From contig NC_060022.1 of the NCBI RefSeq assembly GCF_021134715.1, positions 3,787,001 to 3,851,000 of the forward strand: DNA of 64,000 nt, given 5' to 3'. The notes under the pieces are model-generated. The model did not search any database. It saw only the letters and a program-made list of their open reading frames with translations, and was not told the origin of the DNA. The position numbers were made by a program, and so were the translations under genes. Below are positions 1 through 64,000 of the stretch, in pieces (position 1 is the stretch's first letter; each line of letters begins with the position of its first letter). The DNA is from Daphnia pulex (lineage: Eukaryota; Arthropoda; Branchiopoda; Diplostraca; Daphniidae).

Positions 1-280
1 TTCATCACCTTCGTACCGCCAAGTCTGAGCGCAAAACAAAGGATTTGATTGATATATAGCCTGAATCGATTGCCCGAGGACGATTACGTAGTACCCTTTT
101 CATCCCCTAGATAAATTTGATCCGAATTTATATTCCAGGAAGGAAGGTGGGGATCGATTAAAGTTGAATCCGAAATACATTAACTATAATTTTCATCTTT
201 AATGGCCGTGAATATTTTTATAAAAGAAGATTATTATTCTAAAAGCAAATACAACAATTGTTCTGCGACTTTGAAATACA

Positions 281-286
281 TTTATT
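281..286 (-). terminator. Poly(A) signal of cuticle gene
   Basis: AATAAA read on the minus strand, about 86 bp after the cuticle gene stop codon. Position fits a normal 3' UTR. Confidence 0.55.
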
Positions 287-371
287 AAAAACAGATAAGA
301 CAAATTTCTGAAATATTATTGGATCCGTTGAAGGGGGAGGGGGGATTTCCATTTCACAATGCTGGTTGATT

Positions 372-1213
372 TCAAGCGTCGGAAATGGTGATCACTGGGC
401 GAAAACCGTTTTCATCAGCCGTCCAAGTGACGGTCATCTTTTGCATTTTGCCACCGTCGCCAACGATGAGGTAAGAGTATTTACCGGATGAAACTGTGCC
501 GGAGGTTTTTTCTCCGTCCGCTCCGACAATTTCTTTTTGGGTGCCTTTTTCCTCAACTTCAATTCCATTACCGCCGACATATCTGAAAACATTTCGGAGA
601 AAGACAATTAAATTTCTATGGAAATGAATAAGTTTCTACACACTTGTGTTATTCGAAAATACAATTATTCATTTAAATCTTAAATTATTAATCCATCGAT
701 AAGCTTTCTTGATCGTAAGATAGTTTCGGAATAATAATACCATTATTATGCCCCTCTATGTTATTGCTTAATTACATAATATTAGCCATTAGTGATTTTA
801 CCCGTATTTGTAATCTCCGTCAAGCGACATTTCTTGATACTGTGAGATAATGTTGGATGATGTTGTCGGAGGAGCAGGAGGAGGGATTAGAAGCAACTCT
901 GTCGGCTTTGAAGTACTTAGGCCTATTTCACCCAAAAACAAATCAGGTGTGATGCTGGGAATGGGAATGGGCGAGGAAATAAACTCCGGCGGAATTTCCG
1001 TGACAATGGAATCAGTGGAATCTTCAGGAATAAGCGGTGCAGCGCTTATCGACAACACGAGAGCTAGAGAAAAAATCATGGAGGTGCACTAAAAACAAAA
1101 TTAGTTAAATTAGAAATGAAATCAGACATTATTAAGAAAGGCAAATACTCTACAATAGATTGATTAGTTCAAATGTTATTTACCAGTGGGCCCATTATGG
1201 CAGACAAACGCAT
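372..1213 (-). CDS. RR-type cuticle protein (chitin_bind_4)
   Basis: Structural cuticle protein with a Rebers-Riddiford chitin-binding consensus. Three coding exons on the minus strand: 1213-1184, 1088-802, 582-372, giving 175 aa. The first exon codes only 10 residues, the usual arrangement in this family (signal peptide split by an early intron). Exons 1-2 give a secretory signal (hydrophobic MIFSLALVLSISAA core), then a Pro/Ser/Ile-rich spacer. The RR domain spans the last intron: DGDYKYGYVGGNGIEVEEKG, then a GxYSY motif and WTADENGFRP near the C-terminus. Donor and acceptor are GT/AG with phases 0 and 2. The start at 1213 is the first ATG after the predicted TSS; an in-frame ATG at 1195 is an alternative. 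Family assignment is firm; the exact subclass (RR-1 more likely than RR-2) is inference. Confidence 0.9.
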
Positions 1214-1245
1214 GCAACCGCGAGTAAAGTTATCAAGCTCTAAAC

Positions 1246-1281
1246 TGATATTGACCACAGCAGTCGCAGTTCCCTTTTATA
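1246..1281 (-). promoter_or_regulatory. TATA box and initiator of cuticle gene
   Basis: TATAAAAGGG (1281-1272, minus strand) and an arthropod-type initiator TATCAGTTT with its A at 1246 lie about 30-35 nt apart, the canonical TATA-to-TSS distance. The 5' UTR would be 33 nt to the first ATG. Strong focused promoters of this kind are common on cuticle genes. Confidence 0.7.
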
Positions 1282-1738
1282 CGAAACTTGGAAGATTACA
1301 CTGGCACCATCGTTCACTCGAAATCGGAGACTAAAGAATGTGACACATTTTTGTTTGCATTTCCTTCATTTATACCCCGGAAAATTTATTTCTCTTTCTT
1401 TGTTTGCTTGCATCACAAATAGCGAAAGTTCAAACTGATAAACGACAAGTATTTTATCCAATCTCATCTTCAATTTGTCACTCAACGAAACCGAAACTCT
1501 CATCCATGTATACATACATATATATCCAGCAGCTATAAGGCGACCAAAAAAGTTATTTCCAGTGTCTCCGGACTCTGGACAGAGTTGTGTACAGTTTCTT
1601 TTGGCGCAAGAGGCGCAGATGGAATTCAATACCGCGGTAGTTTTATGGGGGTATTGGCTATACATGTATATGACCAATGTCGTATACATAAATACGTCAC
1701 GCAATCACCGCTATAAGTTTTCTGTTTTGTTTCGCCAT

Positions 1739-1744
1739 TTTATT
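1739..1744 (-). terminator. Poly(A) signal of beta-1,3-GT gene 1
   Basis: AATAAA on the minus strand about 130 bp beyond the stop codon of the beta-1,3-galactosyltransferase-like gene. Confidence 0.4.
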
Positions 1745-1874
1745 ATGCGTCAAGATTTCTTTTCGCAACAATTGTGGGCCTTCAGAATAATCTTTGCGCC
1801 AAAATAAAACAACAACAACTATCGGTCGTGAACTTGAAAAGCGATACGGCACCACCATCACGCGTGTGTGTATT

Positions 1875-3386
1875 CTAGCAAATGCCAAGGTATTTACAGG
1901 CTGTTCGACAGGGCAAGTGACGTTGATAAATGAGAGAAACGATATTGTGCGATTGGAGGAATTGAATCTTGGATTGCGTCTGCCACATAGCTGTGGAACG
2001 GACGAAACAGGCGTCCAACTTCTTCGGAATAAAGCGCTCGTAGATTCTAATGTTTCAAAGGTGCGCGATATGAATAGATGATTTGAATATGTGACGGAAA
2101 TAACTATGTAAGCATTTCTCATCTCCTGAATTTACCTTCGAGATGAAACGGACGTGATGCGGGCTTTGCGGGCACAGATTCCCGTGAGAAAAACATCTTG
2201 AACCATCGAAATCAATTTGAATAGTTGAAATGCACATCAAACTAAAATTTTACAAGTTATATACCTTCCAGTGGGAAAAAAGGAGTGGTCTGTGTTGCAC
2301 TCAGTAAAGGTTGAATAGTGTCCCGGCCTGTCAAAATACTCGAATTATTATTCAGTAATTAATTATTTGAATATTGCGCCAAAATGATTCACCCATAAGG
2401 TATCCACCTCCAGACAAGAAAGCGGGGTACGTGTTCCAAGGCCAGATGACTCGGCTGACGTAGTATTTGTTATCTAATGTAGTCAACAATTTAGCAAAGT
2501 CGCTTATGTTTAGTAAATAAAAATTACAACATATACTTGGATCTCGTTGAGGGCGATCTTGCACAATTCCCAATCCGTAGAGGCGATCCGTCTGCTGGAA
2601 TTGCTCTTTTCCCAAGAGATTAATCAACACATTGAGGTTGAGGTAAATATCGTCGTCACACTTGAGGACCAACTTGGCGCCAGGGCAATGGCCGCCTGCC
2701 CAGTGTAGCAGAGCGATACTCTTTAACGTTAAATTCGCATAAGAATCGACGACATTCACTTGAACCAAATCTTGATGCTGAGCGTTTTCCTTCTCCAGTC
2801 GATCCTTGAGAACTTTATCCTCGTCAGGAGTCGATCCGACCAGAAAAATCAGTTGAATCCAATCGACATTCAACAGACTTGGACCGGCCCATGTCGTTCT
2901 AATCAAATTCCTTTTGGCCGAATGCCCTGCGGCCGAGATGACCACAATCAGTAATGTTGTGTCGACGCTTCCGGAAGCATTCAAGGACTGGTCCGTCCAG
3001 TAGGGACATTTGAATTTCTGTTGGGCATTTATGTCGATGGGATAGTGAAAGGAGAGCACATCATTGACAACCGACTCTTTGTTGTTTGGCTCAAGTGGAG
3101 GAACTGGTAAGGGTTTGAGGCCTAGTCTTTGAACAGTGTAACCAGTGTACCCGCTCAGCCCTCTTCCTTCACTTGCGCTATTAGCGACAATGTTTCTAGC
3201 AATTTCGAATTGATGAGCTATTTCAAAGACAGGTGATGCTGGAACATTTGCACTGAACTGACGTGGGTCAACGAGTAGAACAAATAAAAAAGTCACACTG
3301 ACGGCCAGACAAAATGACTGGACAAAAACGCGTCTCTTGTTGAGTTTCCGCAGAATGAGCGCATTAACGAAGCTGAAATAACTCAT
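1875..3386 (-). CDS. Beta-1,3-galactosyltransferase-like (GT31), paralogue 1
   Basis: Golgi type II glycosyltransferase of the B3GALT/B3GNT group, expected to move a sugar from a UDP-sugar onto a glycoprotein or glycolipid in beta-1,3 linkage. Four coding exons: 3386-2393, 2327-2265, 2196-2136, 2046-1875; phases 1, 1, 2; 429 aa. A short basic N-terminus is followed by one membrane segment (about residues 21-40). The GT31 signatures are RNLIRTTWAG (about 159-168), FLVGS, the NLTLKS helix, the metal-binding DDD (about 244-246) and FLSGGGYLMG, then a spliced D-V-F-L-T-G-I-C block matching the family E-D-V-x-x-G motif. The last three short exons were recognised by alignment to the paralogue at 6043-7377, so the single long frame ending at 2352 is only the first exon. 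Acceptor sugar is unknown. Confidence 0.88.
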
Positions 3387-4320
3387 ATTTCGTAATACAT
3401 GGTATCAATCAAATTCGTGCATTAAAACCAATTTTATAAAACATCCGCGGGATCTAGAAATTTATGAATGCCAAATAGTTTACAAGTGGTTACATGTTAC
3501 ATACCAATACCGCAGGTAAAAGTAATAAACCTGAAATACGAAACGAATTAATCGTCTAATATAGTTGCTGCTCGTTTTTCTTTTTCAATAAAATCTTATA
3601 CAGTACTGTACTACACCGTAATTGGACGTGTAGCATCTGAGATGAAAGTTGGTCTTGAACTGGTGCACATCTTATTGCAAGCGTATTATTCCTCGGAACT
3701 AAGTGCTGGATAGATTTGCTTAGTAGACAGAAAACAAAAAAAAAAAGGTACCTGCTGCGTGCGCGCTTGGCTGCACAGGCGACGCTCTTGGTCTAATACT
3801 ATACTGGGAATCTGTTCTTCTGTTGTCTGTTCTATATTCTGGTAATAAATGCGTAACGGAATAACTATATCAATGACGTCAAAACAAAGGCAAACTTGAT
3901 TTCTAGTTTCCGCCATTTTCAGAGAATCCGGATGATGAGCTCCCGCGTTTTATTGTATTTTATCTTGGGTTGATGACCCTCCTCGAGTTTAAGAGTGGCC
4001 GCGGAGCGAGTCGGTTTTTGATTTCAGTTGTATTGTATAGGATATTGTAGATTAATATCTATGTAACTCGATGTCGACGAAACAGCGGAGCACACAACTT
4101 CAGCATACAAAACGACGCGGTGCTCCTTCTAGAGCAGCAAAATTCCCGGTCTTCATCTCATTTCCGTTATTCGTGAAGCCAAGGTTGGTCATGTCCGATT
4201 AATCTCTGCCATCAGCCATTCTGAAATCAGGTAATAAATCTATTTTGCTTCCCTAATTACATTGATAACAATCAACTGATTAAATTATTTCCGCGTGAGT
4301 AGAGCCCCACGTACACGAAA
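3387..4320. promoter_or_regulatory. Divergent intergenic region between two glycosyltransferases
   Basis: Head-to-head region between the minus-strand beta-1,3 gene and the plus-strand A4GALT-like gene. A TTTCAGTTG initiator-like site lies at 4022-4030 (plus). A plausible 5' UTR intron of the plus gene starts at GTAATA near 4231. An AAAATGGCGG (YY1-like) motif occurs on the minus strand near 3910. No convincing coding exon; an 76-codon open frame at 3916-3686 has no family features. Shared regulation is inference. Confidence 0.4.
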
Positions 4321-5466
4321 ATGAATTTACGCCGTCATAAAACCACTCCTCAACAAGTGACAGTAATGTTATCTATTACCATCATTATTGGTGTCTATTT
4401 GGTCACGACGTCCGTCACCAAAAGAGAAGATTTCAATTTCTTAACGACGACCGCCGTGCCCCGAGAAGAACGAATAAAGATCATCAAATGGAAACGCAAT
4501 CAAACTTTATTGTCGCCATGGGAGAATTCAATTCTTACCGACTCTGAGCGCATTTATTTTCACGAAACCACCGGCCGAGACAGTGTCAACCTGAGACAAT
4601 TATGCGCCGTCGAGTCGGCAGCCAAAGAAAATCCTAAACGTTCCATCCAGCTCTTCTTCCAAACTGATTACGTCAACCTAACCGACAGTCCTCTCGGTTC
4701 CATCATGAAATATTATCCCAACATTGTCGTGATTCTCATCAATGCCAGTGATTATTTCGCCAGTACGGTACAGTATATTTTACATTTACAATTTCAAACA
4801 ATTTACAATTCAAATGAATTAATAATATTAAGTAAGAGTCAATTTTTATAGCCGCTAGAAGGTTGGTACTTGCGCGGTGTGTGGAGGAGAAGTCCGTACA
4901 GAACGGAGCATTTCTCCGACTACATCCGCATTCTAACTCTGCACAAAGGCGGCGGAATGTACATGGACCTCGACTTTGTAACGCTCAAGACGTTGGATCC
5001 GAAAATATTCCAGGATTTTGTGCCGGAAGAGGACAAAGGTGTACTGACGGGATCTTCTTTTCATTTCCATCGGGATCACCCAATTATCCGCAAGATGATA
5101 ACCTATTTGGCGTCGTCCTATCATCCGGAAGAATGGACTTATTCGGGTCCCGCAATGTTTCAATCGATTGTGCTCAAGTATTGCCGCAAAAAGTTGCCGA
5201 AACCCACTCACCCGGCGTTACTTTGCCCCGATGTGAAGATTATGCCGAGAAAATATTTGTATCCGTACAAATTCGCGGATTGGAAGGAATTTTTCCGTAA
5301 TGACGTTCCTCGTAACGGCGATAAAACATTTAAAAGCTACGCCGTTCACATGTACAACAAATTGTCAAAAAACGAACCCGTCCTGGTTGGATCCAATCAG
5401 ATTTACAGTAGGATCGCTAGAATTCATTGTCCACTTACGTACGCCCATGCGGTCAATTCGTTTTAA
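4321..5466 (+). CDS. Alpha-1,4-glycosyltransferase (A4GALT/GT32-like)
   Basis: Golgi glycosyltransferase related to lactosylceramide 4-alpha-galactosyltransferase and alpha-1,4-GlcNAc transferase (glycolipid or glycoprotein capping with UDP-sugar donor). Two coding exons, 4321-4767 and 4852-5466, joined in phase 0 across an 84-bp GT-AG intron; 353 aa, the family's usual length. Residues about 13-30 form the signal anchor. After the intron the hallmark order appears: TPLEGWYLRG, YRTEHFSDYIRI, KGGGMYMDLD with the DxD metal site (about 188-190), then a GPAMF-type segment and the C-terminal CP/Y-rich region. Start is the first ATG of a frame with a type II anchor. It sits between two beta-1,3-transferase paralogues, suggesting a glycan-related cluster; the substrate cannot be read from sequence. 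Confidence 0.88.
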
Positions 5467-6042
5467 TTCATTTCCTTGTGCAATTAATATTCGCTGAAAA
5501 ATACAAAAAGTAAAAGAAAGAAGAATTTGTATTCAAATTTTATTTTTAAAACAAAAAATGTAAAATTCAAGTACAAAGATAAAGGCTAAGTTATTCTAGC
5601 GTGTAGCGCTTTCATCGCGTTCATTCTCAGCCTAATAATCAAGCTAAAATCACGGTGAAAAGAGTCGACCGTGATTTTACAATAGACTTTGTATGCGCTC
5701 TACTCTGTGCACTTCCCGAATCACTTGGCCCGTAACGGACTTTAAGGTAAAACAATTTATTTTGCTGGTCACTCCCCCGAAGCAATTCGAATCAGTAGAA
5801 AAACGAGGATTTCGGAAAGCAGAAAAAAAAAAATACCTGTGAAAGGTAAAGGGGAAAAAAAAAGAGCCAATAGGAGAGCAGTGTTGACTTCCCCACCTAA
5901 ATCCGTTTTGCATTTGTTTCTTTAATCCACTGAGTAAATAGACTTGGACGACGTTTTACGTTCTGCTGCTGCAATCTGCTGCAGTACACAACTACAGTGA
6001 CACAAAGTGCGTGCAAACTTGGTGAACTAAAATAATTTAAAT
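5467..6042. other. Intergenic, glycosyltransferase cluster
   Basis: About 570 bp. Contains 3' UTR of the A4GALT-like gene and 5' UTR of the second beta-1,3 gene. A short inverted repeat with TTTTCACCGTGATTTTA-like arms occurs near 5648-5680 (aaaatcacggtgaaaa ... accgtgatttta). Poly(A/T) runs near 5825-5865. No further gene seen. Confidence 0.4.
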
Positions 6043-7377
6043 ATGGTGAACAGATCTTTGAGAAAATGGATAACCAGAGGAGTTTGGTTCACCGTCATTT
6101 TCGTCCTTTTCTTTTTTGTAATGGATAAGTTCGAACGTTCACCAATTACACATTCAGAACTCAAATCGTTTGATTCAAAGAGCTCTGTTGAAACTTTAAG
6201 CAAAAGCTCACTCGATTACACGGATTACACTGTCCGGCGACTGGGCCTGAAACCCATACCCTTTGTTGATCCTCTGCAATCAGACATCAATGAGCCAGTC
6301 ATTAACGACGTACTATCTTTTCAGTACCCTGTTGACATTGATCACAAAGAAAAACCAAAGTGTCGACACTGGGCGAACGCGTCACTGGATTCTACTAATT
6401 TTACCGATGCCAACTTGAATCGGACTTTACTGATTGTGGTGATCTCAGCTGTCGAGAATTTCGCCAGAAGACATTTGATTCGTCAAACGTGGGCTAGCCC
6501 ACATTTCGTGGACGTGGAATGGATTCAAATCATTTTTCTGGTCGGGACGACTCTTTTTGAGAATCAAACCATTCAGGATCGGCTGCAGAAGGAAAATGTC
6601 GAATACAAAGATTTGGTACAAGTAAATGTCGTCGATTCTTACGCGAATTTAACGTTAAAGAGTATCGCTCTGCTTCACTGGGCTCACGGTCATTGCCCTG
6701 GTGCCCAACTAGTTTTCAAGTGCGATGACGATAATTACATCAACTGGAACGTCCTGTCGAAAATCCTTCCAAATCTCAACGATACCAGGAGTATATACGG
6801 AACGCCCGTCCCTACTCTATATGCTGAGCGATGGAAAAGTAAAAAACTTTAATTTGTCTTAATAATCTTTACTCATTTTTGTAGTTTGATAGAACAGAAA
6901 CACTACGTTAGTCGTCGATTATGGCCTTGGCCACGTTATCCCAACTACCTACTAGGCGGCTGCTATGCCATCGCTGGGCAAGCCGTGAAATCTCTCCTGG
7001 CAGCTACTCAAACCACACCTCTTTTTTGGATAGAAGATATTTATTTGACTGGCCTGTGCGCAAGCAAAGTGAACGTTAGTCTTCAATCCCAACCAAAGTA
7101 CTAGAAATAATTTTGTTCTTCAGATTTCTTTGTTGTTCTTATTACTTCAACACATTCACTCATTTGTTTTATCGTTAGGTACTATTATCCAGATTTCCCG
7201 GAAAAAGGTCAATTAAATGCTTGTTTCGTTCGCACAACTGCTATCTGGCAGACTCGTTCTTCAAAACATTTGGCCAAATCACATAAGATTACTAGTAAAG
7301 TCTATAGTCATGAACTTCCTTGTATTCCAAAGAGTAGTAGACCTGTGTCCAAGTGCTTTTGGGGAATATTTTGCTGA
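6043..7377 (+). CDS. Beta-1,3-galactosyltransferase-like (GT31), paralogue 2
   Basis: Second GT31 beta-1,3-glycosyltransferase, close paralogue of the gene at 1875-3386. Three coding exons, 6043-6838, 6893-7097, 7179-7377; phases 1 and 2; 399 aa. Membrane anchor at about residues 13-27. Signatures: HLIRQTWAS, FLVGT, an identical VQVNVVDSYANLTLKSIALL block, metal site DDD (about 228-230), YLLGGCYAIAG, WIEDIYLTGLC, and a C-terminal NACFVRTTAIWQT matching paralogue 1. Exon 2 must begin after the second of two nearby AGs (6892): the first (6884) brings a stop codon into frame. Intron positions differ from paralogue 1 except for the last one. Function: Golgi transfer of a hexose in beta-1,3 linkage; donor and acceptor unknown. 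Confidence 0.86.
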
Positions 7378-7745
7378 TGATTTCGCTTAAATCAATCAAT
7401 GCTTAGCCAATGCTGCCACCAAATATTTAAATACGACCATTTTTGCCACCACACTTATTTCCCTACCTTGCACTAGCTAGGTCGACTGATTGAATTTACT
7501 GTTGCTGTTATCCTCAAATCATTATTGAAAATGATTATGATGGAAAGATTTTGAAATACATCCAAGTTTTTAAAGTTCGAAGTTCCATTTCATTTCAGAT
7601 TTGCCGCTAGTAACTAGCAGAAGGTTCAAACCTGTTAGTTGTCGTCTGCTTGGAAAATGTTTACAAGTCTGAATTCTTAGCTGAAATTTTCCAAAAAATT
7701 TCTCACGTGTATAATTTGTAAAAACGTCTACACCATTTCCTTACC
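7378..7745. other. Intergenic between GT31 and ABC transporter
   Basis: About 370 bp of AT-rich sequence holding the 3' UTR of the upstream gene and the promoter/5' UTR of the ABC gene. No TATA box or other feature that I can support. Confidence 0.35.
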
Positions 7746-10532
7746 ATGCTAATTTTAAGAATCAGCAATCTTCTTAGTCATAGTATACAGAAAAGCTCAC
7801 GTTATGGGTAAGAATAACATTAATTTCTTTGCTAAGATTGTTTTGCACGTTTGTTCGATTTTTACTCTTCGAAAATGACTGCTGGCCAGTTGTTAAAACA
7901 TTAACATATTTTTACAAGGTCTCAGAGGTACTTCGTCGAGACACTAAATCGCAAAGCAGTGCAAAATGTGAAGCAGGCATTCAGATCACAATCAATAAAA
8001 TCAACGGCCAAAGAAACATGTTCCACATCACTGCTGAGATTACTGGGATTCTCTTGTGGAACAGGGTTAATTTTGGGCAAGCAATTCTATTCAGGAAACC
8101 ATGCTTACTGTGAAGCCAAGTTAAAATCAAGGATTGTCGAAGACGACCAAACTAAACAACTCAAATTTGACTGGTCAAGGTTTTGGCAACTTTTGAAACC
8201 ACACTGGTGGTACCTCATCATTGCTGTTTCAGTAATTTATCTTTTTTACATAGTCAATTTATTATTTTACCTAATGATGTTTTTTTTTTAATAGAGTGCT
8301 TTTGTAGTTGCAATTTTAAACATTGAAATTCCTCGTTTGCTGGGTTCCTTGATCAATGTTGTATCCAACCATATGGACGTCGACGCTGAAAATACAGTGG
8401 GAGCCTACTGGCAGGAACTAAAAGTTCCCGCAATCCGACTCGGAATCATGTACCTTGCCCAAGCTGCATTTACATTTGTCTACATCAATTCTTTGTCTTG
8501 TGTTGGAGAACGGATGGCCTGTCAACTGCGCGAGGATCTCTTTTCTTCCATCATTCATCAGGATATTGCTTTCTTTGACAATCATCGGACGGGAGAATTA
8601 GTCAACAGGTATTCATAAATCACCTTCATCGTTATTATTAGTTATGTATACTAAATTTGGCTCGGTATTAATTATTCCAAAACAGATTGACAACAGATGT
8701 GCAAGATTTCAAAAGCTCATTCAAGCTATGTGTTTCGCAAGGGCTCAGAAGCGTAACCCAGACGATTGGTTGCATGGTGTCCATGTACCTCATCAGTCCT
8801 CCTTTAACTATTTACATGGCAACTATCGTTCCAGCTGTTATCGGAGTGGGAAGTTTATTAGGAAGATTTCTAAGAAGTCAATCGCAAGCCGCGCAAGCCC
8901 AGGTATGGAATAAAATAGTAAAAACATGGTCGTTATCACATTCTTGTGTCGAATTTAAATTTTAGGTGGCTAAATCGACGGCCGTTTGTGATGAAGCGCT
9001 AAGCAACATTCGAACCGTGAGAGCTTTCGCAATGGAAGAAAAGGAAATGGAATTGTACGCAGCAGAATTGGAAAAGGCTAAAGTTATGCAAGAGAAACTC
9101 GGCATGGGCATTGGTCTTTATCAGGTAACATTGACAAGTTTTATAGGGCCTTGTATTACTCTGACATTGCTACTTTCTCAACAGTCGGGTACAAATCTTT
9201 TCTTGAACGGCATCGTTCTTGGAATTGTGGGTCTTGGTGGTTCATTACTTTCGTCAGGCCAGATCAAACCGGGCGATCTGATGGCTTTCCTAGTGGCTAC
9301 TCAAACCATTCAGAGATCTCTAGCTCAGCTCTCTCTCCTCTTTGGTCACTATGTTCGCGGCATTTCTGCAGGATCACGGATTTTTGAGGTGATACAAATT
9401 CATATACTCGTTATATAGTCTTATCCTTCAACAGCTTTTATAATTTTGTTGGACAGTACAGCAACGTTAAACCAAGTATCCCGCTGAACGGTGGCAAAAT
9501 TATTCCCTTTCACTCTTTATTCGGCCAGGTTGAATTCAAAAACATTGATTTTACCTACCCGACTCGCCAAGATCAGGTAATGCTATGGGATTTTCCCTCT
9601 CAAATTTGACACAAGATTCATGATGTTGTATAATGCCTATAGAAAGTCTTGAAAAACTTCTCGCTGACGCTTCCAGCCGGCAAAGTTGTCGCTTTGGTTG
9701 GCAGCTCAGGTGGAGGTAAATCAACTGTCGCAGCGTTATTGGAACGGTAAATTTGTTCACCGTAGATATTGCTTGGTAGTTCACTTTTAATATCTCTTTT
9801 GAATTAGGTTCTACGATGTTGACAGTGGAATCATTACGATCGATGGCATTGATATCAAAAATTTAGATCCAACATGGCTTCGAGGACGTGCTATTGGTTT
9901 TATAAACCAAGAGCCAATTCTTTTTGCCACGTCCATCATTGAGAATATCCGGTACGGCAAACCGTCCGCAACGGATCTAGAAGTGATGGAAGCTGCTAGA
10001 ATGGCGAACGCCGATGAGTTTATCCGTTCCTTCCCGAACGGTTACGCCACTCGAGTTGGAGAAAGAGGCGTAACGATTTCTGGTGGTCAGAAGCAACGCA
10101 TCGCCATCGCTCGAGCTCTCCTCAAAAATCCATCCATTCTCATCTTGGACGAAGCGACTTCCGCTCTGGATGCCGAATCAGAGAAACTCGTTCAAGATGC
10201 GTTGGACAAGGTTGCTGCTGGGCGAACTGTCCTTATCGTTGCTCATCGCCTAAGTACTATTCAGAACGCCGATACGATCGCAGTCGTCTCCAACGGAGCT
10301 ATAGCTGAGGTAACTTTATCCTTAGTGTTCAAGTTTCCTTATTTGATAACAAGGAAAATTATGTCAATCTTCTCTGAAGCTTAGCTTCCTTCTTGATCTA
10401 AGATTGTAATTTTTGTTTAACGTTTCTTTTAAGGTGGGCACTCACAAAAGCCTTGTGGACAAACGTGGACTGTACTGGAACTTGATAAGGCAGCAGCAGC
10501 AGAATCATTCGAGTGAAACTCACGGAGCCTAA
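7746..10532 (+). CDS. ABCB8: Mitochondrial ABC half-transporter, ABCB8-like
   Basis: Half-size ABC exporter of the mitochondrial inner membrane (ABCB8/MITOSUR type, linked in vertebrates to mitochondrial potassium channel activity and iron handling). Ten coding exons: 7746-7807, 7919-8231, 8295-8608, 8686-8902, 8966-9124, 9185-9388, 9457-9576, 9643-9746, 9808-10309, 10434-10532; all phases agree; 697 aa. The N-terminus is Arg/Ser/Lys-rich with no acids early on, as in mitochondrial presequences. The membrane domain has the family segments [16 protein letters not shown] and [17 protein letters not shown]. The nucleotide domain has Walker [10 protein letters not shown] (about 483-491), signature SGGQ (about 589), Walker [13 protein letters not shown] and the H-loop AHRLS (about 644). 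ABCB8 fits better than ABCB10 because of the region around [20 protein letters not shown]. The first, 20-codon exon was chosen for phase and targeting character and is the least certain part. Confidence 0.92.
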
Positions 10533-12761
10533 ATATCAAATTTTGTTTTAAATTACCTTAAACTTAATAGTTTGAATTTGTTATATAACAGGACCTTGTT
10601 TCTAAAAAAGCTCTTATGTTGATAGTTTCCTGGCATTAAATTACTACTTTTGACGATTGGGATCATACGAGCGAGGTGCTTTCTCTTTGATCACTAGATG
10701 GCCAGTCGTAACCCATTTCTAGAAAACCGATAATCGACACGCCGTTTGCACGTGAGTGTGCTTTAACGAAGGAAACCTATCTTCGGCTATCAGGAAATCT
10801 TTTGTTTTCTGTCTCTCACCTTGAACTTGAAATGGTTTTCCCGGATAAGGTGCTGTCGATATTTGTCTCTAAAGAACCGTTATATACGGCCAAAGAGAAG
10901 TGAACTAATTTAGGCAGAAAAATTCCGTCCAAAATAGAACAAATTATTCATTTTTATTTTTAAGCGCCCATATGGAGAACTAATCTTTACCCAATTTTTA
11001 AAATAACTTGTTTTATTATTTTTATTTTATCTTTTCCTTGATCGTTATTAGAAACAGGTCCGAGAGAGCAGTTTTTGGTAATCTTTTCATTATGGAATGG
11101 CTTTGAACCCGGTAACGAATATCACACGCGAACATTGTCGCTAAGGGCCCCTTGCAAGACAGCACGAGACTGTCGTAATAATTTTATTTATTTTTTTACT
11201 TTTATTTATTTCCCTAAAAAAAAGAGCACCAGACTCGTCGTCGAATAGCGTGCGCAGAATATCAAGACGGAGGGAATATGTTTTGCGGGCAACATGCCAA
11301 CTTTCAGTCAACACGGCCTACTCACGTGAGCACCAATTTTTGTTTTTTCTCCATTTTTTTGTTCTCGTGCGTAGTTACTTTGTTTTGTCTAATCACAAAA
11401 TATGGCGTTAATCAGTAATCACCGAGTGAAACTAAATTTGACTCTAATGGCGTCACATCATCCAGACGCTGTAGAATTAGACTCGTCGCCGTGAATTATT
11501 CGAGTGGAATGACCTCAAAACGGATATCTATTATTATCCTACGTATAGGTCAAATTCGCTTGTGTTGCCAAAACAACACCTCCCAATATTGTGTATATCG
11601 AATCGGAACAAAAAGATTGACAATGTAGAGAATGCCAACAGCCAAACTGGGCAATAAAAGATAGAGGCGAGGGGGGTAAAAACAGCAGCCATTGTCACAA
11701 CGGCACATTTTCACGCTCTAGCGACCGTCGTCTCTCCTAACTGGGCCTCCAGTTGTTTCGAAAGCAAACAAAACACTTTTTTTTGTTATGGCCACTCCCT
11801 TTCCGCTGTTATGAAACATATCAGCCATACTTTTAGCGGTTTGTTGGAGCAAATTTGCCAAGCTTCCGCGCCAGTTTGGCATCGAAAATTCTATGTCCTT
11901 CTGTTTGATCAACTCAATAAAAAGTCGGTTATGCCTTTGGGGTAGTACACTATGACCTTGCAGTAACCTGTAGTCCCGCTCGCCATGACGCAACCCGAGT
12001 GTAAACGCACGTCGGCCCCTTTTGAGTTGGTAGCCGGAGCTCGAGATTCACGCATGCTCGATAGCCAACTATCGCTCTAGTACCCCCTTGCCTCTGTGCG
12101 ACTACTGTTAGAGTCTCTACTGAACTGCTCTCCTTCTTTTTTGTTAGCTTTCTCCTATTTTTTCGTTCTTTCCCCCGTCGTTGCCTTAGCAACACCCTCA
12201 TGCGACCGCCCTTGTGACGCCCTTTCGGCGTCCTTGCAGTCGCAGTCGGCCACACGAACTTGCTAGTTACGTGACTCTTTCGCCACGAGAAAAGGGGGCA
12301 TTAAAAGCTTCCTTCCCTTATTGGCAACGATGTGTTTGTTGTCAATCAAAAACGAGTCATTTGACGATCAAATTATTATTGAGAAAGGCTCCTATTTGCC
12401 GGTACACTTAAAGTGTTATTCAGCGAGCGTAGCTCATTGAAGACACAGACCAGACTGAACTGGCTGTCCCGACTGAGTTCTAATTCTGATTGAGACTTGC
12501 ATTGGGTTGACACGTGAGACCGGAGCCGATCCTACGTGTACAAAGCACAAGCGTTGGCCCAGCGCCCCACCACACACAGTTCGACTCTAGCCGACTCGTT
12601 GCCCAGCTGCTGCAGTGAGTCGACAGCGTTCGTCCCGAGCAGACGCTTTTCACTTTTCTCGCTTTCACGCGGGATCGATCGATAAGTTACATCCTAATAG
12701 CCACAAGGCTTTCTGTCATTTCAGTGAACGCTTTGAGTGATCGACAGCACAGCAGAACATC
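10533..12761. other. Intergenic, no gene seen
   Basis: About 2.2 kb between the ABCB8-like gene and the first SLC17 gene. Several open frames of 60-100 codons occur on both strands (for example 11718-12255 minus) but none shows a domain, codon pattern or splice continuity. The last part (from about 12420) probably includes the promoter and 5' UTR of the SLC17 gene, whose start codon is at 12762. Confidence 0.4.
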
Positions 12762-15350
12762 ATGGCCGAAGGCGGACGTGAGTATATCCCATTTCTTGAT
12801 TAAAATTTGAAACTTTATTCCAACAGCTTTTGATACGTCGGCAATAGTTGGCCGGCGTCGAGTTCGATCATTTACCCACGTGAAACCTTTGAACATTTAT
12901 TGATGACGATTGCTTTCTGTGCGGTTTCTCCTTAATTTTTGACAATCTCTATTGTTTGTGGGTAGCACAACTAAGCGTACCTCCTATCGTTATTAATAAC
13001 AAGGATTGATCTTAGATACGACAGATTAAGCTGATTTGGCAATTTTTTTTTCATTTCTTCTATTTTTATATATTGATTGATGGCGATCTGTAGCATGTGT
13101 CCCGGCTCGTTACATCTTCACGGCTTTGGTTTCTATCGGCCTGGCAATTATTTATGGACTCAAAGTATGGATCAATTTTATCTTTGATCATTTTTATCAA
13201 CTGAAATAACCGAATTTTTTATTAATTTTTTTTTTTTTTTTTTTAATTACAGGTCAACTTGAGTGTAGCTATCGTTGTTATGGTAAATGAGTTGAATGAT
13301 TCAGGGAACTAAAAATAACATGTTAATAAATGTTGTTGTCTAAAAATAGATCAACTCGACAGAGTTGGCTCTGATGAAATTAACTGAAGATGACCACCAT
13401 GGCAGTCATCATGGATCCAATGAATCAATGTCTGTTAATCCGGAATTCGCCTGCCCGGCTCCCGATACAGGATCAAACGTTACCGTCGTTGCACAGGTGC
13501 CCAAAATAATTCTTTTAATACATTTCAAAATGGCAGTCTTTTTGTAAGCTATGCTGAGCAAACGTTTTCCCTTTTTGGCTCATCTGAAATGTTTATTTAT
13601 CCTTGTTCAGGACGGGCCATTCGCATGGCCAGAGCCGACCCAGGGATTGGTACTAGGTGCCTATTTCTGGGGTTACATCCTGACTCAGATTCCTGGTGGT
13701 AGAGTGGCCGAAATGTTCTCTGCCAAGTGGGTCATCTGGGGCTCCGTTCTCGTTAACGTCGTTTTTACAATCCTGACACCTGTGGCAGCGAATATCAGTT
13801 ACATTGCCGTCCTCGTTGTCCGCTTCGTTGAAGGTCTTGGCGCTGTAAGAAACCTATTTTATTAATATCCCTAAGCGACTCAAACGAATTGCTGGTGCCC
13901 TTTTTTTAATTTAATTATATGTTCAATACAGGGAGTGTCTCTTCCGGCCATTCACGTCATGCTGACCAAATGGGCTCTTCCTCAAGAGCGAAACATGATC
14001 TCTTCTTTGGCCTACGCCGGTACGCAATTTTTTTTATTGGTGTAATCAAATCCATTTGTTTCACGTTAACTCAACGAAATTCAATTAACGATCAACAGGT
14101 ATGGCGCTGGGCACAGTCATTTCACTCCCGTTCTCGGGTATTTTGGCCGCCGCGTTCGGATGGGAATCGGTTTTCTACGTCCAAGGAGGCCTCGCTATGG
14201 TTTGGTGCGTATTGTGGCTCGTTTTCGTCTACGATTCCCCTCAAGATCATCCGCGCATCCATCCAGCTGAATTGGAACTTTTTGAATCTTCAATGGCGGG
14301 TGGTGGCGGTGGCCACGGGCATTCGGTTGGTTGCTATTAACTGACGCTCTTAAAAATAAGACTAAATTAACACGCTGTGTAACACAATTAATCTGCAGAA
14401 CTTGCCCGTCCCGTGGAAAGCTCTTTTGAAATCCGGTCCCTTCTGGGCTATTCTTATCGCTCACTCTTGCAACAATTTCGGATGGTACATGCTCCTCGTT
14501 GAATTGCCAACCTACATGAAACACATTCTTCGGTTCAACATTAGTGAGGTACACACTCATCGAGAGAACCTTACTTTTTCAAAAAGAAATGTAATAACAG
14601 TTGAGTTCTTTCTCAAATAATTAGAATGCTTTGCTCTCGGCCGTACCCTACCTGTCGCTTTGGATCTTTAGCGTCATCTGGAGCAACCGTTTGGATTGGG
14701 CTAAAAGCAAGGGATGGATCTCCACCACTACTGTTCGAAAACTATCCACTGCCGTCGGTAAGTAAAACGCATAAAATTTGCTAATTATCTAAATTCTTTT
14801 TTTTAAATTGCGTTGTATTATTGTGAAATAAATCAGGATCGCTCCTTCCGGCTTTGTGCTTCGTCGGAGTCAGTTTTGCCGGATGTGATCGTCAAGCTGC
14901 TGTTGCTCTCATGACCCTCGGCACCATGTTCATCGCCGGAATGTACTGTGGCTTCCTCTCCAATCACATTGACATCGCTCCCAACTACGCCGGTACTCTT
15001 ATGGCTTTGACCAACACGGCCGCCACCATCCCAGGCTTCATTGTTCCCGTCTTTGTTGGCGAAATGACCCACGGAAACGTAAGTTGCAGAACAAATTCCA
15101 ATCTAATTGACTATACGAAATAGAAAGTTCATTTTCTACTTTTCATTTCCTGCAGCAAAGTCTCGGCCAGTGGCAGATCATTTTCTTCACGACGTCCGCC
15201 GTTTTGCTGGTTGAATTGGTCATGTACACGTTTTTGGCTTCGGGTGAAGAGCAGCCGTGGAACAAGGCTTACACCAGCGGAGCTGACGGAAAGAACGGCG
15301 CTCATTTGTCGCCCGAGGAGGAGAAACTAAACAAAACGAGTCGCGCCTGA
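12762..15350 (+). CDS. SLC17 anion/phosphate cotransporter-like, copy 1
   Basis: Major-facilitator membrane transporter of the SLC17 group (sialin, vesicular glutamate and Na/phosphate-type transporters). Eleven coding exons: 12762-12777, 13094-13164, 13253-13282, 13350-13496, 13611-13844, 13932-14019, 14099-14325, 14399-14548, 14625-14757, 14837-15078, 15156-15350; 510 aa. Family marks: YIFTALVSIGLAIIYGLK (TM1), NLSVAIVVM, the long extracellular loop with N-glycosylation sites, WPEPTQGLVLGAYFWGY, TQIPGG, VRFVEGLGAG, FGWYMLLVELPTYM, and a C-terminal GEEQPWN motif typical of the family. Twelve membrane spans are expected. The central cytoplasmic loop carries a short Gly/His stretch. The donor after exon 7 (GTTGGT) is weak but supported by both paralogues. 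Substrate and cellular location are not determinable from sequence. Confidence 0.9.
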
Positions 15351-16129
15351 AAGAAAAAAATTGAAATTTTTGTGTTTGGCGCGTTCTACTATAATATCGT
15401 GAAAGCCGAAATGGAAAGATCTAAACAAAATCTCGAGAAAGAATCTTCGTCAATCATATAGACGCCACATTTTTCTCTTCCTTGTTGTTCTTTGTCATTC
15501 AGTTTCAATAAGATTTGACTTGAATCATTTTTAGTTTCATTACAAACTCGTGATTGACTTCAATTGTTATTGGAAATGTGTGCTTAGTTCGGCTCCTCTC
15601 TGCTGCAATAGTATAAAGAAAAAGCTAATTGGATATTAGGTAACATCATTGTGTTCTGTTAATTGTGTGTGGCACTTTGTAACATATTTAAGATAAAGAC
15701 ACTTCCGCGTGTTCCATATTTTATGGTGAAATCAATCTCATTGTTAAATCATTTATTCATATATAATCAAGGAGGCTGAAAACAAATTGTTTTTTTTTGT
15801 TTTTTTGCCAAATAAACGCACTGGTTTGTGCCGATTTCTATTGTCTGCCTCATTCAATTTATCCATAGAATCTGTATAGTTGGTACATTGACCTTTCACC
15901 TGTCTAACTGTTGTTTTTGTTTCCGCCTCTAGCTTTTTGAAACGGATCTTTTTCCTAGATAAGACGGGAACCCATCATTTCTCAATTGCTCCCATCCATA
16001 AATGTAAACTCTCAGTCGGGCACTTTTGGTATCGCTGACGACACGTGTGATTAAGGGCTCCGTGTACTAAACTGATAGTGCTGTGATCATCGATTTCAGT
16101 CTCACCTTGAAAAATCCAGACATATTGCA
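15351..16129. other. Intergenic, SLC17 cluster
   Basis: About 780 bp: 3' UTR of SLC17 copy 1 (AATAAA near 15811, another AATAAG near 15505) and the upstream region of copy 2. An initiator-like TTTCAGTC lies near 16094, about 35 nt before the copy 2 start codon. No other gene seen. Confidence 0.4.
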
Positions 16130-18388
16130 ATGGGAGGACGTAAGTAGTAGGATTGGCAATAACATTTTGTTTTTAGAGAACATATTGCTGAATTGTTGGA
16201 TTTCAGAATGTCTATTCGCTTAATATATTCTCTGTTATAGCGTGCCTTTGTTCTCGATCTCAGCGGCATTCTTTCTTTAATTTATTCCGCAGCTTGTTTG
16301 CCGGCCAGGTACATTTTCACATTCTTGGCTTCCGCCGGACTTGCTATTATTTATGGATTGAAGGTAATAATTGACTATATGATTCCACGTCAATTTACTT
16401 CAATGGTTCATTTATTTACAAACGTTTCATCTTTTCGTTTGACGTACGTAGGTCAATCTAAGTGTGGCTATTGTCGTGATGGTGAGTGACATGTTGACGT
16501 GCTTTTATCAGTTAATCCGGCGCGATGCTAATGTTATTTCACCGTTCGACATTGATTACGTATTTAGGTCAACAGCACGGCGCTAAGCGAAATGGCTTTG
16601 ATGCACGACAGCCACAGTGGTGAATCGCATTCCAATGAAACTATCAACCCCGAATTCGCCTGCACCTCGCCGGATACTGGGACTAATCAAACGGCTCCTT
16701 CTCAAGTAAGAATTGAACATATTTTGAAACAAATTGCACCATGATGAGGCCGATTGTTTCGTTAACAGGACGGGCCATTCCCATGGCCAGAGCCGATCCA
16801 AGGATTGGTATTAGGCGCCTATTTCTGGGGCTACATAGTCACTCAAATTCCTGGCGGAAGAATGGCCGAAATGTTTTCTGCCAAGTGGGTCGTCTGGGCT
16901 TCTGTCTTCGTCAACGTCGTCTTCACGCTATTGACGCCCGTGGCCGCCCAAATTAGTTACATCGCCGTTTTGGTCGTTCGTTTTATCGAAGGATTGGGCG
17001 CCGTACGTATAGCGTGACAAATATATAAAAGGATTGTTTTATTCTTCCTAATAATACGCTTTTGAATAACAGGGCGTTTCTATGCCGGCCCTTCAAGTCT
17101 TGTTGTCCAAATGGGCTCCCCCATCGGAGAGAAACAAAATCTCGTCTCTGGTCTACGCCGGTTAGTTATAGTCCCGAATAAACTCATATGGTACTCGATC
17201 CTAGATAATAATGTCAGCATCTGTTAATTTCAGGAATGTCGCTGGGTACTGTTATAGCTTTACCTTTCTCGGGAATTTTGGCAGAGAAAATGGGATGGGA
17301 AGCGGTTTTCTACGTTCAAGGAGGATTGGCGTCTATTTGGTGCGTATTGTGGCTCGTTTTCGTCTACGATTCGCCAAAAGACCATCCGCGCCTCCATCCG
17401 GCTGAACGAAGTCTTTTCGAAAAATGCATGGAGAACGGTGGTGCTAAACGGCCGGTATTGTTTTACTCCATTGGAATTCCCCAGAATATTATTGACTTTC
17501 CTTTGTTAATTACATATTAGAGCTTACCAGTTCCATGGAAGTCCATCGCTACTTCGGTTCCCTTCTGGGCCCTTTTGATTGCTCACATGTGCAACAATTT
17601 CGGATGGTACATGCTCCTCGTTGAATTGCCAACCTACATGAAACACATTCTCCGTTTCAACATTGGCAAGAATTCTCTACTGTCGGCTGTGCCTTATCTT
17701 TGCCTGTGGGTCTTCTCCATCATCTGGAGTAACTCGATGGATTTCGTTAAAAACAAGAATTGGATATCCACCACGGCCGTCCGTAAACTCTCCACAGCTG
17801 TCGGTACGTGTACACATTTTTTCTAGCAGTTGCACAATTGTAAATTTAATCACTATTTGTACATTTTCTCATACATGAACAGCTTCTTTGCTTCCGGCTT
17901 TGTGCTTCATCGGCGTGAGTTTTGCCGGATGCGACCGTACGACTGCCATTATCCTCATGTCACTCGGCACCATGTTCATGGCCGCAATGTATTGCGGAAT
18001 CTTGGCCAACCCTATTGATTTAGCCAGCAATTATTCTGGAACTTTGCTGGCACTGACCAATACGGCCGCCACAATCCCAGGCTTCATCGTCCCTGTGTTT
18101 GTCGGAGCCTTAACTCACGGAAACGTAAGTTAAAGTTTACTAGAAGCATTCGCAACGAAATCGACTGACGAATTTCTATTTTATTTCACTAAACAGCAAA
18201 GCGTCGGTCAGTGGCAGATTGTCTTCTTCACGACGTCTGGCGTTTTGTTGGCTGAACTGATAGTCTTTACGTTGTTCGGTTCGGGTGAAGAACAGCCATG
18301 GAATCAGGCATATACTTCCGGGGCTGGGGCTAAGGGCCGGCCTGGTTCTGCTGAGGCTAAACAACTCAACAAAAGAACCAGTGTTTAA
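16130..18388 (+). CDS. SLC17 anion/phosphate cotransporter-like, copy 2
   Basis: Tandem paralogue of the gene at 12762. Ten coding exons: 16130-16139, 16293-16363, 16452-16481, 16568-16705, 16769-17002, 17073-17160, 17234-17454, 17521-17803, 17883-18124, 18197-18388; 502 aa. Same MFS/SLC17 signatures: NLSVAIVVM, WPEPIQGLVLGAYFWGY, TQIPGGRMAEMFSAKWV, GMSLGTVIALPFSGILAEKM, FGWYMLLVELPTYMKHILRF, and GEEQPWN near the end. The first coding exon is only 10 bp. The intron that splits the FNIS(E/Q)-N junction in copies 1 and 3 is absent here, so 17521-17803 is one exon. The central loop is short and has no His cluster. Expected: twelve-span plasma or organelle membrane symporter; substrate unknown. 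Confidence 0.9.
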
Positions 18389-21162
18389 TTGATAGTGGAA
18401 AAATAAAAAAATACAACAACTTTAGTCTATTTTTCAATTTTTTAAAATTTTATCGAACGCGGTTTAAATTTAGCGGGGCGGGGTTAATTTTTAATAATAT
18501 CGATATCTTATTAAGCGATCTTAATTCTTAAGGATGGCTAATTACTTATTAGAAGATTAGTGTCGTCTGCTTCGTTTTGTTTCAAACGTTTCGAATCACG
18601 ACGTCACGACTCACGACGAAACGAAGCTCAAGATTTAATGTTATAAAGGAAATGGGACAGTCTCATTTTGGAAACATGCACGTGCCTGGCTGCACGAAAA
18701 ATTGCTCAACAATAAAATTACGAAAATGTGGTCGCCGTGTGAACTCTGGTGTCGCGGCTCTTTATGGAACTTTATACACACCCCATGCTGTCTACTAGCA
18801 GGTAAATTTAACTAAGAATACAAATAGAATGATTAGCTTAAAAAGAAGAGTTAAACCTGTTCTAAATTTGAGAAATGTTGGTTTGTGATAAGCATTTATC
18901 ATTTAAGTCCTTTATCAATGCATGGCAGTTTGTTTGCACTATGTAACTTTTTCCTTTGGTGCAGATTTGAGGATGATCCTGCTATCATTACCAGAAGTTA
19001 TGCAAATTTTTCTTAACAAGTATTGATGTGTCATCAACAACAATCTTAAAGTATCATGGCTTGGTAATGATTCAATTTCGTTATTTTTATTAACCTGTGA
19101 CCCTGCCAGCTATTTTAATGATGCAATGCATAAATGCAGTGTATTACTTGGAAACCTTAAATTTCTCTTGTTTATTAAAAATTAAGGTTTACCCACTATC
19201 TCATTTTCAACTTTTCCTTTCTTGTTGTTTCTGTACAAATTTTTCGTAACTTATTTTTTATTTTTTATTTAGATAAACAGCATCCTGTTGGATCATTGGA
19301 TGATTGGAGAAACTACCGATGTCGGCCTTGTTACGGATCTATTCTTCCCCTTTCTTTAAATTTCCTCGTGTACACCCATGTGAGTGTGGGTGTATTCACG
19401 AGGACACCCTTTTTCCTATCTCGCCTGGTGCTGGATTCAACTTCTGCGGATGGATGGAGCACTTGTGGATGCCTGGCCGTATTCCCCAGGCTTTAAGGTA
19501 GGAAAAAATTATCTCTATTCTTCCTTTTGACTATTTGGTTGATTATGAATCGTGACATAGTATGGAGTACGATTATTCCTGAGCTATAGACTGTTGACTG
19601 GAACTGTTTTCTCTTATCGTTTTTGTTGACTCAGTAGGGGTTCGTTAAATAACTCATTTGTAGAACGGCTGCAGGTCAGGCCTGGTTTTGTTATTCACAA
19701 CTTTGTCTGTGGGTGCAAACCATCAATTTCAAAAATATTTTTACTTTTAACACTAAGCGAAGTGCGAAGTATAGAAAATTGTATGAGCAATCGAGACCTG
19801 CCGCTACACCGGGACCTCCTCGTTTAAAATAAAGGTTTGCCCTCTCTGGTCTGTATATGTTAACATTTTCTTCTATTAGTCTATTCAATACTGTGATACC
19901 GTGGATGAGACACTTGACATTTGAGTTATTCTTCTTTTGGACATTTTGTTTCAACTTAGATTTTTTTTTTAAATCTTATAAGTGTGTGTGTACACTGTGT
20001 GTATTTCCTTCAACACGACAGTCGAGTCCTTTCAAAATGTTTTACGATGAGCATAAGTAACATGACTCGGTCCACCCCAAGTCTCAGCAGCCCTTTTTTT
20101 CATTATTATTTTCTATGTTCGATAGTGTTCCAGGTCCAGCAAGTCGACTACTGAGAGTACTGACTCAGTTGACTTGTTGCCATCAGCAAAAACAGTCGTG
20201 TTTCTCTCACTCACCAATTGACGCATAGGATAGTTGCATTGCGGAGTGTCTATTAGCTATTCACAATCGGATAACTTGTGTGAGTATTTCGTGTAATTTT
20301 ACTTTGCTAATTATCCACCTAAAAATAGGATAGGCTCACCAAGGAATTCCAAAAACTTTAAACGGTAAATTTTTGTTTGGGGCTGCCTTAGTTTGGAAAT
20401 GACGGAATATGCTACATTGCGTTTGGCATTACGTGTTGATCACGCACAGGCTTTGCGTGCTTTTAGGCGACTATTTGAACGTAAATACTCTATTTGGATG
20501 CTTGTCTACTCAAATTTTTATATTGCTACTGTGCAGCTGCTGTAGACCACATTTAAAGGAAATGAAATTATACACTGGCGCCGTATCAAACACCAGTATG
20601 CTCCGGTACACATTACTCTCTTGTTGCATCCGATTGCGTCAGGGCAGTGCGTTCAAAGAAATCAGATACGAAAATACTATTTTACATCCCTCGGCCATAA
20701 AGATGAGATACAGAATTAGGAAAGAAGGATTTACTCGTATTATTACGCGCAAAAGTGTTAAATAATACGTAACACATGCCTGTAAATATCCTTTAACTAT
20801 AGCCATGCTATAGCTGTACATTTTGTGGAAGCAATTTGCCTCTTGAACCACACAGGTCTATTGTATTGACTTGCGACTATATCTTTCAGTCCGATCTGGG
20901 GTGAATGACTCCACTCGCGTTGTTGACCTTAAAACCCTTACCAGCTACAAGTTCCTGTCCAGCTGAATTTATTGGCTATAGTGGCATATGTAGCTCGATA
21001 CTCGTTCGATGGGGTACATTCCGCTAAGCGCAGTTGATTTATGGGACGAAGGAAGAACAATATTCTTTCAAGCTGGGAGCTTGTCTAGAGTAATAAAACT
21101 CGAGATTGAAATTTAAGTCTACTGTTACTCCAAACAGTAGTCTCACAGTTAAGACCTATATG
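18389..21162. other. Long intergenic region, no firm gene
   Basis: About 2.8 kb. AATAAA at 18402-18407 may end SLC17 copy 2. Open frames such as 19304-19501 (ends FCGWMEHLWMPGRIPQALR next to a GTAGG donor-like site) and 20409-20765 (118 codons) lack recognisable domains and I do not call them genes. A small hairpin lies at 19363-19404 (listed separately). The region just before 21163 is upstream sequence of the Gag/RNase H-like gene. Confidence 0.35.
19363..19404. repeat. Short inverted repeat (hairpin)
   Basis: TCCTCGTGTACACCCA (19363-19378) pairs with TGGGTGTATTCACGAGGA (19387-19404), with two extra bases in the right arm and an 8-nt loop. Sixteen pairs; could form a stem in RNA or DNA. 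Role unknown. Confidence 0.5.
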
Positions 21163-21195
21163 TATAAAACTGAAGTGCCCATTGCCCACATTTCA
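21163..21195 (+). promoter_or_regulatory. TATA box and initiator of Gag/RNase H-like gene
   Basis: TATAAAA at 21163-21169 and TTTCACT with its A at 21195, 32 nt downstream, a canonical core-promoter spacing. No ATG occurs between 21195 and the proposed start codon at 21319. Confidence 0.55.
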
Positions 21196-21318
21196 CTACA
21201 ACTTTGACAGTTTTATATTTCAGTTTTATTGAGAAAAGGTTCCGGTTTCACTCTTTTTTTTTTCCTGTTTATTTTGACTTTCGCAGAAAACGACCGGGTT
21301 CCAAATTTCAAACCAATA

Positions 21319-22622
21319 ATGGGTAGCATGGGAAACAAGGATCACTCCATGCTCTTACAGCACCCCTTTCGCCCAATAGCTGGAGTAAACGTTGTCCAAC
21401 TTCCAACTCATTTGAAAACATTTTTGAAACCAAGAAAGACCCTTCCATTCTTCTCTGGTTCCAAGAGAGAAGCTCTAATTGAAGACTGGGTTCAGGAATG
21501 TGAGAGAACCGCGGCGATCCTCAGATGGACGGAGAGTGTCATGCTAGAAGAATTTGCCAAAAAGCTGAGCGGCGATGCCCGAATATTTCACGAAAAAATT
21601 TTAAAATCTGTCAAAGATTATAAAGACTGGCGCAAATTAATGACAGACGAATTCTTTGAAAAGGACAAAGAGTTTTATGTCAGACAATTAATCAATTTGA
21701 AACAAAAGCCGGACCAATCGGTTCGGGCATTCGCTCAAGAGATCGATTCACTCATGGTGAAAACCATGGGTTTGGCTATCATTACGGACAAGCTGCACAA
21801 AACATTTTGCCTGAATACGAAGTTGGCTTATTTTAGCGACGGCTTGCGTGAAGATGTACGGGCACATTTCGGCTCAATTCTATTGAAGAATCGAAGTCGA
21901 GTGCCGTCTTGGTCGTGGATCGTCGAGGCTTCCCAAGACGCTGAATGGCTCATTGACCTAAGGAAGAAATCTGCTTACTCCAAAACAGCTACTACTCCGC
22001 AATCGGCCATTGAGGACTACACTAAGGTCTACATCACCATTTCGTGTAATAAAGAAAAGAATTTAACTGGATACGGCCTCTTCTTTGGCGATAACGATTC
22101 GAGGTAGTTCAACCAATCCATTTCATTTTCCCTTTTAAATTAATCTATTTATTTGGAATAGAAACATCGGTGATGTATCAGCATGTACCGGTAATGCAAC
22201 AATGATTATAGCGGCAACCAGAGCAATTAATACAGCCAAAAATTGTGGTGAAAAACACATTTGGTGTTGATTCCAAATTTATAAAGAATATTCGTTTAAT
22301 CGAATGATTGTCACTTACAGGCATGGAGCGACTGGCTATTAACACTAGTTTGGAATATTTGCTAAAATTCGTCGATTACTTCGCCGTCCCTTGGTTGGAG
22401 CGAAAATGGCGCAACGTCAAAAACGTGTATTTATGGCGCGAGCTTCTCACAAGCCTCGAGGGCAGCATAAACGTCAAATGGGTAATCCATGTCAAATCTT
22501 TAATTGAATGTATTTTAATTTTAAATGATTTATCCATTTATTGTATTTAGGAAGTTCCAGATAAGAATGGACAGGATTATACTGAAGCAAGAAAACTCGC
22601 AAAAATTGCTTTGAACAAATAA
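21319..22622 (+). CDS. Domesticated Gag-like domain fused to inactive RNase H-like domain
   Basis: Four exons, 21319-22103, 22162-22247, 22321-22481, 22551-22622, joined in consistent phases 2, 1, 0; 367 aa with no stop or frameshift. Residues about 40-215 resemble a retrotransposon Gag capsid region (retrotrans_gag, Arc/PNMA-like): PFFSGSKREALIEDWVQECE, a Trp-rich helix, EFFEKDKEFYVRQLINLKQK, then QSVRAFAQEIDSLM. No zinc knuckle is seen. Residues about 235-367 follow the RNase H1 layout: GYGLFFGDNDSRNIG, a central helix, RLAINTSLEY, a Trp/Lys-rich stretch, INVKWEVPDKNGQDYTEAR. The acidic catalytic residues expected at the first strand (TDG), helix A (E) and the TDS motif are replaced (ISCN, TMII, NTS). 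Introns, a core promoter and a poly(A) signal suggest a host gene rather than a live element. No LTR, protease or reverse transcriptase is visible nearby. Function unknown; identification of both domains is by eye. Confidence 0.7.
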
Positions 22623-22700
22623 CATGTCAGAGTCAATTTTCACAACTACAAAAAAAAAATGGCAGTTTTATTTTGCCTCGCTCGGTATCACTCGTAAAGT

Positions 22701-22706
22701 AATAAA
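22701..22706 (+). terminator. Poly(A) signal of Gag/RNase H-like gene
   Basis: AATAAA about 79 bp after the stop codon, supporting the end of this gene model. Confidence 0.5.
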
Positions 22707-24091
22707 GAATATTAAAATTAGGAATAAAAGTGGAAAAACAAAAGTGCAACTGCAACCTAGTATTTGTATAAAAATATTTTAAACCCGACCGGCACTCACA
22801 CGCTATCGTCCACAATCAGCTTGAGGCACGCAAACGCTAGAACGTGAATTCTGGCATTGCCGTGATCACTCCGAGAGCGTTGGGTACGACAAGATTGTAT
22901 GGCAGTGAATCCTTATTTGGTTTTGTTTTTTTAAATCTTTTCTGATGTCCTTTGTTGAATTTGAAATTTCCTCCTGCAGTTCATATGACCGCCTTAAAGA
23001 CAAGGCGCGCGGGAGATACCAACTCTTGAGAAAGCTGTTATTTCCGGGATTTCCTTAATTATTAATTCCGTTCATTATTTTTTTTCAACAGACACGTGAA
23101 CGATAGCTGATCGTGGTGTTCACCGTGAAAGTCATCGTAGCCTAATTTGTCCATCACGGGTTAATGTCCCTACACGTGATGCATACGTGAAAGCTTCTGA
23201 ACCGCGAAAGGAAGAGTCACACTGTAACCCCAAGCCATTAATCTTTCATAATCATTTGTTTGTAGGACTATGCTGATTTAGGTAAAAACAGTTGCTCTCA
23301 AGCGTTTTTCAATTAGTTGATTTCACTTGCTGCATCCATCAAACCGATATCTTCATGCAATTAACCTCCTATCGCGGCTGGAATGTCTTACCTAGCTGGA
23401 GAAACCGGTTTGGTGAAGCAACAGTTTCTACGTCATTTGTGTTGTTATTGGCGTATAACTGGAGAGCTGAAGAACTATCTCTAGGGCACCCGAAAGGTCT
23501 GACGAACGTGAAGCTCGCACGTACACCACTTGCTCATTTCAATGCATTCAAAAGTAGGATTTCAGATCACGTAAAACTGCAGTCTCTGTGACTACCTTCC
23601 CGAGAGCAGAGAGCTGATGGGAGGTGATGAAGCACAACTGACATAGCAACAATGGGCGAGATGGACGAAGAGCGAGTCACGTGAAGATCACACATAAGCT
23701 TTCGGATTTTTTTATTGCGCTAAACTTATTCCATCCTTGCCACTCGAAAAAGTAACTTTGACCGAGGTTATCCGCCCGCTCGTTTACTAATCGAAAATAT
23801 TGAGTCTTCTATTTTACAAATTCAGAATTCATTTTCCTCCGACGGGTGTTGGATGTTGATTAAGTTTCGCATGATGGGTAATGGCCCATCGCCTATGGGC
23901 GGGAAATTCGAAGGTGACCGCTAGTCAAATATGGTATTTAATTGGCAGGAGTCCGGCACCTGCAGAGAACTCGGAGTATTCAACGTGACCAGACGCTGTT
24001 TTGTTTTCTCTCAGTTCTGCTTCTTGGTTGGTCTTCACCCTTTACGCAATCCACTGGTCGACGCGCTGACAGTTAAAAGGGCAAGAGAAAC
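22707..24091. other. Intergenic, no gene seen
   Basis: About 1.4 kb before SLC17 copy 3. Open frames at 23292-23591 and 23931-24290 have no family features, and the second runs into the first exon of copy 3 in another frame. The CACGTGA-type motif occurs repeatedly (for example about 23093, 23174, 23678), which may be chance or bHLH sites. Confidence 0.35.
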
Positions 24092-26779
24092 ATGGCGAAA
24101 GGACGTAAGGAAATTTAATTTTTACTACCTATACACTAACTTAAATTTTTGTTTCTTGATTATTGTGGTTTGTCGCAACCTTTTTTGTTTCCCTGCATCT
24201 TGGTTTTTAATTCAAACAAAGGATCTTCTCACGCACACACTTACAAAACAGATTTTCTTTTTACTGTTTTATTTCATAGCTTTTTATTAATTATTATTTT
24301 TTTTTCAGCATTAATCCCATCTCGTTACATCTTTACGGCACTGATCTCTATTGGCCTAGCTATTATTTATGGATTGAAGGTAAGAATAATTTTAGAATCG
24401 GAAATCCGAATCATGGTGATTTACATATTGAACTTTTATTTTTTAAACTCGACCGGAAATTCGCGCTGCCAATAACAATTTTTAATTTTTATCACAGGTC
24501 AATTTAAGTGTGGCCATTGTCGTCATGGTAAGAATAACTCACGCACGTTTTAGAGATTTTAATATTGATGCGGCGATCCTTATGACCTCAGATTAATTCA
24601 ACGGAATTAGCATTAATGGCGTCATCGGAATCCCACCAAGATACCCATCACACTTTCTCTAACGGAACGGGATCTGCTGGCGTACCTGAATTTGCTTGCG
24701 CAGCTCAAGATACTGGAACCAACAAGACCGTGGTCGCTCAGGTTCGATCAAGTTTTTTCTTACCGCCCTTTTTCGGTTGCTTAATTTTTTAAATCTTTTC
24801 GCACATCACAGGATGGACCATTCGCTTGGCCCGAACCTGTTCAAGGATTGGTGTTGTCCGCATACTTCTGGGGTTACCTCTTGACTCAAATTCCAGGGGG
24901 GATGATAGCTGAAAAGTATTCGGCAAAGTGGGTCATTTGGGCTTCCGTACTCGTTAACGTCGTTTTTACAATCTTGACACCGCTCGCGTCGAATATCAGT
25001 TACATTGCTGTCCTCGTTGTCCGATTCATCGAAGGACTCGGCGCTGTAAGATTCCCTTATTCTTTAGCTACTATTACTGTCAAAATGTCCTCAAGTTTTT
25101 TAAAATTTATTTCTGTGTGCAGGGAGTATCACTTCCAGCCATTCACGTCATGCTGACAAAGTGGGTTCTGACGGAAGAGAGAAATCTAATGTCTTCTTTG
25201 GCTTATGCCGGTAAATATTTAATCGTGATTTTGCGCAACGCATTATATCAAATTCAATTTATGATTTGACAGGTATGGCGTTGGGTACCGTCATCTCACT
25301 TCCATTTTCGGGAATTTTAGCCGCCTCATGGGGCTGGGAATCGGTTTTTTACGTTCAAGGAGGTCTGGCAATGATCTGGTGCGTTTTATGGCTCATCTTT
25401 GTCTTCGATTCACCGGAAGATCATCCGCGAATTCATCCGGCTGAATTGGAACTTTTCGAGGCTGAACACCCCCATGATGTTGACGAAACTATTTCTAACG
25501 GGGTCCAAAAAGAAGAAGAACAGAGCATGTCAGCCACAGAAGTAGTTGTGGCGGTCCCCGCCAAAGACGATAAAAATAAGCCGAAACCCAAGAAAGTCCA
25601 CCACGGACACCATTGGCATGGATTCCATGGTTGGCACGGATTTCACGGATGGCACGGGTGGCACGCAGGACACAAACACCACGAACATCCTAAACTCCAT
25701 AAAGAACATCTTAAAAAGCAAGGCCACGCTCATCACGGTGGACACGGACATGCGGTATGTTTTCCATGAATTTATATTTCTGTAGTATTCCCGATATCTC
25801 TGTTTTTATTCTAATTTAATGGTATACATATTTCATCCATAGAATTTGCCAATTCCATGGAGAGCTCTCGCTACTTCCGGGCCTTTCTGGGCCATCCTTG
25901 TGGCTCACACATGCAACAATTTTGGCTGGTACATGCTCTTAGTTGAGTTACCCACCTACATGAAAGCTATTTTGCGCTTCAATATCAGTCAGGTGAGAGT
26001 GTGATATTTAATTCTCTGTCTTGTTGATTGCCTTGTAACCAAATTTATATTCGCAACAGAATGCCGGGTTGTCCGCCATTCCATACGTGTCGTTGTGGAT
26101 ATTCAGTATCATTTGGAGTAATCGTTTAGATTGGGCAAAAGGCAAGGGGTGGATCTCCACCACAACTGTGCGGAAGTTGTCAACAGCTGTCGGTGAGTAA
26201 CCCTGCAATTCTCATCTCTTTGACACCAAAAATTGTCATGATCTGTCAAACAGGATCTTTGTTGCCCGCTGCCTGTTTCATTGGTGTCAGCTTGGTTGGA
26301 TGCGATCGCCAAGCAGCCGTGGCTCTGATGACTGTCGGTACCATGTTCATCGCCGGAATGTATTGCGGATTTCTTACCAATCACGTTGATATCGCACCCA
26401 ATTACGCTGGAACTTTAATGGCTCTGACGAATACGGCGGCTACGATTCCGGGATTTATCGTTCCAGCCTTTGTCGGTCAACTAACCCACGGAAATGTTAG
26501 TCATTTTTTGGGTTGCGTGTTTAATTTTTCTTCCGAACTTTAATGTCTTTATTTGAACTTTAGCAAACTTTGGGCCAATGGCAAATCATTTTTTTCACCA
26601 CGGCAGCTGTTCTCGGCCTAGAGTTTGTCGTTTACACAGTGCTGGGATCTGGAGAAGAGCAACCTTGGAACCATGTCGGTAGTCACAAAGCTGAATTAAA
26701 CAAGGATACAACTATCAGGGGAATCCAGCAGGAACCTGAAACAGAACAGCTGGATGCTGAAAAAAGAGAAAACGCATAG
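24092..26779 (+). CDS. SLC17 anion/phosphate cotransporter-like, copy 3, His-rich loop
   Basis: Third SLC17 paralogue. Eleven coding exons: 24092-24104, 24309-24379, 24498-24527, 24592-24741, 24812-25045, 25123-25210, 25273-25754, 25843-25992, 26060-26192, 26254-26495, 26564-26779; 602 aa, about 90-100 residues longer than copies 1 and 2. Transport core intact: NLSVAIVVM, WPEPVQGLVLSAYFWGY, TQIPGGMIAEKYSAKWV, FGWYMLLVELPTYM, GEEQPWN. The extra length is in exon 7 (residues about 260-356), the cytoplasmic loop between the two six-span halves: an acidic part, a Lys/Pro part, then a segment of about 52 residues with 21 histidines built on repeated HGWHGFH-type units. Copy 1 has only a short Gly/His remnant in the same place. 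The loop resembles metal-binding loops of zinc transporters; metal sensing or binding is inference. Confidence 0.9.
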
Positions 26780-26876
26780 AAATCTTATCTTTTTCAACAA
26801 ACTAACAAAAAAGAGCTCATTCATGCTCCTTAAACTTCTCATGCTGAGAGTTTCTGTGTGACCTATAACGAACACT

Positions 26877-26882
26877 AATAAA
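26877..26882 (+). terminator. Poly(A) signal of SLC17 copy 3
   Basis: AATAAA about 98 bp after the stop codon of SLC17 copy 3. Confidence 0.5.
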
Positions 26883-27062
26883 ATGGACAACGTGTATTCG
26901 CCAAAGCAATTTTTGCCTCCAGTCATCACGTCCGCCTCCTCATAGTATAGAAAACAAATTTTTGCGTAAGATATCTTATAGGAATGTAGTGAAATGACCT
27001 GCATTTAACTCAAAGCCTATCCTATTTCAATCCATCTTGTTAACCATTGGATTCTTTCTCGG

Positions 27063-27068
27063 TTTTAT
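27063..27068 (-). terminator. Poly(A) signal of Kunitz gene
   Basis: AATAAA on the minus strand about 46 bp beyond the proposed stop codon at 27114; supports the short last exon. Confidence 0.5.
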
Positions 27069-27113
27069 TCTTTTTACACCGCGTAGATATTTTATGGAGC
27101 TTATCTCTCATCG

Positions 27114-28538
27114 CTAGGCACCAATGATTTCAACATTCGTTTCATCTAGAATCGAGAAGAACAGACCGTAATTTTAGAATGTTAGCGAGACATAGTATCT
27201 GATTCATCAAATTGTCGACGATATAATACCTGATGCTAGGAAAGGAGCTGAATCAACCGTTATTGAATCGGATTCATGCAAGACATTGTTACACTTGAGG
27301 TAGCATTCCTCCTCCGAGCTGAATTGGTTTTCGTTACCACCGCAACCGGTGTAAGTAAATGCAGTGCACATTCCAGTCTTTTTATCAAAATAGAAGCTGT
27401 GAAAGGAAGCCCGGCAGTTCCCGGCAGCTTTCGGTTGCATGCACGGAGAAGTAGGATCGCTTTCATTGATTAGTTTCTGTAATCCTATAAATGTACGTAT
27501 ATAGTCCTTCAAGCCAACTGTTTAACAGTTCAAATGAAATCCAATTTCACAACGAGAGATGATAGTCTTACCCTGTTGGTTACAACTTGCCAGACAGGCA
27601 TATTCATTGAAGAACAAATTTGGAGGATCTTTGCTGGTACAAGGAATGTATTCGAATATTTCACATGCCTTCGTCTTGGCACTGTATGTCCAGCGCCTTT
27701 GAGTATTGATTTTGCATCGCTTCGGGCCTGGGTTGACGACACGCAGTGAGCAAACATCGACTTCGTCCTCGGCATTCGTTTGAGAATCTTTATCGTCGAT
27801 ACACAGCAATTGTGAGAATATAAATTCAATTACAGGTGATGAAAATGTAACTGGGATAATGCCAATTACCTGAAAAAGAAGATACGGCTAAACCAACTGA
27901 GGAGTTCGCAATTCCGGAATTTTGCCAAAAATTTGGAAAGTCGTAGCACTCTTGTTCGCATTCCTCTTCTGTTGCGAACCTGTTACTGTTTCCGTGACAA
28001 CCGCTATAATCAAACATTGTGCACTTCCCCGTCTGAACGTCAAAATAAAAACTAGGAATGACCGCTCGACAAAGTCCTTCGGCTTTCGGCTGCATACACG
28101 GAGCGGTAAGATCGCTTTTACTAATTAATTTCTGCAATCCTTTTAATAATTTTAAATGTTAAGAATGATAGTATTCCGTTAATTGACAAATGTTTTTACT
28201 CACCTGGCTTGTTGCATTTTGCTAGACAGGAAAATTCAGTTTGGAACAAATTTTCTGTGCCTCCACAGCCTCCGTAAATGTAGGTCGCGCAAGTATCCGT
28301 TTTAATGTCATATGTCCAGCGACGAAAGAAGCCTCGACAAGCTTTTGAGCCCGGATTGACTGGCGGTAGGGCACAGATGTCAACTTCTTCATTATTTCCC
28401 CTTTTAGTGACTGGATCTAAAGGTGATCAGGTGTAAAATACCAAAACATCAAAAGAAAATGCGAAAAAGGGTTTACTTACAAGGAATAGCAAAGACGATT
28501 GATGCGGCACAGAGCAAGGAAAAAATTACCCTCAACAT
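27114..28538 (-). CDS. Secreted four-Kunitz-domain protease-inhibitor-like protein
   Basis: Secreted protein with four Kunitz/BPTI domains, expected to inhibit serine proteases outside the cell. Six coding exons: 28538-28481 (signal peptide, MLRVIFSLLCAASIVFA), 28416-28204, 28139-27870, 27787-27572, 27484-27230, 27145-27114; every intron is phase 1; 347 aa. Each of exons 2-5 carries one domain. Six-cysteine spacing is seen in all; residues just after the second Cys (P1 position) are Arg, Arg, Lys, Arg, which would suit trypsin-like targets. Domain 3 is divergent: it has IPC-TSKDPPN in place of GGC. Domains 1 and 3 resemble each other, as do 2 and 4 (both start GLQKLI..SD..PCMQPKA), so a two-domain unit was duplicated. 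The last 10-residue exon rests on a good acceptor and nearby AATAAA; otherwise the protein would read through to a stop at 27207. Confidence 0.85.
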
Positions 28539-30925
28539 GATCTGCTAGATATAATTCAGTAAAATTTGATAAAATCCAAGAAATATTCTATAACAGGCAA
28601 GTGGTTATACCTAGATTGAAGCGCAGCTCCTTTTTCGCGTGTTTGATCGAGAACTAAAAACTGACTAAAGTGGCATCGGAATTGGCTGCTCAACACGACT
28701 CCCTTGTTTTTACTGACATTCAACCAGACAAAGGCAATAACCGCACAAAAACAGGAAAGAAACAAAAGGAGGTCAGTGGTCGCATTAAAGTCGCATCACT
28801 AGATATGTAAAATGAGGTTACATAAAAACGTGACATGTATACTATAATGTTGTGATATCCATCTTGTCATTATTGCTCGTAACGAAACTGCCGTGCTCGG
28901 ATGGCCCTTCTTAGTTACCCTAGTCAAGTAGTCAAGTTTCTCTTCTTTTTAATTTATGTAACCCAACACTTGGGGCGCTAACGTCGTTGTCTATTCTCTC
29001 TCCCCCCGACATTCGAACTATCAGCTGGAAAAGTCGGCGAACCTGGTGATCTGGAGTGTGTAGCTCCGCCCATTTTTTCGGAGAATGCTTAGTAGGCCAT
29101 TCTTAATTTTTCAAGTGACAAAATTTGAGCTTTTTAAATAAGAACAGGTTTTAGAGGTAAAAAATTATAACACATTTGTAATTCTTTCTTTTTTTGTGTG
29201 CATATATTTGGTTTAATTTTGTAACGCCGTTTGGCAGCACCGCTTTCCAATATTCACGGAAGTTTGTCTGCACTCTGCAATCTGCAGTGTGCAGTCGCCA
29301 GTCGTGTTCTCGTGTGCCACTGCCCAATCGTAGCAGTTAGTTGAATCATGAGGTTCTGACTTCTCAGAGAAAGAGTCGCCATTTTTAGACCTTTTTATTG
29401 TTTTTTGAGGTTTTGAATTTTGATGTTGGCTTAATTAGCTGGATTGCCACTTGTGAGGCATTTCTTAGAATGTGATGGGTTTTAGTTGGTTCGGGTTGGC
29501 AGTTCGTGAGCTTGCTATGATTCTTGGTATAATTAATTCTATTAAATTCTATTGCATGTGCAGTGAAAGTGGCCTGAAAGTGTTTAATTTCAGTTTTTAT
29601 TTGTAGACGAATTTTGATGCTGAAAGACTTGGAAACCATGAAACCATGCTGTCGACCACGTCGAGAAGCTGAGTAACATTCTGCTTTTACAATGGTAAAA
29701 TTAACAATTAAACTGATTGAAAGATATGTGGATCATAACATTTGTAATGTTTGATTGCAGGCACCTCTTAATAAAAGGAACTTAAGCCATCCAATCTAGG
29801 GCTTCCATCAAATCGTGCAGGCTGCATGGAAGTCGCATTTACCTTTACTGTGAACATAATGAACACATACACTATTTGAAGGTGACAATCTTATCCAGGT
29901 ATAGATTTTACAATTAAAATGTGATTAAGCTTTGCATTCATTGGTTAGTTTTAACATTTTGGGATTTCGTCAAGTCAACAGCTATTTCCTTCAGGGTTTT
30001 GTTCTGTTATGGAAACGGGGAGTTTGTTGTATGCAAAAAAGGCAGATTCTGAAAGAAGTTTTGTTTAGTTGTTCCACTGTAGAGTATCCTTTAAAGTTTA
30101 AATGAATTTTTATTTAATCTTAAATGAGTCATCTAGTTTCATGTAATTTTTTTAATTTAAGTTTCCACGATAGGTATAAGATAACATTGCCATATAATAT
30201 TTGGGTTGAGTATTTGAAGGGATGTGTAGCATATTTGTTTAAATTTCATAAAGCATTTCCAATGATGCTGAAGATTAATTTTACTTTGGTTATAGGTTCA
30301 TGTTTACGTAGCAGTGGTGTTGCTGTCCAATGTGGCGTGTTGTTGCAGCCTATGGTGGTGAAAGATATCTGCATCAAGTTGCTGTTCCTTGTGCATCCAA
30401 GGTGCTGGTTTTGTGCTACAGAAGTGACATCAATATTGTGTTGTAATTGCCATTTGTGTCTTTGCAGTTTACCTTACCTTTATATATTGAGAAGGAACAA
30501 AAAAAAATAGTAATACGGGGAAGGTTATGTCAAAAAATAATAAACATGTCCAGGATGGGGGAATGAGGAGGAAGTTGGGGTGGGGTATTTGGTTATGATT
30601 ATTAAAAGAAGTGAGGTATATTTTAATGAAAATGCAATACTTGGTGATAAATATGTTGTTAACCTATACCATCCCCACTTTCTCTTACACATCCGTACCT
30701 CAAATCCCATAAGCACCCACATCAAATCCCACATCCACTCACACCCATTCCTAAAACCCCACAATCTCCAACATAAAATTCACACAAATGTTGTATACCT
30801 ATAATCATTTATATTTAAATAAATAAAATATCATTATATATAAATTGTATGAACTTTTTTACCCTGGAACACATGCAAAATAAACAATTCATTAAACAGA
30901 GCGTCCGGTTCAAGACAATTTTTTT
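28539..30925. other. Intergenic, possible non-coding transcript
   Basis: About 2.4 kb with no convincing protein gene. AT-rich, with a strand-asymmetric stretch: G-rich (30545-30585) followed by C-rich, pyrimidine/A-only sequence (30665-30790). A TGCAGTGTGCAG / CAGTCGCCAGTCG cluster lies near 29275-29305. An open frame at 30124-30510 (128 codons) has no recognisable features. A non-coding transcript cannot be excluded. Confidence 0.3.
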
Positions 30926-31444
30926 GTGCGAGGCTTTTTAGAAAGCAATCCGCCACCCAATTTGACAAAAAGTGATAGTTTGTTTTCACGGAATTGTGTA
31001 AGACGGTTAAAAAATTTCTAGTTCAAAAATCTCATGTAGAAATTAGCAACTAGTCTACTGGTGCAAATTCCGATTCTTTAGGCTTGATTAATTTAGGTGA
31101 TGTGTTAAAAGCTATTGTGGATAGCTAAAAAACTGAAGCAATCCACTTTTTCTGAATATTTTGGTTTTAGATCACTTTGTTGTTTTTAGATTTTCTTGTG
31201 ATCTCTCTTCAAAATATTCTGAAAAAGCGAATTAGTTAAATTTTTAGCTTCCCACAATAGCTTTTAATACATCACCTAAATTAATCAAGCTTAAAGAATC
31301 GCAATTTGCACCAGTAGACTAGATGCTGATTTCTACATGAGATTGTTGAACTAGAAATTTTTCAACCGTCTGACGCAATTTCCGTGAAAACAAACTATCA
31401 CTTTTTGTCAAATTGGGTGGCGGATTGCTTTCTAAAACTCGCAC
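30926..31444. mobile_element. Fold-back element (near-complete 519-bp palindrome)
   Basis: Left arm 30926-31175 is the reverse complement of right arm 31198-31444 with few mismatches and small indels; the loop is only about 22 bp. Outer ends read GTGCGAG ... CTCGCAC. The arms share long identical blocks such as AAAGCAATCCGCCACCCAAT and TAGTCTACTGGTGCAAATT (reverse-complemented in the right arm). This is the structure of a fold-back/MITE-like non-autonomous element. It has no coding capacity. I see no clear target-site duplication. Confidence 0.85.
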
Positions 31445-32258
31445 ATGCAGTGTCGGCGTAGATCCAGGGAGATTACCTGGAAATGGAAGAGGAGAGAAGA
31501 GTGCGAGGCAAGTTTTACTGGGGAGCGATTAGTCATACTAGGCTTCCGGGTTAGACTCATGACCCTCTAAAAGTTTTCGTCGGATCATGCGCCTTCCAAG
31601 TCCCCGTTCGACCAGAGCCCTCCCCTCCTCCTGGTTTCACAGCGGGTGAGTGACCACCGGCGGGCGTTGGTTAGTGGTTAGACAGGGAAACGTGGCCACA
31701 GAAAAGAAGGGAGCCCAGAAATGCACTTGTAATTGAATCTAACTACACAATTTATCAGTCTTGGATTACAGCATTCTCTCGTCGGTTTTCACCAGTGGAT
31801 GAAGTCCATGACAAATAGCGAAGGATTACCCTGTAAGCAGAATGAACATTTATTTGGATGGCAATAATATTCAAACAAGATTGTAGCGACAGAAAGCTAT
31901 ACCTCAAATAAAGATGGCCCGCTTAAGAAAGTAAAAGGGAGATTCAAGGGTAGCAGCCAACAGGTTAGTAAACAGGGACCTTGTTGACTTTCTTGAAAGG
32001 AAATGACTTCTCATAAAGTCTGCCATTCAAATTTAGAAAGCTGGAGTTTAGAACCTGTAAATAAAAAAAGAAAAATAAGTCAGCTTGTTTATAATTTGTG
32101 TCATCAATGTGTTTGACGTCTATGATCTAAAAGAATAAACAATTATCAGTGTACACTCAAAAGTGTCTCTTAAACATTAGATAGACGTAAGTGGAGATCA
32201 ATACTTTAAATACATATTAGACTGCAATGGAAATAGTTCAGTGACATGATAAGTGAAC
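31445..32258. other. Repeat-like sequence next to fold-back element
   Basis: 31445-31730 has higher GC and a texture unlike its flanks (ACCACCGGCGGGCGTTGG, TGGTTAGACAGGGAAACGTGG), possibly an old repeat fragment; I cannot name a family. 31730-32258 is AT-rich. On the minus strand a spliced-looking frame 32183-32028 region (ends FPFKKVNKVPVY) could be an alternative 3' end of the small gene at 32259-33544. Confidence 0.3.
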
Positions 32259-33544
32259 TTACACATGAAACCACCAATCAGTTATCCAATCTTCTCTCGA
32301 GAAGATGAAATGTGAGATTGGTCTATGCTGGGGTTGGTGATCTAGCAAGTCCAATACAAACAGCAGATAATTATGACTCCTAATAACAGACAAGAAGAAT
32401 ATATGTTTCAGCAATACATGAAATGGATAAAGCTTGTGTTGGTTATTACCTGTAGCATTTCGATGGCACATTCAGTAGAATCCAATGATTTTGAACAAAA
32501 TAGTTGACGGTAGGTTGCACGACGGCCACGACCCTTTCACGTTTCCTCCTATAAGTTGATGAGAAACATTAAGGTTATCCAACATATACACGGAATAGAA
32601 CACATCGCCGACAAGTTAGAGACGAAATCACTTGAATTTACCTATGAATTCATTGGTAATTATCGGAGAAACTTTTGACAGCAAACCGCCATTCCATAAC
32701 TGACACAATCAACACGCCATCTATTTGACACGTCTCAAAACTCAGTATTTGCAGGTGGTCTTAAGATAAGATAAGATACTCACAAAACTTGAAAAGTCCA
32801 TATTTGTTTGCTAAAACCTAGCATTCAATCCTTAAAACTGTACAGAAAACAAAGCTCACTTGCTAGTTTCATGCAAATTTTCCGGAAGTATACCGGAAGT
32901 AGGCGATAGCGCCTTAACTATTGAGCTGCCGACAAAATAAACCAAATATTCGTGATCTCCATGAAATTTGGGGTTGATTGAGTGTAATTTCAACGAAATC
33001 CAGAATTTTGTCAAAATCGATAATTTTCCTGAACTATAGTTCAGGATAATTCTTGAAACCGGAAGTACGCGTACGTACAAAAAAAAACATGAACTTTACC
33101 ACAAATTTGACGAGGATCACGAATATGTGGTTCTTTTGTGCGTCGAATGAATATTTACTAAACTACTGATTGAAATGAGAAAACCGGAAGTAGAAATAAA
33201 GCACATTATTATTCAAAACTAACAAGTGAGCTTTGTTGCTGAAACAGAAACTGACAGTTTTCACCCAAAAGTTCCCTGTAGTAGAAGTGAGAAATTTCTT
33301 TAGAGATGTGCAAAGTAAACGTAATTAAACTGAGTGTAAAATGATCAAAGTATGACGTCTAGCGTCAGAAAAAGAAACATTGACATCAAAACAATGTCCG
33401 CTCTAGCTCGTTGACACTCAATTGAATGAAGAAATAAACAAAGGCAAATGACTTCGATACTCACGGCATATACTCCTCTCCAAATTTATAGGTCATCTCG
33501 TCTTCACCAAAAAGCCTCCACTGCACCACTGCAGCATCACACAT
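32259..33544 (-). CDS. Possible small protein, unknown family
   Basis: Unrecognised. Three minus-strand exons, 33544-33465, 32548-32450 and 32379-32259, join in phase 2, 2 to give a 99-aa open frame starting MCDAAVVQWRLFGEDEM and ending REDWITDWWFHV. All junctions are GT-AG with good donors (GTGAGT, GTAATA). The first intron is 916 bp and contains the CCGGAAGT-type repeats. Reasons for doubt: no known domain, short length, another frame through the middle exon is also open, and the stop falls within a strong GTAAGT donor, so the gene may continue to an exon ending near 32010. Composition is rich in Trp, Tyr and charged residues, which looks protein-like. Confidence 0.3.
32882..33190. repeat. 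Dispersed CCGGAAGT motif series with a perfect palindrome
   Basis: CCGGAAGT occurs at 32882-32889, 32893-32900, 33059-33066 and 33183-33190, all in the same orientation, with spacings of 3, 158 and 116 bp. Between them a 20-bp perfect palindrome (33027-33046, TCCTGAACTATAGTTCAGGA) occurs. The motif equals the core ETS-factor site, but the setting looks more like a degenerate repeat. Function unknown. Confidence 0.5.
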
Positions 33545-34830
33545 ATCACAACATACGAAATCCCTAAGGTAGTATAATGAGGAGAAGGCAGTTTGACAGT
33601 GTACATTCGTTTCTGTGCCCTGTCTATGGCATCTGTTTGTGATTCCAGATTGTTGACGAAATATCACTTCTTTTAACTTTATTCCTGTTATTCTGCACTT
33701 TGCCTTACTTGTGATGAATCTTTCTTTTTCTCTGTAGGTTTCAATGGCCGTTGATGTTCACTGTTCAGGCTGTTAATGGAGATGCTGCCTATGGAAGAGA
33801 GGTGTGCTTACAGTTGATGCTTCTGCTGGTGTCTTTGGTGTCACAGTTCAATGTGTTGTTCGTTATATTGTCTGTCATGGCAAATCTCTTCTCTCTGTCA
33901 CTCAAATCTCATCCATGCATTTACAATTGAGGTAACCTGATCTTACATGATCTAGGAGTGCTTCAATCGAAAACTGCTAGATCAAGAAACCTTACATGCA
34001 CCAAACAAATAATAACACTCTGTTGTTATCTTGTTTGATTAACCAACAGGCCACCTGCAATCAAATAAAATTATAGGCCTTGTCACACTTGTGTTTAATA
34101 CTGTGAAGTACATGAAAACAAATAATCAGAAGAAAGTAATAGATGATGAAAATAAGCAAATAAATATGATATATAGACAACACTGTAATATAAAGATTTC
34201 ATGAAGAATATATAACTATTTACAATTGAATTACATTGATTTTTATGCTATTGTGTACATTTATTTCACATATTTTAATCATTCCTCTTCCCTTCATTAA
34301 AATTATTTTATTCAATATGAATCAATACATTTTTCGCTAATTTAAGCGAGCTACATTTCTAGTAGGTAGTACGCACAATAGCTTTTTGGCCCGAGCTTTG
34401 AGTTTCTTCAGGTCTTTGAGTGATTGGCCCATAAGTTAAGAAAGATAAGGTCATCGTACTAGCAGCAGATTTATTTGTGTTAATCCTTAGCAGAAACCTC
34501 AAGTTCCAAGCCATCTTCATTCCTATGACAATGGGTTGCGACAATTTAGGCGTTCCTACTATTTTGTGTTTAGGCATTCGGGGAAGACTTCCCTCACCGG
34601 TTTCAACATCCAAGATCAATGCCCAAGTTTCCGTTAATAAAGCTTTTATCCTTAGTTACCCACCGCATCGGTTTTCATTAACAATAAACATCAAAATCTT
34701 TAGAAAAATGGAAGTCAGTTCTCCCTCTCCCCAACTTCCTCTTGTTACTTTCCCAATCGCAAAGAAATGTTGATTATTTGTTGGACATAAACACTCCCAA
34801 TTTTTCTGTTTGTTTCTTCTTCAAATAAAA
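33545..34830. other. Intergenic, AT-rich
   Basis: About 1.3 kb. 34050-34350 is very AT-rich with no gene. 33738-33935 has runs of TGTTCA/GTGTC-like words and no sustained frame. Open frames 34359-34773 on both strands overlap one another and show no domain. Confidence 0.3.
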
Positions 34831-35070
34831 ATGGTTAACTGCATGGACACAAAGACAATTAACCAAAATAGCCTACTGGATGCATCTGCCGTTACACGTC
34901 GTAACCATCACCAAGGAACAGCTCAACAGCAACAGTTAAGTGAGCCACAGTTGAGTCCTCTCCAATGGGTAGATCCAAGCACCAAGCGAGTTATTCTTGG
35001 GGCCGTGATGGAAATCTTGAATGAAATCGGGTTAGATGCTTCACTTCGTGATACGGTCCAACTCAATTGA
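34831..35070 (+). CDS. Possible small ORF or terminal exon, unknown
   Basis: An open frame starting MVNCMDTKTINQNSLLDAS and ending SLRDTVQLN at 35070 (79 aa from the ATG at 34831). It has a Gln-rich middle (QQQQLSEPQL) and an amphipathic C-terminal helix (STKRVILGAVMEILNEIGLD), a texture more protein-like than neighbouring frames. No family is recognised, no promoter is seen, and it could be a last exon whose upstream exons lie elsewhere. AATAAA-like words follow near 35123 and 35155. Confidence 0.3.
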   Translation: MVNCMDTKTINQNSLLDASAVTRRNHHQGTAQQQQLSEPQLSPLQWVDPSTKRVILGAVMEILNEIGLDASLRDTVQLN

Positions 35071-35662
35071 CCGTTGAGATGAATTTCATACGCCTTGGTG
35101 TTTCTAAATCTGTTGAAAAGAATAAAATGCTCATTAGCTATGGTTTCAAGTGAAATAAAAGAAAATTTTTCCTAATACCTGGGCCACCAAGTCACATGTA
35201 ATGTAAGTGATGAAGGTTTGATGACGGAGAACTTGAGCGACAAGTTACATTAACAGTGTCTCTCGTCTGACGTCCAGTTCTTACTGACCGCAAGGGGATT
35301 GCTCGTGTACTGGTTTACATACGTCAGCTGCCGGCCTTGCATATCCACTTGAGAATGACGTCGGTTGGTAAGGAGATTTTGATTTGGTGGGTGTACCACT
35401 GCCGTGATGACTCCACCAGAACCAAGCCAACAAGGGCATGCCATAATAATGCCGTCTTGGAGCGCGTATACGTTCCGATGGCTGCTGGCAAACTAGTATT
35501 AGAAGTTCTTCTGGCTCTACTTTGGGTTCAGATTCTTCTTCTTTCTCAACGTTGAAAAGTCATCTCTAGCAAAATTAGAGATAGGATTTGATGTTGCCTA
35601 GATTATAACGAACCATTAGCGTCTTTTATGACTAAAACTATGTAGTCTAATTGAATGGAACT
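35071..35662. other. Intergenic; uncertain minus-strand frame
   Basis: About 590 bp. On the minus strand a frame of about 95 codons from near 35552 down to 35287 (begins VEKEEESEPKVEPEELL) is open, acidic at first and then Ser/Pro/Tyr-rich. It could be a downstream exon of the small gene at 35663-36740, but I could not find a join that keeps the phase, so it is not called. Confidence 0.3.
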
Positions 35663-36740
35663 TCACTTTCTTCTGTCAGCTATATTGTGGGAGCCACCTG
35701 TCAATTCAACAGCCACAGTCAGTTTCCTACAGGCTGCCAGTTTCTTCGATAAAGATTCGATTTTACAATTAATCAGTATTTGCGCCGATGTCGGTCGTAA
35801 CCCAAATATTCCAAATCCTGATAAAAACAAATAAAGAATGCCATTAATATATACATATTCAACAAAAATATATTTAAAAAAACAGAAACTAAACAGATTA
35901 CTATTTTTTGTCACTACTATTAATTTAATTAATTATTCATTTGTATGGTAAAACATGTTGGAACTGTGGGCATCGGTGAGATGTAAGACTAATCTAACAT
36001 TTAATCCTACTTCATATCTTTACTTGATTTGTACTTTAATTTCTTTATGTTCTTCAGTTTCACTTAGTATGTAAAAAGGTCTTTACTGGCTTTACACTCG
36101 GTGAGATCCTAGTAAAGAGCTAATAATGCTAAATACAGTTGGTTTTTTAATTTTAGAAAAAATCCTGCAGAAGATAAGTTTGAATTTGTCTGTCTGTGAT
36201 GATGCACTCACAATTAACCACCCCACAAAATTGCAACACACACTTTCTTTAGTCTAAATTTCTCGTTATGTAGAAAATGGTGCTTTCTCAAAATAGTTCA
36301 GAACACTTTTTCCATTAGAAGAATTTCCCTTGTCTTCTCTACTTCAACACCTACACAGTTAATCAAACATATATTCCAGAAACTTGGTGTGTAAAAAGAC
36401 ATGAGAAGATTAAAGCAATACCTGTTTCCACTTCTGGCTTCACACTTTGTAGTTCCACTGGTACTCCACGTTTCCCAACTAATAAAACAACAATTGTAGG
36501 TCTGGAACCTAAATAAAAGAAAAGAAACTATTACTATTAGCAGCTTCATAATTAACCTTAATTAAAGTTGTGATAGACACTAGATTTGACGACGTAACGT
36601 AAGCCATTCTTACCCGACAGCCCTCCACAGCGGGGATGATTGCCCGCCATGGCGCCATAGTATCTAGAAAAAAGCCGCCAATTAATCAGACAACAAGTTT
36701 TCATGAAAGCCGCGAGATGGCGACTCGACCATTTCGCCAT
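35663..36740 (-). CDS. Possible small three-exon protein, unknown
   Basis: Unrecognised. Exons 36740-36614, 36508-36422 and 35817-35663 join with phase 1 at both introns to give 122 aa from the ATG at 36740, or 92 aa from the in-frame ATG at 36650. Donors GTAAG and GTATTG and pyrimidine-rich acceptors are normal. Visible pieces: basic start MAKWSSRHLAAFMKTCC, a Cys/Gly turn (NHPRCGGLSG), hydrophobic TIVVLLVGKRGVPVEL, and C-terminal SLSKKLAACRKLTVAVELTG. The start codon lies in an AAATGGCGAAATGG-like context common near promoters. A further exon beyond a possible donor at 35697 cannot be excluded. The phase agreement favours a real gene; lack of any known family limits confidence. Confidence 0.4.
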
Positions 36741-37137
36741 CTAGGGAGGGGCATAGAAGTTAGTACACCGTTAACGGTTTAACGGCACGCCATAACCTTC
36801 AATAATAACGTTAAAAAAAGGTTAGATCTATTGTCACGACATATGTCGTGGCGCGACGGTCAAAACTGTCTATTGTCACGACATCTGTCGTGGCAATAAA
36901 GAGAAAATTGTCTATTGCCACGATACGCCTATACTTCCTCTCTGATCTCTCATATCGTGACAATAACACGAATTTTGTCTATTGCCACGACATGCGTTTT
37001 CGTACTAAGTTCCACAGAAGATGTTTAGGAAAACTACTAAATAGGGTAAAACTACATGTGCATAATTCCCGCATCAATTTTCTTGTCAATTATCCCGTGA
37101 AACTCAACCTTTGTTGTAATCTCCAAATAAAAAATTA

Positions 37138-37212
37138 CCCTCTCGACGGAGAATCGAACGCCATGCTATCGCATGGTGGCATTCATCGCTGACCATTCGG
37201 CTACCACTGCTG
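37138..37212 (-). other. tRNA-like pol III promoter sequence (SINE-type head)
   Basis: On the minus strand TAGCCGAATGGTCAGCG (A-box-like, about 37203-37187) is followed by GGCGTTCGATTCTCC (B-box-like, 37162-37148), at tRNA-like spacing. A TTTTTT run, a pol III terminator, follows shortly after near 37128. The arms do not fold into a clean cloverleaf that I can verify, so this is a tRNA-derived sequence or SINE head rather than a sure tRNA gene. Confidence 0.5.
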
Positions 37213-37241
37213 AAATGTTATTGTAAAAAACTTGACATAGA

Positions 37242-37310
37242 TAACCTAACCTAACCTAACCTAACCTAACCTAACCTAACCTAACCTAACCTAACCTAAC
37301 CTAACCTAAC
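37242..37310 (+). repeat. Interstitial telomeric repeat (CCTAA)n / (TTAGG)n
   Basis: About 13-14 perfect head-to-tail copies of CCTAA. TTAGG is the ancestral arthropod telomere repeat. The tract is not at a chromosome end here: it lies between the arms of the inverted repeat. Confidence 0.95.
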
Positions 37311-37527
37311 ATGCGTGAATGTCGAATTTTAAAAAAATATATGTCGTGGCAATAGACAAATTTCGTGTTATTGCCACGATATGAGAGATCAGAGAGGAAG
37401 TATAGGCGTATCGTGGCGTGTCGTGGCAATAGACAATTTTCTCTTTATTGCCACGACAGATGTCGTGACAATAGACAGTTTTGACCGTCGCGCCACGACA
37501 TCATGTCGTGGCAATAGATTTAACCTT

Positions 37528-38837
37528 AAAAAGTTATTAAACAGTTTAAAACATTTCTTCGAATACTCCACCCTAGATGGCGAAGTCGTCGAGCTTACTA
37601 CTGGTTCATTTTCAACTCATTTTAATGTGCGCATCACTGAGTTGTTCGTGAATTAAATCAAGGTTTTTGCGATTGGAATTGGCAAAACAACTTGCGTTAC
37701 TATTACCGCTATTTAGCCTATTACCTAAGTTACATTTTCCGTAAAATGTGGCACGAACGGCTTGGCATAGCTGACGGGCTTGTTACCTGTGGTTTCGGAT
37801 AAATGAATGCACTTTCTTTCATTTCCCCGATCGAGAAAGTAGGAGCAGGTCCAGTTTCAGTCATTTAGCCCACACTGCGACATAATCAGTGCAAATTGAA
37901 CAAGCCAGTCAGGAAAAAAAAACTGAACTAGAAAATAGATCTTAATTCAATTTAGAGTTCGTCAGACAAAGGATTCAGAAAGAAAGTGACTCGGAAAAAT
38001 GTTGTGTGTATTTATTCATTTTCAGCGGGGGCTTGCTCGTTTATGATGGGAATATATTATGGGATATAGAACAGACTTTTGGGTGTGTTAATACTGTCTG
38101 GGATAGGTTATGGAATAGTTCTGCATGTCACTATGTGCGTATATTTATATGTGCGAGCAAGTCGTTCTACAACTCTCTCTAGTAATAATAATAACGTGCT
38201 GCTAAGTGCGTAACTTTCAAAAATAAAAAAACCCAAAAAGAACAAAAAAACCAGCGATTTGGTTTTTAAAAAAAGTGAAAGAAGGAAGAGAAAGGGAATA
38301 ACAAAAGGAAACAAAATCTTATGCTTGTTGTGCGATGCGTGTAGAGTGGTCGACTGGTTAATAAATTGGAAGAGAAGAGACCGCGGGAGATTTGAAAACG
38401 CCGTTAAAAAAAAGTTAATATGGTACAGTTCACGAACACCGGACAAAAGAGTACAACATCAGTTAGTATACAAAACGTATTTATAGGATTGGGATGAATG
38501 ACTTTTTCACCGTGTTTGTCTAAAGTGCAGATTTTCGTCCGATTATACTTTTGGGGGACCTATTATTCATTTGAAAGATCTGCAGGAATGTAACAAACAG
38601 AAATCCATTATTCACCATTTCAAAAAGCGAAGAGAATTATTTAGAAAAAAATCGTGGGGAGAAACAATGGAAAAAAAACGACACTATGATGAATGAGTGA
38701 GTGATTCATGAAATTATATACCCTGCCAAATAACATAGGGATCTGCTTGATTATGTGTCGATTAATATGGCTTAATGTGATGTATACACAAACAGTTTTT
38801 CGCCCCAACGCGCAGCGATCAGAGCCATTAACGATCA
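37528..38837. other. Intergenic plus probable 3' UTR of CPAP1-type gene
   Basis: About 1.3 kb. A minus-strand AATAAA near 38012 could end a long 3' UTR of the chitin-binding gene whose stop is at 38838. Poly(A)-rich plus strand at 38220-38410. A 112-codon minus frame (38446-38108) is rich in Leu/Phe from poly(A) runs and is not called. Confidence 0.35.
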
Positions 38838-41800
38838 TCATTGAGCCGAGGAAGAGGCCAGCGTGATGGGGTTCCTTGGCCGGACGACAAACGAGCGGAT
38901 GTCGTCGCTATTATTGCTGCCGGCACTATCGGTCGCTTCAGTTGGAAACACATTAACCGGTTTCAGTTTACCGGTGATAACGGTCGCAATGTGACGTCCA
39001 TCCTGTTGGGGTGTTGGGGGGAACGTGTCAAAGTGATTGTTATTAGTGCTGGCGGACGTTTGGTAATTTATGGAAGATGACGCTGCTGTGGGCGTGACCG
39101 ACGACTCCCATTCGCGGTGCTGGGTCGGTTCAAACTCGAAAGGCGAACTGGAGGAAGGTCCGGTCGACGAAAGTAACAAGGAAGGCCGCATCGGAACGGA
39201 CATTTTGACCAATTCCGACGGCCGGAAAGTGTCGCTTCTACTGTTGTGAAGTGGAATGATGATCGGGGAAGGTTGAGTCGGCCACGGTGTCTGAGGTCGA
39301 ACAGTTTGCAGTGGCCGAGTGACCGGCTGCTGCTGGGATCTCTGATTGGTGTACGGCAGATGCTGATTGGTGGAAGGATGCGGCTCCAGCGGCAGCAAGA
39401 TTGAGAGCGGAATTAACTTCTGCGGCTGCACTAATAGCGGCGTATTCCGCAACGCAGGAGATTTCTGCTGTAACGGATGGGTTGTTGTTGGAGCAGGTGA
39501 GCGCGCTGCTGGCGGTGCAGGTCGAGTCAGGACACTGGTCACCTGATAATCCGATCCGCCGGTCAGGACCACTTGGTATGCGGGAGTTGGGTACGCCGTT
39601 GGGTACGCCGTTGGGTACGCCGCCGTCTGATAGGACGCTGTTTGATAGGACGGAGAAGAGGCCGCACCCACAGCCGATGAAGTAGAGTAGTAATATTGTT
39701 GTTTCTTCAGTTGTTTCGGCTTGGTGCTGCCGTAAGTATAACCGGCGGGAGTAGTGACCCAGGGCTTTTTCACGTAGACGGTCGTCTTGGTTGCCTGGTA
39801 AGGTGATGGTAATTTGGGCTGCTGTTTCGTTGTGGCATAGATCGTCGTTGGAGTAGGTTTCGGCGGAGCCGCATACGTCGTCTTTTGTTGAACCGGTCGG
39901 ATAGGAGGACTGCTGTAGTGTACAGCGGTGCTCACCGGAAGCTGGATGGGTCGGCTAGTGGTGGAAATGTGAACGATTGAATTTGGATTACTAGTACTCG
40001 GGAAAGGTTTCCAGTAGATGCTGTTCTTCTCCTCCTGTTCCTGTTGTTCTTTCGATACGCTAAGTAAAGAGCTCGGAACAAATGGAGGTGTAGGACGTTC
40101 AGGTTGGCGTCCAAATTGACGTTCTGGTTGTCGCTCGAACTGGCGTTCGGGTTGACGTTCGGGTTGTCTTTCGGGTTGTCTTTCGGGTTGTCTTTCGGGT
40201 TGACGTTCGGGTTGACGTTCGGGTTGACGTTCAGGTTGACGTTCGGGTTGACGTTCGGGTTGATGTTCGGGTTGACGTTCAAATTGACGCTCCGGTTGAC
40301 GACCGAATTGGCGTTCAAATTGGCGTTCAAATTGGCGTTCAAATTGGCGTTCGAATTGGCGTTCAGGTTGGCGCTCAGGTTGGCGCTCAGGTTGGCGCTC
40401 GGATGGTCTGTCGGGTTGTCGTTCGGGTTGACGTTCTTGGTGGGTATTGGGTTCAATACGAATACTGGAACGGTCATTTGAAGGACTTTTGCTGGTGGGG
40501 TTTGACCTGAAACCCTGGAACGGATGCGACTCCAGCTCTTGCTGATTTATTGGCTTGCGGTTATTATTCGGCTTGGTTCGCAGGTAACCCGAGCCTCTCG
40601 TTTTATTGAGAATGTGCAATTGTGCACCCCAAGCGATATTGTTAAGGAAGTCAGGATCCTGGGCCAGCAGCAACCACTTATCCGGCAACAACGACGTTGA
40701 TATGGGATACTCTTCTTTACTCTTCAAATTATCGCGGCCGTAATCGGATGAGGACTCATATCGGCTGGACGGCGACGTCACAGTGGGTGACCACGGGTCT
40801 CGGCTAACGTCAGTCCCCGAAGTGGACGCCAGTGTTTTGAAAGGCGACTCGTAGAACGGGACCGTGACGTCAGGAGCTCTCGGTCGATTACCGGGAACCC
40901 AATCCGTTCCGGCTCGAGTCGTCTTGAAGTTGGCCGTGTCAGATGGTTTCGACAGCGGAATATGTCGCGACGCCCATTCCTGGAACGTCGGTTCCGACAC
41001 TTCGCGCTTGTCGAATCGAGCGAAAGATGGCGTCGGCGTCGGCTCCTGGAAATACGGCGAACTGCTACTGCGTTCGGCGGCGGCGGCGACTTGCGGTTGG
41101 GTTGATCCTTCCAGTCGGCGATCTATATAAATTAGTGTCACAGCAATCATGCAATTAGGGCTTTTTCTTTTGTAACCAACACAAAAAAAAGGGGGCCACA
41201 AATTAGGCTCCGACGGAGGAGGGCGGAGAACCGCTTATTATTTATTGTGATGGCGATGTCTTAAATACGAACCTTGAGGTTGTTGCTCGTGCCGTTGGAT
41301 GACATCTTTGTTGAGCGGGTACAGTCCAACGGATTTGGAACAGTCGACATTGAACCACCAGTCGCAAACGCTGTTGTCCGGGGTAATGTTATTTGTGTCA
41401 ACAACAAACAAGAAAAAGAAGAAAAAGAAAAAAAGAAAAGAGGGGGGGAATGAATGAGATTTGGTGGAAATCAAATATTTAAGTCAATTCAATTATACGT
41501 ACAAGAAGCGCTGATGGTAGAGCGTCCCGTTCGGACAGAGGAACGACGTTTTCTTGTTGTCACGACAAACGTGGAAAACCTGCAAATTTGGGCAAACGAC
41601 ATCATTGTTTAACATTCCATCGACGTCACACCCCATTTTTTTGAATAATAAGTGATTAGATTTAAGCTGCTGCTTTTTTCGTGGAATTTATTTTAGGGAT
41701 ATTGTTTTTGAGAAATGCTGCGCCATTTCGCCCCAAAAAGCCAACGGACGCAAGGCCTTTCAGTCGTCGGAAAAGATGGGTAATATTGCACGTATACACC

Positions 41801-44662
41801 CGCCGCTGTGCTTATTGTTGTGTGCATAGGCCTGTATCCACGCATCGTAGACTCTGCGCTTATACATTAGATGAGATGAACGTGTCTGAGCGCCATTATT
41901 AACGAAGATTCATAGAGCTTTCCTACGTGACGTCGGCCAAATGACTTTCTAATGCACGAAGAGGAGCCAGTAGCTATACACAAACTATAGACGTCCTAAT
42001 ACAAACAGCTTATATCTCTCCCTTCCTTAATGAACGTTATAGAAACATCACGGCCCACTCGTTATTATATGTGTGTTGTGGGCGTTTCCTATCATCAGCA
42101 AGGCAGCACTGCACGGCTTCGGCAGAAAAATTTTGTTTCCCGGTAATATTTTCTTCAATGCCGTTGTTGCGCGCTCTGATCCGATTTGCGATATTATAAC
42201 TCGCCCGAAAAAAAAAAAAATTGTTTGACAGAAACATGCATAAAATTACATTATACATTATGCATCGGTCGTTGCTGTACAACGGAGCAGCTGATCGAAT
42301 GATTCCGGGGGTTTGAATATTTACGATAAAATGTGTAGAGATTCTGAAATGAAAAATATAAAATTCGGTTATTCGGTTCCCCCTTTTTTTTATTATTATT
42401 ATTTGGTCTTCCGCGGAAGTTGAATAAAATAACAAGCCAAAAGGGTCGCACATCTCGATCGATAAAGCAGCGCCCTATAAAGCTTAGACTCTGAGTCTAT
42501 GTGGGTGTGTGTCCGGATGTGTGTAAAGAGGGGGGAGTAAAAAAAAAACGGAACCGACGGAAGAAAGATCACTGAAAAGATATACACAGACAGCACTCAT
42601 CCTATCTTCTTTTTGTGATGCCCTTATTTTCTAATAATACAACAGTCATTCCCTTTTCACCAGTGATATAGGTACAATAATACAAGGCTCAACTATATGT
42701 TTGTATATGTGTGTGTAGATGATAGTAATAATACAAGCATAGACCTATAGACTGTCGCCATTGAAAAAGTAGCTAGCTCCTTTGCAACGGGTTGGAAAAA
42801 GGGAAATGTAAAATTGGATCGAAAGTAATAGGTCTACTCTATTGAAAAAGCTCAAGAGCTCTTTTCCCCTGTCTGGGATTTACATGGTATACATGTCAAA
42901 ATGTATACACAACTTATTATTATTATACTAGTGGCTACTCTACTCTTGTATACAACATGGAGAGACACAAAAGCCGATGACGATACGAAAAGGGAAAAAT
43001 AAAAATTGAATTTTGATTTTTTTTTTTGATTTTCTTCATCATTTTCTTTGCTGGCTTGTTTTCCTCCTTTTTATCTCTATATACACGGCCGAACGTAGTC
43101 AACCGAAATGGAATTGAAATTGGATTATAGAGCCATCGCCAGAGCCCTGGTCATCATAGATATATACGTATTTCCCATGTCCAGTCGGAATTGACTTTGG
43201 CGCACATGATCTCCCAAGATTTCTTCAATTCCACATCGTTTTTTCTTCTTCTTCTTTTTCTTTTTCTATGGCTTTATGGACAGATAGATAAGAGTCCAGC
43301 GTATATAATTGGACGCAATGTTCAGCCAAAGCGAACCCAAATAAGAAGGTCGAAGCTTTGGCGGCGGATATCGATTGTCGTTGCGTCTTGTGTACATCAA
43401 TAACGACCAATATAAGACCGACTCGAATCGAGAAAGGCGACTCGTGTTCAACATATTTGTTGCCCCCCCCCCCCATGTTGTTACGCAGTAAAGAACACAT
43501 TATTATCTACACGGAGCAGAACGTCTACATATTGTCCTTTTCTCGTTGTACACCATCGGAGAAAGTCACCCGTGTTTGACATGGATTTCCCTTGAAAGAA
43601 AAGAGAGGCGCAGAGGAGAGAGATCAAAGAGGACAACAGCAACAAACGACAAGTCTATGTGTCTCTTTCCCTAGCTAGCTAGCTCAAACTTTTGTCTTAC
43701 GCATTGGAAAGTCACGCGGCGAACGGCCCCTGCCGATGTCCGAAGTGCAGCGGCGGCAGCCATAGTCCAACCCCAAAAGACCCCTGGAAAGTTTCATACG
43801 CTCGGTTGGGCATCAGCTATATAATATGCCCATGCATCGTTGGTCGGTGATGTGTCCCTTATTCGTTCGACGTCAAAAAAAGAGAGACAAAAAATGTCCC
43901 TCGACGACGTTTGAACGAAACAAGAAATGGTAATAGGTCCGTCAGCCCTCACAAGAAGACTCTTTGAGAAACTGTTGGTACTTATTTCGTTTTTTGTTTG
44001 TATTTGATGCGTAAGAAGTTGATTTTTGGTGACGCATTCGACTTGAAAAAAATATAAAACCTCGTCAAACTCAAGTCGAGTGTGTATATAGTACACGTTG
44101 CAGCCTAACCTACAAACACACGAAATTGGATAGATGCAGCTTTTACCGGAAGAAAAGTTTCGCCTTTTTTTTGGTTTGATTATCGAATTGTAGACGAGAA
44201 TTAATGAAATTTGACGGAATTGACGCCATCAACCTCCCGTCGTCACGCTGGACTTGTTTGAGAGCTATACACACGAGCGCAACCAAAAGTTTTGCGACTT
44301 TTTTTAATCATCTCATGTTGGATATATCAAAGGTTTTCTATAAATAATCAATAGCTTTGCGTGTGCTGTGCGTGGATAAGAGTGTCGGTCGGAAAAGAGA
44401 GAGAGAGAGAGGGTGGGGGTAGGATTGAAGGACTAATTACCTGGCAACCAGTTTCTGGATCGGCGAAGAATCCCGGGTAATCTTGTTGGTCGCATTGGAA
44501 CCGAAGCGTGGCGGGAACGCGCGACGCTACCGGATAGTCAACGCCGGGAACACCGGGCACGATGTCGGGCAATCGGTTACCGGCGAATGTCGTCCTCGTT
44601 CCGGCCGCTTCGCTGGATCCGATTACAGCCATAGAAATCAACAGCAGCCACATCACCATCAT
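38838..44662 (-). CDS. CPAP1-type chitin-binding (CBM14) protein with ERQP repeat
   Basis: Secreted cuticular protein analogous to peritrophins with a single chitin-binding domain. Four coding exons: 44662-44441, 41579-41503, 41370-41273, 41122-38838; phases 0, 2, 1; 893 aa. Signal peptide MMVMWLLLISMAVIGSSEA. The CBM14 domain is assembled across exons 1-3: FQCDQQDYPGFFADPETGCQ, VFHVCRDN, FLCPNGTLYHQRF, VCDWWFNVDC, giving the six conserved cysteines. The last exon (2.3 kb) is a low-complexity tail rich in Ser, Pro, Thr, Gln, Tyr, with about 30 copies of a four-residue ERQP/ERQF unit (40440-40097) and YPTAYPT-type tandem units. Such tails are thought to be matrix-forming. The 2.9-kb first intron is the longest in the window. 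A start further upstream (44779) would place the signal peptide inside the protein and is unlikely. Confidence 0.85.
40097..40440 (-). repeat. 12-bp coding minisatellite (ERQP repeat)
   Basis: Tandem 12-bp units (plus-strand form TTGACGTTCGGG with variants) encode ERQP, with blocks of ERQF and single RQPD, RQPEH and FGRQ variants. Near-identical neighbouring units point to slippage or unequal exchange, so copy number probably varies among individuals. Confidence 0.9.
41580..44440. other. First intron of CPAP1-type gene
   Basis: 2.86 kb intron. Contains a poly(C) run (about 43466-43475), poly(T) at 43017-43026 and several CT/GA-rich stretches; no exon or gene seen on either strand. It may hold regulatory sites, but none can be named. 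Confidence 0.45.
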
Positions 44663-44694
44663 GTTCGACCATGTCCGTGAGCCGAAACCTCCAT
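44659..44694 (-). promoter_or_regulatory. Upstream ORF overlapping the CPAP1 start codon
   Basis: A 11-codon upstream frame (ATG at 44694) ends in a TGA that overlaps the proposed start codon in an ATGA arrangement. A second upstream ATG in another frame lies between. The exon begins after a good acceptor (TTTTTTTCTAG, boundary at 44703). Could lower or gate translation if this is the true leader. Confidence 0.4.
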
Positions 44695-46322
44695 CGTACG
44701 ATACTAGAAAAAAAGAAATAAAAATTACAAACGTATAATGAACCGCCAGCATGATGTATCGCTTTGATGTATAAATCAAGAAAATTCATTCACAAAAATT
44801 TGAGAAAAAGAATCTTATTTTTTTCCAGGAAAGGAAAAAAACCAAACAAGATGGAATATCAATTAGAGGTGTCGGTTGAGAGAGAGAGAGGACCCAGACG
44901 CCCGAGTTTTTTCCCTGGAAAATGAACGAAGGGAGTATATAATCTCTAGTGGTGGTGGTATAGAGTAGACCATCCGTTACGGTACTGTTACAACCGGGGC
45001 TGAGAGTAATGATCATTACTTCTATCTTGATGATAACGAAAAAACAAAAAACAAGGACGGCCTATTCCATCATTCTGCCGTAAGAGCTCCAGGAGCAATG
45101 GGGCACAAGTTTGCAGGATGTTATTAGATGTTCCTTATTACTATCTGTTTCTCCCTATGATTCGAGGGGGGAGGTGTAACGTAGAAAATACGGAGAAGAA
45201 AAAAAAGTCGATGGATGAAAATGAAAAACATCCAACAGATGGTTCCATACTCACACATGAAGCTTTGACTCTCTCTCTGTCCCTGTGTGGGTCTCTCGGT
45301 CGACGTGGTCTAAATTGCCGAGTACTAGTGACCCACAGAAGCAGTTGCACAACTAGCGACTTATGGTGATGCGTGTACTAAAACACACAGCAGCAGAGCT
45401 CGGCTAATGCTGCTGCCCAGACTCACAGCAGCAGGACCGTTACGCTCGGATGATCACTTGGCCAGCAACACACACACTAGTCCAACCCCAAGAAACTTTT
45501 TTTCTTCTTTTTTCCAGCCAGGGATGTATAGTGTGTGTGTGTGTTTATTCGACCCACTTGGACTGTGCAGCAGCAGAGCCGGTCCACAAGTGTGAGACCG
45601 TTCCCGCAGAATTCTCCTATCCTCCGTGTAACGAAGTAAACTACGCTCTCTCTCGATGTGTTTCTCGAGACCTAATAATAATTACGAGACGCAGTCCCAC
45701 ATTCGTTATTCTCCAGAGGTGCAGATGATTTAGTCGGGCCATCGCACAGTCACTGCACGGGGCGTTTATTTTTCTTTTTTCTTCTTTTTCGTGGGCTTTC
45801 ATGTGAATATTCGCTCGGTCGGGGAAAGAAATTGAAACAATTCACGCTCCGTGTTTTTCTTTCGAAAAAGCTAGGAGATGTGCTGTATAACTGTTGTTTG
45901 TTTGGGTACGTACGCAACCTATGCCATTGCGTAAACATTCAATTAGCCCCTTTCCTGGAAATGTTTTCGAATTCCTGCGAACAAGATTCGATTATCTCTC
46001 GTGTGAAATCATTCAGAGACACGCAGTCGGGAGTGTCACCGCGCCCTTTCATTCCATTTTCCTCCCAAAATAACAACAAATAATTATTCGTGGGTTATAG
46101 CTCTCAAAAGTTGTTCTCTTGACAATCTGTGTGGGTTTAATCTCGAAAGGGTTCAGACTTTTTTTTTTTTACAGACTCACAAGAAATGTTTATGTTCGCC
46201 CATCTAATTTTAAACTAAATTAAAAACTAAATAAATAAACTCCTAGTCCTCTATGTACTATACCTTTACGTAGTTCTTAGTGTTTGGATGGCTTCCCCAA
46301 CAAAAACTACCTAGTGACTTTT

Positions 46323-46555
46323 TTACATGGATGATGTTGGACAAGAAATCGCTGAGATGCTTGAAATGATCTCTTCATCATTTTCCTCTAATTCGACCAT
46401 GGTGGCCTGAGCCTGGCCTCTGACAAGATAGAAAGCTATGTCTGTGTCAGTCTCTACTAGCATTTTACACTACAAAATGATTCACACTCAGGTTTAAAAA
46501 ATTAAGACAAACATACCTGCCAAAATAGTAGAATGTCAGTTGTGAAGTGTACATA
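46323..46555 (-). pseudogene. Orphan spliced coding fragment, unknown
   Basis: Two short minus-strand exons, 46555-46517 and 46469-46323, are separated by a 47-bp GTATGT...TTTTGTAG intron and join in phase 0 to give 61 open codons ending ...EENDEEIISSISAISCPTSS-M-stop. The text of the fragment (DIAFYLVRGQAQATMVELEE) is far more protein-like than the surrounding low-complexity frames. I do not recognise it and see no upstream exons, so a 3' gene fragment, a captured exon or a tiny gene are all possible. Confidence 0.35.
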
Positions 46556-49500
46556 CTATTTCCTTATAGGTTTTTTTTCTATGATTCCTATTATTTACTC
46601 ACAAAAAAAGCCGTTTCATGCACGACGTGTTTCATGTGTCGTTCGCCAAATAGTAGTCTGCAATCTGGGATGGCCCGGTTTTGGACTTGCCAGATTGCCA
46701 AAATGAGTCGAGTTTTTGATCGAATACCATTAAAATACCAAATATCCAATCAAAAATGATTGGATAAAATAAAACTAACTAAATAACAGTAAATAATTCG
46801 AATAAAACCAAATAATAGGATAAAACTTGATATTGGCAAAGCTAGATTTGGCAACGAACTCTCGGTGCGGTTTAGACCTTTTGACACACTCAAGAAATGT
46901 TAAAGCCCATTATTTTGGCTGAATGGTACATTCAGACATTCGCCGTTGAACACGCGAAAGAGGATAATAGCCCGGCATGAAAAAAAAATGGGCGGAAAAG
47001 ATATTCTTCGAAAGATTTGTGGGCAGCAGCAGCAGCAGCATTAGATAGGGAAGAAGAAAAAAGATGCGGGACCATCTGTCGCTGAAGGGAAAGCGCCCAT
47101 CCCGGACGATTTTTTTTTTCTTTTCACAGTTGTTGTCTTGACGACACGTCTAACCTCATTATTCTCGTACCGAACACAGGTGTGAGCCGCCGCCGCTGTG
47201 CAGCACTCTATAGATAGTACCAGCCAAAGATAAACCTCATGATGGACTGTAGACACACACACAGCGTGTACACATCGGGCTTACAACCAGAAAATAATGT
47301 TGATGAATGGAGGAGATGTTGTATACTAGTGAATTAAAAAATAAATAAATAAAATAAAAAAATATCAATCAAAAATTCGGGCGCGTCACTCTGCGACTTT
47401 CACGCGGGACCTCCTTTTGCGGCCCTGATTTGTTTTCGAAATTAATAATTCAGACGTATTTCTTTTTACACCCGCTAATATTCGCTTTCTCTTCGTGTCA
47501 GATAAATTTAATTAAAATCGCTATATAGTACAGCAGCTCGAATGCAAATACATGCGGCCCGTATACGCTACTACCACGTAGACGTAACCGAGCGCTATGG
47601 CAACTTGTCTATCGGGTTCAGCGGGTGTGTACACGACTTGCAACTGCATAAAGGAAGTCAAAAGAAGGAAGAAGAGTGGGGTTGTATATGAGGAGTGCGG
47701 GTGCGAGAACCTTTTGATTAAAAATTCACACACGAACGGAGTCGTGAGCTAAGAGTCAGACGGAACACTAGTGCGTGTTTGCTCCCCTGCGCTCTCCTTT
47801 GCTATAGATGTGTATAGGGTCTCGTTTTCTCTGCTGTAATAGACACACACACTTTTTTGTACTCGAGGGCTGTATATAGGCTGTGTGTAAGTGTAGGAAG
47901 GATTTTGTCGGACGTTTCAAGTATCCGGACATGATGAGGAGAGCATATCCGCTTGGCGAGAGTTAACACATACAAGTAGTAAAATTAGACGCAGGCTAAG
48001 AAGAAAAAAGGAAATAACAAATAGGGCAATGGTTGAGAGATAGAGAGAGAGAGGCGGAAAAATAAGTATGCCGAGAGATATAATAACGAGATGGCAGCCA
48101 GCAGGAGCACGAGCCAGTTAACAAACGAGAACCTCTTGTCGCCCATGTTCTCTCTGCTGCACTGTATCATCAAGTCCACGTCCTTTTCTTCTTCCGTCGT
48201 GTGTACATTCATTTGATGATGTCGAACCCCAGAGCTAAAAGGGGCCCTATATGCCATCAACTTAACTCTTATAGTATGGATGGGGTGGTGGATCTATAAT
48301 ATAGATATAGCAATCGAGATATTTTGGTTTGTATTGTGTGTGTCTAGCGTTTGATTCTCTATCTTGACAGCGGTGATTTGTATATATACGCACCCCCACC
48401 CAACCCGGTTGTCGATTGTCTCGTGCCCAGCAAGTCTGCTGTCTCTACTCTCTAGAGCCCCTTGCGCTATATAGTAACTTGTGCCTTATAAATATATTCA
48501 ATCCAGCCGGAACGGTAAAGCGATGGAGAGAAAAAGGGGAAGAAGAAGAAGAACGACCGAGATAGGCTTTAGACTGTACACACAGAAGCAGCAGTAGTGA
48601 ACTGCGTCCAGCCACCCGGACGAGATTGATCGCTAGTGGAATAGGGTAGAGGGGCTGGCTGGCTGGCTGGTGGTGTTGGATGTTCTCCTTTTTTCTTCTT
48701 CGTTCTTTCCTTTTCCGCGCGCATCTTCTTTCCCTCCACTTCCTTATACATTTCCTGCTCTCTCCCCCTCTTTTTCTTACGTTGTACATCTTTTCTTTTT
48801 TTTTTTTTCCCCGCACACGCATCGCACGCTATATAGCCACGTCTTATATATCTCTCAAAAGAAGATATACAGTGGCTGGCTCCGGCCTCACGAAAAACCG
48901 ATGGAGCTTGGGTGACTTTAGCTCTTGCTGCGCTTCTTCTGCCGCTGTCGGATTTAGCTTCTTTTTCCTTGCTAGCTGCTGCTGCTCCAATGCAACATAA
49001 AATATATTATCTAAAAAGCCCCCCCCATACCCAGAAAAAAAAAAAAACTTTTTCTTTTTTTTTCGCAATGGGCCATCCTTTTGTTTACACAACCCATGTA
49101 CACTGTAGCATCTTTTTTTTTGCGGGGGAGGGGGTTATATAATAACTGTATGTATGGGTATCATATTGATTGGTCAAATAATGTCGAGGGAAAGCTTGGC
49201 GTTATAATGCGGAAGAGTGAGCCGCTGATGGAAGAACAAGTCATCAGGCTAGCATAACTTATTATACACATATATTTTTTAATTTTTTTTTTTTCGGCGG
49301 ATCGTCACACAAGTTTAATGTACCGGGGAAAAAAATGGAAACCAATAAAATTTAAGTTTGCCAACGAAGAAATTGTCTTTTTTAGAAATGAGACGTTCAT
49401 TTTGTGAGACAATCAGCAAACGAGACATTTTTTTGCTTTTTAACGACTCAACTATTAGAGGGGGGTATAGGATATGGCCGCAGAGTATCGTATATAATGT

Positions 49501-49913
49501 ATAGGAGCTTGTGCCCCATTGTGAATGGTGTGTGTGTGTATGTGTTTTACGCCGTTTAAGCCGCGTTCCGTTATGGACTCTTTTTTTTTTCTTTTAATGG
49601 AGCTGAAGCGGAGCGCGCGCAATTTGAAATCAAATAAAAATAAAAAAAAAGAGCGTCTGTAGACGTCTCTCTTCTTTCCCTATCAACTCATCTGAAACCA
49701 CCCAGCGAGAAAGGCGAATAAGTTGACTTTGCACTATATAGCTACTACGAGTACTATTTAGGCGTATCTATGGCGTTTGCTGGTGCGGCAAACTCAAATT
49801 GAACTAGTTTGGTGGGGGGGTAACTTTTGCGCTGACGGGTACCCGACTGACTGACTGTCACACAAATGGCCTCAAATGGGCGCTAGATTGGAAATGCATT
49901 ATGCAAAACTTAC

Positions 49914-50246
49914 GGGTGGAATCTTGCGGATGCTGATGGAAGAGTGCCATGGAATTGGCCGCTAGCTGGATGTAGGGAAACAGCTGGGAAGCCAAAATGA
50001 ACTTTATTGGCTGCCGTCACTTTGTCTATACACGCGCCAAAGATTCCCTGGAAGTATGAAATTTGCCTCCGGTTAATCCAGCGCCAAATCCCCCAGCACA
50101 GTGTATAGCCGCACTCGCGATAGATGTAGTTGTAGTTGAGATGAATGTCGCTTCCGAAAAAGGGATCGAGAGAGCTGCAGCACATGTATAGAGAGGGACG
50201 GATGAGAGAGTGGCGGCCGACACAGTTCCTCGCCGCTCTTTTTATA
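49914..50246 (-). other. Possible TATA-driven 5' exon
   Basis: TATAAAAAG on the minus strand (50246-50238) would start transcription near 50215; a good donor CACCC|GTAAGTTTT ends the possible exon at 49914. The 115-codon frame across it has no domain. It could be the untranslated first exon of the CPAP1-type gene (5 kb further along the strand) or of a non-coding RNA. Confidence 0.3.
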
Positions 50247-53200
50247 CTATCTGCCATACCCGTCGTCGTAGAGCAGCAGCAGCAGCAGTCTAGTAGCTAG
50301 AAGAAGACTTGAGACCACTCCCACTCGGTGCTGGTACTGCCCCATTGTATTATAGGGCAGTAGTGTGTGTACATGTTCTTCTTCTTACTCCACAAAAATA
50401 ACTTTTTTTTTCTTTTTCTTTTTTAACTTTTAGGCGCGTGAATGACTGCTGAACCGTAGCCCACCACCACCACCACCACGGTTGTTTTTTTTCTTGATAT
50501 TTTTCGTGAAAAATGTGCGTACATATACAGATGATTGGTGGATATAGTAAAGAGAGCGGACGAAAAAGTTGGAGCCGCTGATTGTGAAGCGCATACAGGC
50601 GACAAATCACTTGGATGCTGTTACTACACACGCGGACGCACGAAAAAGTTTGGCCGCGGCTGAGAAAATGTTGGACTGCTGGACGAATGGGATCAAACTA
50701 GTTTTTTTTTATTTTTCTTTTTTTTTGGGGGCTTTTTCTTGATAGCGAAAATCTCTGCATGTGACGCTGGGTACCCCGGCAACTCCCGTTCCAATGTAAT
50801 TCGGCTAAATGTCGTCTTATACATGTCTCAAGCGGCCATTCATAAGATGATTGTTATTTTTTTTTTCGTTCAATTTCTTGAGGTTTTTCCAGCGCATAGA
50901 TTATTAGGTGGCGCACACAGCACACTGATGCCGGGTTATATTATTATTGCATCAATAAATAAAAAAAAAACCAAGAAAAGTTGTCGTCCGGAGCAGAGTT
51001 GAGTTGATGGGATTTTACTTTTTCTTCCAAGGATTCTTTTCTGGCCTCCTTATTTCATATCTCTTAAGACCTTCTTATGCTTTATTGTATTGGCTATAGT
51101 TTGATGGTTAGAGAGGCTGGGCTTCTGTAAATATGACCGTGCGAACCTTGGAATCATCCGACAGATGAAACTGCTGGACGATTGCCCGAAAGTAACCCGG
51201 CCGTATCCCAGGATTATAATAAGACGAGAAAAGGCAAAATATAACCAAATCATTTTTCGTTTTCTTTTTCCCAGTTAAGTAAAATATATATAAACTTATT
51301 AAACTTCTATACGGTTGGCGTAACAAGGGCTCGGTTTAGAATAAGGCTTGATTATGTGTACATATACAAAAGCCTAAAGGCCATATCAGCCAACAAAAGT
51401 TGAGCTTTAGAGTGTATTAGATCCCTATACTATAGCAGGTTATAGTTGTTTTCTTTCGGTTGGGCTCTGCTGCTGGCCGGTCTAGTAAACAACTAGTCAA
51501 TAAAGTTTGATGAAGCGTCACGAATTCCTATATCTCCTTCCGGATTTTCTCTCCTCTCTCTCTTAAACATGGATAACAATATCCAGCTCTCTCTCTAGCG
51601 CGTCCTTGTTCTTTCTATTGTTGCTGCTGGCTTATTGGTCGCTGGCTGCTGCGGATTCCCTCTCGTCGCCGGCCCGTCACTTTCGAATTGATTTACGCCG
51701 CGTTTGTGCTGTCGGTGTTCGTCACGACAATTTCTATACACCACCACCGCCACTGCGCTCTCCTCTTCCCGTGTAGTCGTCGACGGAGAAATCACGACCG
51801 AAAAAGAAGAAGAAGAAGAAGAGCGCCGCCGCATGTCGCCGCCGACGTCGTCACAATTGTGCGGTTTTCCCGCGGCCAGCCCGCGCCTTCGGTCTCCGCT
51901 CAGCTGTCGACATCTCAAATTATTCTCGTTGGATTATTCTAGTCCCGCACCGACCAGAGAGAGTCTCTTTATACATATCCGCCAAAGCCATATTATATGT
52001 AGGCCTATACCAACGTCAATAAGTATAAACCTGCTGGCTTAGATGTACAACATCACAGAGACCATCATCTGAGGCTGCAGGGCCCTTCTGTCCATTATTA
52101 AACGGCCACGCAAAAGAAAGGCCCGTCTATCGCCCATCTCTGCAGTTGACGTGTATAATAGCCTAGCACTAGTACTATACTATTCGTATCGTTTAATTCC
52201 ATAGTGTAATGCACTTAAGAGATTATTAAAAAAAAAAGAGACTTTGCGGTGATGCCCGGGATTCTTTAACGGCCCGCCAAGTCCCATCCCAAAAGAGTTA
52301 TGAGCGATAACTCGCCGTATCTGGGTCGAATGATCGTCTCAGCATGTGCCATTATCCGCCTTTTTTTCTTCTCCAAATCCTCCTATGTACAGTACAACTC
52401 GGTGGCGGTCGAGAAAAAAGGAAGAAACACACACAAGACAGAGGAGAGAAGAATCTAGTCACGTCGCCCTTTTTTCTTTCTTTCTCTCTCCCGCACTCTT
52501 TCATCATCATCGCCTAAATTTGAATTGTTTTCCATACATAGAGATGTAGACCAGTGATCTAACATGTATCAACGTGCAGCTACTACAACAGCTGGCTGCA
52601 ATATGTGAAATGGAAAAATGAAAATTATTTTTTGTTTTTATTCCAAAAGGGCTCAATCTTCTTTTTCTTATTATTCATCCGGAATTTTTCTATTTTGTGT
52701 CGATTTCGCAGAAAAACGCGAGAGAGAAAATGATATAGGATGGGGTTCTTATCTCTTTCGCATGGTGGAGATCGGTATCTTTAATAAATAAGAGCTCGAT
52801 CCGAATTTTCTTTTTAAAAATATCCTTCCGTCGACGGATGCGCACAGCACCGATGGCTGGATGAAGATTGAGCCGCATGACGGGATACTACAGCATGCGC
52901 TGCCGGGAAAAATCAGCGCGCGTTTTGCCTGTATATGCATGTTTCTGTGTGTGTGTGATTCCGATGGCCCCCATCAAGCCCGTCGTGAGTGAACATGTTA
53001 AGTGCTGCCGCGCCGCTATTACCGGACGAAATAAATACGTTCGTGTTTGTGCGCGCGGAGCATCTGTTGTGTTTTTTCCCCACTCATCCGCCGAAGCTCC
53101 AGGCGACTTATATTTATGCACTTGTCAAGGATTCACAGCTAGATAAAAAAGTTCTTCTTCTTTTTCAAAATGTTTTATTTCTCCCTTTTTCCGTATAGGG

Positions 53201-55347
53201 TTTCATTGATTTTGATCAAATAATTCAGCGCGGCCATGTTTTGTTTTTCTTTGTATTATTAAATGTTGAAATAATAATTGAACGAAAATTCAGTTGGGCG
53301 ACTCAAAAGCACGCGTCCTAGATCTCTCGTCGTCAGATCGGTGTGTAGTATAATAAAATAGAGCCGGCCGAGGCCGGTTTGCGGTGCGGTTTATTTTATT
53401 TTTTAAAATAGCCAAACTGTGATGGTCAAGTCATCGTCAATCGTCGTCACGCCCGGCTTCACCTTCATTTTCTCCTCCGCCGGAATCTTCTCTCCTGTGT
53501 GTTGGTATATAGTAATAATCAGAAAAAAGAAAAAGAAAGATATTGGAGCGGATGCAGAAGCAGCGCAGCAGGAGGCCGTCTTTATTAAGTGCTAGCTGGG
53601 CTGGCTGGCTGGCTATCTCCTTCTCGCTATTCTCATTAGTCGCTTTTTCTCGTTAACTTCTTCCTTTATTTTTACGAGCTGATATTCTCTTCTGCTGGCT
53701 GCTGGGGTGTTCCAGAGTTGATTGTTCTAGGGGATTTTCTAGCCGTTTCTCTCATTCGGCCTTTTTATTCCTTTTCGGACCTGTAGAGACATTTAGTCCG
53801 GCCGGAATTTCCAGGCCCACGTAAAACAAAATTGTCCACGGTAAAACTCTCTCTCGTCATCCGCGGAATGGATCGGATCAGATAAAAGAGCGCTAGAAAT
53901 CGAACCTGTCGTCATCTTTTTTCTTTTTGTTATGTCTGATAAACCCGTCGTGACGTTTTCTTCTGATTTTCCCAGCGCGTATATAGAAAGTCGATATCGT
54001 TGATTTTGGTTGCCCCCCCAACGATGCAGGAGATATCTAATATTATCTACATGGGTTTGTATCATATCCAGATCCGCCATATATATCTTGTATCGACTTG
54101 TAATCATTGCGGTAATAACTTTCTCCCAGAACGACTAGAAGCTGAGGCGCTGTGCAAGTGTGCGGTGATTGCGGCCGCAGCTGTGCGCCAATCGCTGATT
54201 TATTACATCATCGCCTTCTCCATTCTCTTATTTCAAATGGATCAATTCCAAAAATAGAAAATAGAGTCTGATCATTATTTCCATCAACTCAAATAAATAT
54301 GGGTCAATAACCTATTAAAGGAATTAAAGTCAATAAATGATGTTAATCCAAAGTCGGGTTCGACGTAAAAAGGATTTGATGGCACACATCAGGAACGAAA
54401 ATAAATAATATCCAAGCTCCACGGAACGGGGAACGGAGGAGAAGGTTATTACCGTGTAATTGGCTGACTGACCGGGAGCTATACAGCGCACGAGACCGTA
54501 TATATTGGTTCCTGATCAAAATTGACCTGCACCTCTCCCCCCCCCCCCCTATCCATCTCTCTATAGCCACGTAATAAAGTCGAAATGCTGACCATGTCGT
54601 TGCGGTCAATTAGAGGCTATAGGCCGCGAACCGGGGCTGTGGCCTATAGGCCGCACGGCGGAGTCAACCGACATCAGATATAGTTACACACAATAGCCCA
54701 ACTATATAATATATACTCCAGCAGCATCAACGTCATTTTTTTCTTTTTCTTTCATTCGTTTCTTCTTCTTTTTCTTCTTCTTCTTCTTCTTTTGATACAC
54801 AACAGTCTCTATATAGTTCAGTATTACACGTATATACCATACAACAGCCAAAAGGATATAATACAGGAATTATTATTATTAGACGCTCCCTAGTAGTAGT
54901 GGCCCTTATGTGCCCTTATCGCGCACTAACTAGGCCTTTTACTCCGCCGATCGATCCCGCGACGGCCCCCGTTATTATTTAATCGCCTATCTATAGGAGA
55001 GACGTGATCCAATGAAATGTTCTAACTACTATAACAGGGGGGGGGGGAAGAAAATCTCATCATCTTGATTGAATAACAGTCAACAAAGACAGACAGATCG
55101 ATGTTTATACTTTAAGTGAATGAATGGTAATAACATGGGGGAGGGGGGGGGGCAGGGAGGAATTGGGATTTGAAATGATAATGACGACACACCGGTATTT
55201 GTTGTTGCGCATGAATAATAATAAGAAAACAGACGCGCCCATCGATGAAACCAAACCAAAATTTGCACAGACGTAATTAACATAGTTTCGTATGCAAATA
55301 ATGCATAAATAATGTGATTGTGACTAGATATATATGCGATACGATAT

Positions 55348-58300
55348 TTATTTGCTAGTGTTGTTGTTGTTGTTGTTGTTGTTGTTTCCGTGTTGGTGAA
55401 TGCCAGTGTCACCTGAATAAATGTCGTCCAGGACGCGGTTAATGGCCACTTCTCCCAGTGTGTCCTTGAAGAAGAGCAGCTCGACGGTGGACGAACGGAC
55501 CAGCCGGAGACAAGGTAAAAGAAGCAACAGCCGACCGAATCGTGTCAATTGTCTCGGATACCTGCCAATTTTAATTTTCATGCCCATTTGAAATAATGAT
55601 GGCAAAGCCCAAAAAAGAAAATTTTTGCAGATTAGAATTATTCGAAAATAATTGGGTCAAAAATCTTAGTAAATTTATTATACCGATGGCGTACGTAGTC
55701 GGCCAAAATACACTGGGCTTGGTCTTGCATCAATTCAACTGGCCGGACCTCGGACAATCCTCCCGTTTCTATACACACAACAACAAAAAAAGGATTGAAT
55801 GAATTATTATTTTCAAATATAGCGAAGGAGCAGAGCTTGGCTGTAAGCGGAATTCAATTGACATAGCCAATCCACATTGTTGTTTATGATTATGGTTATT
55901 AAATTACCTGGTTTGAAAACAGCGATCGCTTTGAGGCAACCGCATTCACTTCCGTCGGGAGAAAGTTGCCTGTACCTGCTCATCAATTCCTAGCACGACA
56001 CAAAATCCAACCGCAATGAATAATAAATCATAATAAATATAAAAGACGAAATGGATAGTCTAAAAGAAAGTTGCTAACAAAATGTGTGTGATGCGTATAG
56101 TCTACCTGGATCGTTTTGATTTCCGTCGCTAGCAGGAGATCGTCGGCCTGCATCATCCGCATTCCGCCGTGCTGTTGTTGTTGCTGCTGCTGTTGCTGGC
56201 GGTTCATCAACCGCTGAGTCAAAATCGCTCCCAAGTCCCAGGGCGATGACCACTGGGCCAGATAGAGAAGGAAAAGCTCCTTCCAAGATTCTTGGAGGAG
56301 GAGCTGCTGATCGGCTCTCGACAGAGTCTGGAACGGCGTCAGCCAACGAACCCAACGAACCGCCATAAATAAAAGCCTGGCCGAAGTTTCCTTAATGTTC
56401 AAAATGAAAGATTTGAAATGGATATCATTCCGGCCTTCAAATTAATGGCATAATTATAGGACTGACTTGGAGAAGCTCGTAGGAGCCGGGTGATGTTGTT
56501 GTTGTTGTTGTTCCAGCGCTTCCGAATGGGAAAGAACTTCCCAGGGCCATCATGGCTGGATGGAGCATCAAGCTGGCCGAGTCAAACAAGGGCGGCGTCC
56601 GGCTGAAATGGCTGGAACCCAGCATCAAATCCTGTCAAGTCAATGATTCCAAATCATTCATCATTAATCGCTGATTGTTTGTTTTATGACCGTGAATGAA
56701 ATCAAATTACGGCGTGATTTTTGGCGCCGTCCTGTTGCAAGTGGAGCGTCGGCCAAAGATGGAGCGCCGGAAGGTGTTGAACGGCCGCGTTGAGTAGAAA
56801 GGAGCTGGACAGAGAGGACGACGACGAAGGATTGCAAGCGCCCGACAAGATCCCGACGTCCGCAGATCCTTTGAGACCGGCCGGAAGCGGAGGTGGATGC
56901 AGTTGCAGCAAAGGTAAATGATGCGGATGCGGAAAGGACGACGGGACGAACGAACTGGAAATGATGGACGAAGCCGCGCTGGACGTCGACGAGAGATTCA
57001 TGGCCGGCGGAGGAGGCGCTGCTGGCGGCGGAGGCGGCGGAGTGCAAGTCGACGAAGAAGACGAACAGCATCCGGGCGGAGTTGACGACATCATTCCGGC
57101 GCTATTATGGCGCGAATGAGACGTTAGCGATTTGATGATGACGGCCGAGCTAGTATTGCTGCTGCTCGTCGTGCTAGTGACCAGTCCTGATGAAGTCGAG
57201 GAAGTCGTTAAATGCTGTTGAGTACTGTTGTTGTTGTTGTTGTGGTTGCCCATAGATAGGCAGCCGGCCGCCGATATGGGAACACCGCCGCCGCCGCCGC
57301 CGAAATGATGATGGACGCTGGATCGCTCGGCGGCCATCAGCGAATCTTTCAAACGCGGTTTACGAGGACCCCGTTCGTGTTGAACTGCTACATTGCAAAA
57401 TAAGTATAGTCAATGTAATATTATGACGTAACCTCAAATCACACTCGCAGACACAACGTTGGATAGCTATTAGCCACTTTCAATCATGACAATTGGAGTG
57501 AATCTGGAGCAATAGGTGGTAGTGGTCGGGGGTTCAAATAATAGCGCCCCGAAGCTCTTGAATCAAATCAGACTTGACACGTTTTCGATTGAGCGTCTTT
57601 GTCTATAATAGCTTTGTTTTAGGTTGATCTACTTAAACTCTTTCGACGGTATGTATACAAGACCTTAATACAGACATAACATCAATCGTCCCAGTGTCCT
57701 ACGATTAATTGTACGGAAAATAACGGCAGTTCAACTTTTTGAATAATGGCGCTTATTTTACCAATGTAAGACTAGGACGGCATTAAACCAGAAAAATTCA
57801 TTTTTCAAATGGTGGACTCTTTTTTCTTATGATCAATCGTTCACGCCACCAAGGTGTTGGATCGTTCACCGCTAGATGGCCTCAGCTCGTCAAAACTCCC
57901 GCGGCCAATTCATTGACGAACGAAGCGCGGGGAATTTGAATGACAGGCAAGGAATATCCCGAAATATTAAAAATGAATTGCAGAAAAAAAAAATGAGGGG
58001 ATGCCTTAAGTTTCCACACATTACCATCTTTGTTCATGTTGGCTGCGAAGCATTTGTGGAGGCGACAAGCTCGGCATTGATTGCGGTGAGTCTTGTCGAC
58101 TGGGCAGCAATTTTTCAGGTCGCCCTGGGCTTTGCAAGTGTAGACCCGGGCTCGATGGATGCTGCGCTTGAAGAATCCCGAACAACCTTCACAAACAGCA
58201 ATCGTTTAAAAAAACAAACTGTCAGTATAATAATAATTGATTTGACGACTGATTTAATTTTCTAGACATTCAAATCGAATTAAGAGCGCAAACGTATGAA

Positions 58301-58645
58301 ACTGTTTGTCAAAATAGTGTTCCAAGACTTGCCATCGCAACTGAAGATGCCGTAATGTTTGCCTGAACTGCGATCGCCGCAAACTTTGCAGGGAATATCC
58401 AATAATCGGTCACCTTAAAAAATAAAATCGAATAGCGCCAAATTCAAAAATTAAAAAAAAATTCCAAATGATAGTTAATACAATTTTCATTCAAATTTCG
58501 CACACAGACAAACAAATAATTAAACAATTTTTTTTTTACCTGTTCGCCGCGGTTTTTCTGGTAACGATCTGACGCTGGAAATAATTGAAGCACCGGCGCT
58601 TCCGGCTCCTACGCCAACTGACCTCATCATCACCAACTCGTCCAT
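55348..58645 (-). CDS. dsf: Nuclear receptor NR2E, dissatisfaction-like
   Basis: DNA-binding transcription factor of the tailless/PNR group. Nine coding exons: 58645-58540, 58413-58333, 58186-58025, 57387-56711, 56631-56467, 56390-56106, 55989-55908, 55768-55684, 55561-55348; all phases agree; 618 aa. The zinc-finger domain (about residues 44-112) starts [20 protein letters not shown], has P-box CDGCSG, then [15 protein letters not shown] and [26 protein letters not shown] and CDGCSG favour dissatisfaction over tailless (CDGCAG). A long hinge (about 225 aa) is rich in Ser, Pro, Asn, Gly and His. The ligand-binding domain follows ([40 protein letters not shown], then [19 protein letters not shown]), with a poly-Gln insert and a poly-Asn C-terminal tail. 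Intron 2 uses a GC donor (GATG|GCAAGT). In flies dsf acts in sex-specific neurons; the role here is inferred by family. Confidence 0.92.
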
Positions 58646-61600
58646 TATGTTCCTGCCGTCCAGTGTGTGTGTGTAAATGTTGTAATTCGATCTAATGACT
58701 ACGAGGAGGGGAGACGATGGCTTTTGAGTGTGTATCTATACTTCCGCAGCTGGTGTAGAGCAGGAGCAGGAGCAAAGGGGAGGTAAAAGGTCAGGTCGGT
58801 TGGGCGGTTGACCGAAGAGTGCCGTCTCTTTGTCGCTCCAGCGTCGAATATCAGGAGCCGGAGAGAGAGGAGAGGAGAAGAGAATCAGCACATCAGAGAA
58901 GAGCCGATAGGGGAGAGACTAGCGCGTCATCACCGTGTCGGCGCGAAGGCTTGATAGCTCCTTCTTCTATATACACACACACTCCGGCTGGCAGGAGCAG
59001 CAGCATCCAGTGGATGGATAGAGGCCGGGGCTGTGGGCTGCCACCCAGAGCTGCAAAGTGAGAGATGCTGTGTGGCCATTTTGTCAGTTAAATGGGTGGA
59101 GAAAAGGTTTTCTGGTAGGGGGGGGGGTGGGGTGGTTAGGAGGCGGGAAAGTGAAAGTGTATCATGTATCCGCCCTCCTCATCGGGGATCCTGGTCGCCC
59201 GACTGCGGCATCGCTTTCTCTCCTTGTTGGTCGTCGGGTGCTGTGGGAACGATCCCAGGTGCGTCGGCGATGCAGATATAGGAGCCAGCCAGGAGCACAC
59301 TCTCTCCTCGAGTCGCTCCCCCCTTTATAGTAGTAGCCTACACACATCTATCTATCGTGCCGAGTGTGTACATATAAAAGATGACTCCCCCCCCCCCCTT
59401 TTCCATACATTTATATCTCGCATCTATAAGAGAAACTCCTTGATCCTTGCGATCGCTTAGAAGTTAGAACTCGTCTTATTCCCAGTAGTTTCGGCTGTTG
59501 TGTGTTACTCGTGTTTCTCTCTCCCGATCGCGTCGCTCCCGCCGGCTTTTGATGGATGGACGCCATTGGCAACAAACTCCATTATGTTTCCGAAATAAAT
59601 CGCGGCAAATCAAATCATCCAAAAAATTGAAGCGGCGCATCAAAATCCGAAAATCAAATTTTTTCTTATCATCGATGGATATATTGTTATTGTTTTGATT
59701 TTTCAAACATTTTTTTAATGGAGTGAGGTGTGTGGGGGGGGGGGGTTAGGAAGTGATTGAGTCAACAAGACGAGCGCGAGTCCTTGTAAGTACATAAGTG
59801 ACGGCACGTGGCGTCGCATAACACTTTGCAAAGGAATATCGACGTCGGTAGACACACACACACGTCAGTTTACAAAAGGATTTCGTCACGCGGGGCGGTC
59901 CCCACCTTCCCTTTTATACTTTCTGCGCCGCAATAGAGTAGGAGGAGGATCGACTAGGAGCAACTGGGCGGTTCCCTCCTTCCGCCGTAGTTCAATATAT
60001 GTGCTTTGAGATTTGACACATTCAGGGGGCCAATCCCTTTTTAACAAGATCATCACAAGGAAATACATAAGGCGATCCACATGCGGTCGCTTAAACACCG
60101 AATAGAAATAACATAAGAGCAACTTGGGTACCTATCTACTATAGTTCTACTACGTAGCTACGAGCTGCTGTTAGTTATTTGCTGCACGTGTAGAATAATA
60201 TGTGAATACTTGGAGGACATGCGTAGCCAGTGGATCGACTTGTCGGCACGTAGCCAAACACTTTGACACGACCGGATTTATGTCGCCCATGTTGATACAA
60301 TTGATAATATAAGAATAAAGAAATGTCTAGTCTCCTATTTCTCTCTCTCTCTCTGATGTTGACGGCCTGATCCGCCGGTTATTTACATTCGATTAGAAAA
60401 GTAAAATCGCGCAGCGCCGTTAACTGTTTTTCTTTGGACCATTTTTACAGCCAGATAGGCCTGTGCACTCTCCATTATATCCCCCACAGGATAGAGACGA
60501 CGGTACTATATGTATGTCTCATTGAAAATCACTTAAAAGATGTGGAAGCCCTGAGTCAATAGGGCATTCAAATCCTGGTATAGATTTACATAAGTGTATA
60601 ACTCTGGCATTTAGATCCATCAGCGTATCGAGGAGAGAGAGAGAGAGAGAGAAAGAGATGAGCGTGTGATGCCTCCCGGAGCGATAGATGGATTCAAAAG
60701 TTGTGTGACCGTCACTTGCATATTCTCTTATATTCCCATACAACGAAATATATAGAATATGAGCCCGCGGAGCAGCCGCCAGCTGTATAATACACACATC
60801 ACAGCCAAGCACAGCAGACGCGATTTCATTTGAACCAAACTTTTAGAGTGTGCTGTGTGTGTCTATCTATCGTCTAGATTTGATGTGTAGGCTTTACAGA
60901 CACACGCAACTAGTAGAGAGAGAGCTGAGATAATCGAGTTCATTAGAAACGTGTAATCTAACCGACAGTCGGCAGTGCAAAGTTAGCCAATCAAAAAAGA
61001 ACGGCCGCCATTTTTCTATTCTCTATAGATAAAATGAAATGGAAAACTTTGGAATCAGCTGTGTAATTGTTTCATCAGCTGATATATCTAGTCCATTAGC
61101 CTGGAAGTGATGAGAGAGCCACAAGTGACGATAGAACGTGATGCGGAGGGGTGGATGATGGTGACAAAAGCAGCTTGATGATACGCACCGCGTGACCAAT
61201 CATCTCCCCCACCGACGCCGGCGCAAAGGCTAAAAGCGGATGCCCTTTTTTGTTCCCCGACCACCCGCACAGCAAAACACTTGAAATGTTTTATTAGACA
61301 CACGCGTTCTCTCTATACTGCTTTATAATATACTTCCCCCTCTTCTTTTCAATGTATATATATACGTAATATACTGGAGTGTATATTATTGTTGCGCAAT
61401 CGTACGTGTTACATTGAAGTGATTCAACCGCACGCTTTTTAAAATCAAAACTGATTTCAACTTCAACTTGTCAAAATCAACATTATTTTTTTTTTTAAAT
61501 TTTGTTTCAAGGATCTGTGTGAAACTGAGACTCGAGAAGTTCTCCCGTCAACAGGTCCAGCACAGCACAGCAGCAGCGCGGGATAATTCGGATTATTTGA

Positions 61601-64000
61601 AATTCAAAAAAGAAATGAAGAATCAACTTGACTATAGATAGTTTGACATTGACCATTTTTGACGTCGGTCAAAACGCAACAAGAAAAAAACAACAACGAG
61701 GATTTTCCCGAGAAATATAACCAGTCGAGATGTAAATAAGTTAAAAGGACCGGGCTATTGAATGCACAAAAAGAAAAAAAAAAACCCAAAAAATGTTTGA
61801 GAGCAGATATAACAACAACAACAGCTCGAGATCTAAGAAAAATCGAGGGGAATAAGGGCTATTGTTGTTGCATTGTATCCTATAAATTTGTCGTGTTGGT
61901 GGGATGAGCTTGGGCTGTAGCCCCTTCCGCCATCATCCCCCCTGATGAAAAAAAAAAAAAAAATTGGGATGTAAACGGTGGAGGGAGAAAAAGTGAAAAG
62001 AATCTCCAGCTGACGCCAACCGCACGGCCCCTTTTTCCTCCATCCAGCAGGAGAGCGATGTGTGTGATCCTTGTCCTGTTTGGGATGGATCATCACCTCT
62101 CTCTCTCTCCAACAGCATTTTGCACGCAGCAGCTATAGTATAGTAGTCGTCTCCTGGAAAAGTAGTACACACGCAGTTAGATAGTAGTAGTATACATGGC
62201 CACAGGGGCGGGATGTGTGAACAAGCGTCAAAGCCAACAGCTGTCCCTTCCGCTTGAACAAAAAAACCTTCTCCCCTTCCGCTGGATGGACCACAACCCC
62301 ATTTTTTTTCTCTTCTTCCGAGCGTGTTTCAGGTGTTTGTTACCGGAGGGGGAGGAGAGAGATTTAGGATGATGTTATAGCGGTAGGAAACTCTGCGTAT
62401 ATTATTCCAGGTAGGCTATACAAAATAGTTTTGTGCAATTTGCTTTTGTTGTGGACAAATGGTCGCGTGCTCTGACGCCCGCCTATTGTTGTCATGTGTC
62501 TATACAACAATCGATTATTGATGTATACTTAAATGATGTGGTTGGTGGGGTCAATTTAGATATACATACCTTCTCACTGGACGGTCTTGGAAGTCTTGCG
62601 GAATGGACTGGGCGATTACAGAAAAGAGCCACAGAGTCCCTTTTAGGTTACGTCATCTGCTCGGACTTGAATGGGGGAGTATCTAATAATTTGTCAGGGA
62701 CGCATATCTCTCCCAGTTGGACTATTTATGGTAAATGTAGGTCTTGTAATGTAGAAAGGAACTGGAGCGTAATCTATGCGCATCTTTCGTCTTGGCTCTT
62801 ACGTAACGAGTTTTTGAATAGGTGAATAGCGCATCCGCAGTTAAATAGAGAATACACACACATATAAATATGAACAGTTTCTGCTCTCTTGATGGATATA
62901 TGTTGGTGAGTTCACTCATCTGGCTAATCCTCTCTTTCCTCTTCAGGTTTTGTATTTTGTACATATATGTAATCCTTAGTCGCGGGTCTTTCTGGCTCTG
63001 GTTGGGCAGAGAATGATTCGTCATGTCGGTCGGTTTTGGCTGGCTGAGGGGGAGAGCTAGTAGGTATCATTTACACATCAGTCTGCTGCTGCTGCTGATG
63101 TGATGACTTGGAACACACATCTTCTTCTTCTTTGGGTGAACTGGCCGACTTGTGCTGCTGTGGAAGAGTCGTCTGATTTGCGCGTCTTTGGCATTCATAT
63201 TTGATGACCTCCGAGCACAGTCGCTTGTATATACATATCTCGCTTAATTCATCCACGTTCGTATAACCGGGCGGGCCAAATAGCCTATTAGTCGCCGCGT
63301 CCTCTGGTCTATACATATATACACAAGCGGAGAAGGGGAAAGATCTGATCGTCAATCCATCAGAGCGGAAGAGTTTTCAATTTCCAACCGTGGATGTTTT
63401 GCTGTTGCTGCTGGATATGGAGTGGGGGGGCCAATCGCCTTACACACATTTGATGATGTAAGCCTTTCGGGGGTTTGCTGATGCCGAAAGCTGCTCGTCA
63501 CATCTCAACAGAGTCTCTCCCGTCCGCCTGCTGGCCTTTCGCTCTTGTTACAGGCCCAGGCATCGTTTCGCGCGTTGATAATAATAATAAATGTATCGCG
63601 GGCGGGATCCAAAGATGTCTGCGTGTGTGTAGGAAATCATTTAATTTCTGCGCCTCCCTGAACAATTCATTTGCATTATAAGCCTATATATCGCCTCTGC
63701 CTAGGCCGTGATGATGAAATTTCAGCTTGGCTATAATGTACACGCAAGTCTACAAGGCCATGAAATCACGTTTGCCATCAGCCAAAAGGCTCTCTCCGCG
63801 CAGTTATTATAGAGACGAACAAATATACAGGTATATAGAGCGCCTTTATATCATCAATCAAAGGCAGGTCTAGATGTGCTGAGAAACACATAATTAATAT
63901 TGCACTGCTGACGGTGTACTATATAGGCTACGTGTGTGTGTGTATAGGTGATGTAAGTGGAGCCGATATACTTGATGACTTGCGGTGAGAGTATATAAAT
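58646..64000. other. Upstream region of the nuclear receptor, no gene seen
   Basis: About 5.4 kb with no convincing coding exon. Features seen: GA/CT microsatellites (60633-60654 region), TGTG tracts, poly(C) at 59388-59398, poly(G) runs at 59120-59126 and 59737-59746, and poly(A) at 61947-61961. A 130-codon frame at 62433-62825 (plus) is the longest but has no family features. The region may hold 5' UTR exons and enhancers of dsf. Confidence 0.35.

Follow-up and report, generated by a model that had tools for sequence, protein, structure and literature searches.

The locus at positions 21319-22622 of the window (the complete 64,000-nucleotide stretch of Daphnia pulex DNA analysed here, C6:3787001-3851000) raises the question of whether a retrotransposon-type capsid and an RNase H1-type domain have been joined in a single host gene, where the two halves originated and what the resulting protein might do. 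Comparison of the stretch with the genome sequence (133.2 Mb in 13 contigs) confirmed that the locus carries a real fusion gene, composed of a Gag capsid part and an RNase H1 part. Judged from introns, alignments and trees, it is very probably a domesticated gene, one of at least four, in which a duplicated host RNASEH1 has a Ty3/gypsy Gag capsid in place of its N-terminal part.

Structure of the window gene

The sequence-only reading of this stretch had proposed an intact 367-aa frame spliced from four exons and equipped with a TATA/initiator-like promoter and a poly(A) signal. All of these elements were recovered: the model is open, its introns of 58, 73 and 69 nt have GT-AG borders, and the promoter and polyadenylation signals match their consensus motifs. 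The features are located as follows.

21163..21169, plus strand: TATA box (TATAAAA), consensus match only
about 21193, plus strand: initiator-like TCACT, found by eye about 30 bases past the TATA box
21319..22103, plus strand: exon 1, 261 codons and 2 nt, with the complete capsid part and the first RNase H strands
21406..21972, plus strand: Ty3/gypsy-type Gag capsid region with both CA halves, residues about 30-218
22015..22103, plus strand: first part of the RNase H1 domain, with Thr 240 in place of the first catalytic Asp
22104..22161, plus strand: intron 1, phase 2, positioned as in host RNASEH1
22162..22247, plus strand: exon 2, with Met 276 in place of the catalytic Glu
22248..22320, plus strand: intron 2, phase 1, positioned as in host RNASEH1
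22321..22481, plus strand: exon 3, with Ser 300 in place of the second catalytic Asp
22482..22550, plus strand: intron 3, phase 0, behind Lys-Trp as in host RNASEH1, ends least certain
22551..22622, plus strand: exon 4 with the stop codon, His loop shortened and His gone, with Arg 358 in place of the last catalytic Asp
22701..22706, plus strand: poly(A) signal AATAAA, consensus match only

Among the splice sites tried, 18 open models of 358-376 aa were obtained; introns 2 and 3 end at different points in them. We chose the model of 367 aa on the basis of its three junctions, all of which coincide with the positions and phases (2, 1, 0) of host RNASEH1. Introns 1 and 2 were recovered by spliced alignment to the canonical RNASEH1. 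Intron 3 has the least secure ends, because the spliced aligner read through it and selected a different donor under laxer penalties; the third junction was placed according to the family position after Lys-Trp. There were no in-frame stop codons in the selected frame, compared with about 22 expected from the base composition, and the other two frames contained 22 and 21. A structure prediction of exon 1 made without an alignment gave a mean pLDDT of 36, a value that we count against our preferred explanation. A 48-nt stretch upstream of the coding region (21239-21286) could, by eye, be an intron in the 5' leader.

The capsid part

The N-terminal part of the protein was matched by the Pfam Retrotrans_gag profile at E 6.1e-5 (residues 79-151), with a score of 23.6 bits lying below the gathering cut-off of 24.1. 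Matches within the same genome were stronger. The first 226 residues produced 67 matches at E up to 1, comprising the window gene itself, the fusions on contigs C12 and C2 described below, and 64 others, the best of which reached E 1.2e-14 with 33% identity over residues 30-158. As many as 62 of these 64 other Gag matches are situated in open frames of at least 150 aa, some of them interrupted by stops. The longer alignments reach residues 30-207 and further and thus span both capsid halves; by these alignments, the window gene is a carrier of the N- and C-terminal CA halves of a Ty3/gypsy-type capsid. No nucleocapsid or zinc knuckle was found behind its capsid region. A zinc knuckle was seen by eye in 8 of the 20 Gag frames inspected; for 8 of these 20, the strand read was the wrong one.

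When the Gag half of the window protein was compared as a single sequence with solved structures, there was no match up to E 10. An eight-row capsid profile, built from the window sequence and seven relatives, recovered the PNMA2 capsid at E 2.9e-4 and 3.9e-4. The earlier suggestion of an Arc/PNMA-type capsid region is thus borne out through PNMA2; Drosophila Arc2 appeared only at E 0.11, which is not significant. The Gag nearest to the fusions in the Gag tree (locus L036; branch support 80/82) itself gave weak Pfam matches to PNMA (E 0.0012) and to the zinc knuckle (E 0.0097), both below cut-off. The frame that follows it matched the start of a reverse transcriptase (E 0.0058, below cut-off) and, at E 1.9e-9, a retroviral-type protease, so that L036 is considered part of a Ty3/gypsy-type element.

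The RNase H part

The Pfam RNase_H profile matched residues 236-344 at E 0.0011, or at E 1.4e-4 when this half was searched alone, below the gathering cut-off. The nearest solved structures were weak matches, namely E. coli RNase HI variants (E 0.0023) and human RNase H1 (E 0.011), and the best paralogue of this half within the genome, on C12, was found at E 2.1e-7. The profile check suggested in the sequence-only reading therefore returned both domains, each below its Pfam cut-off, with the stronger matches coming from the same genome.

In a ten-row alignment, the complete active site D-E-D-H-D was present in rows C2, C5a, C9b, C9c and C5b. The remaining rows read D-E-N-H-D (human), D-E-D-A-D (C5d), D-E-E-P-K (C12) and Q-R-D-Y-A (C9a). 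The human row presumably derives from a mutated construct, which would account for its Asn. The window copy reads T-M-S-K-R, the fourth letter lying in the shortened loop, so that the active site is lost at five of five positions, as the earlier description of a domain lacking its catalytic acids had stated. The rest of the domain is better preserved. Of 16 non-catalytic positions invariant across the nine remaining rows, 12 are retained in the window copy; of 25 other positions invariant in C2, C5a, C9b, C9c, C5b and human, it keeps 14 (C12, 21; C9a, 18; C5d, 24). On this evidence much of the core persists without a catalytic site, and cleavage by the window copy is not to be expected. Its RNase H part has a net charge of +3 and a pI of 8.7, properties compatible with nucleic-acid binding and no evidence for it.

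A family of fusions and their Gag-free paralogues

The window protein, the C2, C12 and C5 fusions and the PF00075 profile were used to search the genome exon by exon. At least four loci, counted among the best candidates only and hence a lower bound, have Gag-like sequence immediately ahead of RNase H within a single exon.

C6, window positions 21319-22622, plus strand: window fusion, full capsid, active site 0/5
C2:825219-826198: C2 fusion (L064), coding for 263 aa from a predicted start, complete D-E-D-H-D
C12:9682205-9683152: C12 fusion, predicted start, 2/5 active-site residues
C5:9298320-9299312, minus strand: C5 fusion (L073), 264 aa, or 285 aa from an earlier ATG, predicted start, complete D-E-D-H-D

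The RNase H parts of the other three fusions are 26, 47 and 49% identical to that of C2, which matched human RNase H1 at E 2.9e-34. The catalytic residues are kept at five of five positions in the C2 and C5 fusions, two in C12 and none in the window gene. The sequence-only reading had regarded Gag plus inactive RNase H as an undescribed class. Among the matches listed in our literature search, which had most subscription papers outside its scope, there was no description of a Gag-RNASEH1 gene, and the first half of that statement agrees with the literature searched. The second half needs correction: inactivity does not define the class, because two of the four fusions keep a complete active site and the window gene is the most degenerate member. 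The C2 and C5 fusions would be better subjects than the window gene for work on enzyme activity. No relatives of the C2 fusion were confirmed in IMG/VR.

Pfam gave no match up to E 1 for the Gag halves of C2, C12 and C5, which weighs against our preferred explanation, and their identity as Gag rests on comparison within the same genome. A profile including the window row gave domain values of 3e-16 (C12), 8e-11 (C2) and 6e-4 (C5). In BLAST searches against the genome, the Gag half of C12 found L036-type Gag (E 1.9e-7) ahead of the window Gag (7.2e-5), that of C2 matched the window Gag at E 1.4e-5 and retroelement Gag only at 0.03, and that of C5 matched, among the matches listed, only the other fusions and no retroelement Gag. 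All of these matches span the C-terminal capsid half only, and this half is common to the four fusions. A six-frame profile search upstream of C2, C12 and C5 yielded only the known C-terminal matches above the inclusion threshold and no N-terminal capsid half; it covered L067, L068, L073 and their neighbours, a range in which a distant exon or a strongly diverged half could escape.

The canonical RNASEH1 (C9:2748k) has two PF01693 hybrid-binding stretches ahead of its RNase H domain. No PF01693 match was found in any of the four fusions (searched to E 10 for the window gene and to E 1 for the others). The fusions share with RNASEH1 the fold of the catalytic domain and, in the window gene, C2 and C5, the three introns; they differ from it in having Gag in place of the hybrid-binding domain and, in the window copy, in lacking the active site.

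At least eight further RNASEH1-type loci had no Gag match: C9:2748k, C9:2766k, C9:1253k, C9:1251k, C7:10552k, C5:9105k, C5:9193k and C5:7292k; the upstream Gag search covered seven of the eight, all except C9:1251k. Several of these loci have features of their own. C9:1253045-1253495 (L006) is a Gag-free paralogue in which most of the active site has likewise gone (it reads Q, R, D, Y, A); it has an acidic N-terminal stretch and represents a second kind of degenerate RNase H1 in this genome. C7:10552216-10552589 on the minus strand (L070) is a near copy of exons 2-4 of the canonical RNASEH1 without the first RNase H exon; it lies behind frames that by eye resemble a pepsin/cathepsin D-type protease and looks like a partial duplication or chimera. 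C5:9105k (L071) and C5:9193k (L072) form a recent Gag-free RNASEH1 duplicate on opposite strands (92.5% identity over 1.38 kb) with a short His loop, and the C5 fusion is situated within 200 kb of both.

Candidate functions

Domesticated capsids and restriction factors derived from capsid halves are already known. The fusions resemble Arc, PNMA and the RTL genes in their domesticated Ty3/gypsy-type capsid (PMC11011659). Mammalian RTL1 is described as carrying a capsid and a probably inactive RNase H beside protease and reverse transcriptase, all from the same element (PMC11011659), whereas the RNase H of the fusions is that of host RNASEH1 and stands without protease or reverse transcriptase. 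In Ty1, the C-terminal capsid half p22/p18 restricts the element and is proposed to block assembly (PMC8458377), and the domesticated gene DRT2 restricts Ty1' (PMC10951436). The host-resident DRT2 and the element-encoded p22/p18 share with the fusions the C-terminal capsid half of an LTR retrotransposon. As far as the cited texts describe them, they differ in having a Ty1-type source and no enzyme, and their restriction has been demonstrated experimentally. A Ty3/gypsy Gag element has been described from Daphnia, in a paper whose main text does not contain the words "ribonuclease" or "RNase H" (PMC13322756).

The closest parallel in design is a laboratory construct. An engineered Gag-RNase HI fusion inhibits MLV and, under the name of capsid-targeted viral inactivation, likewise combines a capsid protein with a C-terminal RNase H (PMC5035972). 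That fusion is laboratory-made; in Daphnia the family is natural, the enzyme is host RNASEH1 and the window copy is devoid of an active site. A capsid joined to a competent RNase H is not what the window copy presents; the active-site residues are present in the C2 and C5 fusions, for which activity is predicted.

By analogy with these systems, we tentatively propose that the capsid part acts on the particles of resident Ty3-type elements, although this reading is itself somewhat doubtful. The capsid part, above all the C-terminal half common to the four copies, would bind the Gag of such elements, and the bound fusions would enter or block their particles. The active copies C2 and C5 might then cut the RNA:DNA hybrid formed in reverse transcription. 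The window copy, with its whole capsid and dead RNase H, could behave as a dominant-negative capsid subunit that jams assembly without cutting, and its RNase H fold may still bind hybrid or double-stranded RNA, as the sequence-only reading had suggested, and so stand in for the missing nucleocapsid. Under the restriction reading the loss of catalysis would be no obstacle, since a capsid fragment needs no enzyme in order to restrict. For the explanation as a whole, a domesticated fusion gene together with a restriction mechanism, we estimate a probability of roughly 0.45.

Five Ty3-type Gag loci are 97.9-99.5% identical over 3.3 kb; being near-identical, they indicate that such elements moved recently in this genome. 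These recent elements fall outside the Gag group nearest to the fusions, and we count this against the preferred explanation. The authors of the Ty1 p18 structure considered that capsid pieces are possibly exapted restriction factors (PMC8458377), and the fusion is a candidate for such a factor in an animal. A more elaborate version, which we regard as doubtful, is a natural capsid-targeted nuclease system, in which a host family would use captured Gag to carry its own RNase H1 into Ty3-type particles. Its members would divide the work, C2 and C5 being active with the C-terminal half and the window gene serving as a full-capsid dead scaffold or decoy whose RNase H fold binds nucleic acid. If the fusions do act on retroelement particles, evolution would have arrived at what virologists engineered in the 1990s. 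A direct test is offered by this family, since one architecture occurs with complete, broken and absent active sites alongside recently moved Ty3-type elements.

The C-terminal capsid half might instead function like the SCAN domain, as a dimerisation domain that replaced the hybrid-binding domain; the fusions would then target the cell's own RNA:DNA hybrids, and the dead copies would inhibit or partner the active ones. SCAN, itself derived from Gag, occurs in combination with host domains, and the SCAN-zinc-finger genes resemble the fusions as an expanded family combining a Gag-derived capsid module with a host domain (PMC3406341). The presence of the C-terminal CA half in all four fusions and the exchange of two PF01693 matches in the canonical RNASEH1 for none in the fusions fit this possibility. 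The SCAN partner is a zinc finger or KRAB domain and not an enzyme (PMC3406341). Against a dimerisation role, the window copy also keeps the N-terminal CA half, which would be superfluous in a dimer module, one copy has nothing left of the active site and a second has it only in part, and the RNase H parts have diverged far. We consider this role, the main rival of the restriction reading, possible but unlikely.

Origin of the two halves

The three introns of the window gene, C2 and C5 match those of the canonical RNASEH1 in position and phase. C12 has only the first RNASEH1 intron and has lost the other two. Among the Gag-free paralogues, the introns agree in C9c and C5d, the third is shifted in C5b and C9a is without the second. 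Because introns are shared at matching positions and phases, the RNase H part is attributed to host RNASEH1. The RNase H tree of 22 rows was split, with support of 99/99, between 11 retroelement rows and a set made up of the host, fusion, human and E. coli rows. These 11 rows came from 12 PF00075 loci tried out of 30, of which L051 was dropped for a stop; by eye they look non-LTR, so the split concerns a tree in which LTR-type RNase H is absent. An origin of the RNase H part in the pol of a retroelement, considered as a separate candidate, was ruled out by the shared introns and the RNase H tree.

In the Gag tree, the C-terminal halves of the four fusions formed one clade (100/99.7) against 20 retroelement Gags. 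The latter were chosen from 29 loci, nine being omitted as copies or fragments, and represent a few groups of near-copies. The tree program flagged long branches meeting in this tree, which counts against our preferred explanation. A Trp in the motif (A/T)EW was present in four of four fusions and in none of the 18 retroelement rows (out of 20) that reach this position.

The RNase H parts behaved differently: those of the four fusions did not form one clade in the best trees, a further point against the preferred explanation. Forcing such a clade was 11.3 log units worse with the retroelement rows and 7.0 without them, and the corresponding AU tests (p 0.060 and 0.096) did not reject a single clade at 0.05. 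The window RNase H branch is very long (2.6-3.5 changes per column) and lies nearest to a canonical RNASEH1; its placement is unsure because of this length.

These trees bear on whether the fusion arose once. Two captures could have taken place, one giving the window gene from a full capsid and one RNASEH1 copy, the other giving the remaining three from a capsid half and another copy, with the shared Gag residues inherited from a common donor. This possibility concerns origin and is compatible with any of the mechanisms outlined above. It draws on the RNase H tree computed without retroelement rows, where the Gag-free C5 paralogues cluster with C2, C12 and C5 (91/95) and the window gene has no assigned place, but it has to contend with the single, strongly supported clade of the four Gag parts and with the Trp that they share to the exclusion of the retroelement rows. 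We regard two captures as improbable.

Constraint, decay and mobility

Compared codon by codon, the window gene and C2 have identities of 0.46, 0.55 and 0.32 at first, second and third positions, whereas shuffled codons give 0.27, 0.27 and 0.25. Where the two share one of eight residue types with redundant third positions, only 9 of 36 third bases agree, so the third positions are saturated. The dN/dS estimates among the paralogues had saturated or undefined synonymous sites, except between two near-copies. A codon pattern of this kind, as read from the alignment, needs long protein-level constraint; it does not imply constraint in the present day.

The window copy could also be a decaying relic without a function of its own, beside C2 and C5 as the working genes. 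The loss of all five active-site residues, the very long RNase H branch and the low number of retained invariant positions relative to C12, C9a and C5d are what such decay would leave. They have to be set against a 367-codon frame that has remained open with intact splice sites, the conservation of second codon positions where third positions are saturated, and the 12 of 16 invariant non-catalytic positions still in place. Decay alone is decidedly improbable as an account of this gene.

The earlier description of a host-type gene without protease or reverse transcriptase agrees with what was found around the locus, and the multicopy LTR element that it asked to be looked for was not encountered. 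The 2-kb DNA of the window gene matched only itself in the genome, in a search that skipped very common words. Within 10 kb around the gene there was neither an LTR pair nor an inverted repeat pair of at least 40 nt, and a Pfam scan of the window protein gave no protease or reverse transcriptase match; none of the features of an LTR retrotransposon (LTR pair, pol and multiple copies) was found for the window gene. The C2, C12 and C5 fusions were each found once at near-identity. That a retroelement captured host RNASEH1 and left the fusions as its copies is highly improbable on these grounds, together with the retention of all three introns in three of the four fusions, even though Gag and RNase H share one open frame and C12 lacks two of the three introns. 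Taken by its sequence, the window gene is not a mobile element and probably not a dead one.

The only direct repeat pair in the same 10 kb is 190 nt long with 74% identity (17231-17420 and 25270-25459). By eye, these repeats lie in transporter-like frames that flank the fusion gene, which seems to be located between tandem paralogues. Elsewhere in the window, positions 38838-41234 on the minus strand contain a 798-aa frame with a long ERQPERQ-type repeat array, in a stretch of strong GC skew.
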